Both the position numbers and the translations under genes were made by a program. Below are positions 1-64,000 of a DNA stretch of 64,000 nt, piece after piece. The stretch's first letter is position 1, and each line of letters opens with the position of its first letter. The notes under the pieces were generated by a model. It did no database searches, was not told where the DNA came from, and saw only the letters and a program-made list of their open reading frames with translations. The stretch comes from Mesorhizobium australicum (GTDB lineage: Bacteria > Pseudomonadota > Alphaproteobacteria > Rhizobiales > Rhizobiaceae). The stretch covers positions 2,728,001-2,792,000 of the forward strand of contig NZ_FXBL01000004.1 in the NCBI RefSeq assembly GCF_900177325.1, read 5' to 3'.

Positions 1-2365
<2,365 letters not shown>

Positions 2366-2373
2366 GGAAAAGC

Positions 2374-2400
2374 CGCGCCGCGGGAAACGCCCGCGGCGCG
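2374..2400 (+). other. rpoB-rpoC intergenic hairpin
   Basis: An 11-base perfect inverted repeat (arms 2374-2384 and 2390-2400, loop AAACG) begins nine bases after the rpoB stop. There is no T-run after it, so it is unlikely to be a full terminator. It may be an RNA processing or stability hairpin between two genes that are normally cotranscribed. Confidence 0.6.
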
Positions 2401-2494
2401 CCACAGGTTTCGATGCGGCGGTTCGTTCCGCCAGACCAGGGGTCCCCCACCCCGACGCATTCAGAGGGACTTCGGTCCCCAACAGGAGAACGGC

Positions 2495-6688
<4,194 letters not shown>

Positions 6689-6710
6689 GCACGGTCGAAA
6701 CGAAACGGAA

Positions 6711-6740
6711 AAGGCCGCCGGTTCGCCCGGCGGCCTTTTT
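6711..6740 (+). terminator. Rho-independent terminator of rpoBC
   Basis: A nine-base GC-rich stem (6713-6721 with 6727-6735, loop TTCGC) is followed directly by five T residues. It lies 25 bases after the rpoC stop and has the classical intrinsic terminator layout. Confidence 0.9.
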
Positions 6741-6777
6741 CATATGCGGATGGCCGGGAATACCGACGGTTGTTGTT

Positions 6778-6820
6778 CTACGATCGTAGGGTTCCGTCGT
6801 TGAATGTGAACAAGTTCACA
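6778..6820. promoter_or_regulatory. Two palindromes, one CRP-like (TGTGA-N6-TCACA)
   Basis: CTACGATCGTAG (6778-6789) is a perfect 12-base palindrome. Fifteen bases later, TGTGAACAAGTTCACA (6805-6820) fits the CRP-type operator pattern TGTGA-N6-TCACA. Both lie between the rpoC terminator and a second hairpin terminator, upstream of no recognised gene on the plus strand. Which protein binds, if any, is unknown; a LacI- or GntR-family site would look similar. Confidence 0.45.
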
Positions 6821-6895
6821 GACAGTCGCACGGCCCGCAAGCCATGGGTGGGGCGCGGTTATTGATCGGGTTTCATCTCCCATTACCGCTTTTTT

Positions 6896-6932
6896 GGCCG
6901 TCCGGAATATGCCCCTCCGGACGGCCATTTTT
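6896..6932 (+). terminator. Second plus-strand terminator-like hairpin
   Basis: Ten-base perfect arms (6896-6905 and 6917-6926) are followed by ATTTTTA. The T-run is on the plus strand, so this would end a transcript made after the rpoC terminator rather than the small minus-strand gene that ends at 6957. It could be a backup for rpoC or the end of a short unannotated RNA. Confidence 0.65.
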
Positions 6933-6956
6933 ATGGTCGCTGGACGTGGCGGATGC

Positions 6957-7235
6957 TCAGAAATCGTCGAACGTGACGATCGCGACCTCTCCCTCCAGCG
7001 CGCCCTGATAGGCGGAAGCGTGCGGTTCTTCCTCCGGCATGCCGTCGATGTCGCCGATCTGGTCGAGCTCGGCCTCCGCATAACCTTCGGTCGCGAGCGC
7101 CTGCAAAGCCATCTTCACGGCGCTGTCGTCGTCCGGCGCAACGAGGAAGACATGGATTCCTTCCGCCTTGCCACCCTTCTTGCGAAAGACCCGGCCGGTG
7201 ATGATCGTGACGTGCGGTTCTTCGTTGTCGTTCAT
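6957..7235 (-). CDS. Small acidic protein of unknown function
   Basis: A 92-residue protein with start ATG at 7235 and an AGGACG ribosome site about six bases upstream. It is acidic, especially at the C-terminal half, and ends in FDDF. The N-terminal half (VTIITGRVFRKKGGKAEGIHVF, then DDDSAVKMALQALATEGY) suggests a compact alpha-beta fold. There are no cysteines, signal peptide or membrane segments. I do not recognise the family. It sits alone between rpoC and the rpsL operon, on the opposite strand to both. Longer in-frame starts exist, but the upstream codons do not read like protein. Confidence 0.75.
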   Translation of the reverse strand: MNDNEEPHVTIITGRVFRKKGGKAEGIHVFLVAPDDDSAVKMALQALATEGYAEAELDQIGDIDGMPEEEPHASAYQGALEGEVAIVTFDDF

Positions 7236-7426
7236 CTGCGTCGTCCTGTGGTGATTCCCCCGACAAGGGGCCGGGGGAAGGCTCGTCCGTCGGGATCGCA
7301 TGTCCCCGCGCGTATGGATAGGGCAGGATCGCGCCATTTTGTTGTGCGCGCCGCCCGGCTTGCGGTAACTTCGTGTCCGGCATGGCCCTCATGCGCTCGA
7401 AGTCGAGTTATATGCGGGGTTCGGGG

Positions 7427-7455
7427 TTGACGCGGCGCGACTCTGCTAGTATCAG
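7427..7455 (+). promoter_or_regulatory. Putative sigma-70 promoter of the rpsL operon
   Basis: TTGACG (7427-7432) followed after 17 bases by TATCAG (7450-7455), with the overlapping alternative TAGTAT (7447-7452). It lies 240 bases before rpsL, and the long structured leader fits this distance. The minus 35 box is good; the minus 10 box is imperfect. Confidence 0.5.
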
Positions 7456-7561
7456 CGCGGCAACCGAACCGATGTGAGGCTATCTCTTTCGGGGCGACAC
7501 GCCCTGGATATGGTCTCAAACAAGGCTCAAGTTACGCGAAATACACATTTCCGGCGTGCAC

Positions 7562-7664
7562 GAAGCGGCTCCCGCTTCCTCTGCTTTTGATCGGGCAAGA
7601 CCGCGTTAAGCGGTTTCTGCCCGAAATTCGTATGGAAATTGGTCTACAGGCGGCGTGCCGCCTG
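7562..7664 (+). promoter_or_regulatory. Three-hairpin leader of rpsL
   Basis: Three separate inverted repeats lie in the untranslated leader: 7562-7578 (seven-base stem, loop CTC), 7592-7623 (outer stem CGGGCA/TGCCCG with inner stem ACCGC/GCGGT) and 7647-7664 (seven-base stem, loop CGTG). The last ends 27 bases before the rpsL start. Ribosomal operon leaders often bind a product protein; S7 and S12 are candidates here, by inference only. Confidence 0.55.
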
Positions 7665-7691
7665 AAAACGGACGAACGACACGAGGTTTTG

Positions 7692-8063
7692 ATGCCTACA
7701 GTAAACCAGTTGATCCGCAAGCCTCGGCAGGCGCCGGCGACGCGCAACAAGGTTCCGGCGATGCAGGCCAACCCGCAGAAGCGCGGCGTCTGCACTCGCG
7801 TCTACACGACGACCCCGAAGAAGCCGAACTCGGCGCTGCGCAAGGTTGCGAAGATCCGTCTGGTCAATGGCTTCGAGGTCATCGGCTACATTCCGGGTGA
7901 GGGGCACAACCTCCAGGAACACTCGGTGGTCATGATCCGTGGCGGCCGCGTCAAGGACCTGCCGGGCGTTCGTTACCACATCATCCGCGGCGTGCTCGAC
8001 ACGCAGGGCGTGAAGAACCGCAAGCAGCGCCGTTCGAAATACGGCGCGAAGCGTCCGAAGTAA
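7692..8063 (+). CDS. rpsL: 30S ribosomal protein S12
   Basis: S12 of the ribosome decoding centre, 123 residues. The start [11 protein letters not shown] matches the family N-terminus; longer in-frame starts run into the hairpin leader and were rejected. The [11 protein letters not shown] and [12 protein letters not shown] loops are intact, with lysines at 43 and 88, the usual streptomycin-sensitive residues. It is the first gene of the rpsL-rpsG-fusA-tuf cluster, with rpsG 41 bases downstream. Confidence 0.99.
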
Positions 8064-8092
8064 GTCCACGGCCTAGCCGCTGTCGCAGTTGA

Positions 8093-8575
<483 letters not shown>

Positions 8576-8602
8576 CCGCGGTCAAGGACGAGAGGCACCA
8601 TC

Positions 8603-10693
<2,091 letters not shown>

Positions 10694-10759
10694 TTCCAGC
10701 CGGTTGGCAGCGGATCTTTAGACAACGCCCTAACCGGCGAGAGAGAATGGAGGCCTCAG

Positions 10760-11935
<1,176 letters not shown>

Positions 11936-11956
11936 GTCGGTATCAACGGGATCTGG

Positions 11957-11978
11957 GGGCGCGGAATACGCCGCGCCC
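11957..11978 (+). other. Hairpin between tuf and rpsJ
   Basis: Eight-base perfect GC arms (11957-11964 and 11971-11978) with loop AATACG, 21 bases before the rpsJ start. There is no T-run, so it is more likely a processing or regulatory hairpin at the str-S10 junction than a terminator. Confidence 0.5.
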
Positions 11979-11999
11979 GCCCGGACAAGGAAGTGACGC

Positions 12000-12308
12000 A
12001 TGAACGGACAGAATATCCGCATCCGCCTCAAGGCGTTTGACCACCGAGTACTCGACGCGTCGACGCGCGAGATCGTCTCGACCGCCAAGCGCACCGGCGC
12101 CAACGTCCGGGGTCCGATTCCGCTCCCGACGCGGATCGAGAAGTTCACGGTCAACCGCTCGCCGCACGTCGACAAGAAGAGCCGCGAGCAGTTCGAGATG
12201 CGCACCCACAAGCGCCTTCTCGACATCGTCGACCCGACCCCGCAGACCGTCGACGCTCTGATGAAGCTCGACCTGGCGGCCGGCGTGGACGTCGAGATCA
12301 AGCTCTGA
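12000..12308 (+). CDS. rpsJ: 30S ribosomal protein S10
   Basis: S10 of the 30S head, also known as the NusE antitermination factor, 102 residues. The sequence begins [16 protein letters not shown] and has the conserved [19 protein letters not shown] loop. It opens the S10 ribosomal cluster; rplC starts 102 bases later. Confidence 0.99.
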
Positions 12309-12410
12309 GGTAACGAACATGAGCCCGGCGGGCATATGCCCCGAAGGCTCCTCTGAAGACAGAGCCGGATGGGGTCATCCCCGGACGGGAACTCTAAGGG
12401 AAATGAACCG

Positions 12411-13112
12411 ATGCGTTCAGGTGTGATTGCACAGAAGGTGGGTATGACCCGCATCTACAATGATGCGGGCGAGCATGTGCCGGTGACGGTCCTCCGCATG
12501 GAGAACTGCCAGGTCGTGGCGCAGCGTACCCAGGAGAAGAACGGCTACACCGCGGTGCAGCTCGGCGTCGGCCTTGCGAAGGTCAAGAACACGTCGAAGG
12601 CCGAGCGCGGCCAGTTCGCCGCCGCTTCCGTCGAGCCGAAGGCCAAGGTCGCCGAGTTCCGCGTGAGCCCCGAGAACCTTCTCGATGTCGGCTCCGAGAT
12701 CACCGTCGACCACTTCGTCGCCGGCCAGAAGGTCGACGTGACGGGCACGTCGATCGGCAAGGGCTTCCAGGGCGTCATCAAGCGCCACAATTTCGGTGGC
12801 GGTCGCGCCACCCACGGTAACTCCGTCTCGCACCGCACGCACGGTTCGACCGGCCAGCGCCAGGACCCCGGCAAGGTGTTCAAGGGCAAGAAGATGGCCG
12901 GCCACATGGGCAATACCCGCGTCACGACGCAGAACGTCGAGGTTGTCTCGACCGACGTCGACCGCGGCCTGATCCTGATCCGCGGCGCGGTTCCGGGTTC
13001 GAAGGGCGCATGGATCATGGTGCGCGACGCCGTCAAGTCGGCTCTGCCCGACAATGCACCGAAGCCGGCAGCCGTCCGCAAGAACGGCGCCGCTGAGAAG
13101 GGGGCCGAGTAA
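12411..13112 (+). CDS. rplC: 50S ribosomal protein L3
   Basis: Early-assembling L3, 233 residues. The start at 12411 ([14 protein letters not shown]) has an AAGGG ribosome site; an ATG 42 bases upstream is in frame but lies in untranslated leader. The conserved [19 protein letters not shown] loop near the peptidyl transferase centre is present. The stop overlaps the rplD start by one base (TAATG), which implies coupled translation. Confidence 0.98.
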
Positions 13113-13732
13113 TGGATCTCAAGGTAACCACACTCGCCGGCAAGGACGCCGGCAAGCTGTCGCTCTCGGACGAGATCTTCGGGCTCGATCCGCGCGACGA
13201 CATCCTGGCCCGCGTGGTGCGCTGGCAGCTGGCCGCGCGCCAGCAGGGCACGCACCAGGCCAAGGGCCGTGCGGACGTCGCCCGCACCGGCGCCAAGATG
13301 TACAAGCAGAAGGGCACCGGTCGCGCCCGTCACCATTCGGCCCGCGCTCCGCAGTTCCGCGGCGGCGGCAAGGCCCACGGCCCGGTGGTGCGCAGCCATG
13401 CGCATGACCTGCCCAAGAAGGTGCGTGCGCTCGGCCTCAAGCATGCGCTGTCGGCCAAGGCCAAGTCGGAGAGCCTGATCGTCATCGACGACCTGGTGCT
13501 CGGCGAGGCCAAGACCAAGGCGCTGATCGAGAATTTCGCCGCGCTGGGCCTGACCAACGCGCTGATGATCGGCGGCTCGGAGCTCGACCAGAACTTCCAG
13601 CGCGCGGCTGCGAACATTCCGAACATCGACGTGCTGCCGATCCAGGGCATCAACGTTTACGACATTCTGCGCCGCGGCACGCTGGTCCTCTCCAAGGCCG
13701 CCGTCCAGGCCCTCGAGGAGCGTTTCAAATGA
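13112..13732 (+). CDS. rplD: 50S ribosomal protein L4
   Basis: L4 of the exit tunnel, 206 residues. The extended tunnel loop is recognisable by [20 protein letters not shown]. In enterobacteria L4 also represses the S10 operon; no E. coli-type leader was identified here. The stop overlaps the rplW start by four bases (ATGA). Confidence 0.98.
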
Positions 13733-14022
13733 CCGACCTCCGTCATTACGACGTGCTCGTCTCTCCGGCGATCACCGAAAAGTCGACCATGGCTTCGGAG
13801 CAGAACCAGGTCGTCTTCAATGTCGCCAAGAAGGCGACGAAGCCCGAGATCAAGGCTGCGGTCGAGGCGCTGTTCGGCGTGAAGGTCGTCGGCGTCAACA
13901 CGCTGGTGCGCAAGGGTAAGGTCAAGCGCTTCCGCGGCACGGTGGGCAAGCTGAGCGACGTCAAGAGGGCGATCGTGACGCTCAAGGACGGCGACTCGAT
14001 CGACGTCACCACCGGCCTGTAA
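13729..14022 (+). CDS. rplW: 50S ribosomal protein L23
   Basis: L23 at the tunnel exit, the docking site for trigger factor and SRP, 97 residues. The N-terminal [17 protein letters not shown] motif and the C-terminal KKFRGT-like segment ([13 protein letters not shown]) are typical. Translationally coupled to rplD; rplB follows after 19 bases. Confidence 0.98.
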
Positions 14023-14041
14023 GCGCTGAGAGGTTAGGAAC

Positions 14042-14875
14042 ATGGCACTGAAGAGTTACAAGCCGACGACGCCGAGCCAGCGCCAGCTGGTCATCGTCGA
14101 TCGCTCCGGCCTCTACAAGGGCAAGCCGGTCAAGGGCCTGACCGAAGGCCTGAAGTCCGCGGGCGGCCGCAACAACACCGGTCGCGTCACCGCGCGCTTC
14201 CAGGGTGGCGGTCACAAGCGCACCTATCGCATGATCGACTTCAAGCGCCGCAAGCTTGACGTCGCGGCGACGGTCGAGCGTCTCGAATATGATCCGAACC
14301 GCACCGCCTTCATCGCGCTGGTGAAGTACGAGGACGGCGAGCTGAGCTACATCCTGGCGCCGCAGCGCCTGGCGGTCGGCGACCAGATCATCGCCTCGGC
14401 CTCGGCCGACGTGAAGCCGGGCAATGCGATGCCGCTGCAGGCGATGCCGGTCGGCACGATCATTCACAATGTCGAGCTGAAGCCGGGGAAGGGCGGTCAG
14501 ATCGCCCGTTCGGCTGGCGCCTACGCCCAGCTCGTCGGCCGCGACCAGGGCATGGCGATCCTGCGCCTCAACTCGGGCGAGCAGCGCCTGGTGTCGGGTT
14601 CGTGCTTCGCCACGGTGGGTGCCGTGTCGAACCCCGACCACGGCAACATCAACCTCGGCAAGGCCGGCCGTTCGCGCTGGCTCGGCAAGCGCCCGCACAA
14701 CCGCGGCGTCACCATGAACCCGGTCGACCATCCGCACGGCGGTGGTGAAGGCCGCACCTCGGGCGGACGCCATCCGGTGACCCCGTGGGGCAAGCCGACC
14801 AAGGGCAAGAAGACCCGGTCCAACAAGTCGACCGACAAGTTCATCATGCGCTCGCGCCATGCGCGCAAGAGCTAA
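14042..14875 (+). CDS. rplB: 50S ribosomal protein L2
   Basis: L2 is required for subunit association and peptidyl transfer, 277 residues. The C-terminal signature [20 protein letters not shown], which includes the conserved histidine near the catalytic centre, is intact. Standard S10-cluster position, 15 bases before rpsS. Confidence 0.99.
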
Positions 14876-14890
14876 GAAGAGGTACGCGAA

Positions 14891-15169
14891 GTGACCCGTT
14901 CAGTCTGGAAAGGTCCGTTCGTCGACGGCTATCTGCTGAAGAAGGCCGACAAGGCCCGCGAAGGCGGCCGTGCGGAAGTGATCAAGATGTGGTCCCGCCG
15001 GTCCACCATCCTGCCGCAGTTCGTCGGCCTCACCTTCGGCGTCTACAACGGCCAGAAGCATGTCCCGGTCTCGGTGAACGAGGACATGGTCGGTCAGAAA
15101 TTCGGTGAGTTCGCCCCGACCCGTACCTATTACGGCCACGGCGCGGACAAGAAGGCGAAGAGGAAGTAA
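14891..15169 (+). CDS. rpsS: 30S ribosomal protein S19
   Basis: S19 of the 30S head, 92 residues, with a GTG start at 14891 ([18 protein letters not shown]). The conserved [13 protein letters not shown] and HKLGEF-like ([13 protein letters not shown]) segments are present. rplV starts two bases after its stop codon. Confidence 0.98.
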
Positions 15170-15171
15170 CC

Positions 15172-15561
15172 ATGGGCAAGGCCAAGGCTCCGCGCAGGCT
15201 TGCGGACAACGAGGCGCGCGCCGTGCTTCGCACGATCCGCATCAGCCCTCAGAAGCTGAACCTGGTTGCCGCGCTGATCCGCGGCAAGAAGGTGGCGGCT
15301 GCGCTCAACGATCTGGAGTTCTCGCGCAAGCGCATCGCCGAGACCGTCAAGAAGACGCTCGAAAGCGCGATCGCGAACGCCGAGAACAACCACGACCTCG
15401 ACGTGGACGCCCTCGTCGTGGCCGAGGCCTATGTCGGCAAGTCGATCGTGATGAAGCGCTTCCATGCCCGCGGCCGCGGCCGCGCCTCGCGCATCGAGAA
15501 GCCGTTCTCGCACCTCACCATCGTCGTGCGCGAAGTTGAAGAGAAAGTGGAGGCCGCCTGA
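15172..15561 (+). CDS. rplV: 50S ribosomal protein L22
   Basis: L22 lines the peptide exit tunnel, 129 residues. The C-terminal beta hairpin [21 protein letters not shown], where macrolide resistance changes arise in other bacteria, is complete. The stop overlaps the rpsC start (TGATG). Confidence 0.98.
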
Positions 15562-16271
15562 TGGGCCAGAAAGTCAATCCGATCGGACTGCGCCTCGGCA
15601 TCAACCGGACCTGGGATTCGCGCTGGTATGCGAACACCGGGGAATACGGCAAGCTGCTGCACGAGGACATCAAGATCCGCAAGTATCTGGAGAAGGAGCT
15701 CAAGCAGGCTGCCGTCTCCAAGATCGTCATCGAGCGTCCGCACAAGAAGTGCCGCGTCACGATCCACGCCGCCCGTCCCGGTCTCATCATCGGCAAGAAG
15801 GGCGCGGACATCGAGAAGCTGCGCAAGAAGCTGATGGAGATGACCAAGTCGGACACGAGCCTGAACATCGTCGAGGTCCGCAAGCCGGAGATCGACGCCA
15901 AGCTCGTCGCCCAGTCGATCGCGCAGCAGCTGGAGCGCCGCATCGCGTTCCGCCGCGCCATGAAGCGCGCCGTTCAGTCGGCGATGCGTCTGGGCGCGGA
16001 AGGCATCCGCATCAACTGCTCCGGCCGTCTCGGCGGCGCCGAGATCGCGCGTATGGAGTGGTATCGCGAAGGCCGCGTGCCGCTGCACACGCTGCGTGCG
16101 GACGTCGACTACGGCACCGCCGAGGCCCAGACCGCCTATGGCATCTGCGGCGTCAAGGTGTGGATCTTCAAGGGTGAGATCCTCGAGCACGATCCGATGG
16201 CTTCCGAGCGTCGGGCGTCCGAGGCTGAGGCCCCGACCACCGGCGGCGCTCGTCGTCGCGAGAACGCGTAA
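15561..16271 (+). CDS. rpsC: 30S ribosomal protein S3
   Basis: S3 at the mRNA entry channel, 236 residues. The KH-domain GXXG element lies in [20 protein letters not shown] near residues 74-93, and the C-terminal domain carries [20 protein letters not shown]. The extra tail rich in E, A and R is common in alphaproteobacteria. It overlaps rplV by one base; rplP follows after 34. Confidence 0.98.
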
Positions 16272-16305
16272 ACAAGCGCGGCATACGTAAGAAGGATAGA
16301 GAACG

Positions 16306-16719
16306 ATGCTGCAGCCCAAGCGCACAAAGTTCCGCAAGCAGTTCAAGGGCCGTATCCACGGCGTCGCCAAGGGCGGCACCAACCTGGATTTCGGCGGCTT
16401 CGGCCTGAAGGCGCTGGAGCCCAACCGCGTCACGGCACGTGAGATCGAGGCGGCCCGCCGCGCGATCACCCGCGCCATGAAGCGCCAGGGCCGCGTCTGG
16501 ATCCGAGTGTTCCCGGACGTTCCGGTGACCTCGAAGCCGACCGAAGTCCGCATGGGTAAGGGCAAGGGCGCCGTCGATTACTGGGCGGCGCGCGTCAAGC
16601 CCGGCCGGGTGATGTTCGAGCTGGACGGCGTCTCGGAAGAGACCGCGCGCGAAGCGCTGCGTCTCGGCGCCGCCAAGCTGTCCGTGAAGACGCGCTTCAT
16701 CCAGCGCATCGCAGAGTAG
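16306..16719 (+). CDS. rplP: 50S ribosomal protein L16
   Basis: L16 at the tRNA A-site, 137 residues, beginning [19 protein letters not shown]. The conserved arginine-rich segment and the [12 protein letters not shown] stretch that reaches the peptidyl transferase centre are present. rpmC begins 14 bases downstream. Confidence 0.98.
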
Positions 16720-16733
16720 GAAGATCGAGAGCC

Positions 16734-16934
16734 ATGAAAGCCGCCGACGCACGGGGCATGAGCCCCGATCAGCTCAATGACGAACTGGCCAAGCTGAAGA
16801 AGGAGCAGTTCAACCTGCGCTTCCAGAAGGCGACCGGCCAGATGGAGAAGACCGCGCGGGTCAAGCAGGTCCGCCGCGACATCGCCCGCATCAAGACGAT
16901 CGCTGCCGAAAAGGCCGCGGGCAAGAAGGGTTGA
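16734..16934 (+). CDS. rpmC: 50S ribosomal protein L29
   Basis: L29 at the tunnel exit, 66 residues, an all-helical two-stranded coiled protein. The family signature is visible in [20 protein letters not shown] and [10 protein letters not shown]. It sits between rplP and rpsQ as usual. Confidence 0.97.
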
Positions 16935-16944
16935 GGAAGAGATC

Positions 16945-17187
16945 ATGCCCAAGCGCATCCTTCAGGGTACGGTCGTGAGCGACAAGAACGACAAGACGGT
17001 CGTCGTCCGCGTCGAGCGTCGCTTCACGCACCCCGTTATGAAGAAGACCGTTCGCCTGTCGAAGAAGTACAAGGCGCACGACGAGACCAATGCCTGCAAG
17101 GTGGGCGATCAGGTGTTCATCCAGGAGTCGCGTCCGATTTCGAAGGACAAGACCTGGGTCGTCGTCACCGAAGCGGCTGCGAAATAG
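16945..17187 (+). CDS. rpsQ: 30S ribosomal protein S17
   Basis: S17, an early 16S rRNA-binding OB-fold protein, 80 residues. [19 protein letters not shown] and [10 protein letters not shown] are the family hallmarks. It ends the S10 part of the cluster; a 65-base spacer precedes rplN. Confidence 0.98.
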
Positions 17188-17252
17188 AGAACAAGAGACA
17201 GGCCGGAGGGCGGTGCCCCGTTTTCCGGAGATGAAGATAAAGGCGGTCAGTC

Positions 17253-17621
17253 ATGATTCAGATGCAAACTAACCTGGACGTTGCCGATAATTCCGGCGCG
17301 CGCCGCGTCATGTGCATCAAGGTGCTGGGCGGCTCGAAGCGCAAGTATGCCTCGGTCGGCGACATCATCGTCGTCTCGATCAAGGAAGCTATTCCGCGCG
17401 GCCGCGTCAAGAAGGGCGATGTCATGAAGGCGGTCGTGGTTCGCACGGCCAAGGACATTCGCCGTCCCGACGGTTCGGTCATCCGGTTCGACAAGAACGC
17501 GGCCGTTCTGGTGGACAACAAGAAAGAGCCGATCGGCACCCGTATCTTCGGGCCGGTTCCGCGCGAGCTGCGTGCGAAGAACCACATGAAGATCATCTCG
17601 CTCGCGCCTGAAGTGCTGTAA
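17253..17621 (+). CDS. rplN: 50S ribosomal protein L14
   Basis: L14 on the intersubunit face, 122 residues, starting [19 protein letters not shown]. It opens the spc part of the cluster. The conserved [19 protein letters not shown] segment is intact. Confidence 0.98.
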
Positions 17622-17632
17622 GGAGCCGAACG

Positions 17633-17944
17633 ATGCAGAAGATTCGCAAGGGCGACAAGGTCGTCGTGCTCGCCGGCAAGGACAAGGGCCGCACGGGGGA
17701 AGTGCTCCGCATGATGCCGAAGGACGACAAGGCTGTCGTGCGCGGCATCAACATGGTGCGCCGCCATCAGCGCCAGTCGCAGTCCCAGGAAGGCGGCATC
17801 ATTTCCAAGGAAGCGCCGATCCACGTCTCGAACATCGCCGTGGCCGATCCCAAGGACGGCAAGCCGACCCGCATCGGCTTCGAGGTGAAGGATGGCAAGA
17901 AGGTGCGCGTAGCGAAGCGCTCGGGAGCAACGATCGATGGCTAA
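17633..17944 (+). CDS. rplX: 50S ribosomal protein L24
   Basis: L24, an assembly-initiating protein with a KOW domain ([21 protein letters not shown]), 103 residues. Its end overlaps the start of rplE by eight bases, which suggests coupled translation. Confidence 0.98.
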
Positions 17945-18491
17945 GTCTTATCAGCCGCGTCTGCGCAAGGTCTACGACGAGCAGATCCGCAAGGCGCTTC
18001 AGGAACAGTTCAACTACGACAACGAGATGCAGATCCCGCGTCTCGACAAGATCGTGCTGAACATGGGCGTGGGCGAGGCGACTGCCGATTCCAAGAAGCC
18101 GACCGTGGCGGCCGAGGATCTCGGCCTGATCGCCGGCCAGAAGGCCGTCGTCACCCGCGCGCGCAACTCGATCGCCGGCTTCAAGGTTCGCGAGAACATG
18201 CCGATCGGCGCCAAGGTGACGCTCCGCAAGGAGCGCATGTACGAGTTCCTCGATCGCCTGATCAACATCGCGCTGCCGCGCGTCCGCGACTTCCGCGGCC
18301 TCAACCCGAAGAGCTTCGACGGGCGCGGCAACTATGCGATGGGCATCAAGGAGCACATCGTGTTCCCCGAGATCAACTACGACAAGGTCGACCAGATCTG
18401 GGGCATGGACATCATCGTCTGCACGACCGCCAAGACGGATGACGAAGCGCGGGCCCTTCTCAAGGCCTTCAACTTCCCGTTCCGGCAGTAA
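17937..18491 (+). CDS. rplE: 50S ribosomal protein L5
   Basis: L5 binds 5S rRNA and contacts P-site tRNA, 184 residues. [13 protein letters not shown] and the C-terminal [15 protein letters not shown] stretch are diagnostic. It overlaps rplX and is followed by rpsN after 27 bases. Confidence 0.98.
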
Positions 18492-18518
18492 CGGCAAGCG
18501 GTAGGAAAGGTATTTGAA

Positions 18519-18824
18519 ATGGCCAAGACCAGTTCAGTCGAAAAGAACAACAAGCGCCGCAAGATGGTCGCCAACGCCGCTGCCAAGCGCAAGGCGCTGA
18601 AGGCGATCGTCATGGATCAGTCGCTGCCGCTCGAGGAGCGCTTCCGCGCCCAGCTCAAGCTGTCGGCGATGCCCCGCAACGGCGCCCGCACCCGCATCCG
18701 CAACCGGTGCGAAGTGACCGGCCGTCCGCGCGCGTTCTACCGCAAGCTCGGCATGTCGCGTATCGCGCTGCGTGAGCTCGGTTCGCTCGGGATGATCCCG
18801 GGCCTCGTGAAGTCCAGCTGGTAA
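18519..18824 (+). CDS. rpsN: 30S ribosomal protein S14, zinc-free long form
   Basis: S14 of the 30S head, 101 residues. This is the long form: only one cysteine remains in [21 protein letters not shown], so the four-cysteine zinc knuckle of the short form is absent. It lies in the spc cluster between rplE and rpsH. Confidence 0.98.
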
Positions 18825-18838
18825 GAGAGGGCACGACG

Positions 18839-19237
18839 ATGTCTTTGAGTGATCCCCTCGGCGATATGCTGACCCGCATCCGCAACGCTTATGGCCGCAA
18901 GAAGTCGAAGGTTTCGACGCCGGCCTCGACGCTGCGCGCCCGTGTTCTCGAAGTGATGAAGTCGGAAGGCTACATCCGCGACTACGCCCAGACCGATTTC
19001 GGCAACGGCAAGTCCGAGATCGAGATCGAACTGAAGTATGCCGAAGGCCAGCCGGTCATCCGCGAGATCGCTCGCGTGTCCAAGCCCGGCCGTCGCGTCT
19101 ACGTTTCGGTCAAGTCGATCCCGCAGGTCGCCAACGGCCTCGGCATCTCGATCCTTTCGACCCCGAAGGGCGTGATGGCCGACCACCAGGCGCGCGAGCA
19201 GAACGTCGGCGGCGAAATCCTCTGCCAGATCTTCTGA
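18839..19237 (+). CDS. rpsH: 30S ribosomal protein S8
   Basis: S8 binds the central domain of 16S rRNA, 132 residues. The C-terminal signature [18 protein letters not shown] is present. In enterobacteria S8 represses the spc operon, but the target site was not located here. Confidence 0.98.
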
Positions 19238-19274
19238 TCAGGCAGACCGAACAAACAGGAACGAGGACAAGACA

Positions 19275-19808
19275 ATGTCTCGTATTGGCAAGAAGCCCGT
19301 CGCTCTCCCGCAGGGCGTGACCGCCTCGGTCAACGGCCAGACGGTGAGCGCGAAGGGACCGAAGGGCGAACTCAAGTTCGTCGTCAACGACGAGGTCCTG
19401 GTCAAGCTGCAGGACGGCGAGATCGCCGTCGAGCCGCGCGACCAGTCGAAGCTCGCACGGTCGAAGTGGGGCATGTCCCGCACGATGATCGTCAACATCC
19501 TCAACGGCGTGAAGGACGGTTTCGAGAAGCGTCTCGAGATCAACGGCGTTGGCTATCGCGCGGCCATGCAGGGCAAGAACCTGCAGCTGTCGCTCGGCTT
19601 CAGCCACGAAGTCGTCTACCAGACGCCGGAGGGCATCACGATCGCGACGCCGAAGCCGACCGAGATCGTCGTCAGCGGCATCGACAAGCAGCAGGTCGGC
19701 CAGGTAGCCGCCGAGATCCGCGAATATCGCGGCCCCGAGCCCTACAAAGGCAAGGGCGTAAAGTATGCGGGCGAGAAGATCGTCCGTAAGGAAGGCAAGA
19801 AGAAGTAA
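19275..19808 (+). CDS. rplF: 50S ribosomal protein L6
   Basis: L6 near the GTPase-associated centre, 177 residues, beginning [16 protein letters not shown] and ending with the conserved [22 protein letters not shown] heptamer palindrome starts on the base after its stop codon and widens the gap to rplR to 143 bases, unusually large for this operon. Confidence 0.98.
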
Positions 19809-19870
19809 GGCAGTAGGGAGTAGGCAGTAGTGAGTAGTGATCTACTGCCGGCTGCCTACTCACTACTCAC
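19809..19870 (+). repeat. Heptamer palindrome, AGTAGGC type, copy 1
   Basis: The left arm is four seven-base units of the GCAGTAG / GGAGTAG / TGAGTAG kind. The right arm is the reverse complement of the same units (CTACTGC, CTGCCTA, CTCACTA). The transcribed RNA would fold into a long imperfect hairpin. It begins directly after the rplF stop and ends 81 bases before rplR. The same pattern recurs after rpsM and sufD. Confidence 0.85.
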
Positions 19871-19951
19871 TTAGTCGCCACGGAAGGCGGTTGCGGGCTG
19901 AGTTAGACCGCACAGAGCCGCCGCCGTTTCACAAGGCAAGGGAAGAAGGCC

Positions 19952-20311
19952 ATGGCCGCGAAGCAGTCCACCCAGAAGCGCGCGCAGCGCATCCGCCGTC
20001 AGCTCAAGAAGGTTGCCGGCGAGCGTCCGCGCCTGTCCGTGCATCGCTCGTCGAAGCACATCTACGTCCAACTCATCGACGACGCGCAGGGCCGCACGCT
20101 CGCCGCAGCGTCGACCCTCGACAAGGAGTTGAAGGGCTCGCTGAAGACCGGCGCCGACACGGCAGCGGCGGCAGCGGTCGGCAAGCTCGTCGCCGAGCGG
20201 GCCAAGAAGGCCGGCGTGACCGAGGTCGTGTTCGACCGCGGCCCGTATATCTATCACGGCCGCGTCAAGGCGCTCGCCGATGCCGCCCGCGAGGGCGGAC
20301 TGAGCTTCTAG
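19952..20311 (+). CDS. rplR: 50S ribosomal protein L18
   Basis: L18 carries 5S rRNA into the large subunit, 119 residues. [20 protein letters not shown] and the C-terminal [20 protein letters not shown] block are typical. It is separated from rplF by the heptamer repeat. A GC hairpin (20318-20335) follows its stop. Confidence 0.98.
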
Positions 20312-20425
20312 CGCATTCGCCCCGGTTTCGGGGCGTCCCGCTGGTTGAAACCGGGCCGGCACTCGTGTAGAGGCCGGCCTTCACATTGAAACCCGGTGCC
20401 TCCGGAAAAGAACAAGGAACAGGAT

Positions 20426-20992
20426 ATGGCACAAGAACGTCGGGAAGGCGGCCGCGATCGCGGTCGTGACCGCGAGGAAAAGGACAGCGAGTTCGTCGAC
20501 AAGCTGGTCCACATCAACCGTGTCGCCAAGGTGGTGAAGGGTGGCCGTCGCTTCGGCTTCGCAGCCCTCGTCGTCGTCGGCGACCAGAAGGGCCGCGTCG
20601 GCTTCGGCCACGGCAAGGCGCGCGAAGTGCCGGAGGCGATCCGCAAGGCGACCGAGGCCGCCAAGCGCGAGCTGATCTTCGTCCCGCTGCGCTCCGGCCG
20701 CACGCTGCATCACGACGTGTCGGGCCGTCACGGCGCCGGCAAGGTCCTGCTGCGCGCAGCCAAGCCCGGCACGGGCATCATCGCAGGCGGCCCGATGCGC
20801 GCCGTCTTCGAGACGCTCGGCATGCATGACGTCGTCGCCAAGTCGATGGGTTCGTCGAATCCGTACAACATGGTGCGCGCCACCTTCGACGCCCTGAAGA
20901 ACCAGGTCCACCCGAAGGACATCGCTGCCCAGCGCGGCATCAAGTATTCCGCGCTCCAGGCGCGCCGCGGCGCTGCCGCCGGCGAAGAATAA
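20426..20992 (+). CDS. rpsE: 30S ribosomal protein S5
   Basis: S5 takes part in decoding accuracy, 188 residues. The start MAQERREGG has the ribosome site AAGGAAC; an ATG 30 bases upstream is in frame but has no such site. The double-stranded RNA-binding segment [20 protein letters not shown] is intact. The upstream gap (114 bases) contains two GC hairpins. Confidence 0.97.
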
Positions 20993-21003
20993 GGAGACGG
21001 GTC

Positions 21004-21201
21004 ATGGCGAAGAAAGCCACCAAGACCATCACCGTCGAGCAGATCGGCAGCCCGATCCGTCGTCCGAAGGAACAGCGCGCGACGCTCGTGGGCCTCGGCC
21101 TGAACAAGATGCATCGCCGCCGCACGCTCGAGGATACCCCCTCGGTCCGCGGCATGATCGCCTCCGTCGGCCATCTCGTCCGCATCGTCGACGAGGCGTG
21201 A
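21004..21201 (+). CDS. rpmD: 50S ribosomal protein L30
   Basis: L30, 65 residues. [20 protein letters not shown] is the family signature. It lies 11 bases after rpsE and 22 before rplO. Confidence 0.97.
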
Positions 21202-21223
21202 GCCGGAGCGCAGGAGAAGAGAC

Positions 21224-21694
21224 ATGAAACTCAACGAATTGCGCGACAACGAAGGCGCAACCAAGGACCGCAAGCGGCTCGGCCGCGGCATCGGCTCCGG
21301 CAAGGGCAAGACCGGCGGACGCGGCGTGAAGGGCCAGAAGGCCCGCTCCGGCGTGGCCATCAACGGCTTCGAGGGCGGCCAGATGCCGCTCTACCGTCGC
21401 CTGCCCAAGCGCGGCTTCACGCCTATCTCGTCGAAGTCCTTTGCGACCGTTTCGCTCGGCCGCATCCAGGCTGCGATCGACGCCAAGAAGCTCGACGCCA
21501 AGGAGACGGTGGATGCCGCCGCTCTCGTCAAGGCCGGCGTGATCCGTCGCGTCAAGGACGGCGTGCGCGTTCTCTCGGACGGCGAGCTCAAGGCGAAGGT
21601 CTCGTTCGACGTGGCCGGCGCCTCCAAGGCGGCTCTCGAGAAGATCGAAAAGGCGGGCGGCTCGATCAAGCTGCCGGAAGCCAAGTCCGAGTGA
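21224..21694 (+). CDS. rplO: 50S ribosomal protein L15
   Basis: Late-assembly protein L15, 156 residues. The N-terminal glycine-rich block [20 protein letters not shown] and the [18 protein letters not shown] motif are present. A 127-base spacer with two small hairpins separates it from secY. Confidence 0.98.
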
Positions 21695-21821
21695 CATAGA
21701 GCAGCGGTGCGACGGCGCCGCTGCTTGCATCTTTGCGGGCCGGAGCCTATTTCGAGGCTTCGGCTCAAAGCATGACTCGCCTCCCGCGAGCCAATTCGCC
21801 TGCCGAAGCGGAGATTTCCCC

Positions 21822-23156
21822 ATGGCATCAGCAGCCGAGCAGCTTGCCTCGAACCTCAATTTCGCGGCCTTCGCCAAGGCGGAGGACCTCAAGAAACGCA
21901 TCTGGTTCACGCTCGGCGCTCTGCTTGTCTATCGCCTCGGCACCTATATCCCGATCCCCGGCATCAACCCGGATGCCTTCGCGCAGGCCTTCGCGGGCCA
22001 GTCGCGCGGCGTGCTCGGCATCTTCAACATGTTCGCGGGCGGCGCGGTCGAGCGTATGGCGATCTTCGCGCTCGGCATCATGCCCTACATCTCGGCCTCC
22101 ATCATCATGCAGCTCATGACGTCGGTGGTCCCGACGCTGGAGCAGCTGAAGAAGGAAGGCGAACAGGGCCGCAAGGTCATCAACCAGTACACCCGCTACG
22201 GCACCGTGCTGCTTGCCACCGTGCAGGCCTACGGCATCGCGGTCGGCCTGGAAGGCGGCGCGGGCATCGTCACCGACCCGGGCTGGTTCTTCAAGCTGTC
22301 CGCCGTCATCACGCTCGTCGGCGGCACGATGTTCCTGATGTGGCTCGGCGAGCAGATAACCGCCCGCGGCATCGGCAACGGCATCTCGCTCATCATCTTC
22401 GCCGGCATCGTGGCCGGCCTGCCGTCGGCGCTGTCCGGCACGCTGGAACTCGGCCGCACCGGCGCGCTGTCGACCGGCCTGATCCTGGCGATCATCGTGC
22501 TCGCGGTCGTGGTGATCGCGCTGATCGTGTTCTTCGAGCGCGCCCAGCGCAGGCTGCTGATCCAGTATCCGAAGCGCCAGGTGGGCAACCGCATGTTCCA
22601 GGGCGACACCTCGCACCTGCCGCTGAAGCTGAACACCGCCGGCGTCATCCCGCCGATCTTCGCGTCCTCGCTGCTGCTCCTGCCCGCGACCGTGGCCGGC
22701 TTCTCCGACACGACTGCGATGCCTGGCTGGGCGAGCTCCATCCTGGCCGCGCTCGGTCACGGCCAGCCGCTTTACATGGCGCTCTATGCGGCGATGATCG
22801 TCTTCTTCGCCTTCTTCTACACGGCGATCGTCTTCAATCCGAAGGACACGGCCGACCAGCTGAAGAAGCATTCCGGCTTCATCCCCGGCTACCGCCCGGG
22901 CGAGCGGACGGCCGAATACATCGATTACGTGCTGACCCGCATCACGGTCGTCGGGGCAATCTATCTCGTCGTGATCTGCCTGTTACCCGAATTTCTCATT
23001 TCGGCGACCGGCGTTCCGTTCTATCTCGGTGGCACGTCGCTGCTGATCGTCGTGAGCGTCACGCTCGACACGGTGGCGCAGATCCAGGGTCATCTGATCG
23101 CCCATCAGTACGAAGGGCTGATCAAGAAGTCGAAGTTGCGGGGGGGCAAGAGATAG
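21822..23156 (+). CDS. secY: Protein translocase channel subunit SecY
   Basis: Central pore of the SecYEG translocon, 444 residues with ten predicted membrane segments. The first follows [19 protein letters not shown], the second holds [14 protein letters not shown], and the cytoplasmic C5 loop includes [17 protein letters not shown]. It is the last spc gene; adk starts one base after its stop. Confidence 0.99.
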
Positions 23157-23157
23157 A

Positions 23158-23745
23158 ATGAAGCTGATACTGCTGGGCCCGCCGGGGGCGGGCAAGGGGA
23201 CGCAGGCGCAGCGGCTGGTCGAGAAGCACGGAATCCCGCAGCTTTCCACGGGCGACATGCTGCGCGCGGCGGTGAAGGCCGGCACCGAGGTCGGCCGACG
23301 CGCCAAGGCGGTGATGGATGCCGGCGAGCTGGTGTCGGACGAGATCGTCAACGCGATCGTCGCCGAGCGCATCGACCAGCCCGATTGCAAGAAGGGCTTC
23401 ATTCTCGACGGCTATCCGCGCACGCTGGTCCAGGCCGATTCGGTCGAGAAGATGCTGGCCGAGCGCGGCCTGAAGCTCGACATGGTCATCGAGCTCGTCG
23501 TCGACGACAAGGCGCTGGTCGGCCGCATCGTCAAGCGCGCCGAAGAGGCGGCCGCCGCCGGGCAGCCGGTCCGCAAGGACGACAATCCGGAGGTGTTCGA
23601 GGAGCGCCTGCGCGAATACTACAAGAAGACGGCGCCGCTGATCGGCTACTACTACGCCAAGGGCCTGCTCAAGGGCGTGGACGGCATGGCGTCGATCGAC
23701 GACGTGACGACGCAGATCGAGGCGCTTCTCGCCGCGAACAAGTGA
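23158..23745 (+). CDS. adk: Adenylate kinase, short-lid form
   Basis: Interconverts ATP plus AMP and two ADP in the cytoplasm, 195 residues. The P-loop [14 protein letters not shown] is at residues 7-20, the AMP site includes STGDMLR, and [14 protein letters not shown] is conserved. The short lid lacks the zinc cysteines, as in other alphaproteobacteria. It is tightly linked to secY, as in most bacteria. Confidence 0.98.
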
Positions 23746-23755
23746 CATTCAGCGG

Positions 23756-23784
23756 TTGACGGGGAGGGCGTGTTGCACTATAGC
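23756..23784 (+). promoter_or_regulatory. Sigma-70 promoter for rpsM-rpsK-rpoA-rplQ
   Basis: TTGACG (23756-23761), 17-base spacer, TATAGC (23779-23784). This is close to the alphaproteobacterial housekeeping consensus and lies 144 bases before rpsM. It would let the alpha operon be transcribed apart from the upstream spc genes. Confidence 0.75.
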
Positions 23785-23927
23785 GGCGCGTCTCCCATCA
23801 GATCGCATGATTGGATGGTCCGCAAGGACTTGCCCGTGCTTTGATCGGAACACCCGCAAGGGCCGGCCTCCACCGGACGCGGGGCACAACAACAATGCCA
23901 GCCTGACTGGCTCACATGGAGATGAAG

Positions 23928-24296
23928 ATGGCTCGTATAGCCGGCGTCAACATTCCGACCAACAAGCGCGTGATCATCGCGCTGCAGTACATCCATGGCA
24001 TCGGCCCGAAGTTCGCGGCCGAGATCGTGGAGAAGGTCGGCATCCCCGCGGAGCGCCGCGTCAACCAGCTCACCGATGCTGAGGTGCTGCAGATCCGCGA
24101 AGCGATCGACCGCGACTACAAGGTCGAGGGTGACCTGCGCCGCGAAGTGTCGATGAACATCAAGCGCCTGATGGACCTCGGCTGCTACCGCGGCCTGCGC
24201 CATCGCCGCTCGCTGCCGGTTCGCGGCCAGCGCACGCACACGAACGCTCGCACCCGCAAGGGTCCGGCGAAGCCCATCGCGGGCAAGAAGAAGTAA
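23928..24296 (+). CDS. rpsM: 30S ribosomal protein S13
   Basis: S13 of the 30S head, 122 residues. The start [15 protein letters not shown] is chosen over an ATG 12 bases upstream by family alignment. The C-terminal [19 protein letters not shown] block is complete. A heptamer palindrome begins five bases after its stop. Confidence 0.98.
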
Positions 24297-24301
24297 TTTG
24301 A

Positions 24302-24359
24302 GGCAGTAGGCAGTAGGCAATAGGCAGTAGGATTTCACTACTGCCTACTCACTACTGCC
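24302..24359 (+). repeat. Heptamer palindrome, AGTAGGC type, copy 2
   Basis: Four direct units GGCAGTA, GGCAGTA, GGCAATA, GGCAGTA, then an inverted arm CTACTGCCTACTCACTACTG. It lies between rpsM and rpsK, two genes usually separated by few bases. A strong hairpin would form in the alpha-operon mRNA. Confidence 0.85.
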
Positions 24360-24416
24360 CACCGCCTCGGGTGTAGCCGCTGGCATTACGGCGGCGTAGA
24401 GATCGAAAGGCAAGAC

Positions 24417-24806
24417 ATGGCCAAGGAAGCCACACGCGTCCGCCGTCGCGAACGCAAGAACATCTCGACGGGCGTCGCGCACGTCAATTCGACGTTCAAC
24501 AACACGATGATCACCATCACCGACGCGCAGGGCAATGCGATTGCCTGGTCGTCGGCGGGCGCCCAGGGCTTCAAGGGTTCGCGCAAGTCGACCCCGTTTG
24601 CTGCGCAGATGGCTGCCGAGGACTGTGCCAAGAAGGCGCAGGAGCACGGCATGCGCATGCTGGAGGTCGAGGTCTGCGGTCCGGGTTCGGGCCGTGAGTC
24701 CGCGCTTCGCGCGCTGCAGGCGGCGGGCTTCACCATCACGTCGATCCGCGACGTGACGCCGATCCCGCACAATGGCTGCCGCCCGCGCAAGAAGCGCCGC
24801 GTCTGA
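24417..24806 (+). CDS. rpsK: 30S ribosomal protein S11
   Basis: S11 of the 30S platform, 129 residues. [19 protein letters not shown] and the C-terminal [18 protein letters not shown] are diagnostic. It lies between the repeat and rpoA. Confidence 0.99.
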
Positions 24807-24906
24807 CATTTCCCATTCCAACCTGCGGCGCCCATCGGGGCGCCGAAGGCATTTTCCAGATGCCCGTCACGATTGGATGGTGGCGGCGTAACGGAAGGAC
24901 AAACTG

Positions 24907-25917
24907 ATGATCCAGAAAAACTGGCAGGACCTGATCAAGCCGAACAAGGTCGAGTTCTCCTCGAAGGGCAAGACCATGACGTCGCTGGTCGCCGAACCGC
25001 TCGAGCGCGGCTTCGGCTTGACCCTCGGCAACGCGCTGCGTCGCGTTCTTCTCTCGTCGCTGCGCGGCGCGGCCGTGACCGCGGTGCAGATCGACGGCGT
25101 GCTGCATGAGTTCTCCTCGATCGCCGGCGTGCGCGAGGACGTGACCGACATCGTGCTGAACATCAAGGAAATCGCCATCAAGATGGAAGGCGATGGACCC
25201 AAGCGCATGGTCGTGCGCAAGCAGGGCCCGGGCTACGTCACCGCCGGCGACATCCAGACCGTGGGCGACGTCGAGATCCTGAACCCCGACCACGTGATCT
25301 GCACCCTCGACGAGGGCGCCGAGATCCGCATGGAGTTCACGGTCGACACCGGCAAGGGCTACGTGCCTGCCGAGCGCAACCGCGCCGACGACGCGCCGAT
25401 CGGCCTCATCCCGGTCGACTCGCTCTATTCGCCGGTCAAGAAGGTCTCCTACAAGGTCGAGAACACCCGCGAGGGCCAGGTTCTCGACTACGACAAGCTG
25501 ACGCTGTCGATCGAGACCGACGGCTCGATCACGGGCGAGGACGCCGTGGCGTTCGCCGCGCGCATCCTGCAGGACCAGCTGTCGCTGTTCGTCAACTTCG
25601 ACGAGCCGCAGAAGGAGCAGGCGACGGAAGCCGTCACCGAGCTCGCCTTCAACCCGGCGCTGCTGAAGAAGGTCGACGAGCTCGAACTGTCGGTCCGCTC
25701 GGCGAACTGCCTGAAGAACGACAACATCGTCTACATCGGCGACCTGATCCAGAAGACCGAGGCGGAGATGCTGCGCACCCCGAACTTCGGCCGCAAGTCG
25801 CTCAACGAGATCAAGGAAGTGCTCGCGGCGATGGGCCTGCATCTCGGCATGGAAGTGCCGGACTGGCCGCCGGAGAACATCGAAGACCTCGCCAAGCGCT
25901 ACGAAGACCAGTACTGA
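24907..25917 (+). CDS. rpoA: RNA polymerase alpha subunit
   Basis: Alpha subunit, 336 residues. The N-terminal dimerisation domain contains [20 protein letters not shown] near residues 33-52. The C-terminal domain ends with [20 protein letters not shown], the DNA- and activator-contacting helices. The stop is followed within five bases by a heptamer palindrome of the second type. Confidence 0.99.
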
Positions 25918-25921
25918 ATTG

Positions 25922-25998
25922 GGTGAATGGTGAATGGTAAAATGGTGAATGGAACTCAGCCTCTGGATCGACCATTCACCATTGACCATTCACCATCC
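25922..25998 (+). repeat. Heptamer palindrome, GGTGAAT type, copy 1
   Basis: Left arm GGTGAATGGTGAATGG, a degenerate unit and TGGTGAATGG; right arm CCATTCACCATTGACCATTC and more, its reverse complement. The period is seven bases, as in the AGTAGGC type. It fills the rpoA-rplQ spacer. Confidence 0.85.
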
Positions 25999-26046
25999 AC
26001 CTCCTGAAACCACCGGGCACCCGCCCAGAACCTAGGAGATAAGCCA

Positions 26047-26475
26047 ATGCGCCATGGACGTTCCGGCCGCCGGCTGAACCGCACCGTCAGCCACCGCAAG
26101 GCCCTGTTCTCGAACATGGCCGCATCCCTCATCGAGCACGAGCAGATCCTCACCACGCTGCCCAAGGCCAAGGAGCTTCGCCCGATCGTGGAGAAGCTCG
26201 TGACGCTGGGCAAGCGCGGCGACCTGCACGCCCGCCGCCAGGTGATCTCGGCCATCGGCTCCGACACGCTGGCCAAGCGCCTGTTCGAGACGATCGCGCC
26301 CCGTTACGCCTCGCGTAACGGCGGCTACTTGCGCATCATGAAGGCGGGCTTCCGTCACGGCGACAACGCCGCGATGGCGGTGATCGAGTTCGTCGACCGC
26401 GACGTCTCGGCCAAGGGTGCGGCCGACCGCGCCCGCACCGAGGCCGAGGCCGCCGCCGAGAGCGAAGCCGCCTGA
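26047..26475 (+). CDS. rplQ: 50S ribosomal protein L17
   Basis: L17 near the tunnel exit, 142 residues. [20 protein letters not shown] is the family N-terminus; the alanine- and glutamate-rich tail is a common alphaproteobacterial extension. A nine-base hairpin spans its stop (26462-26485), and a terminator follows. Confidence 0.98.
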
Positions 26476-26502
26476 TCGGCTTCGCATCGATGGAAATGAC
26501 GA

Positions 26503-26525
26503 AGGGCCCGCGAGGGCCCTTTTTC
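26503..26525 (+). terminator. Terminator of the alpha operon
   Basis: AGGGCCC (26503-26509), loop GCGA, GGGCCCT (26514-26520), then TTTT. It lies 28 bases after the rplQ stop. Confidence 0.9.
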
Positions 26526-26665
26526 GTTGGGTGGAGACCGCTCGCGTTACACCGCACATTCGCCGTCGCGCTCCGTTATCCTGGATGGCTTGCCGGCCTC
26601 CGGAATGACGATCCGCAATGCATAAGCTGCAGGGCGGGCATGGAACGGCCCTTTATCCTGTGCCG

Positions 26666-27169
26666 CTATGCGGACGCGCCGGCTTTCCCCGGTCTGCTCC
26701 GGCCTGCCAGCAACACGATCAGATAAATCAACGAAATCTGCGTGGTCAGGCTGACCAGGAACATCGCAAACGTTGCCCACCGGGGCATTGAGAGAATCCC
26801 CTCCACATTTGTCGGGTATGTCGCATAGCCGATCATCGTCAACACGACGGGCAGGAGTGCCCAGAGCGGCGATTTTGCCCGGTCTCTCAGCCGCCGAACG
26901 ACCGAAGCTGAAAGCAGCACCATCGCGACTGCGCTAAACAACAGCGTCCATCGCATCATGCCCGACATATCGATCGAGAACACATCCTCGGGTCTTGTCA
27001 TCCCGGAGACCGTTCTTTCCATCTCGGGCACCATGGCCGACATCATCGCGGCATAGATGAGAATAGCGACCGTTATCGTATACGGCCAGAAAAGGCCGCG
27101 CCCGTCATTGCCCGAAAAGCGCCAGAGGCTCGCCAAGTTGTGTGCGATGGAGGTGAAATACGTCTTCAC
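26666..27169 (-). CDS. DUF805-like membrane protein
   Basis: A 167-residue inner-membrane protein with about four hydrophobic segments. The N-terminus (ASLWRFSGNDGRGLFWPYTI) resembles the DUF805 family, whose function is unknown. I chose the GTG at 27169 because GGAG lies six bases upstream; an ATG at 27298 would add 43 residues that look unlike protein. The gene stands alone on the minus strand, convergent with the ribosomal operon. Codon use is slightly less GC-rich than its neighbours. Confidence 0.7.
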   Translation of the reverse strand: MKTYFTSIAHNLASLWRFSGNDGRGLFWPYTITVAILIYAAMMSAMVPEMERTVSGMTRPEDVFSIDMSGMMRWTLLFSAVAMVLLSASVVRRLRDRAKSPLWALLPVVLTMIGYATYPTNVEGILSMPRWATFAMFLVSLTTQISLIYLIVLLAGRSRPGKAGASA

Positions 27170-27749
27170 AAGTGCTCCGAGTAGGGGCCGTGACGCCCAA
27201 GACGTTTCGATTGTAGCAAAGGTTGCTGCGTCGTAAACGTGGCTCACTCGAAGGGGCGAGAAAAATCTGCGCGTCTTATCCACGCCCCTCACGCCCATGA
27301 AACAATCCTCTCGCTCTTGAAGAAAGGAGGGGCGGGATGGGACGGGCGGAGTGGGACAATCAGATGGTGATGCGGGTCGCTTCGATCCTGCTTCTGCTCG
27401 CGGTCGACGCCATGAGCGCCAGTTGTGCGTCCGCTCCTGTCCGAGGCCGCGTATTTCCGATTCTCAGTCAGGCCAAAGCGACGCGCGCTTCTGCGCGCTC
27501 GGCGTGGGGATGTCCGCGCTCGTCCCGGTGCGCATCGACATCGGCACCCGTGAGTCGGACGATCTGCTGAACCTCGCCTGTCGCTGTGCGTGGTGGCACC
27601 GATGCTGCGGATTCTGGCGAGGCATAAAGCTTCGGCTGCCTCTCCGCCGATCACACACGTATCGGATCGTTTGCCGACAAGAGGAGAAGCGTCTTCAATC
27701 TTCTCGTCGGACATGCGCCCCGATCACCGGACACGTCCTGAGGGCTGGA
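27170..27749. other. 580-base stretch with no confident gene
   Basis: Several short open frames exist on both strands. The best is 27367-27570 on the plus strand, whose first residues (MRVASILLLLAVDAMSASC) look like a lipoprotein signal, but the rest is low-quality sequence rich in A, R and S with no recognisable domain. A decayed gene is possible. I saw no repeat, RNA gene or clear promoter. Confidence 0.4.
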
Positions 27750-29003
27750 TCAGGCCGCCCGCACCAGCACGTGCTTCTTCTTCCCGAGCGACAGCTTGAT
27801 CGCGCCGTTGTCGGCGAGGTCGGCGGCGGTGAGCTGCAGCCTTTCGTCCGACACGGGCCTGTCGTTCACCTTGACTGCGCCGCCCTGGATGTGGCGCCGC
27901 GCCTCGCCGTTGGAGGTGGCGAGCCCGGCCGTTACGAAGAGCGACAGGATGCCGACCCCGGCCTCCAGCGTCGATTGCGGCACGGTGACCGTCGGCAGGT
28001 CGTCCGACACGCTGCCTTCCTCGAAGGTCTTGCGGGCCGTCTCCGCCGCCTGTTCGGCCGCGGCACGTCCGTGCAGCACGGCGGTGATCTCGGTGGCGAG
28101 AACCTTCTTCGCCTCGTTGATCTCGGAGCCGCCAAGCGCCGCCAGCTTCGCGATCTCCGGCAGCGGCAGCGTCGTGTAGAGCTTCAGGAAGCGCTCCACG
28201 TCGGCATCCTCGGTGTTGCGCCAGTACTGCCAGAAGTCGTAGGCCGACAGCATGTCCGGGTTGAGCCACACCGCGCCGGACAGCGACTTGCCCATCTTGG
28301 CGCCCGACGCCGTGGTGAGCAGCGGCGAGGTCAGCGCAAAGAGCTGCGGCGTGCCCATCTTGTGGCCGAGGTCGATGCCGTTGACGATGTTGCCCCACTG
28401 GTCCGAGCCGCCCATCTGCAGGCGGCAGCCGTAGCGCTTGTTGAGCTCCACGAAATCGTAGGCCTGCAGCACCATGTAGTTGAACTCGAGGAACGACAGC
28501 GACTGCTGCCGGTCGAGCCTCAGCTTGACGCTGTCGAAGGAGAGCATGCGGTTGACGGAGAAATGGGCGCCGACGTCGCGCAGGAAGTCGAGATAGTTGA
28601 GCTGGCGCAGCCATTCGCCGTTGTCGACCATCAGCGCATCCTTCGGGCCATCGCCGAAGGTCAGGTAGTTGCTGAACACCTGCTTGATCGAATTGATGTT
28701 CGAGGCGATCGTGTCGAGCGTCATCAGCTTGCGCGCCTCGTCCTTGAAGGACGGGTCGCCGACCATGCCGGTGCCGCCGCCCATCAGCGCGATCGGCCGG
28801 TGGCCAGTCTTCTGCATCCAGTGCAGCATCATGATCTGGATCAGCCCGCCCGCATGCAGGCTTGGCGCCGTCGGGTCGAAGCCGATATAGGCCGTCACCG
28901 TCTCCTTCGCGAAGAGATCGTCCAGGCCAGTCTCGTCGGAAATCTGGTGGATGTATCCACGCTCCGAGAGCGTGCGCAGGAATTCGGATTTGAAGGCGGA
29001 CAT
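27750..29003 (-). CDS. tyrS: Tyrosyl-tRNA synthetase
   Basis: Charges tRNA-Tyr, 417 residues. The class I HIGH-like motif is in [12 protein letters not shown] near residues 41-52. The KMSKS-like loop reads [11 protein letters not shown]. The C-terminal S4-type RNA-binding domain contains [16 protein letters not shown]. It is divergent from anmK with 96 bases between starts. The family often pairs with anmK in rhizobia, from general knowledge. Confidence 0.97.
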
Positions 29004-29099
29004 GACAGACTTTCCGGACAGTGTTGGCGCGCGAAGGTTGGCTCCGGCGCGCCCGCGCGTTTAGCATCAGTGGGCCCGGAATCACAAGGATTGAGGGAT

Positions 29100-30251
29100 A
29101 TGACGGCAATCTGTGCGATCGGGCTGATGAGCGGCACGTCGATGGACGGCATCGACCTCGCCGTCGTGGCGAGCGACGGCGCGGATCTTGTCGAGCGGGG
29201 CCCGGCACATTTCGTTCCCTACGAGGCCGCCTTCCGGCGGCGCATCGAGGCCTCGCTGGACGATGCGAAGTCGATCGGGGAGAGAACCGAGCGGCCCGGC
29301 GACCTTGCCGCGCTGGAACGCGAGATCACGCTCCGCCACGCCGCTGCCGTGGAGACGTTCCGGTCCGGCCTTACCGGGCGATGGGCCGACGTGGCGCTGA
29401 TCGGCTTCCATGGCCAGACGGTGCTGCACAGGCCCGAGCGCGGACTGACGGTGCAATTGGGTGACGGGGCGCTGCTTGCCGATCGCACCGGCCTGCCGGT
29501 CGTCCACGACATGCGCGCCAACGACATGCTGCATGGCGGGCAGGGCGCACCGCTGGTTCCTGCCTATCACGCCGCGCTTGCCCGCTCGCTGCCGCCGGAT
29601 CTGCGCGCGACGCTGCCCGTGGCCTTCGTCAACATCGGCGGCATCTCGAACGTCACCTTTGTGCCGGGGGAGGGCGATCCGGTCGCCTTCGATTCCGGGC
29701 CGGGCAATGCGCTGATCGACCAGTGGGTCTCGCGTGAGGGCGGGCTGCCCTTCGACGAGAACGGGATGATCGCGAGCGAAGGAGGCGTCGTGCAGACGGT
29801 GCTCGACGCCTATCTCGCGAGCCCGTTCTTTTCGCGCCCGGCGCCGAAGTCGCTGGACCGCAACGACTTCACGCTCGACAAGGTGCCGGGTCTGGAACTC
29901 GCCGACGGCGCGCGCACGCTCGCGGCGGTGTCGGCCGAAGCCATCCTGCGCGCGGCGGGACACATGCCCGCGGTCCCGAAACTGTGGATCGTCTGTGGCG
30001 GAGGCCGGAAGAACCCGCACATCGTCGGCGACCTGCGCCGAGGGGCTGAGCGCCAGGGCGGTCTGGTCATCCTTGCCGAGGATGCGGGATTGGACGGCGA
30101 CGCGATGGAGGCCGAGGCGTGGGCCTATCTTGCCGTGCGCGCGAGGCGCGGCCTGCCACTGACATTCCCGACGACCACGGGCTGCCGCTTGCCCGTGACC
30201 GGCGGTGCGCTGAGCCTGCCGTCCGAAACGTCAGGCCCTGTCGAGCGCTAG
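29100..30251 (+). CDS. anmK: Anhydro-N-acetylmuramic acid kinase
   Basis: Phosphorylates 1,6-anhydroMurNAc during peptidoglycan recycling in the cytoplasm, 383 residues. The ATP-binding opening IGLMSGTSMDGIDLAV lies at residues 6-21. NIGGISNVTF and FDSGPGNALID in the middle are family hallmarks. The start ATG at 29100 has GAGGG six bases upstream. The stop is directly followed by the stop of the convergent DUF1508 gene. Confidence 0.95.
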   Translation: MTAICAIGLMSGTSMDGIDLAVVASDGADLVERGPAHFVPYEAAFRRRIEASLDDAKSIGERTERPGDLAALEREITLRHAAAVETFRSGLTGRWADVALIGFHGQTVLHRPERGLTVQLGDGALLADRTGLPVVHDMRANDMLHGGQGAPLVPAYHAALARSLPPDLRATLPVAFVNIGGISNVTFVPGEGDPVAFDSGPGNALIDQWVSREGGLPFDENGMIASEGGVVQTVLDAYLASPFFSRPAPKSLDRNDFTLDKVPGLELADGARTLAAVSAEAILRAAGHMPAVPKLWIVCGGGRKNPHIVGDLRRGAERQGGLVILAEDAGLDGDAMEAEAWAYLAVRARRGLPLTFPTTTGCRLPVTGGALSLPSETSGPVER

Positions 30252-30629
30252 TTACTTCTTGGCGGGGGCCTTCGCCTTCGCCGGGGCCTTTGCCTTGGCC
30301 GGAGCCTTCGCCTTCACGGCGGCGGGATTGGCAGCAGCAGCCTTCGCGGCGGGCTTGGCCGCGGCTTTCGGCGCAGCGGCGGCCTTTGCCGGCTTGGCGG
30401 CAGCCTTTGGAGCTGCCTTGGCCGCGGGCTTCGCGGCGGCCTTCTTCGCGGTCGCTTCCACCGTCTCGACGGGAGCATCGGGAACGTTCTTCTTGATCGA
30501 TTCGATGGTCTTCATCGCCGAGGCCTTGGCCTTGTAGCTTTCGGACGTGAAGACGATCTCGCCATTGGCCGCACGAAACCGGAAACGCGTCTCACCTTTT
30601 TTGTCTTTGTAGACTTCGAACTTGCTCAC
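30252..30629 (-). CDS. DUF1508 (YegP-like) protein with histone-H1-like tail
   Basis: 125 residues. The first 50 form one DUF1508 domain (KFEVYKDKKGETRFRFRAAN and SYKAKASAMKTIESIKKN). The remaining 70 are almost only K, A and P in repeated AAKPA / AKAPAK units, like the C-terminal tail of histone H1 and bacterial nucleoid proteins. The GTG at 30629 is chosen because GAGGGGG lies eight bases upstream and the family starts at SKFE; an ATG at 30683 is possible. The role is unknown. The tail suggests nucleic-acid binding, which is inference. Confidence 0.8.
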   Translation of the reverse strand: MSKFEVYKDKKGETRFRFRAANGEIVFTSESYKAKASAMKTIESIKKNVPDAPVETVEATAKKAAAKPAAKAAPKAAAKPAKAAAAPKAAAKPAAKAAAANPAAVKAKAPAKAKAPAKAKAPAKK

Positions 30630-30729
30630 TTTGGGGTCCCCCTCGTTTGGAGCGGTGATTCGTTCACCGGCAAAAAGTGACATTTAGTCACTCCCCTGTC
30701 GAGCAATGCCGTTGTTGCGGCGCACACAG

Positions 30730-30770
30730 AAGAACAGGCTGGAAGGACTTTCTCCTTCCAGCCTGTTCTT
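30730..30770 (-). terminator. 18-base perfect hairpin after the hydrolase gene
   Basis: Arms AAGAACAGGCTGGAAGGA (30730-30747) and its exact reverse complement (30753-30770), loop of five bases. It begins 21 bases beyond the stop of the minus-strand hydrolase. It is probably the terminator, though the U-tract after the stem is poor. Confidence 0.65.
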
Positions 30771-30791
30771 GGCGATGCTGTTGTGAGCTGC

Positions 30792-31466
30792 TTAGCGTAG
30801 CCGTTTCGGCCGCGGGTCGGCGAGTTCGCCCGCGAGCCGGCGGTCGAGATAGTCCGAGCATTCTTCGATCAGCACGTCGGCGTCGTTCGAGAAGAAATGG
30901 TTCGCGCCGGGGATCGTCTTCTGCGTGATGGTGATGCCCTTCTGCGTGTGCAGCTTGTCGACCAGGCCCTGCACATCCTTGGGCGGCGCAACCTTGTCGG
31001 CGTCGCCGTGGATGATCAGGCCCGACGACGGGCAGGGGGCCAGGAACGAGAAGTCGTAGATGTTCGGCTGCGGCGCGACCGAGATGAAGCCTTCGACCTC
31101 GGGCCGGCGCATCAGGAGCTGCATGCCGATCCAGGCGCCGAAGGAATAGCCGGCGACCCAGCAGCTTTTCGAATCCGGATGCAGCGACTGCACCCAGTCG
31201 AGCGCGGCTGCCGCGTCCGACAGCTCGCCGGAACCATGATCGAATTCGCCCTGGCTGCGACCGATGCCGCGGAAGTTGAAGCGGAGCGTGGTGAAGCTGC
31301 GCTTCTGGAACATGTAGAACAGGTCGTAGACGATCTTGTTGTTCATCGTGCCGCCGAACTGCGGATGCGGATGCAGCACGATGGCGATCGGGGCGTTCTT
31401 TTCCGTCGAGGGCTGGTAACGTCCTTCGAGGCGGCCGGCGGGGCCGTTGAAAATTACTTCAGGCAT
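30792..31466 (-). CDS. Alpha/beta hydrolase
   Basis: 224 residues, cytoplasmic, no signal peptide. The nucleophile elbow is GYSFGA with Ser108. The likely acid is Asp155 in IIHGDADKV and the base His190 in PGANHFF. HPHPQFGGTMNNK near residue 32 would form the oxyanion region. This compact family has no well-fixed substrate. It is divergent from the suf locus, sharing the intergenic region with the Irr-like box, which may be coincidence. Confidence 0.85.
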   Translation of the reverse strand: MPEVIFNGPAGRLEGRYQPSTEKNAPIAIVLHPHPQFGGTMNNKIVYDLFYMFQKRSFTTLRFNFRGIGRSQGEFDHGSGELSDAAAALDWVQSLHPDSKSCWVAGYSFGAWIGMQLLMRRPEVEGFISVAPQPNIYDFSFLAPCPSSGLIIHGDADKVAPPKDVQGLVDKLHTQKGITITQKTIPGANHFFSNDADVLIEECSDYLDRRLAGELADPRPKRLR

Positions 31467-31552
31467 ATATACTCCAACTGTCGCTCCGACTGTACGGCTC
31501 GACCTTCACGGGTTCCGGCTTGACGCCGGGGCGGGCAGTACCTAATAACCAG

Positions 31553-31569
31553 TTTAGAATTGTTCAAAA
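31553..31569 (+). promoter_or_regulatory. Irr-type iron-control element (ICE) candidate
   Basis: TTTAGAATTGTTCAAAA is one base from the palindromic pattern TTTAGAA-N3-TTCTAAA known for the rhizobial iron regulator Irr. It lies 114 bases before the first suf gene. In Rhizobiales suf operons are known Irr and RirA targets; no clear RirA box was found. Confidence 0.6.
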
Positions 31570-31683
31570 CTAGGCTAGGATGTCCGCTCGTTCGACGGGC
31601 TAGATAGGACGTCCGCCCTTTGAAATTCAAGGAAATTGCGCGGCGGTCGGTCGATTGCCGCTGAAGGAGCGAACCGGCGCACC

Positions 31684-32841
31684 ATGGCGGCCAGACGCAG
31701 CTATCTCGACCACAATGCCAGCGCGCCGCTCAGCGACGTCGCGCGCGCGGCGATGGTTGGAGCGCTGGCGATCGACGCCAATCCGTCCTCGGTCCATTCG
31801 CAGGGCAGGGAGGCGCGTCGTGTGGTCGAGGCTGCCCGCCGCGACGTGGCGGCGCTAGTCGGCGCGGATCCCGCCAATGTCGTCTTCACGTCGGGTGCGA
31901 CGGAGGGCGCATCGTGGCTGCTGATGCCGAACTGGCGCATGGGCCGCGCGCCATTGCATGTCTCCAGGCTGATCGTTTGTGCCGCCGACCATCCGGCGAC
32001 GTTAAATGGCGGCCATTTCGCGCCGGAGGCGCTCACGCGGATCGGCGTCGATGCCGACGGCATCCTTCGCATGGACGAGCTTGCGTCCGAACTGGAGCGC
32101 CACGACCGCGCCGCCGGCCAAATCATGGTCGCGATCCATCTTGCCAACAACGAAACGGGTGTGGTGCAGCCGGTGGCGCAGATCGCAGCCTTCGTGCGCG
32201 CCGCGGGCGGCATCCTGGTGCTGGACGCCGTGCAGGCCGCGGGCCGCATTCCGCTCGACATCTCCGACGGTTGCGCGGATTTCCTGATTCTCTCGTCGCA
32301 CAAGATCGGCGGCCCGAAGGGCGCAGGCGCGGTCGTCTCGGCCGGAGGCGTGCTGATGCCGGAACCGCTGATCAGGGGCGGCGGGCAGGAGCACGGCCAC
32401 CGCGCCGGCACCGAGAACGTGGCGGCTATCGCCGGCTTCGGCGCGGCCGCGCGGGAAGCGATGGCGCTGCTTCCCGAGATGGAACAGGTTGCGGCGCTGC
32501 GCGACCGCTTCGAGGCCGAGATCCTGGCGCATGTGCCCGATGCGGTGATCTTCGGCCGCGCGGCGCGCCGGTTGCCGAACACGACCTTCTTCGCCATACC
32601 CGGCCTCAAGGCCGAGACCGCGCAGATCGCCTTCGATCTCGACGGCGTCGCCCTTTCCGCCGGCTCGGCCTGCTCGTCGGGCAAGGTCGGCCCGAGCCAC
32701 GTGCTTGCGGCGATGGGCCAGGGCGCGTATGGCGGCGCACTTCGGGTGTCGATCGGCCGCGCGACGACGGAGGAAGATCTGGTCCTGTTTGCGCAGGCGC
32801 TGCGCAAGCTGGTCGCGAGGAGGGCCGTGAAGGCCGCGTAA
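31684..32841 (+). CDS. Cysteine desulfurase, group I (NifS/IscS-like)
   Basis: Takes sulfur from cysteine as a persulfide for cluster assembly, 385 residues, PLP enzyme. The PLP lysine is Lys207 in LSSHKIGGPKGAG. The catalytic Cys329 lies in the flexible loop SAGSACSSGKVGPSH, the group I type. It heads the suf locus; the start ATG at 31684 has AAGGAG, but 14 bases away. A second, group II desulfurase (SufS) is encoded 5.5 kb downstream. Confidence 0.92.
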   Translation: MAARRSYLDHNASAPLSDVARAAMVGALAIDANPSSVHSQGREARRVVEAARRDVAALVGADPANVVFTSGATEGASWLLMPNWRMGRAPLHVSRLIVCAADHPATLNGGHFAPEALTRIGVDADGILRMDELASELERHDRAAGQIMVAIHLANNETGVVQPVAQIAAFVRAAGGILVLDAVQAAGRIPLDISDGCADFLILSSHKIGGPKGAGAVVSAGGVLMPEPLIRGGGQEHGHRAGTENVAAIAGFGAAAREAMALLPEMEQVAALRDRFEAEILAHVPDAVIFGRAARRLPNTTFFAIPGLKAETAQIAFDLDGVALSAGSACSSGKVGPSHVLAAMGQGAYGGALRVSIGRATTEEDLVLFAQALRKLVARRAVKAA

Positions 32842-32944
32842 TGCGCCGCGGGCATACCGGCCTTGTCGAGATGGGCCTGTATTTTCCGCGCAAAGACACT
32901 AAATGAGGCGTGCGCCGAGAGGTGTCGCCAGGTTTGAAAACGGT

Positions 32945-32959
32945 CGGGCCTTGAACCCG
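32945..32959 (+). promoter_or_regulatory. sufB leader motif shared with sufA
   Basis: CGGGCCTTGAACCCG, a small hairpin with CGGG/CCCG arms, ends 19 bases before the sufB start and is followed by ATGGAGAA, the ribosome site. The same 15 bases occur at the same distance before sufA (41097-41111). Confidence 0.55.
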
Positions 32960-32978
32960 ACATGGATGGAGAACGCTG

Positions 32979-34499
<1,521 letters not shown>

Positions 34500-34511
34500 G
34501 TATTTTCGCCC

Positions 34512-34547
34512 GTCATTCCGGGTTCTGCTGCGCGGCCCCGGAATGAC
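34512..34547 (+). repeat. GTCATTCCGGG palindrome, copy 1
   Basis: Eleven-base perfect arms GTCATTCCGGG (34512-34522) and CCCGGAATGAC (34537-34547) around a 14-base loop, 12 bases after the sufB stop and 37 before the GIY-YIG gene. Confidence 0.85.
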
Positions 34548-34584
34548 CGCGATGTGAAGAGTCGGGACTGAAAGGGAAAACGAG

Positions 34585-34911
34585 ATGTCAGGATGGGTTT
34601 ACATCATGGCATCCAAACGGAACGGAACGATTTACGTCGGCGTGACAAGCGATCTGCAGGGACGCGCACATGAGCATCGAACGCCGGCACAGCCCGGTTT
34701 CACGAGCAGATATGGTTGCGACCGGCTGGTTTGGTACGAGCGGCACGACAACATCATCGAGGCGATAGCGCGCGAGAAGGAACTGAAGAAGTGGCGTCGC
34801 TCCTGGAAGCTCTATCTGATTGAGGGGTTTAACGCAGAGTGGGATGACCTGTTCGAGACATGCTACGAGCGGGACAATCCATCGGAGGCGATCAGAGCGA
34901 GAGCGAATTGA
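34585..34911 (+). CDS. GIY-YIG family endonuclease
   Basis: A 108-residue single-domain protein. The GIY-YIG pattern reads VYIMASKRNGTIYVGVTSDL, followed by the conserved arginine in LQGRAHEH and a later glutamate in AIAREKELKKW. Small stand-alone GIY-YIG proteins are multicopy in alphaproteobacteria and their role is not settled. It lies in the suf operon between sufB and sufC, flanked on both sides by GTCATTCCGGG palindromes, so it is probably an insertion. Composition is less GC-rich than suf genes. Confidence 0.9.
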   Translation: MSGWVYIMASKRNGTIYVGVTSDLQGRAHEHRTPAQPGFTSRYGCDRLVWYERHDNIIEAIAREKELKKWRRSWKLYLIEGFNAEWDDLFETCYERDNPSEAIRARAN

Positions 34912-34923
34912 TTTGAGGGTAGC

Positions 34924-35070
34924 CGTCATTCCGGGGCCGCGTAGCGGAACCCGGAATCCAGAGGGCCGCCGCTGAGGATGAGATGATATGCGTGAAGGCC
35001 GAGGTCACTGGCAACTGGACTTCTACCCGCGCACTGGATTCCGGGTTCCGCTGCGCGGCCCCGGAATGAC
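34924..35070. repeat. GTCATTCCGGG palindromes, copies 2 and 3 in opposite orientation
   Basis: Copy 2 (34924-34958) reads GTCATTCCGGGGCCGCGTAG and ends GAATCCA. Copy 3 (35035-35070) is its reverse complement, beginning TGGATTCCGGG and ending CCGGAATGAC, with 76 bases between. The whole block can fold on itself, and lies directly between the GIY-YIG gene and sufC. Confidence 0.85.
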
Positions 35071-35081
35071 GAAAGTGAGAG

Positions 35082-35846
35082 ATGAAAGACATGCTTGAAA
35101 TCAGGAACCTCCACGCGCGCATCGCCGACAGCGGCATCGAGATCATCCGCGGCCTGAACCTGACGGTTAAGGCGGGCGAGGTGGCGGCCATCATGGGGCC
35201 CAACGGGTCGGGCAAGTCGACGCTCAGCTACATCATCGCCGGCCGCGAGGATTACGAGGTCACCGAGGGCGACATCCTCTACAACGGCGAGTCGATCCTG
35301 GAGATGGACCCGGCCGAGCGGGCCGCCAAGGGCGTGTTCCTCGCCTTCCAGTATCCGATGGAGATACCGGGCGTCGCGACGATGGAGTTCCTCAAGGTCG
35401 CGATGAACTCCCAGCGCAAGGCGCGCGGCGAGCCGGAGCTGAAGATCCCGGAATTCCTCAAGCGCGTGAAGGAAGAGTCGGCCGCGCTCGGCATCGACTT
35501 CGCCATGCTCAAGCGCCCGCTCAACGTCGGCTTCTCCGGCGGCGAGAAGAAGCGCGCCGAGATCCTGCAGATGAAGCTCCTGGAGCCGAAGCTTTGCGTG
35601 CTCGACGAGACCGATTCCGGCCTGGACATCGACGCGCTGAAGATCGTCGCCGACGGCGTCAACGCGCTGCGTTCGCCCGATCGCGCCGTGGTCGTGATCA
35701 CCCACTACCAGCGCCTGCTCGACCTGATCGTGCCGGACACCGTGCACGTGCTCTACAAGGGCCAGGTCATCAAGTCCGGCGAGAAGGAACTGGCGCTTGA
35801 GCTCGAGAAGAACGGCTATGCCGGTCTGATCGGCGAGGCGGCGTGA
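35082..35846 (+). CDS. sufC: Fe-S assembly ATPase SufC
   Basis: ABC-type ATPase of the SufBC2D complex, 254 residues, soluble. Walker A is GPNGSGKSTL near residues 36-45, the signature FSGGEKKRAEIL lies near residue 150, and Walker B is LCVLDETDSGLD. It starts 12 bases after the palindrome and is followed by sufD after seven bases. Confidence 0.98.
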   Translation: MKDMLEIRNLHARIADSGIEIIRGLNLTVKAGEVAAIMGPNGSGKSTLSYIIAGREDYEVTEGDILYNGESILEMDPAERAAKGVFLAFQYPMEIPGVATMEFLKVAMNSQRKARGEPELKIPEFLKRVKEESAALGIDFAMLKRPLNVGFSGGEKKRAEILQMKLLEPKLCVLDETDSGLDIDALKIVADGVNALRSPDRAVVVITHYQRLLDLIVPDTVHVLYKGQVIKSGEKELALELEKNGYAGLIGEAA

Positions 35847-35853
35847 GGTCGAG

Positions 35854-37119
35854 ATGAACATCCACTCCACCCCGAAGCTGACGGCGGCCGAGACGGCGCT
35901 GGTCGACGCCTTCGGCGAGCGCCTGTCGTATCTTCCGGGCGACGCCACGGTTACCGTGAAGCGCGACGATGCGGTCGAGGTGTTGAAGGCCGGTCTTCCG
36001 ACCCGCCGCGTCGAGGCCTGGCACTACACCGATCTGCGCCGCCTGCTGACGGCCGTTCCGGGCTACGATCCGACGCTCGCCGCGCGCGCCAAGCCTGCGC
36101 TGCTCGCGGGCTCGACCGTGCTGCCGGTGCTCAACGGCGTCGCCGGCGCGACCGCGAAGATCGACGGCGTCTCCGTGTCGAAGCTCATCGACAAGCTGCT
36201 CGACGGCTCGTTCGCTCCGGCGCTCGGCGCGCAGGAGGACGCGGACGCGGTCGGCGCGCTGAACACCGCCTTCGTCGCCGATGGCTGGTTCATCGACATC
36301 GCGGCGCGCGCGGAGGTCTCCGGTCCGATCGAGATCCAGAACGTCCAGGCCGGTGGCCAGACGCACAGCCGTTTCCCGGTGCGCGTCGGCGAGGGCGCGA
36401 AGGCGACGATCGTCGAGCGCCAGACGGGCGAGGGCGACGCGCTGGTGAGCTCCATCAGCCATCTGACGCTGGCCAAGGATGCGGAACTCACCTGGATCAT
36501 CGTCCAGGACCATCCGGAGGGCGCGACCCATTTCGGCCAGTTCAACGCCGAGCTGGCGGAAGGCGCGAAGCTGACGCTGTTCATCATGAACGCCGGCTCG
36601 AAACTCGTCCGCCAGGAAGTGCGCGTGCGCATGCCGGGCGAGGGCAGCGACTTCCAGCTGCGCGGCATCAACCTGTTGACCGGCGACACGCATTGCGACG
36701 TGACGATGATGCTCGACCATCTGGCCGAGAACACGACCTCGACCGAGATCGTGCGCAACGTCGCCAACGGCACCGCGAAGGGCGTCTTCCAGGGCCAGAT
36801 CCGCGTGGCGAAGGAAGCGCAGAAGACCGACGCGCGCATGGCCTGCAACACGCTGCTCCTGTCGGACGAGGCCGAGTTCTCGACCAAGCCGGAGCTGGAG
36901 ATCTTCGCCGACGACGTGGCCTGCGGCCACGGCGCGACGGTGACCGAGATCGACCGCAACCATCTGTTCTACCTGATGGCGCGTGGCATCGACGAGAAGA
37001 CGGCGCGGGGGTTGCTGGTGAAGGCTTTCGTTGCCGAGATCATCGAGGAACTGGAGGACGAGCCGACCGTCGAGGTGCTGGAAGGCCTGCTCGACGAGTG
37101 GTTCGCCGCGCATGTTTGA
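35854..37119 (+). CDS. sufD: Fe-S assembly subunit SufD
   Basis: Partner of SufB in the scaffold, 421 residues. The beta-helix core and the C-terminal signature CGHGATVTEIDRNHLFYLMA are present. It follows sufC closely. A heptamer palindrome starts five bases after its stop and fills the gap to sufS. Confidence 0.97.
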   Translation: MNIHSTPKLTAAETALVDAFGERLSYLPGDATVTVKRDDAVEVLKAGLPTRRVEAWHYTDLRRLLTAVPGYDPTLAARAKPALLAGSTVLPVLNGVAGATAKIDGVSVSKLIDKLLDGSFAPALGAQEDADAVGALNTAFVADGWFIDIAARAEVSGPIEIQNVQAGGQTHSRFPVRVGEGAKATIVERQTGEGDALVSSISHLTLAKDAELTWIIVQDHPEGATHFGQFNAELAEGAKLTLFIMNAGSKLVRQEVRVRMPGEGSDFQLRGINLLTGDTHCDVTMMLDHLAENTTSTEIVRNVANGTAKGVFQGQIRVAKEAQKTDARMACNTLLLSDEAEFSTKPELEIFADDVACGHGATVTEIDRNHLFYLMARGIDEKTARGLLVKAFVAEIIEELEDEPTVEVLEGLLDEWFAAHV

Positions 37120-37124
37120 ACGAA

Positions 37125-37211
37125 GTGAGTAGGGAGTAGGGAGTAGCGAGTAGTGTCTGGTGCGGCTGTGGCAATCTATCGACCGTTCCCTAATCACTAC
37201 TCACTACTCGC
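37125..37211 (+). repeat. Heptamer palindrome, AGTAGGC type, copy 3
   Basis: Left arm GTGAGTA, GGGAGTA, GGGAGTA, GCGAGTA; right arm AATCACTACTCACTACTCGC after about 40 unrelated bases. It ends nine bases before the sufS start, so it could influence translation initiation of sufS. Confidence 0.8.
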
Positions 37212-37220
37212 TGAAAGCTG

Positions 37221-38465
37221 ATGGATCAGATCATCAAGAACATCACCCCCTACGACGTCGAGGCGATCCGCCGCGACTTCCCGATCCTGTCGCGCGAAGT
37301 CTACGGCAAGCCGCTTGTCTATCTCGACAACGGCGCCTCGGCGCAGAAGCCGCAGGTGGTGCTCGACGCCATCCAGCGCGCCTATTCGCAGGAGTATGCC
37401 AACGTCCACCGCGGCCTGCATTTCCTGTCGAATGCGGCGACCGACGCCTACGAAAAGGCGCGCGAGACGGTTCGGCGCTTCCTGAATGCGCCGTCGACGG
37501 ACAATATCGTCTTCACCAAGAACACGACCGAGGCGATCAACACCGTCGCCTATGGCTGGGGCATGCCGAACATCGGCGAAGGCGACGAGATCGTCGTCTC
37601 GATCATGGAGCATCACTCCAACATCGTGCCGTGGCATTTCATCCGCGAACGGCAGGGCGCCAAGCTGGTCTGGGCGCCGGTGGACGACGAGGGCGCGTTC
37701 CACATCGAGGAGTTCGAGAAGTGCCTGACGGCGCGGACGAAGCTCGTCGCGATCACCCAGATGTCGAATGCGCTGGGTACCGTCACGCCGATCAAGGAGA
37801 TCGTCCGGATCGCGCATGAACGCGGCATCCCGGTGCTGGTCGACGGCAGCCAGTCGGCGGTGCATATGGCCGTAGACGTGCAGGACCTCGGCTGCGACTG
37901 GTTCGTCATGACCGGGCACAAGCTCTACGGCCCCTCCGGCATCGGCGTGCTCTACGGCAAGAAGGAGCGGTTGGAATCGATGCGGCCCTTCCAGGGCGGC
38001 GGCGAGATGATCTTCGACGTCACCGAGGACATGGTCACCTACAACGATCCGCCGCACCGCTTCGAAGCCGGCACGCCGCCGATCGTGCAGGCGATCGGGC
38101 TGGGCGTCGCGCTCGACTACATGCAGGGCGTGGGCCGCGACCGCATCGCCGCGCATGAAGCGGACCTGAAGACCTATGCGCACGAACGCCTGTCGCGCAT
38201 CAATTCGCTGCGCATCTTCGGCAATGCGCCTGGGAAGGGCGCGATCGTGTCGTTTGAGCTGCAGGGCATCCACGCGCATGACGTGTCGATGGTGATCGAC
38301 CGGTCCGGCGTGGCAGTGCGCGCCGGCACACATTGTGCGCAGCCGCTCTTGAAACGCTTCGGCGTCACCTCCACGTGCAGAGCGTCGTTCGGCATGTATA
38401 ATACACGCGCCGAGGTCGACGCCTTGGCCGAAGCGCTGGAGAAGGCGCGGAAATTCTTCGGGTGA
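37221..38465 (+). CDS. sufS: Cysteine desulfurase SufS, group II
   Basis: Supplies sulfur to the Suf scaffold, 414 residues, PLP enzyme. Lys234 in MTGHKLYGPSGIG binds PLP and Cys372 in RAGTHCAQPLL is the persulfide carrier, without the long loop of group I enzymes. SufE, its usual partner, is not in the window. The ribosome site is weak because the heptamer palindrome ends just upstream. Confidence 0.97.
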   Translation: MDQIIKNITPYDVEAIRRDFPILSREVYGKPLVYLDNGASAQKPQVVLDAIQRAYSQEYANVHRGLHFLSNAATDAYEKARETVRRFLNAPSTDNIVFTKNTTEAINTVAYGWGMPNIGEGDEIVVSIMEHHSNIVPWHFIRERQGAKLVWAPVDDEGAFHIEEFEKCLTARTKLVAITQMSNALGTVTPIKEIVRIAHERGIPVLVDGSQSAVHMAVDVQDLGCDWFVMTGHKLYGPSGIGVLYGKKERLESMRPFQGGGEMIFDVTEDMVTYNDPPHRFEAGTPPIVQAIGLGVALDYMQGVGRDRIAAHEADLKTYAHERLSRINSLRIFGNAPGKGAIVSFELQGIHAHDVSMVIDRSGVAVRAGTHCAQPLLKRFGVTSTCRASFGMYNTRAEVDALAEALEKARKFFG

Positions 38466-38469
38466 AGCC

Positions 38470-38835
38470 ATGAACGAGACAGTGGCAGCAGACGAAATCA
38501 CGGCCGCCTCGGCCATACCGGCGGAGGAACTGGCGCGGCTCACGGACGACATCGTCTCGGCGCTGAAGACAGTCTACGATCCGGAGATCCCTGCCGATAT
38601 CTACGAGCTCGGCCTCGTCTACAAGATCGACATCGAGGACGATCGCTCGGTGAAGATCGACATGACGCTGACAGCCCCCGGCTGCCCGGTCGCCGGCGAG
38701 ATGCCCGGTTGGGTCGAGAACGCCGTCGGGGCCGTCGAGGGCGTGTCGGGCGTCGACGTCAAGATGGTGTTCGACCCGCCGTGGACGCCGGACCGCATGT
38801 CCGAAGAGGCGCAGGTCGCCGTGGGCTGGTACTGA
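38470..38835 (+). CDS. sufT: SufT-like DUF59 (MIP18) protein
   Basis: 121 residues, a small iron-sulfur maturation factor. The DUF59 motif DPEIPADIYELGLVYKIDI and the single conserved cysteine in LTAPGCPVAGEMP are present. It starts four bases after sufS, so it is the last gene of that transcription unit. The symbol is by family; the exact client proteins are unknown. Confidence 0.9.
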   Translation: MNETVAADEITAASAIPAEELARLTDDIVSALKTVYDPEIPADIYELGLVYKIDIEDDRSVKIDMTLTAPGCPVAGEMPGWVENAVGAVEGVSGVDVKMVFDPPWTPDRMSEEAQVAVGWY

Positions 38836-38866
38836 GACGGCGTCCGGCCGGGACCCTGCCGTGCCT

Positions 38867-39547
38867 ATGCCGATGAGGTCTGCCCGACCCGATCCCGAGC
38901 AGTTCATTCGCGCGAATCTGCCCCTGACCGCAGTGCCTTCGCGGCCCGACATTCGGCTTCACCTTGCGACCCCGGCGAGCGGTTTGTCGCGGTTGCTTGG
39001 CGAGGCGTCCTCGTCTCCCTATTGGGCGTTCTGCTGGGGCGGCGGCCTGGCGATCGCGCGCCATCTTCTGGATCATCCCGACCTTGTCCGCGGTAAACGC
39101 GTGCTGGATTTCGGTTCCGGCTCCGGGCTTGTGGCGATCGCAGCGGCGAAGGCGGGCGCACGCCAGGTGATTGCAGCTGAAATCGACCCGCTCGGCACGG
39201 CGGCCATATCGCTCAACGCGGATGCGAATGGCGTGACCCTGGATATTGTCCAGAACGATCTTGTCGATGCGGCACTTCCCGAGGTCGACGTCGTGCTGGC
39301 TGGCGACACGTTCTACGACTCGGCGCTGGCCGCGCGCGCGACGGGCTTCCTCGACCGCTGCCTCGATGCGGGGGCGCGCGTCCTGGTCGGCGATCCGGGG
39401 CGGGTCCATCTGCCGCTGCGGCGCCTGCGTGAACTCGCCCGCTATCCGGTCGGCGATTTCGGCGATGGCGCATCATCGGTCGCGCCGGGCGTGGTCTATG
39501 CCTTCGAGCGCCTCGACACGGGCGAGGGCGTTTCGCGCGACCGATAG
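38867..39547 (+). CDS. Class I methyltransferase, ETF-beta lysine methyltransferase type
   Basis: 226 residues. The segment SSPYWAFCWGGGLAIARHLL followed by the SAM-binding motif VLDFGSGSGLVAIAAAKAGA and, further on, VVLAGDTFYDS matches the METTL20 family, whose human and Agrobacterium members methylate electron-transfer flavoprotein beta. GTG at 38861 and ATG at 38873 are alternative starts. It lies 31 bases after sufT, with no evident iron-sulfur role. Substrate is inferred from family only. Confidence 0.8.
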   Translation: MPMRSARPDPEQFIRANLPLTAVPSRPDIRLHLATPASGLSRLLGEASSSPYWAFCWGGGLAIARHLLDHPDLVRGKRVLDFGSGSGLVAIAAAKAGARQVIAAEIDPLGTAAISLNADANGVTLDIVQNDLVDAALPEVDVVLAGDTFYDSALAARATGFLDRCLDAGARVLVGDPGRVHLPLRRLRELARYPVGDFGDGASSVAPGVVYAFERLDTGEGVSRDR

Positions 39548-39701
39548 CGGCACACGCCACAATTCGGCCGTTGTCGATGTCCGATCTGGCGGGATGAAGC
39601 AGGACGGTCGATCACGTCTCAATTGCCCGTCGGCTCGCGCGCACCGTTCGTCGGTACCGTGCAGTGCGTGTCGGCGCGACATGCAGATCCGTTCTTGACC
39701 T

Positions 39702-40406
39702 ATGCAGGCGGCGGTCCTGCGGGAGAACCAGGGCGACTGGCGCAGCCCCCTTGCATCCCTGGCGCTGCACCTGGCGGCCATCGCCCTGCTGTTCTTCGTC
39801 ACGCCCCGGCCGCAGGCTCCTCCGGACACTGAAACATCCGTCTCGGTCGAGATCGTCGCTCCGCCGCCGCGGACACTGCCAGAGGAGGCGCCGGCGTCCT
39901 CCTTGGCGCCGGACGGAGCGGATGCCGCGACTCGGCCCGGCCCGAGCGGCCCGACCCTCGAAGCGGCAGTTCCCCGCGCCCCGCTGGAGGCGCCTCTCGC
40001 GAGGGTCCAGCCGCCGATGGTACGGGCCGAAAGAATGCTGTCGCAGAGTGTTCTGGCGAACCCTCGCAGCCGCGCCGCAAGACGCGAATTGGGATCGATG
40101 GCAGCGGATGAGCGCGCCGTGCAGCTTTGCGGCATCGAGGCGATGGAACAGGTGCACGCCTGGAAGGACGAACTCCTCCCTGAAACGGTGATCGCCTATG
40201 CCACGAAAAGCCTCAGGATCCGTGGCGGTTCGATCGTCGCCGACGGAGGCGCATTCCTCAGCGCGGGCAGCTGGTACCGGCTCCGTTTCGAGTGCGATGT
40301 TCGGAACGACACGGTCGTCTCCTTCGCCTATTCGGTGGGGGCCCCGATTCCACGCTCGGAATGGGAGGCATATGGTCTCCCCGAGAAAGCCGATGACGAT
40401 GACTAG
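39702..40406 (+). CDS. DUF930 protein with TonB-like N-terminus
   Basis: 234 residues. One membrane segment at residues 17-34 (LASLALHLAAIALLFFVTP) is followed by a proline- and alanine-rich spacer, like TonB. The C-terminal DUF930 domain has RMLSQSVLANPRSRAARREL, the conserved VQLCGIEAMEQVHAWK and FECDV. The function is unknown; a periplasmic or envelope role is likely. It is convergent with the antitoxin gene, overlapping it by four bases. Confidence 0.85.
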   Translation: MQAAVLRENQGDWRSPLASLALHLAAIALLFFVTPRPQAPPDTETSVSVEIVAPPPRTLPEEAPASSLAPDGADAATRPGPSGPTLEAAVPRAPLEAPLARVQPPMVRAERMLSQSVLANPRSRAARRELGSMAADERAVQLCGIEAMEQVHAWKDELLPETVIAYATKSLRIRGGSIVADGGAFLSAGSWYRLRFECDVRNDTVVSFAYSVGAPIPRSEWEAYGLPEKADDDD

Positions 40407-40693
40407 GCCGCGTGCCGCTTGCCGGTGAGTTCGAAACCGATCGCCTTCAGGACGGCCAGCGTGGTTTCGAGCGTCGGATTGCCGGTCTCGCTCAGCGACT
40501 TGTAGAGCTGCTCGCGGGCCAGCCCGGTCTTGCGGGCGATTTCGGTCATTCCCTTCGCTCGCGCAACCACGCCGAGGGCGGCGGCGATATGGGACGCGTT
40601 TCCGGTTTCGAAGGCATCCGCCAGAAAGACCTCCACCGCTTCGTCCGAGGTCAGGAGATCGGCCAGATCGAGGTCGTAGATTTTCTCACTCAT
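40403..40693 (-). CDS. HigA-like antitoxin
   Basis: 96 residues. The helix-turn-helix part spans GMTEIARKTGLAREQLYKSL, and the N-terminus DLADLLTSDEAVEVFLADAF matches putative addiction-module antidotes. It is second in a toxin-first operon and overlaps the toxin by eight bases, as in HigBA systems. It would bind and neutralise the toxin and repress the shared promoter. Confidence 0.9.
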   Translation of the reverse strand: MSEKIYDLDLADLLTSDEAVEVFLADAFETGNASHIAAALGVVARAKGMTEIARKTGLAREQLYKSLSETGNPTLETTLAVLKAIGFELTGKRHAA

Positions 40694-40991
40694 CGCTTTC
40701 CGTCCATTCCGAAGCCAGGCGCCGAGCCAGCCTGATATCTGCGTCCTGCGTGCTCTTGTCGCCGCCGCAAAGCAGCACGACGATCTCCGAACCCCGCCGC
40801 TGGAAATACAGCCTGTAGCCTGGGCCGTGGTGAATTCTCAGCTCGCTGACCCCGCCGCCTACCGGAGAGACGTCGCCTTCGAGCCCATTGACCAGACGCA
40901 AAAGTCTCGCCGCGATCAGAGCCTTGGCGCGTCCGTCTTTCAGGCGACGTTCCCACTTCCTGAACGTTTCCGTCTGTTTCAGCACGGGCAT
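40686..40991 (-). CDS. RelE/HigB-like toxin
   Basis: 101 residues, a probable ribosome-dependent mRNA interferase. TETFRKWERRLKDGRAKALI, the core GDVSPVGGGVSELRIHHGPG YRLYF and the C-terminal LLCGGDKSTQDADIRLARRL fit the small RelE/ParE 'addiction module killer' family. It starts the operon; an inverted repeat lies directly upstream. Codon use resembles the chromosome, so transfer was not recent. Confidence 0.9.
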   Translation of the reverse strand: MPVLKQTETFRKWERRLKDGRAKALIAARLLRLVNGLEGDVSPVGGGVSELRIHHGPGYRLYFQRRGSEIVVLLCGGDKSTQDADIRLARRLASEWTESDE

Positions 40992-40993
40992 GC

Positions 40994-41021
40994 CAATCTG
41001 TGATTTAAATATTACAGATTG
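40994..41021 (-). promoter_or_regulatory. Toxin-antitoxin operator candidate
   Basis: CAATCTGT (40994-41001) and ACAGATTG (41014-41021) form perfect eight-base arms around an AT-rich 12-base centre, two bases upstream of the toxin start. TTGACA on the minus strand overlaps its far end. This is a normal place for autoregulation. Confidence 0.65.
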
Positions 41022-41096
41022 TCAATTCCACGCCTTTACCAGCCCCTTGCGAACTAGGTGTTTCGCCATCATTTATGTTACATGATGTCATTCCCC

Positions 41097-41111
41097 CGGG
41101 CCTTGAACCCG
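41097..41111 (+). promoter_or_regulatory. sufA leader motif shared with sufB
   Basis: CGGGCCTTGAACCCG ends 19 bases before the sufA start, then comes AATGGAGAA, the ribosome site. It matches the sufB leader in sequence and spacing, while the upstream bases do not match. Confidence 0.55.
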
Positions 41112-41130
41112 CGGCAATGGAGAAAGACCG

Positions 41131-41514
41131 ATGGGCCGTTTTGCTATCATGACCATGACCGACGCCGCGGCGGAGCGCGTCAAGGAGATCGTTTCGTCGC
41201 GCGACAACGCCAGGGGCGTGCGCGTCGGGGTCAAGAAGGGCGGCTGCGCGGGCATGGAATATACGGTCGACCTCGTGACCGAGCCCAATGCCAAGGACGA
41301 CCATATCGAGCGCGCCGGCGCCGATGTCTGGGTCGCGCCGGAGGCCGCACTCTATCTGCTCGGCACGGAGATGGACTTCGAGGTGACGACCCTGCGCACC
41401 GGCTTCACCTTCCGCAATCCGAACCAGAGCTCGGCCTGCGGCTGCGGCGAATCGGTGGAACTCAAGCCGGCCGACCTCAAGGCGCTCGCCGAAGCCCGCG
41501 CCAACGCGGCCTGA
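41131..41514 (+). CDS. sufA: A-type Fe-S carrier SufA
   Basis: Carries assembled clusters to target proteins, 127 residues. The three conserved cysteines are Cys39 (GGCAGMEY), Cys103 and Cys105 (SACGCGES). The ribosome site is GGAGAA. It belongs to the suf pathway but is separated from sufT by 2.3 kb of unrelated genes on both strands, so it must have its own promoter. Confidence 0.95.
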   Translation: MGRFAIMTMTDAAAERVKEIVSSRDNARGVRVGVKKGGCAGMEYTVDLVTEPNAKDDHIERAGADVWVAPEAALYLLGTEMDFEVTTLRTGFTFRNPNQSSACGCGESVELKPADLKALAEARANAA

Positions 41515-41582
41515 TTGTATTTCCGGCCGCGTGCATCCAATCGCGCGCGGGGACGTTGCTGTCGACAATGAAGGAGACGGCC

Positions 41583-41843
41583 ATGGCAGACATCAGCAGC
41601 ATCAGGGAACATGCCGAGGTCATCGGCGCAGACGGGGTACATGTCGGCACGGTCGACCATGTCGAGGGAAACCGCATCAAGCTGACGAAAGCCGACAGCG
41701 GCATGGGCTCTCACAAGGGCCATCATCACTATGTCCCGCTGGCGCTCGTCGCCGACATCGAGGATGGCAAGGTGCGGCTGTCGGCCAATGCCGACGTCGC
41801 GGTCACCTTCGAAGAGGAGGCAGGCGGCGGCTCTGCCACCTGA
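41583..41843 (+). CDS. DUF2171 protein
   Basis: 86 residues, no signal. It begins ADISSIREHAEVIGADGVHV and has HHHYVPLALVADIEDGKVRL, a PRC-barrel-like pattern typical of DUF2171. AAGGAG precedes the ATG. The family is often linked to stress; no function is known. It follows sufA by 68 bases. Confidence 0.8.
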   Translation: MADISSIREHAEVIGADGVHVGTVDHVEGNRIKLTKADSGMGSHKGHHHYVPLALVADIEDGKVRLSANADVAVTFEEEAGGGSAT

Positions 41844-41882
41844 CGCCCTCACCAGAATGCGGGGCCAACCAGCCCTCCGGCC

Positions 41883-42380
41883 TCAATCGATCCATTCTCC
41901 GTTCCGCCGGTGCCAGTCGGCGATCGATTCCTCCGGATAGAGTTCGAAGCTCACGTCGCCCTTGCGGATGTCCGGCTCGACCCAGCTGGCTTTGTATTTG
42001 AGCATCAGGTGCACGCTCGATGTCGGCGCCGGCAGTTCGCTGTCGATGGCCGAGGCAAAGGGGTGCACCAGGTCCGGCCAGGTCGGGTCGTAAAGCCAGA
42101 GCGCGGAACCGCAAGAGCGGCAGAACCGACGCTCTCCCGTCGAGACCTCGCAATGCGGATGCTCGTCGTCCTCGATCTCGGCCCTGTAGAGGCCGAGACG
42201 GCGTGTGCCCCTTATCTTCAGCGTCTTCGACAGCGCGCCGAGATTGATCGCATAGCCTCCGCCGCCCTGCTGCTTGCGACAGATCGAGCAATAGCAGCGC
42301 TGGTAGGGAACCGGCGTGTGGCTGTCGACCTCGAACGAGACGGCCCCGCATCTGCACGAGCCTTTCAATGTCATCGGCAT
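41883..42380 (-). CDS. GFA family (Gfa/Mss4-like) zinc protein
   Basis: 165 residues. Zinc cysteines are seen in GSCRCGAVSF, RCYCSICRK and FCRSCGSALW, the glutathione-dependent formaldehyde-activating fold. The start at 42380 has AAGGAG seven bases upstream. Formaldehyde activity is unproven for most members. A second, shorter GFA protein is encoded at 45547. Confidence 0.88.
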   Translation of the reverse strand: MPMTLKGSCRCGAVSFEVDSHTPVPYQRCYCSICRKQQGGGGYAINLGALSKTLKIRGTRRLGLYRAEIEDDEHPHCEVSTGERRFCRSCGSALWLYDPTWPDLVHPFASAIDSELPAPTSSVHLMLKYKASWVEPDIRKGDVSFELYPEESIADWHRRNGEWID

Positions 42381-42465
42381 CGCCGCGCTCCTTTCAGCCT
42401 GACTCTCCTCGACAGAGGTAGCGGCTGTCCGTGACATGGCAAGCGGACTCGGCCATCATGAGCGG

Positions 42466-42795
42466 ATGGACCACGACCATCTGCGGGATCTCTTCGAAGG
42501 CGTCGAGCCGATCACGTTCCGGCGCATGTTCGGCGGGCTGGGCATCTATCGCGACGGCATCATCTTCGCGGTCGTGCTGCGCGACCAACTGATGCTCAAG
42601 GGCGACGAGGAGGTGGCGGACGATTACGAGGCGGCGGGAATGCAGCGCTGGCAATATGTCGGCACGCGCCACGGCAAGACGGTGGCGATGCCCTACTGGA
42701 CCGCCCCGGACAGCGCCATGGACGATCCCGACGAGATGACGCTGTGGGCGCGCAAGGCGATCGAGGCGGCGCGCCGCGCCGCGGCGAGGGCCTAA
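42466..42795 (+). CDS. TfoX N-terminal domain protein
   Basis: 109 residues, the TfoX-N domain alone: ITFRRMFGGLGIYRDGIIFA and later RWQYVGTRHGKTVAMPYW. In gammaproteobacteria full TfoX activates competence; the role of isolated domains in rhizobia is unknown. An upstream ATG at 42436 is possible. Its TAA stop lies inside the terminal bases of a repeat. Confidence 0.85.
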   Translation: MDHDHLRDLFEGVEPITFRRMFGGLGIYRDGIIFAVVLRDQLMLKGDEEVADDYEAAGMQRWQYVGTRHGKTVAMPYWTAPDSAMDDPDEMTLWARKAIEAARRAAARA

Positions 42796-42895
42796 AGCGC
42801 GTCGCGATCTTTCAGATTCGCTCCTTGCGCTTTAGGTTCTTGATTCCACGCATGTCTTTGTCCCGAAACCGGTTCCCACTTTCGGGAGACATGCT

Positions 42896-42899
<4 letters not shown>
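42792..42899. repeat. 108-base rhizobial palindromic repeat with CTAAAGC ends
   Basis: It begins CTAAAGC and ends GCTTTAG as exact terminal inverted repeats, with AAACCGGTTCCCACTTTCGG inside, a pattern widespread in Rhizobiales genomes. It fills the whole space between two convergent genes and supplies the TAA stop of both. Confidence 0.8.
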
Positions 42900-44482
<1,583 letters not shown>

Positions 44483-44681
44483 GGTGTCGGTTGTCTTCGG
44501 CTTCGGGTGGCGAGGGCCTGTTGGCTGCTCGCGGGCCGGACTTGCGGGATGCCCGCCGTCCTTGGATCAGCAATGCGGTTACGTTGCGACGCAGCAAATG
44601 TCAACAGAATCGGGCGGCTTCAGCGTTCCAATTCAAGCATATGGCTGAATTTTCGGCGATTTACCCTAACGGCGGCGCTTC

Positions 44682-45458
44682 TCAGTAGCGGAACTGCTCG
44701 GCGAGGATGCGGTCGTCCCATGAATGGCTGGCGTCGAACAGGATCGTCGCCGTCGTGTCGGGCGCCTCGCGCACGGTGACGCTCGCGACCGACTTCACCT
44801 CGACATTGTCCGCCACCGCGTTGACCGGGCGCTTGTCGATCTCGAGAACCTCGAAGCGGACCACCGACCTGTTGGGCAGCAGTGCGCCGCGCCAGCGCCG
44901 CGGCCTAAACGGGCTGACGGGGGTGAGCGCGAGCAGGGGGGCGTCGAGCGGCAGGATGGGGCCGTGCGCCGACAGGTTGTAGGCGGTGGAACCGGCGGGC
45001 GTCGCCACCATCACGCCGTCGCAGATCAGATCCTCCAGCTGCTCGCGTCCGTCGACGAGGATGCGCAGCTTCGCCGCCTGGTAGGACTGGCGGAAGAGCG
45101 AGACCTCGTTGATCGCCAGCGCGGTGCGAATCTCTCCGTTTTCCTCCACCGCCTGCATCTCCAGCGGACGGATCGTTTCGGCGATCGCGGCGGCGACGCG
45201 TTCGCGCAGATTGTCCTCGGCATATTCGTTCATCAGGAAGCCCACCGTGCCGCGGTTCATGCCGTAGACGCGCTTGCCCGAGCTCATCGTGTCGCGCAGC
45301 GTCTGCAGCATGAAGCCGTCGCCGCCGAGCGCCACGACGACCGTCGCCTCGGCGAGGTCCGCCTGCCCGTAAAGTGCCGCCAGCCGCGCGGCCGATTCCT
45401 TTGCGCCGGGCGTGTCGGCGGCAACGAAGGCGAAGCTGTCGAGTTGGGATGTGGACAT
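44682..45458 (-). CDS. nadK: NAD kinase
   Basis: Makes NADP from NAD, 258 residues, cytoplasmic. The GGDGFMLQT motif near residue 40, NRGTVGFLMNEY, and the diacylglycerol-kinase-like stretch DGVMVATPAGSTAYNLSAHG are present. The start MSTSQLDSF is chosen because GGAG lies upstream; an ATG at 45506 would add 16 unlikely residues. It lies 199 bases from the helicase gene on the same strand. Confidence 0.95.
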   Translation of the reverse strand: MSTSQLDSFAFVAADTPGAKESAARLAALYGQADLAEATVVVALGGDGFMLQTLRDTMSSGKRVYGMNRGTVGFLMNEYAEDNLRERVAAAIAETIRPLEMQAVEENGEIRTALAINEVSLFRQSYQAAKLRILVDGREQLEDLICDGVMVATPAGSTAYNLSAHGPILPLDAPLLALTPVSPFRPRRWRGALLPNRSVVRFEVLEIDKRPVNAVADNVEVKSVASVTVREAPDTTATILFDASHSWDDRILAEQFRY

Positions 45459-45546
45459 GCGGCGGCAGGCTCCTCGATTTTTCGCGTAGCATGCCAGATC
45501 ATCCATGCAAAGCGAGGCAGGCCGGATCGCGCCGAAGGAGGACGGG

Positions 45547-45951
45547 ATGAAGATCGACGGTTCATGCCATTGCGGCGCGATCGCCTATGAGGCCGAGATC
45601 GACCCGGCGCAGGTGCGGATCTGCCATTGCACCGACTGCCAGGTGCTCTCCGGCACGGCCTTCCGGATCACGGCGCCGGCCCGCGAGCAGGATTTCCGCC
45701 TGCTGCGCGGCGAGCCGGCGCAATATCTCAAGACGGCCGAAAGCGGGCGCGTTCGAATCCAGGCCTTCTGCCGCGACTGCGGCTCGCCGCTCTACGCGAC
45801 CTCGGCGGGCGAGGGGCCACGCATCTTCGGCATCAGGGCGGGCACGATCCGCCAGCGGCGGGAACTGACGCCGCGATGCCAGTTCTGGCACCGCTCGGCG
45901 CTGCCCTGGCTGCCCGACATCGCCTGCGCAGAGGCATTCGACACGCAGTGA
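45547..45951 (+). CDS. GFA family zinc protein, short
   Basis: 134 residues. GSCHCGAIAYEAEID, VRICHCTDCQVLSG and FCRDCGSPLY hold the zinc-binding cysteines of the Gfa-like fold. GAAGGAGG lies just before the ATG. The sequence differs clearly from the GFA protein at 41883, so it is not a recent duplication. Substrate unknown. Confidence 0.88.
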   Translation: MKIDGSCHCGAIAYEAEIDPAQVRICHCTDCQVLSGTAFRITAPAREQDFRLLRGEPAQYLKTAESGRVRIQAFCRDCGSPLYATSAGEGPRIFGIRAGTIRQRRELTPRCQFWHRSALPWLPDIACAEAFDTQ

Positions 45952-45996
45952 CTTCGTTGTTTTCTCCCGCGAGGAAATTTGCTAACGCAGCCGCGT

Positions 45997-46071
45997 GCCC
46001 TTGTAGCTCAGCGGTAGAGCAGCGGTTTTGTAAACCGAAGGTCGCGGGTTCAATCCCTGCCGGGGGCACCA
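45997..46071 (+). tRNA. tRNA-Thr (anticodon TGT)
   Basis: 75 bases including an encoded CCA. The acceptor stem is GCCCTTG with CGGGGGC, the D-arm GCTC/GAGC, and the loop TTTGTAA gives anticodon TGT at bases 34-36. The T-arm is GCGGG/CCTGC with TTCAATC. The outermost anticodon-stem pair is a G-A mismatch, which does not disturb the call. Confidence 0.95.
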
Positions 46072-46078
46072 GATCATC

Positions 46079-46378
46079 TCAGTCCGGCGGACAGAACGCC
46101 GCGTGCAGCGCTTCCACCACGGTCAGCACTTCCGCGCGGGTGATCCTGTAGAACACCGTCGTGCCGACGCGGCGCGCCTCGACCAGGCCGTCGGCGCGCA
46201 GGCGCATCAATTGCTGCGACATCGGCACCTGCTCGATCGCGAGCTGTTCGCGCAGCTCGGCGACGGTGCGTTCGTCCCGCCCGAGAGCGCATAGAATCAG
46301 CAGCCGCTGCGGGTGAGACAGGCTCCTCAGCAGGTCCGCCGCCTGCCCGGAAGCCGGGATCATTCTCTCTACATTCAT
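46079..46378 (-). CDS. ArsR-family repressor of BigR/SqrR (persulfide-sensing) type
   Basis: 99 residues, winged helix. The recognition region is EQLAIEQVPMSQQLMRLRAD. Cysteines 30 and 96 are 66 residues apart, exactly the spacing of the redox cysteines of BigR (42/108) and SqrR (41/107). These sense persulfides by forming a tetrasulfide link. It is divergent from a sulfide:quinone oxidoreductase, the expected target. No metal-binding ArsR motif was seen. Confidence 0.88.
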   Translation of the reverse strand: MNVERMIPASGQAADLLRSLSHPQRLLILCALGRDERTVAELREQLAIEQVPMSQQLMRLRADGLVEARRVGTTVFYRITRAEVLTVVEALHAAFCPPD

Positions 46379-46404
46379 AATATTGAATTTATGATGTTTG
46401 AATG
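46372..46404. promoter_or_regulatory. Operator candidate of the BigR/SqrR-like repressor
   Basis: AT-rich nested inverted repeats: TCATAA (46375-46380) with TTATGA (46389-46394), and CATTCA (46372-46377) with TGAATG (46399-46404). It overlaps the start of the repressor gene and lies 120 bases before the oxidoreductase. BigR sites are similarly AT-rich palindromes. Confidence 0.6.
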
Positions 46405-46524
46405 TTAGACGCAATCCAGGCCGGTTGTCCAAGGGCGAGACTCGAAGCCGGAATTGCGCAGGATCAAGGAACACGCCGCGGAAATCGTCAACAAGAACAC
46501 AAGCGGCATGATTGGAGGAAATCG

Positions 46525-47817
46525 ATGTCACATATCGTCGTTTTCGGCGCCGGGCTGGGCGGAACCATAATGGCTTATGAGATGCGGGAGAAGCTGCGTC
46601 CCGGCGACAGCCTCTCGGTGATCAATCTCGGCGCGACCTATTCGTTTGTTCCGTCAAATCCCTGGGTCGCGGTCGGATGGCGCGACCGGGAGGACATTTC
46701 GGTCGATCTTACGAAGGTGTTTGCCCGACGCGGCATCGCGCTTCGCCCCGAAGGCGCCCGCAAGGTCCATCCGAAAGAGAATCGCGTCGAGCTGAATGAC
46801 GGATCGTTCGTCGACTACGATTACCTGATCATCGCCACCGGGCCGGAGCTCGCCTTCGACGAAGTGCCGGGCCTCGGTCCGGCCGGATACACCCAGTCGG
46901 TCTGCCATATAGATCATGCGCTGGCCGCGAAGCCGAAATTCGACCAGCTGCTGAAGAAGCCCGGGCCCATCGTCGTCGGTGCGGTCCAGGGCGCGTCCTG
47001 CTACGGCCCGGCCTACGAATTCGCCTTTATCCTCGACACCGCCCTGCGCCGGGCGAAGATGCGCGACCAGGTGCCGATGACCTTCGTCACGCCCGAGCCC
47101 TATGTCGGCCATCTCGGGCTGGACGGGGTCGGCGACACCAAGTCGCTGCTCGAAAGCGCCATGCGCGAGCGGCACATCAAGTGGATCACCAACGCCAAGG
47201 TGGCATCTGTCGACGAAGGGCTGATGCATGTCGAGGAGGTGAACGAGGACGGCTCCCTGAAGGCCAGGCACGATCTGCCCTTCGCCTATTCGATGATGCT
47301 GCCCGCCTTCCGCGGCGTCTCCGCGGTCGCGGGCATCGAGGGGCTCGTCAATCCGCGCGGCTTCGTCACGATCGACAAGCACCAGCGCAATACGGCTTAT
47401 CCGAATGTCTTCTCGATCGGCGTCTGTGTCGCCATCCCGCCGGTCGGAAAAACGCCGCTGCCGGTGGGCGTGCCGAAGACCGGTTTCATGATCGAATCGA
47501 TGGTCACGGCGACGGCCGAGAACATCGCCTCGCTGCTGCGCGGCGAGGAGCCGAAGGCGGTCGCGACCTGGAATGCGGTGTGCCTGGCTGATTTCGGCGA
47601 CGAGGGCATCGCCTTTGTCGCGCAGCCGCAGATCCCGCCACGGAACGTCAACTGGTCTTCGCAAGGCAAGTGGGTCCACGCGGCCAAGGTTGGGTTCGAG
47701 AAGTATTTCCTGCACAAGGTGAGGCAGGGCAAGAGCGAGACGTTCTACGAGGGCCTTGCGCTCGACATGCTCGGCATCAAGAAGCTCAAGGCGATCCATA
47801 TCGAGCCGGCGGAGTAA
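46525..47817 (+). CDS. sqr: Sulfide:quinone oxidoreductase
   Basis: Oxidises sulfide to persulfide and passes electrons to quinone at the membrane, 430 residues. FAD is bound by the N-terminal VVFGAGLGGTIMAYEM fold and by ATGPEL. Cysteines 127, 159 (GASCYGPAYEF) and 353 (VCLADFGDEG) correspond to the catalytic set 128, 160 and 356 of the Acidithiobacillus enzyme. GGAGG precedes the ATG. It is divergent from a persulfide-type repressor. Two GC hairpins follow the stop. Confidence 0.9.
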   Translation: MSHIVVFGAGLGGTIMAYEMREKLRPGDSLSVINLGATYSFVPSNPWVAVGWRDREDISVDLTKVFARRGIALRPEGARKVHPKENRVELNDGSFVDYDYLIIATGPELAFDEVPGLGPAGYTQSVCHIDHALAAKPKFDQLLKKPGPIVVGAVQGASCYGPAYEFAFILDTALRRAKMRDQVPMTFVTPEPYVGHLGLDGVGDTKSLLESAMRERHIKWITNAKVASVDEGLMHVEEVNEDGSLKARHDLPFAYSMMLPAFRGVSAVAGIEGLVNPRGFVTIDKHQRNTAYPNVFSIGVCVAIPPVGKTPLPVGVPKTGFMIESMVTATAENIASLLRGEEPKAVATWNAVCLADFGDEGIAFVAQPQIPPRNVNWSSQGKWVHAAKVGFEKYFLHKVRQGKSETFYEGLALDMLGIKKLKAIHIEPAE

Positions 47818-47993
47818 GCCGGCTCGGCCCCGCAAGTGCGGGCGCTTGGCGGCGCGGCGGTTCGGCCGCGCCGTGATTGCGCTGGTTTCCATTTCCGTCG
47901 TTTGCACTATTTGACAGTTGCGACGAGTCGGCGCCGGGTCGACACTGCGGCAAACCGGTGGTCCGGGCCGCCGGGTGCCAGGGGATGACGACG

Positions 47994-48695
47994 ATGGAAA
48001 CCCGTCCGACATTCGCGACCGACACGACGGCGCGCTTCCTGATCATCGACGACCATCCCTTGTTCCGCGAGGCGCTGCACAGCGCGGTCAGCATGGCCTA
48101 TCCCAAGGTGGAGACGATCGAGGCGACGACGGTGGCCGAGGCGCTCGATACGCTGAAGGGCGGCGCGCCGTTCGACCTGGCGCTGCTCGACCTCAACATA
48201 CCGGGCGTGCAGGGGTTCGACGGGCTGCTGCAGATCAGGACCAGCCATCCGCGCCTGCCGGTCGTCATCGTCTCCGGCCACGAGGACAGCCGCATCATCT
48301 CGCAGGCGCTGTCCTACGGCGCGGCGGGCTTCATCCCCAAATCCAGCCGCAAGGCGGACCTCGCCTCGGCGATCCGCGACGTGATGGAGGGCGCGGTCTA
48401 TGTGCCGCAGTCCTACCAGCCGCAGCCGGGCGCGGCGCGCGACGAGGACCGGTCTGACCTGATCCGCAGGTTGGCGACGCTGACGCCGCAGCAGATGCGG
48501 GTGCTCAACATGCTGCGGCAGGGCCTGCTCAACAAGCAGATCGCCTATGAGCTGCAGGTCGGCGAGACGACGGTCAAGGCGCATGTCTCGGAGATCCTGC
48601 GCAAGCTGCACGTCTACAGCCGCACGCAGGCGGTGATCGAAGTGTCGCGCCTCGACCAGGCTGAGCTGTTCCGCGACGCGGACACCGGGACCTGA
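47994..48695 (+). CDS. LuxR-family response regulator
   Basis: 233 residues. The receiver domain has DDHPLFREAL and the phospho-acceptor in LALLDLNIPG; the C-terminal LuxR helix-turn-helix spans LTPQQMRVLNMLRQGLLNKQ onward. ATG 47994 is chosen because AGGGG lies nine bases upstream; 47985 is in frame but too close. It is convergent with a hybrid kinase, three bases apart, and is its likely partner. Confidence 0.9.
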   Translation: METRPTFATDTTARFLIIDDHPLFREALHSAVSMAYPKVETIEATTVAEALDTLKGGAPFDLALLDLNIPGVQGFDGLLQIRTSHPRLPVVIVSGHEDSRIISQALSYGAAGFIPKSSRKADLASAIRDVMEGAVYVPQSYQPQPGAARDEDRSDLIRRLATLTPQQMRVLNMLRQGLLNKQIAYELQVGETTVKAHVSEILRKLHVYSRTQAVIEVSRLDQAELFRDADTGT

Positions 48696-48698
48696 GAC

Positions 48699-50042
48699 CT
48701 ACGCCAGAAGGTGCGCCATCAGCGCGCGCAGCTCCGCCGGCTTCACCGGCTTGTGCATCAGCTCGATGCCGGAACGGCGGGCTTCCGAGGCCAGCATGCC
48801 CGACGGGTCGGCGGTGACGAGTAGCGCGGGGATCGAGCGCGCTGCCTTGATCCGCAGGTGACGGATGGTCTGCGAGCCGAGGTCGCCATGGTCGAGATGC
48901 TGGTCGGCGATGATGAGGTCGGGCCGCCACCCGTCGTCGAGGCAGCCGAGCGCGCCGTTGCGGTTCGACGCCACCTTCACCTGGCAGCTCCAGCGCGACA
49001 GCAGCGCGGCCATCGCCTCGCGCACCGACTGGTCGTTCTCGACCACCAGGACCCTTGTGCCATAGAGCCCGTAGCCGCGGGGAGGGGCGGGCGGGGCGTC
49101 CGCGCGGCCGTTGTGGTACGGCATCGTTGAGGCCGTCGCGAGGACGCGGAAGACGGTTCCCCTGCCGAGCCGCGAGGTGAACGAGATCTCGTGCGAAAGC
49201 GCGTTCACCAGCCGGCGCACGATCGACAGGCCGAGGCCCAGGCCGGCGCCCATGCCGGCGCGGTCGCCCTCGAGCGCGTTCGCCCCGCGGTGGAACTCCT
49301 CGTAGACGGCCTCGTACTGGTCGGGCGGAATGCCGGTGCCGGTGTCGACCACGTTGACCAGCACCCGGTTGCCGCGCCGACGCGCACCGACGAGCACGCC
49401 GCCTTGCTCGGTGTAGCGCAGCGCGTTGGAGATGACGTTCTGGAGGATGCGCCGGAACATCGACCGGTCGGTACGGATGACGGCGTCGGTCGGGAGGAAG
49501 CGCAGGTCGAGCCCGCGCTGGGCCGCGACGGGACTGAAGTCCGATTCGAGCGACTGGAACAGCGGCTGCAAGGCCACGTCGCCGATCTCGGCCCGTACCA
49601 CGCCCGCGTCGAGCTTCGATATGTCGAGCAGGGTGCGCAGCAGGTCGTCCATCGTCTCCAGCGCCCGCTCGACCTGCGCCACCAGCTGCTTGCCCTCAAT
49701 GGTGGTCTGCAGCTCCGACAGCGCGGAGACCGACAGGTGGGCGGCGTTGAGTGGCTGGAGCACGTCGTGGCTAGCGGCGGCGAGGAAGCGCGTCTTGGAG
49801 AAGTTGGCGCGCTCGGCGTTCTCCTTGGCCGCGACGAGGTCGATGTTGGACTGCTCCAGCCGCCGCAGCGCGCCGCGCAGTTCCTCCGTGTGCTGGCGCA
49901 CGCGGCCTTCGAGGTTGATCGCGGTCTGGAACAGCGAGAACGCGTTGCCCTGCTGGTCCATCGAGCGCTCGACGCGGCTGATCAGCGCCTGGTTGATGCG
50001 CCTGAGCCGTTCGACATCGTCAATTCCGGAAATGCTCATCAC
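48699..50042 (-). CDS. Hybrid histidine kinase (NahK-like)
   Basis: 447 residues, soluble. An N-terminal coiled coil is followed by the H-box FLAAASHDVLQPLNAAH with His92. The ATPase domain carries NVISNALRY, DTGTGIP and GAGLGLGLSIV. The C-terminal receiver has Asp380 in DLIIADQHL. It has no sensory domain of its own; the FIST protein encoded just upstream, with a four-base overlap, probably provides it. In other bacteria such kinases pair with NosP. Confidence 0.9.
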   Translation of the reverse strand: MMSISGIDDVERLRRINQALISRVERSMDQQGNAFSLFQTAINLEGRVRQHTEELRGALRRLEQSNIDLVAAKENAERANFSKTRFLAAASHDVLQPLNAAHLSVSALSELQTTIEGKQLVAQVERALETMDDLLRTLLDISKLDAGVVRAEIGDVALQPLFQSLESDFSPVAAQRGLDLRFLPTDAVIRTDRSMFRRILQNVISNALRYTEQGGVLVGARRRGNRVLVNVVDTGTGIPPDQYEAVYEEFHRGANALEGDRAGMGAGLGLGLSIVRRLVNALSHEISFTSRLGRGTVFRVLATASTMPYHNGRADAPPAPPRGYGLYGTRVLVVENDQSVREAMAALLSRWSCQVKVASNRNGALGCLDDGWRPDLIIADQHLDHGDLGSQTIRHLRIKAARSIPALLVTADPSGMLASEARRSGIELMHKPVKPAELRALMAHLLA

Positions 50043-51208
50043 TCGGCCGCCAGCCTGTGTCCGAAGGCGATGCCGGTGAAGGTCTGGTTCAGATGCATCG
50101 AGCGGTACTGCTCGCCATAGGTGCCGAAGCCGATGACGTTGTTGGCGCGGTAGAGCTCCGACATCTCGCGGAAGACCTGCCGGTTGCGGGCGTCGAGGCG
50201 GCGCAGCACGCAGTCGAAGCCGAGCACCATGTCGATGCCGCCCAGCCGCTCGCCGACGTGCCGCAGCGCCTCGCGCGTCGATTCGACCATGCCGGTGGGC
50301 TGGGCGATGGTCAGCACGATGCCGTCGTCGATCGCGCAGAAGAAGGTGAGGGATCCGTCGGCATTCACCTTCTGGATCGAGCGGCAGTAATATTCGCCGC
50401 CGACGCGCACCACGACCGGGTGCGAGGCGAAGCTCATCGGCGACAGCGAGCCGGCGTCGATGCCGATCGCCGCAGCGAACTCGTCGGCCGCGCCCGCTGC
50501 GTTGAACTCCTTGACGATCCGCCTGTCGGGGTCGGACGCGGTCACCACCAGCTTTTCGCCGGTCGGCACGAAGTTCTCCGACTTGAAGACGTGGAAGGGG
50601 AGGTCCGTCGCGACCAGCGCGACGATCGCGCAGTCATGCGCGACAACACCGTTCAGGATCAGCGTCGTGGTTTCGAACTTCATGTCGTCGCCGGCCGAGC
50701 CGCCGATCAGCGGGATGTTGTCCAGGCCCCAGTGCAACGCCGAGGTGACCGCCTCCTCGGCGAACGACATGCCGTCGATGAAGCAGAGCGCGAAGGCGTC
50801 GAGGCGCCGGGCGAACTCGTCGCGCTCGCGCCGCACCCGCTTCAGCATCTCGACCTGGACGGTGATGTCGCTCATGCCGGCGGTCGCGAGATCGCGGATC
50901 ATGATCGCGTCGACGCTGAAGGAGGCGGCCGGCAGCAGGATCGCCACCGCCTGGCCTTCCTCCAGACCTTCCGGCGTGATCTCGCCCGCGGTCGAACAGG
51001 CCGCATAGGACAGCCACGGCGCGTGGCGCCTCAGCGCGGCGGCGAGCTGGTCCGGATCGATCAGGGCCTGGGAGAAGAAGATCAGCGCGAAGGCGGCGCC
51101 CATGGCCTGCGCCTCGCCGCCGATGTCGTGCGCGAACAGATCGGCCTCCGGGGAGTCGGTCGACAGCGCGACGACTCCGCAGCCGTAATGTGTTCTCGAC
51201 AGAGCCAG
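50039..51208 (-). CDS. FIST domain sensor protein, NosP-like
   Basis: 389 residues if started at the CTG at 51208. The FIST-N region has YAACSTAGEITPEGLEEGQA and the FIST-C region PLIGGSAGDDMKFETTTLIL and NNVIGFGTYGEQYRSMHLNQ. FIST proteins called NosP bind heme and sense nitric oxide, controlling a partner kinase. No ATG, GTG or TTG gives a sensible N-terminus, but GGGAGG lies seven bases before this CTG (ALSRTHYGCG follows). It is translationally coupled to the kinase. Confidence 0.82.
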   Translation of the reverse strand: MALSRTHYGCGVVALSTDSPEADLFAHDIGGEAQAMGAAFALIFFSQALIDPDQLAAALRRHAPWLSYAACSTAGEITPEGLEEGQAVAILLPAASFSVDAIMIRDLATAGMSDITVQVEMLKRVRRERDEFARRLDAFALCFIDGMSFAEEAVTSALHWGLDNIPLIGGSAGDDMKFETTTLILNGVVAHDCAIVALVATDLPFHVFKSENFVPTGEKLVVTASDPDRRIVKEFNAAGAADEFAAAIGIDAGSLSPMSFASHPVVVRVGGEYYCRSIQKVNADGSLTFFCAIDDGIVLTIAQPTGMVESTREALRHVGERLGGIDMVLGFDCVLRRLDARNRQVFREMSELYRANNVIGFGTYGEQYRSMHLNQTFTGIAFGHRLAAE

Positions 51209-51468
51209 CGGCGTTCCTCCCGAAGAAGCCTTGTTCGCTCGAATGTCGTGTCCGTTGCCGGAGCGGCGGCCGCCATATTCGACACAATCGGCGGGCTTGG
51301 CAATGGCGCGATTGCCGGGCGCTGACCGAAAGTACAATATACGCACACCGGGTCGAATAGCATTCTCGACTTGTGTGATTTGGAAGGCGCAGAACGGGCT
51401 TCGACCGTCGCTTTCCGATCCGGCCGACACGGGGAGGTTTCGTGGCGGCTCGTCCAAAGGGAGGTTTC

Positions 51469-51963
51469 ATGTCTGACGTTTCGCTGGTCGTGAACGGCCG
51501 AAAAGTGTCTGGCAGCGTCGAGGATCGCACGCTGCTCGTTCATTTCCTGCGCGAGCATCTGGGGCTCACGGGCACCCATGTCGGCTGCGACACGTCGCAG
51601 TGCGGCGCCTGCGTCGTCCATGTCGACGGCAAGGCGGTGAAGTCGTGCACGATGCTTGCGGCGCAGGCGTCCGGGTCCGAGGTGGTCACGATCGAGGGGC
51701 TCGCCAACGGCGCCGAACTGCATCCGGTGCAGGCGGCGTTCAAGGAGCATCACGGCCTGCAATGCGGCTTCTGCACGCCAGGCATGATCATGTCGGCGAC
51801 CGACATGATCCGCCGCCATCCGGAGGGCCTCGACGAGGCCACGGTGCGCGCCGAGCTCGAGGGCAATATCTGCCGCTGCACGGGCTATCACAACATCGTC
51901 AAGGCGGTGCTCGCAGCATCGAAGACGATGTCGAAGGGCAAGGGCAAGGCGAAGGCCGCTTAG
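51469..51963 (+). CDS. coxS: CO-dehydrogenase-like small subunit, 2Fe-2S
   Basis: 164 residues, the iron-sulfur subunit of a molybdenum hydroxylase. The plant-type cluster is bound by [15 protein letters not shown] plus C, and the second cluster by CGFCTPG and CRCTG. GGGAGG precedes the ATG; a GTG 27 bases upstream is less likely. It is the first gene of coxSLM, the order usual for form II enzymes. A 260-base spacer separates it from the divergent FIST gene. Confidence 0.93.
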
Positions 51964-51969
51964 GTCGAT

Positions 51970-52048
51970 GGTGAATAGCGAATGGTGAATGGTCGACTGC
52001 CGTGAGGCCTCGACCGCGCCATTCACGATTTTCCATTCACCATTCACC
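51970..52048 (+). repeat. Heptamer palindrome, GGTGAAT type, copy 2
   Basis: Left units GGTGAAT, AGCGAAT, GGTGAAT; right arm CCATTCAC, CATTCAC, CATTCACC. It starts six bases after the coxS stop and ends 18 bases before coxL. Confidence 0.85.
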
Positions 52049-52066
52049 GACTGAGGGAGGATTCTG

Positions 52067-54421
52067 ATGGGTATCGAAGGCATCGGCGCACGCGTTGCGC
52101 GCAAGGAAGACCGCCGGTTCATCACTGGCGCGGGCCGCTATGTCGACGACATGGTGGTGCCCGGCATGAAGCACGCCGCATTCGTGCGCAGCCCCCACGC
52201 GCATGCCGAGATCAAGAAGATCGACGTCAAGAAGGCCAAGGCCATGCCGGGCGTGATCGACGTGCTGGTCGGGAGGGAACTGAAGTCCGACGGCATCGGC
52301 AACCTGATCTGCGGCTGGATGGTCCATTCGAAAGACGGCACGCCGATGAAGATGGGCGCCTGGTCGCCGCTGGCCGTGGACCGCGTGCGTTATGTCGGCG
52401 ATGCGGTCGCGATCGTGGTCGCCGACACCAAGGGCCAGGCCCGCGACGCGGCCGAGGCGGTCGAAGTGACCTACAAGGAACTGAAGGCGGTGACGGAGGC
52501 AGTCGACGCTCTGAAGAAGGGTGCGCCGCAGCTTCACCCGGAAGCCGAGGGCAACCTGATCTACGACTGGGAGCTCGGCGACGCCAAGGCGACGGACGAA
52601 GCCCTGTCCAAGGCGGCGCACATCACCAGGATGCACATCGTCAACAACCGCCTTGTGCCAAATGCGATGGAGCCGCGCGCCGCTCTCGGCCACTACGACC
52701 GCGCCGAGGACCACTATACCTGCTGGACAACCTCGCAGAACCCGCATGTCGCGCGGCTGGTGATGAGCGCGTTCTACAATGTCGCGCCCGAGAACAAGCT
52801 GCGGGTCATCGCGCCGGATGTCGGCGGCGGCTTCGGCTCGAAGATCTTCATCTATCCGGAGGAAATCGTCTGCCTGTGGGCGTCGAAGAAGACCAACGTT
52901 CCGGTCAAATGGGTGGCGGACCGCACCGAGAGCTTCCTGACCGACGCACACGGCCGAGACCATGTGTCCGAAGTGCAAATGGCGTTCGACAAGGACAACA
53001 GGATGATCGGCCTCAAGGTCGACACCATCGCCAATTTCGGCGCCTACATGTCGCTGTTCTCGTCGTCGGTGCCGACCTACCTCTACGCCACGCTGCTGTC
53101 GGGGCAGTACAACATCCCCGCCATCCATGCGAACGTCCGCGCCGTATATACGAACACCGCGCCCGTCGACGCCTATCGCGGGGCAGGGCGGCCCGAGGCG
53201 ACCTACCTGCTCGAACGCACGGTGGAGACGGCGGCACGCGAACTTGGCGTCTCGCCGGCCGAACTTCGCCGCAAGAACTTCATCACCTCGTTCCCGCACC
53301 AGACGCCCGTGATCATGTGCTACGACGCGGGCGACTACGCGGCCTCGCTCGAGGCGGCGATGAAGGCGGCCGATTATGCCGGCTTCGAAAAGCGCCGCGC
53401 CGCGGCCGCGAAGAAGGGCAAGCTGCGCGGCATCGGCATGTCGAACTACATCGAGGCCTGCGGCATCGCGCCGTCGGCGGCGGTCGGCTCGCTCGGCGCG
53501 GGCGTCGGCCTGTGGGAATCCGCCGAGGTGCGCGTCAACGCGGTCGGCACAGTCGAGATCCTGACCGGTTCGCACAGCCACGGCCAGGGCCATGAGACGA
53601 CCTTCGCCCAGCTTGTGTCCGACCGCTTCGGCCTGCCGATCGAGCAGGTTTCGGTCGTGCACGGCGACACCGACAAGGTGCAGATGGGCATGGGCACCTA
53701 CGGCTCGCGCTCCGGCGCCGTCGGCATGTCGGCCATCGTCAAGGCGCTCGACAAGGTGGAGAAGAAGGCCAAGAAGATCGCCGCCCACCTGATGGAAGCA
53801 GACGAGGGCGACATCGTCATCGAGAACGGCGTCGCCAAGGTGGCCGGCACCGACAAGAACGTGCCGTGGTTCCAGGTGGCGCTGGCCGCCTACACCGCGC
53901 ACAACCTGCCGGGCGGCATGGAGCCGGGCCTGAAGGAGGGCGCGTTCTACGATCCGTCCAACTTCACCTTCCCGGCCGGCTGCTACATCTGCGAGGTCGA
54001 GATCGATCCCGAGACGGGCGTGACAGAGATCGTCCAGTTCGTCGCGGCCGACGACTTCGGCAACATCATCAACCCGATGATCGTGGAGGGCCAGGTGCAT
54101 GGCGGCATCGCGCAAGGCGTCGGCCAGGCGCTGCTCGAAGGCGCGTCCTATGACGGCACGTCGGGCCAGCTCGTCACCGCGAGCTACATGGACTACGCCA
54201 TGCCGCGCGCCGACGACCTGCCGTCCTTCCAGGTCTCGCACCAGATCACGCCGTGCCCGGGCAACCCGCTTGGCATCAAGGGCTGCGGCGAGGCCGGCGC
54301 GATCGGCTCGCCGCCTGCGGTGATCAACGCGATCACCGACGCGATCGGCACCAACGACCTGACCATGCCGGCGACGCCCCAGAAGGTGTGGGCGGCGATC
54401 CGCGCGGCCAAGAAGCACTGA
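52067..54421 (+). CDS. coxL: CO-dehydrogenase-like large subunit, form II
   Basis: 784 residues, the molybdopterin subunit of a xanthine-oxidase-family enzyme. The active-site loop reads AYRGAGR at about residues 369-375; form I CO dehydrogenases carry AYRCSFR instead. GGGFGSKIF and [15 protein letters not shown] are other cofactor contacts. Form II enzymes are poorly understood, and CO oxidation is not assured. It lies between two heptamer palindromes. Confidence 0.93.
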
Positions 54422-54425
54422 GGGC

Positions 54426-54528
54426 GGTGAATGGTGAATGGCAAAATGGTGAATGGTCCGGCCGCCGACTGATCCGGCCGACTTCTTCCCCAGAGATGTC
54501 CATTCACCGTTTACCATTCACCATTCAC
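54426..54528 (+). repeat. Heptamer palindrome, GGTGAAT type, copy 3
   Basis: Left units GGTGAAT, GGTGAAT, GGCAAAA, TGGTGAAT; right arm CCATTCACCGTTTACCATTC and on. A further CCGGCCG hairpin lies in the loop. It starts four bases after the coxL stop and ends 20 bases before coxM. Confidence 0.85.
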
Positions 54529-54548
54529 TCCTTGTCGGAGACACGACC

Positions 54549-55349
54549 ATGTATTCACTCAACTACCACCGCGCCTCCTCCGTCGCCGACGCCGTGAAGC
54601 AGCAGAAGAAGGGCGAGGACGCGAAATACGTCTCGGGCGGTATGACGCTGATCCCGGCGATGAAGTCGCGCCTCGCGGCCCCTTCGGACCTCGTCGATCT
54701 CGCCCACATCACCGAGATGAAGGGGATCAAGGTCTCGGGCAAGACCGTGACCATCGGCGGAGCGACCACGCATGCAGAAGTGGCGACGGATGCCAAGCTC
54801 AAGGCGGTGTGCCCGGCGCTCAGCTATCTGGCGAGCCACATCGGCGACCCGCATGTGCGCCACAAGGGCACGATCGGCGGCTCGATCGCCAACAACGACC
54901 CGGCCGCCGACTATCCGGCCGCTATGCTGGCGCTCGGCGCCACGATCATCACCAACAAGCGCGAGGTGCCGGCGGACAAGTTCTTCACTGGCCTGTTCGA
55001 GACCGCGCTGAAGGACGGCGAGATCGTCACCGGCGTGTCGTTCACAGCACCCGCCAAGGCGGGCTACGAAAAATTCCGCAACCCGGCCTCGCGCTATGCG
55101 ATCGTCGGCGTGTTCGTGGCCAAGGGCAAGGACGGCGTGCGCGTGGCGGTGACGGGTGCGGGCGACGACGGCGTCTTCCGCGCCAAGGGCATGGAGGCCG
55201 CACTTGCCAAGTCCTTCGACCCGGCCGCGCTCGACGGGCTGGCGATCCCGGCGTCGAGCCTGATGTCGGACATGCATGCATCGGCCGAATACCGCTCCAG
55301 CCTGGTCACCGTGATGGCCAAGCGCGCGGTCGCCAAGGCGAACGGGTAG
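54549..55349 (+). CDS. coxM: CO-dehydrogenase-like FAD subunit
   Basis: 266 residues. FAD is bound by VSGGMTLIPAMKSRL near residues 28-42 and TIGGSIANNDPAADYPAA in the middle. It transfers electrons from the iron-sulfur subunit onward. The last coxSLM gene; accessory cox genes for active-site maturation are absent nearby. A terminator follows. Confidence 0.93.
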   Translation: MYSLNYHRASSVADAVKQQKKGEDAKYVSGGMTLIPAMKSRLAAPSDLVDLAHITEMKGIKVSGKTVTIGGATTHAEVATDAKLKAVCPALSYLASHIGDPHVRHKGTIGGSIANNDPAADYPAAMLALGATIITNKREVPADKFFTGLFETALKDGEIVTGVSFTAPAKAGYEKFRNPASRYAIVGVFVAKGKDGVRVAVTGAGDDGVFRAKGMEAALAKSFDPAALDGLAIPASSLMSDMHASAEYRSSLVTVMAKRAVAKANG

Positions 55350-55370
55350 GGGCTTTCCTGCCGCGACGTG

Positions 55371-55401
55371 CAAGGGGGCCGCTCGGCCCCCTTGTGCTTT
55401 T
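55371..55401 (+). terminator. Terminator of coxSLM
   Basis: CAAGGGGGCC (55371-55380), loop GCTC, GGCCCCCTTG (55385-55394), then TGCTTTT. It lies 21 bases after the coxM stop. Confidence 0.85.
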
Positions 55402-55621
55402 GGAAGCACGGCTTCCAGGGCAACTGGACCAAGCATATCCGTCGCGCGCCCCCTTTCCCGGGCCGGCCTGGCGCCCTATCCTGAAAAGAACTGGCCGGCT
55501 GCGCCTGATGACGCGGCGGCTTTTTTTCCTTCCGCGCTGTCGGCATCGGCGCCCGCCGAACCTTGCGACGGAACGGGCGTCCGCGGAGCCTTTCGCGGGC
55601 GATGGAATCCGGAGCAAGCCC

Positions 55622-57004
55622 TTGGACGCACGAGTGGACACAGCGCAGGCCGCCGACGGCCTGGAGGTGCCGAGGCGCTACTGGGCCTGGGCCGCGGTGC
55701 TGCTCACCGTCACGCTGGCCGTGCTCGACAGCACCATCGCCAATGTCGCGCTGCCGACCATCTCGGCCGACCTGAACACCAGTCCGGCGGTGACGATCTG
55801 GATCGTCAACGGCTACCAGCTGGCCATCGTCGTGACGCTGCTGCCCTTCGCCTCGCTCGGCGAGATCTATGGCTATCGTCGTGTCCAGTTTGCCGGCGTG
55901 GTCGTGTTCACGCTTGCCTCGCTCGCCTGCTGCTTCGCCGGCACGCTGGCCGAGCTGACCACCGCGCGGGTGGTGCAGGGCTTCGGCGCGTCCGCGATGA
56001 TGAGCGTCAACGCGGCGCTGCTGCGCTACACCATGCCGAGCGCGAAGTTCGGCTCGGCGATCGGCCTGAACGCCCTCGTGGTGGCCGCCGCCGCGACGCT
56101 CGGACCGACGCTGGCGGGCTTCGTGCTGACCTTCGCGAGCTGGCCGTGGCTCTTCGCCATCAACGTGCCGCTGGGGATAGCCGGCGCGCTCATCGGCTTC
56201 TTCAGCCTGCCGGACAGCGACCGCACCGCGCGCCGCTTCGACTGGCTGAGCGCGCTGCTGAGCGCTGCGACCATCGCGCTGGCGATCCTGGTGATCGACA
56301 GTGTCGGCCACGAGCTGCCGCTCGGACTGGTGGCGGCAGAGAGCGTCGCGCTGGTGGTGCTCGGCATCCTGCTGGTGCGGCGCGAACTCGGCACGACCGA
56401 CCCGCTGGTGCCGCTCGACCTGCTGCGCCTGCCGGTGTTCAGCCTGTCGATCGCGACCTCGATCGTCTCCTTCATGGCGCAGATGCTCGCCTTCGTGTCG
56501 CTGCCGTTCGTGCTGCAGTCGACCTTCGGCTTCTCGCCGCACGAGGTGGGGCTGCTGATGATGCCCTGGCCGCTGGCGCTCGCGGTGTCGGCGCCTGTGG
56601 CGGGCCGGCTGTCGGACCGCCACTCGCCGGCGATCCTCGGCGGCATCGGCCTCGTGCTGCTGGCAGGCGGGCTCGCGGCGCTTGCGCTGCTGCCTGAAAA
56701 GCCCGAGGCGCTGGACATCGCCTGGCGCATGGCGCTGTGCGGCGTCGGCTTCGGCATGTTCCAGTCGCCCAACAACAAGGTGCTGATCGGCGCCGCCCCG
56801 CGCCGGCGCTCGGGCGCCGCCAGCGGCATGCTTTCAACCGCGCGCCTCGCCGGCCAGACGGTGGGCGCCGCGCTCGTCGGGCTGATGATGGCGCAGGTCG
56901 GGATTGCGGGCGCGACGTGGGCGCTGGCGCTGGCGTCGGGGCTGGCGCTGCTGGCGGCGGTCGTTTCGCTGTCGCGGCTCGGCGCCTTCCGGGCGGCGAG
57001 GTGA
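55622..57004 (+). CDS. MFS exporter, DHA2 (EmrB/QacA) type
   Basis: 460 residues, inner membrane, many hydrophobic segments. The first carries the DHA2 pattern LDSTIANVALPTISADL; then come WIVNGYQLAI and RVVQGFGASAMMSVNAALLR. Drug or metabolite efflux is likely; the substrate is unknown. I chose the TTG at 55622, which has GGAG seven bases upstream; an ATG at 55508 would add 38 arginine-rich residues. Confidence 0.88.
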   Translation: MDARVDTAQAADGLEVPRRYWAWAAVLLTVTLAVLDSTIANVALPTISADLNTSPAVTIWIVNGYQLAIVVTLLPFASLGEIYGYRRVQFAGVVVFTLASLACCFAGTLAELTTARVVQGFGASAMMSVNAALLRYTMPSAKFGSAIGLNALVVAAAATLGPTLAGFVLTFASWPWLFAINVPLGIAGALIGFFSLPDSDRTARRFDWLSALLSAATIALAILVIDSVGHELPLGLVAAESVALVVLGILLVRRELGTTDPLVPLDLLRLPVFSLSIATSIVSFMAQMLAFVSLPFVLQSTFGFSPHEVGLLMMPWPLALAVSAPVAGRLSDRHSPAILGGIGLVLLAGGLAALALLPEKPEALDIAWRMALCGVGFGMFQSPNNKVLIGAAPRRRSGAASGMLSTARLAGQTVGAALVGLMMAQVGIAGATWALALASGLALLAAVVSLSRLGAFRAAR

Positions 57005-57025
57005 GAGCCCGGTTCGCGTCGCGAA

Positions 57026-57050
57026 TTCGTCATGCCGGTGGCATGACGAA
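57026..57050 (+). other. Hairpin after the MFS gene
   Basis: TTCGTCATGCC (57026-57036), loop GGT, GGCATGACGAA (57040-57050), an 11-base perfect stem, with GAGCCC/GGGCTC as outer arms. There is no T-run; it is possibly a weak terminator or mRNA 3' end protector. Confidence 0.5.
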
Positions 57051-57214
57051 AGGGCTCGAACGGGCGGGAGCTGCCGCAGGCAGCGGGCCCCGCCCAGGGG
57101 CGGTCGGTGATCGGCCATTCAACGCCGCCTTGTTCCTGCCGATTTCGGAATCTGTTATCGCAACGTAAGGTCGCCGGCGCGAGGCGCGGCGAGGTGATGG
57201 TTCGAGGGGGAACG

Positions 57215-57982
57215 ATGGCAGATTTTCCGCTTGTTTCGGGGCGCATCAACCGGCGCGTCTTCCTGGGCGCCGCGACGGCGGGGGCGGCCGCGCTGTCGCC
57301 GACGCTGCGGGCGATGGCGCAGACCGCGGCACTGCCGGAGTTCGGCAGCCCGGCGCAGATGTATGCTGCGCGGGTGGATGCCGGCCACAGGCTGCCGGCG
57401 ATCCCGGTCGAAAAACTCAACAAGCGTTTTATCCGCCAGATCGTCATCGACCCGACCTTCGAGAAGCCGGGCACGATCGTCGTCGATACCTCGACGCACT
57501 TCCTCTATTTCGTCCTGCCGGACCGCAAGGCGATCCGCTACGGGGTCAGCCTCGGCAAGGCGGGGTTCGACTGGACCGGCACGGCGACCGTGCAGTTCAA
57601 GAAGGCCTGGCCGGTGTGGACGCCGCCGCCCGAGATGATCAAGCGCCGGCCGGAACTGGCCAAATATGCCGACGGCATGCCGCCCGGCCCGCAGAGCCCG
57701 CTGGGCGCGAGGGCGCTCTATCTGTTCAAGAACGGCCAGGACACGATGTACCGCCTGCACGGCTCGCCGGAATGGGACTCGATCGGCAAGAACGCGTCCT
57801 CGGGCTGCGTGCGCTTCATCAACCAGGACATCATCGACCTCTTCGCCCGTGTCAGCGGCCCGACGACGGTGCATGTGCGGCACTCGATGTATCTCGGCGC
57901 GAACGCCGGCAGCGCGGGTTCGTCGAAACCCACGACCGAGGCGATCGATTCCGGCGTGCCGGAAGGCGCGGAGGCGTTGTAG
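57215..57982 (+). CDS. L,D-transpeptidase (YkuD) with Tat signal
   Basis: 255 residues, periplasmic. The signal has a twin arginine (INRRVFLGAATAGAAAL, residues 11-27), so export is probably by Tat. The YkuD active site has His182 (RLHGSPEWD) and Cys198 (SSGCVRF). It cross-links peptidoglycan or anchors proteins to it. GAGGGGG precedes the ATG. A palindrome fragment follows its stop. Confidence 0.92.
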   Translation: MADFPLVSGRINRRVFLGAATAGAAALSPTLRAMAQTAALPEFGSPAQMYAARVDAGHRLPAIPVEKLNKRFIRQIVIDPTFEKPGTIVVDTSTHFLYFVLPDRKAIRYGVSLGKAGFDWTGTATVQFKKAWPVWTPPPEMIKRRPELAKYADGMPPGPQSPLGARALYLFKNGQDTMYRLHGSPEWDSIGKNASSGCVRFINQDIIDLFARVSGPTTVHVRHSMYLGANAGSAGSSKPTTEAIDSGVPEGAEAL

Positions 57983-57991
57983 CGGCGCTTG

Positions 57992-58017
57992 CTTCTCCCG
58001 GTTCACGGGAAGAAGGA
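57992..58017. repeat. Single arm of the CTTCTCCCCG palindromic element
   Basis: CTTCTCCCGGTTCACGGGAA continuing with GAAGG is a near match to the terminal hairpin of the element found inside the UvrD gene (63238-63263). Only one end is present, ten bases after the L,D-transpeptidase stop, so it looks like a remnant. Confidence 0.65.
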
Positions 58018-58130
58018 CAGGCGCGCTTCCTACGACGTGTCGCGAAATTCGACCGGCGAAACAGATGGTGACAAAAGCGGCCGGACTGCAACCACCCCAG
58101 CCCGCGTCGCAGGCTGCGGCCGGGTGCCGG

Positions 58131-58979
58131 CTACTGCTTCATGAAGCGCTCGAACGCGTCCTTGAAGTCCGGGTGCCAGCGCGACAGGGCGGGGCGGTTC
58201 TCGATGATGTCGCCGATCGCCCAGGCCATGCGGCGCTCGTCGGTCGCGCGCGTGACGTCGTTGTCGGGGCACAGGATGTAGAAGTCGCCACGCGCGAGAC
58301 TTTCCAGCATGAAGTCGACCACCTGCTCGCCCGTCCAGGCGGCGGCCGGCTTGGTCGGCGCGCCCTGCGTGATGCCGGTGAAGGTGAAGCCGGGGATCAG
58401 GAGATGGGCGCTGAGGCGCTCGCCCACCTCCTCGCGCAGCGCATGCTGCAGGCCCTCGGTGTAGGTTTTGAGCGCCGATTTCGAGACGTTGTAGGCGAGA
58501 TTGCCGGGCGGCGTGGTGATGCCCTGCTTCGAGCCGGTGTTGACGATCATGCCGGGCTTTGCCGAGGCGATCATGCGCGGCGCAAACGCCTGGACGCCAT
58601 GGACGACGCCCCAGAAGTTGACGTCGATCAGCGTGCGCCACGCTGCGAGGTTCTCCCACGGCTGGCCGGGATTGGCGCCGATGCCGGCATTGTTCATCAG
58701 CAGGGAAACCTCGCCGAACGCATCGTAGGCGAGGTCGGACAGGGCACCGAGCTCGGCCGGGCTCGCGACATCGACCGTCGCCCCGCGAACGGCCGCCGCC
58801 CCGCGCGGGGCGAGTGCCGCGACGGCCTCCACCGCCGTGTCGACATTGGCGCGGTCGGCCAGCACGACGTTCATGCCGCGCGCCGCGAAGGCCTTCGCGG
58901 CGGCCAGCCCAATGCCGCTGGCGGCGCCCGTGATGACGGCGGTGCGGTCGGCGGCGAAGATGTCAGCGGCCTTGGGCAT
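58131..58979 (-). CDS. Short-chain dehydrogenase/reductase
   Basis: 282 residues, classical SDR. NAD(P) is bound by TGAASGIG (residues 17-24) and NNAG (96-99). The catalytic residues are Ser150, Tyr163 and Lys167 (YNVSK). Asp42 after the second strand suggests NAD preference, which is inference. Substrate unknown; it stands alone on the minus strand. Confidence 0.9.
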   Translation of the reverse strand: MPKAADIFAADRTAVITGAASGIGLAAAKAFAARGMNVVLADRANVDTAVEAVAALAPRGAAAVRGATVDVASPAELGALSDLAYDAFGEVSLLMNNAGIGANPGQPWENLAAWRTLIDVNFWGVVHGVQAFAPRMIASAKPGMIVNTGSKQGITTPPGNLAYNVSKSALKTYTEGLQHALREEVGERLSAHLLIPGFTFTGITQGAPTKPAAAWTGEQVVDFMLESLARGDFYILCPDNDVTRATDERRMAWAIGDIIENRPALSRWHPDFKDAFERFMKQ

Positions 58980-59151
58980 GGGGTGGGTCCTTGTGGGAGG
59001 GGCGGGACGTATATTGCTCCGACGCGGGACGGTCTCGCAAGAGTCTCGGTCTCTGGGGAACAGGTCCCGGGCCGGCGCGGATGCCGGGGCGGCTCGGAAC
59101 CCTTCTCTGCCGATCGGGCACTCGTCGTCCGGCCCTGAGCAGCGACGTGCG

Positions 59152-59568
59152 TCAGTCGATGATCTCGCCGCCGCCCTCGGCCTTCATGCGGGCGAGGCCC
59201 TCCTTCATCTCGCGAAGCCGCTCGGGCGGATGGCCCTGCCACTTCGTCACTTCGCCAACGATGCGCAGCGGCTCGCGCGAGCGGTAGGACATGGTCGGAT
59301 TGCCGGGAAATTTCTTGTCGGTCAGGTTGGGATCGTCCTCGACCGGGCCGGTCGGCTCCACGACATAGATCCGCTCCGGCCGGTCTCCCGCCGCAAGCTC
59401 GGCGCCCCAGACCGCGGCGTCCAGCGTCGCCGAAAAATACACCCAGGACAGCGGCCCGACTTCGGTGAAGTTCGATCCGTGGCCGACGACGATCAGCCCT
59501 CCCGGCTCCAGGTCGGCCTTGGTGCCGTGGAAGAACGACTGCGCAAACATGCTGGGCGTGGCTGACAT
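59152..59568 (-). CDS. arr: Rifampin ADP-ribosyltransferase
   Basis: 138 residues. It inactivates rifamycins by ADP-ribosylation with NAD. FFHGTKADLEPG opens the protein and EPTGPVEDDPNLTDKKFPGN is diagnostic. His14, Tyr44 and Asp79 have the same spacing (30 and 35) as His19, Tyr49 and Asp84 of the Mycobacterium smegmatis enzyme. GGAG lies before the ATG at 59568. Codon use is normal, so it is probably a resident gene rather than a cassette. Activity is untested. Confidence 0.92.
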   Translation of the reverse strand: MSATPSMFAQSFFHGTKADLEPGGLIVVGHGSNFTEVGPLSWVYFSATLDAAVWGAELAAGDRPERIYVVEPTGPVEDDPNLTDKKFPGNPTMSYRSREPLRIVGEVTKWQGHPPERLREMKEGLARMKAEGGGEIID

Positions 59569-59684
59569 CGGTACTCCGCTGGTTGAAATGAAAGGATGCC
59601 GGGAGGCCGGCGTGACGCCGGGGAGGTGTGGAGTTAGGTGGGGTGGGGGAGAAGTCAAGTGGGGCGGTGGGGAAGCGCGCGCAA

Positions 59685-59853
59685 TCTCTCCCCTTGAGGG
59701 AGAGAAAGCAATTTCAACATCTTAGCGAAGCTAAGTGTTAGAAATTGCAAGTGAGGGGGTTCTGTGCGCGACGTCCCCCTCTCTTGCAAATTCCAAGGAC
59801 TTGGCTTTGCCAAGCCCAGGAATTTGCTTTCTCCCCCTCCAGGGGGGAGATAG
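59685..59853. repeat. MITE-like element, copy 1
   Basis: About 170 bases with terminal inverted repeats: it starts TCTCTCCCCTTGAGGGAGAG and ends with a reverse-complement-like CTCCCCCTCCAGGGGGGAGA. Inside are hairpins GCAATTTC...GAAATTGC around CTTAGC/GCTAAG and GCAAATTCC...GGAATTTGC. No coding capacity. It lies just upstream of the DUF559 gene. Confidence 0.8.
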
Positions 59854-59902
59854 ACGCGCCGGACCGCCTTCGCTAACTTTCGCGATGGGAGAGGGACCGG
59901 AG

Positions 59903-60265
59903 ATGGGGCAGCGGGTTCCGAGACGCCATCTGGAGTTCGCGCGGCAGATGCGCGCCGAGGCGACCAAGGCCGAGAACATCCTGTGGCAGGCGGTGCGCAA
60001 CCGCCAGCTCGAAGGGCTGAAGTTCAAGCGGCAGCAGGTTATCGCCGGCGTCATCGTCGATTTCGTCTGCTTCGAGGCGCGGCTGATCGTCGAAGTGGAC
60101 GGCGGTCAGCATTCCGGCTCGACGCGCGACGTGGTGCGGGACGACCGCTTTGCGGCCGCCGGCTATCTGACGCTGCGGTTCTGGAACGACGAGGTCGAGC
60201 GCAACATCGACGGCGTCTGCGCCACCATCCTGGCGGAGGCGCTGCCGAGAAGGCACGACGGCTGA
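59903..60265 (+). CDS. DUF559 endonuclease-like protein
   Basis: 120 residues, a Vsr-like PD-(D/E)XK fold. The catalytic pattern is VIVDFVCFEARLIVEVDGGQ followed by H, with the aspartate and E-x-D pair. LWQAVRNRQLEGLKFKRQ is the usual N-terminal part. GGAGAGGG precedes this ATG; 59885 is an in-frame alternative. Members are widespread and of unclear role. It is enclosed by two copies of a MITE-like repeat. Confidence 0.88.
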   Translation: MGQRVPRRHLEFARQMRAEATKAENILWQAVRNRQLEGLKFKRQQVIAGVIVDFVCFEARLIVEVDGGQHSGSTRDVVRDDRFAAAGYLTLRFWNDEVERNIDGVCATILAEALPRRHDG

Positions 60266-60270
60266 GCGCC

Positions 60271-60478
60271 TATCTCCCCCCTTGAGGGGGAGAAAGCGAA
60301 ATCAGCATCTTAGCGAAGCTAAGTGCTAGATTTCGCAAGAGAGGGGGAGTCTGGGGCCGCAATCCTTCCAGCGACGCGCCCCCTCTCTTGGATTTTCTAC
60401 GACTTAGCCTCCGCACCCCTGCGGGCTGCTCCGGCTAAGACCGTGAAAATCCATTCTCCCCCTCCAGGGGGGAGATAG
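60271..60478. repeat. MITE-like element, copy 2
   Basis: 208 bases, beginning TATCTCCCCCCTTGAGGGGG and ending CTCCCCCTCCAGGGGGGAGA plus TAG, so the ends are inverted repeats. The first hairpin (CTTAGCGAAGCTAAG core) is shared with copy 1; the second half is different and longer. It starts six bases after the DUF559 stop. Confidence 0.8.
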
Positions 60479-60670
60479 CGGGCGGCGGCTTGCGCGAACC
60501 CTGCAGCCGCAGTGCCTTTCTGCGGAAAGTAAGTGGACTGTTTTCGGAGTCTCAATCAGGCTGGAAAAGCGGTTGATTGCTGCGGACTCGTGACTTGCTC
60601 TTGTTGAAAAGCCTATTCAAACCTTAGAAGGCAAATGCGGATTTAAGTGAATCTTTTTAGTGGGGGGAGA

Positions 60671-61453
60671 ATGGCAGGCTTTGAGCGGTATGAGAAGGAC
60701 ATTGAGCGGTTAGCAAAGCAGGGCGGGAAGCTGGTGCTTGCAATGCAGCGTATGTACACCCCCGAGTCGGTAGCTAAGAGTGATCTGCCAGAAGAAGATT
60801 TCAAAAGTCTTCCGGATTTCCATTCGACCTATCAACAATGGTACTCCGAGGCTTTTGCTCTTGTCAAACAGCTAATCCCAGAAAGGGAAGAGGATTTTCG
60901 TGGATACTACATTCCAAAGGGAGTCAGAAAAGAAATACTATTTTCTAATTACACAATAAGTGATGCATTACGAGGCACGACAATTAGGCATTATGGAGAC
61001 ATTATCGCTGGTCCGGCTTCAGCTGTTCAGCCCATGTACCAGCAATTCAATATAATCGCCGGGTTATTGAATCGATTTCGGTCTACGCTCTACGATATCA
61101 AAACATTAGTTCACGCGGATATTTTAGATGATGAAATACAAGCAGCTGAAGAGTTGAATAAAAAGGGCTTTCAGCGAGGGGCGGGGGCGATTGCTGGTGT
61201 TGTTCTTGAAGGTCATTTAACTGCCGTATGCGAGCGTCATAATGTTTCGCTGCGCAAGAAAGAGCCCGCCATTTCCGATTTGAACGATGCCTTAAAATCT
61301 GCCGACGTGATAGAAACTGCGACCTGGCGGTTTATCCAGCATCTCGGAGACCTAAGGAATAAGTGCGATCATAAAAAGCAAACGGACCCCACAAAAGCTG
61401 AAGTGGACGAATTGATTGAAGGAGTCCGTAAAATCACCAAGACGGTCTTATGA
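60671..61453 (+). CDS. HEPN-motif protein, AT-rich, probably acquired
   Basis: 260 residues, unknown function. The C-terminal third looks like a HEPN domain, with the ribonuclease motif RNKCDH (Arg229 to His234, the R-x4-H pattern). The N-terminal half is helical and unassigned. Codons use A and T at third positions far more than all neighbours, and the DNA is visibly AT-rich from about 60,540. HEPN RNases are frequent in defence systems. An upstream GTG at 60647 has no ribosome site. It is convergent with UvrD. Confidence 0.72.
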   Translation: MAGFERYEKDIERLAKQGGKLVLAMQRMYTPESVAKSDLPEEDFKSLPDFHSTYQQWYSEAFALVKQLIPEREEDFRGYYIPKGVRKEILFSNYTISDALRGTTIRHYGDIIAGPASAVQPMYQQFNIIAGLLNRFRSTLYDIKTLVHADILDDEIQAAEELNKKGFQRGAGAIAGVVLEGHLTAVCERHNVSLRKKEPAISDLNDALKSADVIETATWRFIQHLGDLRNKCDHKKQTDPTKAEVDELIEGVRKITKTVL

Positions 61454-61495
61454 AGGAGCAAAATACCTATCTAAAGGGCGATGGCATCTAACCCT

Positions 61496-64000
61496 TCACA
61501 CCTCGCTCACAAACCCGTCCAGCACCCGTTTCTGCCCGGCCTTGTCAAAATCGATCGTCAGCTTGTTCCCGTCGATCGCAGCAATGTTCCCGTTCCCGAA
61601 CTTCTGGTGGAACACCCGGTCGCCGACGTGGAACTTTGACGGTTCCGTCGCCACCGACTTCGCCACCAGCTCGCCTTCGATCGTCCGGCCTTTGACGCTG
61701 CCGCGGCCGGCGCCGTAGCCGGAGTCGGTTTCGCCGTAGCCGATGCGTTCGACGGCGTGGCCGGAGCGGGTGCCCCAGTTGCGGTCGGTGGCTTCGGTGC
61801 GGTTCTGTTGCGCGCGGGCCCAGCCGGGGGTGGCGTAGGTGTTGGAGAAGGCGCCGGAGCCGCCGGTGCCGCCACCCGCGCCGGAGCCGCCGCCGACATT
61901 GTCGAAGCGGGAGGCGCCGTAGGGGTTCTGCCGGCCGGCGAAGCCGCCACCCTGATTGCCGCCGCCGCGGCCCGACGCGAAGCCGCCGCCGCCATAGGGG
62001 GCGGAGTAGCCGCCGTAGGAGTTGCCGGCATCCGCAACCTCGACATGGGCTTCCGGCAGCTCGTCGAGGAAGCGCGACGGGATGGTGGATTGCCACAGGC
62101 CGTGGATGCGGCGGTTGGAGACGAACCAGATGTGCAGGTTCTTCTTGGCGCGGGTCAGCCCGACATAGGCCAGCCGGCGCTCCTCCTCCAGGCCGGTGCG
62201 GCCGCCTTCGTCCAGCGCGCGCTGGTGGGGGAAGAGGCCTTCCTCCCAGCCGGGCAGGAAGACGGTCTCGAATTCGAGGCCCTTGGCCGAGTGCAGCGTC
62301 ATGATCGAGACGGCGTCGAGCTCGGCATTCTGCTCCGCGTCCATGACCAGCGCGACATGCTCGAGGAACGAGCGCAGCGACTCGTAGTCCTCCATCGAGC
62401 GGATAAGTTCCTTCAGGTTTTCGAGCCGGCCGGGCGCCTCGGCCGACTTGTCGGCCTTCCACATGTCGATATAGCCGCTCTCCTCAAGAATCTGCTCGGC
62501 GAGTTCGGTGTGGGCGGTGGTCTCGATCGCCTCCTGCCAGCGGCCGAAATTGGCGCAGATCTCGCGAAGTGCCGCGCGCGGCTTCGGCTTCATCTCGTCG
62601 CTCTCGGCGAGCTTGCCGGCGGCCTCCAGCATCGGGACGCGCAGAGCGCGCGCGGTGTCGTGGATCTGGCGGATGGCGCTCTCGCCCAGGCCGCGCTTCG
62701 GCACATTGACGATGCGCTCGAAGGCGAGGTCGTCGGCGCCTTGGGCGACGACGCGAAAATAGGCCATCGCATCGCGGATCTCCTGCCGCTCGTAGAAGCG
62801 CGGGCCGCCGATGACGCGGTAGTTGAGGCCGAGCGTGACGAAGCGGTCCTCGAACTCGCGCATCTGGAAGGAGGCGCGGACGAGGATCGCCATGTCGTTC
62901 AACGCGTGGCCGCGGCGCTGCGCCTGCTCGATCTCCTCGCCGACGGCGCGGGCCTCTTCCTCGGAATCCCAGGCGGCGTGGACCTGGACGCGGGCGTCGT
63001 CCGGGTCGGCATGGTCGGTGAACAGCGTTTTTCCCAGCCGCCCCTCGTTGTGGGCGATGAGATGCGAGGCGGCGCCCAGGATGTGGGCGGTGGAACGGTA
63101 GTTCCGCTCCAGCCGGATGATGGTGGCGCCGGGAAAATCCTTGTCGAAGCGCAGGATGTTGTCGACCTCCGCCCCGCGCCAGCCGTAGATGGACTGGTCG
63201 TCGTCGCCGACGCAGCAAATGTTGACGGTGGGCCTTTCCTTCTCCCCGTTCACGGGGAGAAGGTGGTCCGAAGGACCGGATGAGGGGCCGGCGCCAGGCT
63301 CGGCAGGGTTTGCGCCGCCCCTCATCGGCCTACCGGCATCTTCTCCCCGTGAACGGGGAGAAGAACGCTCTCCGCCCGGCCGCTGCGCCAGGAGCCTGAG
63401 CCACATGTACTGCGCGGTGTTGGTGTCCTGGTATTCGTCGACGAGGATGTATCTGAACCGCCGGTGGTAGTCGGCCAGCACGTCCGGGTGGTCGCGGAAG
63501 ATGCGGATGGGGTGGAGGAGGAGGTCGCCGAAGTCGCAGGCATTCAGGCTCTTCAGCCGCTCCTGGTATGCGGCGTAGAGCTCGCGGCCCTTGCCGTTGG
63601 CAAAGGCGCGGGCGTCGCCCTCGGGGATGTCCTTCGGCGAAAGCCCCTTGTTCTTCCAGCCGTCGATCATCTGCGCGAACTGGCGGGCGGGCCAGCGCTT
63701 GTCGTCGAGGTTCTCGGCCTGGATGAGCTGCTTCAGGAGACGGATGACGTCGTCGGTGTCCAAAATGGTGAAGCCGGATTTCAGGCCGGCGAGCTCGGCG
63801 TGGCGGCGCAGGATTTTCACGCCGATCGAGTGGAAGGTGCCGAGCCAGGGCATGCCCTCGGCCGAGCCTTCGCCGATCAGCACCGCGATGCGCTGCTTCA
63901 TCTCGCGCGCGGCCTTGTTGGTGAAGGTGACGGCGAGGATCTGCGACGGAAAGGCGAGGCCCAGCGACAGGATGTGGGCGATGCGGGTGGTGAGCACGCG
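61496..64000 (-). CDS. UvrD/PcrA-type DNA helicase (5' end outside window)
   Basis: 835 residues are visible; the Q motif and Walker A lie beyond 64,000. Motif Ia is AVTFTNKAAREMKQ, II is DEYQDTN, III is GDDDQSIYGWRGA, IV includes LERNYRS, V is TLHSAKGLEFETVFLPGWEE and VI is RRLAYVGLTRAKK. A glycine-rich linker leads to a C-terminal Tudor-like part (VGDRVFHQKFGNG). It is a 3'-5' helicase for repair and replication restart. A 42-residue insert between motifs II and III is encoded by a palindromic repeat. Confidence 0.96.
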   Translation of the reverse strand, partial: RVLTTRIAHILSLGLAFPSQILAVTFTNKAAREMKQRIAVLIGEGSAEGMPWLGTFHSIGVKILRRHAELAGLKSGFTILDTDDVIRLLKQLIQAENLDDKRWPARQFAQMIDGWKNKGLSPKDIPEGDARAFANGKGRELYAAYQERLKSLNACDFGDLLLHPIRIFRDHPDVLADYHRRFRYILVDEYQDTNTAQYMWLRLLAQRPGGERSSPRSRGEDAGRPMRGGANPAEPGAGPSSGPSDHLLPVNGEKERPTVNICCVGDDDQSIYGWRGAEVDNILRFDKDFPGATIIRLERNYRSTAHILGAASHLIAHNEGRLGKTLFTDHADPDDARVQVHAAWDSEEEARAVGEEIEQAQRRGHALNDMAILVRASFQMREFEDRFVTLGLNYRVIGGPRFYERQEIRDAMAYFRVVAQGADDLAFERIVNVPKRGLGESAIRQIHDTARALRVPMLEAAGKLAESDEMKPKPRAALREICANFGRWQEAIETTAHTELAEQILEESGYIDMWKADKSAEAPGRLENLKELIRSMEDYESLRSFLEHVALVMDAEQNAELDAVSIMTLHSAKGLEFETVFLPGWEEGLFPHQRALDEGGRTGLEEERRLAYVGLTRAKKNLHIWFVSNRRIHGLWQSTIPSRFLDELPEAHVEVADAGNSYGGYSAPYGGGGFASGRGGGNQGGGFAGRQNPYGASRFDNVGGGSGAGGGTGGSGAFSNTYATPGWARAQQNRTEATDRNWGTRSGHAVERIGYGETDSGYGAGRGSVKGRTIEGELVAKSVATEPSKFHVGDRVFHQKFGNGNIAAIDGNKLTIDFDKAGQKRVLDGFVSEV
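63238..63363. repeat. 126-base palindromic element in frame inside the helicase gene
   Basis: The ends are CCTTCTCCCCGTTCACGGGG with AGAAGG (63238-63263) and CTTCTCCCCGTGAACGGGGA with GAAG (63340-63363); inner arms GATGAGGGGC and GCCCCTCATC pair as well. It is exactly 42 codons long and read as open frame on the minus strand, giving proline-, glycine- and serine-rich residues. Confidence 0.85.

Follow-up and report, generated by a model that had tools for sequence, protein, structure and literature searches.

Heptamer-array palindromes behind stop codons of Mesorhizobium australicum as likely ORF-less copies of an S23p/IVP element

Six palindromes built from inverted 7-nt arrays lie behind stop codons in the stretch of Mesorhizobium australicum DNA that was analysed here (64,000 nt, hereafter the window). 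We regard them as likely to be ORF-less, MITE-like copies of an S23p/IVP mobile element, which settle behind stop codons and form an RNA hairpin there; their assignment as putative relatives of the gene-bearing IVP elements is based on common arm dialects. The full element quite probably consists of a 7-nt inverted array (8-nt in some lineages), a single ORF for a PF05635/S23p four-helix-bundle protein and the complementary array. The anatomy of this full form was observed in the present genome and across phyla; insertion polymorphism next to stop codons and a position of the ORF mostly behind a co-oriented host frame were observed as well. A mobile element is favoured because of the insertion polymorphism, the presence of a PF05635 copy for each dialect and the like anatomy in many phyla, and the window palindromes are probably not regulatory hairpins of the host.

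Palindromes of the window and of the whole genome

The six palindromes had been described in an earlier note on this DNA, and all of them were recovered as imperfect palindromes of 7-nt arrays (Table 1). Each consists of an array of about three to four 7-mers, a loop of 4-42 nt and the complementary array. That they begin right after a stop codon and end before the next gene on the same strand, as the note had stated, was borne out by gaps of 0-6 nt between stop codon and 5' arm and of 8-78 nt between 3' arm and next start; in palindrome 1 the 5' arm begins at the TAA of rplF. The units belong to two dialects, with three palindromes each. Heptamers of the GGTGAAT type occurred 17 times in the window (0.29 expected; count reached in none of 100 shuffles, ≤3 mismatches) and those of the GNAGTAG type 13 times (0.36 expected; again none of 100 shuffles). 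By Pfam, the neighboring genes encode L6/L18, S13/S11, RpoA/L17 and SufBD/class-V aminotransferase, and at the cox sites a Fer2 subunit, a molybdopterin-binding large subunit and a FAD subunit.

Table 1. Heptamer-array palindromes of the window (positions in the window; z, z-score of the predicted RNA fold)
Palindrome	Position	Strand	Dialect	Arms	Flanking genes	z
1	19806..19873	+	GGCAGTA/GGGAGTA	19806-19837, 19842-19873	rplF (L6)/rplR (L18)	-4.9
2	24300..24368	+	GGCAGTA	24300-24330, 24338-24368	rpsM/rpsK	-7.8
3	25922..26001	+	GGTGAAT	25922-25952, 25971-26001	rpoA/rplQ	-7.4
4	37124..37212	+	GGGAGTA	about 37124-37153, 37190-37212	sufD/sufS	-2.9
5	51970..52048	+	GGTGAAT	51970-51992, 52019-52048	coxS-like/coxL-like	-4.6
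6	54426..54529	+	GGTGAAT	54426-54457, 54500-54529	coxL-like/coxM-like	-7.5

The complementary ends are predicted to form a long RNA stem in all six palindromes, which agrees with the hairpins proposed in the note. Predicted folds ranged from -36.8 to -58.5 kcal/mol (z -2.9 to -7.8), and for none of the six was any of 200 shuffles as stable as the native sequence. Searching the window with Rfam at gathering scores gave a tRNA as the sole match and hence no known RNA family for the palindromes. The loops of the six contain no S23p/IVP ORF, and all of them lie in protein-gene spacers, none in a 23S rRNA helix. Intrinsic terminators were rejected, as by eye no T-run follows the 3' arm in any of the six.

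A detector for period-7 arrays with an inverted partner was run on the window and on 20 evenly spaced 20-kb stretches of the genome, one of which was incomplete. It reported six arrays in the window and three in the sampled stretches, all three from one stretch, in addition to one GC-rich match inside a gene and one artefact; shuffled sequence gave two. Lag scans at eleven other periods yielded one to seven inverted arrays each, of which one to five lay outside called genes; apparently one array per period was an artefact. A genome-wide pattern search, as the earlier note had proposed, returned at least about 20 palindromes including the six of the window, while reversed-pattern controls gave no match in the whole genome. 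A weaker palindrome remnant at a further locus (L012) was left out of this number. Among the matches listed, fifteen belong to the GGCAGTA and five to the GGTGAAT dialect, and array copy number varies widely among the palindromes of the genome.

Distances to stop codons were taken from our own gene caller. Seventeen of the 20 palindromes listed begin between 14 nt inside and 7 nt past a stop codon, two begin 17 and 23 nt past a stop, behind further degenerate heptamers, and one is a half-element at 167 nt from a stop. In the sampled genome background, 5.5% of the intergenic bases fall 0-7 nt past a stop. Of the 20 listed, 14 occupy co-directional and six convergent spacers, and four of these six touch a stop codon at both ends; none was found in a divergent spacer, a class that makes up 50 of 326 spacers in the sampled background. 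The placement inside operons proposed earlier thus holds for the window, where all six lie between co-directional genes, but it is too narrow for the genome, since six of about 20 palindromes are convergent; the rule is a position behind stop codons. The note had named random placement, or equal presence at promoters and convergent ends, as evidence against its view. This was borne out in part: convergent ends are occupied, and no listed palindrome lies in a divergent spacer.

Gene-bearing copies and the same sites in related genomes

In two of the 20 palindromes listed the loop is far longer than in the others, about 390 nt as compared with tens of nucleotides, and each of these loops encodes a protein matching the PF05635 profile (23S_rRNA_IVP / S23p; E 3.3e-36 and 8.8e-39) as well as TIGR02436 ('four helix bundle protein'). 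There is one gene-bearing copy per dialect (GGTGAAT and GGCAGTA). A whole-genome profile search detected exactly two PF05635 genes, both of which are those inside the long-looped palindromes, so that both IVP loci of this genome (L032, L033) are flanked by inverted tandem arrays. PF05635 is the sole ORF detected within the arms of either full copy, and no transposase was detected there. The statement of the note that no named family fits was nearly right for the window, where only ORF-less copies occur; the full copies link the palindromes to the S23p/IVP intervening sequences (IVSs).

The two IVPs are 46% identical to each other, and the one from the GGTGAAT copy is 76% identical to the protein of a GGTGAAT copy in a relative (G195); its three nearest family members all have the GGTGAAT unit. 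In this copy both the nuoC stop and the IVP start fall within the array. Profiles of the Avd family matched the IVPs below curated cut-offs (E 7.3e-6; bAvd E 6.7e-4), and a solved structure exists for a homologue (2gsc). To our knowledge, no catalytic or enzyme activity is attributed to PF05635. A PADLOC search for defence genes gave no match for the two IVPs, and tblastn of IVP against 50,697 phage records gave none either.

The same sites were compared in five relatives of the same genus (G491, G195, G129, G030 and G490) and, for parts of the comparison, in a sixth (G492). Over the part that aligned, RpoA is 100% identical to ours in G491 and 98% in G195. In coxL-coxM none of the six relatives carries an insert, the distance from stop to start being 10-14 nt as compared with 127 nt here. 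Likewise, sufD and sufS are 0-1 nt apart, without an insert, in G491, G195 and G129, as compared with 101 nt here; this site was not found in G030 and G490. At rplF-rplR the element is absent from G491 and G030 (two of five relatives), whereas G195, G129 and G490 have palindromes in other dialects, three dialects in all when our genome is included; the one in G490 begins about 33 nt past the stop. Elements directly behind the stop of rplR, in rplR-rpsE, were seen in G195 and G490 only. In coxS-coxL the GGTGAAT dialect is common to our genome, G491 and G195, G490 has GTCGGTC, and G129 and G030 have no element.

The nuoC-nuoD spacer harbors the full IVP element in our genome and in G195, while two of the six genomes with this site, ours included, have no insert (G491 and G030; 10 nt or fewer); in G490 and G492 the IVP ends carry other arrays (by eye), and the site was not found in G129. 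In our genome nuoC has lost its last two codons to the insertion and takes its stop from the array. An 8-9 nt repeat (GCGAAGC) around this insertion is a candidate target-site duplication; by eye, none alike was seen elsewhere, a duplication of 2-4 nt is possible at coxL-coxM, and no constant length was apparent across sites.

Two further sites are occupied throughout. At rpsM-rpsK a palindrome lies at the same place in all five relatives, spelled otherwise, and at rpoA-rplQ all five again have a palindrome at the same site, with GGCGAAT units in four and GTCGGTC-like units in one; the rpoA-rplQ spacer of G490 measures 97 nt including the stop codon. At both sites the two arms differ in concert between genomes, in flanks that have mostly stayed the same, which points to a single site at which palindromes were replaced or rewritten more than once. 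The comparison of the same operons that the note had suggested gave a divided result: a palindrome is present in every relative at rpsM-rpsK and rpoA-rplQ, and none is present at coxL-coxM (6/6) and at sufD-sufS (3/3 found).

Inverted arrays around PF05635 genes across phyla

PF05635 was detected in 62 of 199 genomes of the same family and in 52 of 299 genomes of a phylum sample, 48 of which were above the family cut-off. Arrays of the GGTGAAT unit occur in 25 of the 199 family genomes. PF05635 is present in 19 of these 25 as compared with 43 of the 174 others (p 1e-6, kinship ignored), and six family genomes have GGTGAAT arrays and no PF05635 match.

Altogether 169 loci were examined whose product is a PF05635 protein or a tblastn relative: L032-L093 (62, among them five cyanobacterial plasmid loci), L094-L112 (19) and L113-L200 (88, that is 80 named loci and eight plasmid loci). 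The set is not random, as it comprises best matches per genome, the best 80 of the matches listed for the pattern S[IV][PA][SA]NIAEG (the named loci) and hand-chosen plasmid loci (five of 31 matching records in one round and another eight of 31 in the next); some species possibly recur across the named and other locus sets. Conservation of NIAEG among the 80 named loci is by construction, since the motif was demanded when they were fetched. Around each IVP gene an inverted array was called when a 21-nt stem had ≥16 matches and ≥22 of 28 periodic matches were found. These strict thresholds, which were set after part of the data had been viewed, were passed by 116 of 169 loci (46/62, 10/19 and 60/88 in the three sets), with a period of 7 in 96, of 8 in 19 and of 9 in one. 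Random intervals of our own genome gave 0/400, and for the named and plasmid loci shifted intervals gave 2/138, both seemingly real arrays by eye. With thresholds relaxed to 16 and 19, 144 of 169 loci passed (control 4/138). Of the 53 loci that fail the strict test, some are without a period-7 or period-8 signal in it (e.g. L105, L106, L124, L134).

IVP genes in the sampled loci usually have the same kind of repeat ends as the hairpins of the window. The strict test was passed by loci labelled as Bacteroidota, Chloroploca, Planctomycetota, Acidobacteria, Clostridia and a Methanophagales archaeon, and among cyanobacterial IVP loci 9 of 11 pass. In Xanthomonas vasicola (L113, relaxed test only) CGGGAATCGGGAGTGG lies beside the IVP gene, and in Rhodanobacter (L115, strict test) CGGGAATCGGGAATGG does; both consist of the GGGAATC heptamer published in PMC4692102.

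Stop codons and repeat units were analyzed in the 109 strict loci of period 7 or 8. In 99 of these elements an arm edge lies within -21 to +20 nt of the stop of an inward-reading ORF of ≥80 codons (shifted positions: 78/1048), where stops inside arrays, i.e. negative distances, are the weaker evidence because a frame that enters a stop-bearing array must end there. Such a stop lies on the upstream side, in the orientation of the IVP gene, in 89 elements, on the far side in 51 and on both sides in 41. In 98 of 109 elements the upstream arm has more G than C, and in 77 the unit of the G-rich strand contains a stop codon, as compared with 54% of shuffled units; as 7 and 8 are not multiples of three, an array of such units has stops in all three frames. 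An in-frame start near the array end was seen in 51 of the 109. The nuoC-nuoD spacer, identified by Pfam in our own genome and in the others by a sequence motif that we take to be that of NuoD, hosts 22 of 31 family loci, and the IVP gene is co-oriented with the operon in all 22. Where the spacer measures 0-12 nt, proximity to a stop may be a matter of which insertions survive and not of targeting.

Unit similarity tracks protein similarity across the 109 loci (Mantel r 0.21; maximum of 1000 permutations 0.163). Protein pairs of ≥75% identity (n = 18) have 95% of the unit in common and agree in period without exception, as compared with a unit similarity of about 0.51 for pairs of <55% identity. 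In nuoC-nuoD, arms of one locus pair at 18.95 of 21 positions on average and arms of different loci at 15.74, yet a locus's own 3' arm is the best or tied-best partner in only 11 of the 22 loci. The trend may be one of simple co-inheritance, and as co-inheritance without recognition would give the same trend, it is support for an array-recognizing protein and not proof. In the protein alignment (159 of the 169 loci, ten dropped) Q34, R37, S68 and E71 are present in 99-100% of the sequences; these near-invariant polar residues lie outside the motif used for fetching, and they suggest a putative role in binding or catalysis.

Origin of the palindromes and relation to known repeats

Stable hairpins past stops in ribosomal and other operons could have been placed there by the host, as RNA structures that protect the message on their 5' side or adjust expression of the gene that follows, and for REPs it has been stated that 3' UTR hairpins can impede exonucleases (PMC5082802, as far as its passage on REPs goes). 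With near relatives that lack the element in the same spacer (coxL-coxM 6/6, rplF-rplR 2/5), with shared sites that are spelled differently, with full copies that carry a PF05635 gene and with 3' arms that, unlike intrinsic terminators, have no T-run behind them, a host function of this kind appears quite improbable. Slightly more credit, though still little, is given to host repeats that evolve by slippage or gene conversion, with the IVP gene as a passenger in palindromes that existed before it. The wide variation in array copy number and the multi-dialect palindromes at rpsM-rpsK and rpoA-rplQ in all six genomes are what in-place conversion would give. It does not account for whole palindromes that were gained within spacers of 0-12 nt or for a unit that tracks the protein across loci, and it leaves the 7- and 8-nt arrays at IVP genes of other phyla unexplained.

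Two published repeat classes were weighed as well. G-quadruplex-forming regulatory repeats have been proposed for the GGGNATC heptamers of Xanthomonas and Nostoc, and the geometry in our window, where the G-rich arm adjoins the stop on the coding strand, is as described in the relevant part of PMC4692102. By eye, however, no window arm has four GGG tracts: 37124 has two, and the remaining ones have one or none. A C-rich complement accompanies each of these arms, GGG is missing from units like GTCGGTC or GCGAATA, and GGGAATC flanks the IVP gene of Xanthomonas (L113, relaxed test only), which points to the element; we therefore hold this explanation to be very unlikely. Least probable of all, with next to no weight, are REP/REPIN elements moved in trans by a Y1 (RAYT) transposase. 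They too are short intergenic palindromes behind genes, and the GGCAGTA array contains GTAG, a tag of one REP superfamily (PMC3733652), but the GGTGAAT unit contains neither GTAG nor CGTC, and the arms are tandem arrays. REP/RAYT was rejected as our own genome has no Y1 transposase: PF01797 had no match in it or in G491, G129 and G030 and one in G195, in a search that also matched in five of 14 control genomes.

For the preferred mobile element, the following course of events can be envisaged. The element would be transcribed together with the host operon, and pairing of its arms would yield a long duplex open to cleavage by RNase III, as is reported for 23S rRNA IVSs (PMC4990558). Cleavage would leave both flanking cistrons intact, which would make an insertion nearly harmless, and the G-rich arm, often with stops in all frames, would cleanly end upstream translation wherever an insertion hits the last codons. 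The IVP could be expressed by read-on from the host gene and act on the arrays, mobilizing its own copy in cis and ORF-less copies in trans. A further, more speculative possibility is that PF05635 is the sequence-reading factor of a transposase-free mobile element found across phyla. It would recognize arrays both by period (7 or 8 nt) and by the unit that goes with it and, assisted by an enzyme of the host or by a reverse transcriptase acting in trans (compare the related Avd in retrohoming), write arrays behind the stops of translated, co-oriented mRNAs, old palindromes being overwritten in the dialect of the active protein. Such overwriting would explain the differing spellings at rpsM-rpsK and rpoA-rplQ in close relatives.

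One small element type of this kind would account for IVP genes scattered in operons, CRISPR operons of cyanobacterial plasmids included, and calls for caution in taking IVP genes between cas genes for functional partners. At least some of the orphan heptamer repeats would be explained too, as would the hairpins of ribosomal, respiratory and Fe-S operons, and the element could serve as a testable model of how DNA moves without encoding its own transposase and of how repeats change rapidly in concert.

The closest known system is the 23S rRNA IVS with an S23p ORF, for which the parts of PMC4990558 on Coxiella burnetii describe the same protein family and terminal inverted repeats forming a long stem. 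Directly before the S23p ORF, the same parts report GACAGAT heptamers in tandem, whose number differs between strains; they mention that earlier authors suspected IVSs to be mobile with the ORF serving mobility, and term function and origin of these IVSs unclear; they contain no two-sided inverted arrays, periods of other lineages or unit-protein trend. Known IVSs are located in 23S rRNA helices, while the elements described here lie behind stops in protein-gene spacers, and because of this other location and the lack of an ORF the window palindromes are set apart from them. With MITEs the palindromes have in common that they are short and non-autonomous, have terminal inverted repeats and a fuller relative in the same genome, and show insertion polymorphism (coxL-coxM, sufD-sufS, rplF-rplR). 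They differ from classical MITEs, with which they are not grouped for want of a transposase, in that none was found in the fuller copies and the ends vary between lineages; candidate target-site duplications, judged by eye, show no constant length. Avd of diversity-generating retroelements resembles IVP weakly at the profile level, a resemblance also found in a passage of PMC10053308, yet no reverse transcriptase, template or variable repeat lies between the IVP arms. Among the matches listed in our literature search, in which coverage of subscription journals and bioRxiv was thin, no paper linked PF05635 genes to intergenic heptamer palindromes.

Our data join the S23p/IVP IVSs with the GGGNATC repeats of Xanthomonas and Nostoc, which the portion of PMC4692102 on these repeats gives as being without known role. 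These likewise have a 7-nt unit, with four units preferred, are G-rich on the coding strand near a stop or on the opposite strand ahead of an ORF, and are rarer in divergent spacers; there they are read via G-quadruplexes and generally without association to mobile elements, whereas here they are tied to IVP genes. None of the arm segments inspected for the 11 cyanobacterial loci shows the Nostoc unit GGGGA(C/T)T; their units are different ones. The TAACTGA repeats of Beggiatoaceae, cyanobacteria and Bacteroidetes differ, in the description given by the pertinent parts of PMC4679880, in being direct repeats mostly just upstream of starts, with one inverted case. They are likewise of 7 nt with stops in all frames, patchy over phyla, and some of them are located at gene ends or in ribosomal protein operons.

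Possible recent copies, clusters and a recurrent site

Two IVP loci of genome G412, L103 and L104, are separated by 236 kb; their 21-nt arm segments are identical and the two loci have equal match scores, as would be expected of recent copies. Within the Mesorhizobium australicum genome itself, elements were found clustered in two stretches, L009 and L022 (see table). Both L022 elements have the 3' arm and the loop end in common, a pattern that duplication of a single deleted copy would give. In other Pseudomonadota (L094, L096 and L099), the IVP gene was repeatedly detected at one site, between what are probably a CysD-like and a CysN-like gene. At L096 about 15 copies of GCGAGTA come after the stop codon; neither L094 nor L096 passed the strict array test for a 21-nt stem and periodic matches around the IVP gene.

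Repeat period and genomic company of IVP genes

At six IVP loci of the same family (L036, L038, L043, L047, L058 and L111) the arrays are built of 8-nt and not of 7-nt units. Since five of the six are mutual near neighbours by protein identity, the repeat period itself may be inherited together with the IVP. Three further IVP genes, flanked by inverted arrays of heptamers or octamers, are located on cyanobacterial plasmids (L065, L197 and L198), two of them between cas6 and cas4 and one between cas10 and a cmr3-family gene; these look like hitch-hikers in CRISPR operons.

The rpoA-rplQ palindrome of G491

In G491, a relative of the same genus, rpoA differs by 1 nt at its end (L202 / L228), and the reading frame continues into the GGCGAAT palindrome of the rpoA-rplQ spacer as a result, giving an open frame of 373 aa versus 341 aa. 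The GGCGAAT unit is without a stop codon on the strand on which rpoA is read. The difference is either real or a sequencing error.

Inverted repeats of other kinds

The perfect inverted repeat in the window is perhaps a terminator. Imperfect palindromes are nested inside the longer repeat, which looks MITE-like and unrelated to the heptamer palindromes.

Element clusters and other inverted repeats
Feature	Stretch	Position	Description
Element cluster	L009	9717-17050	three within 7.4 kb
Element cluster	L022	5625-7149	two within 1.6 kb
Perfect inverted repeat, 18 bp, loop 5 nt	window	30730-30770	between two minus-strand genes
Repeat of ~205 nt	window	60270-60478	ends are imperfect inverted repeats of ~25 nt, ctatctcccccc.../...ggggggagatag
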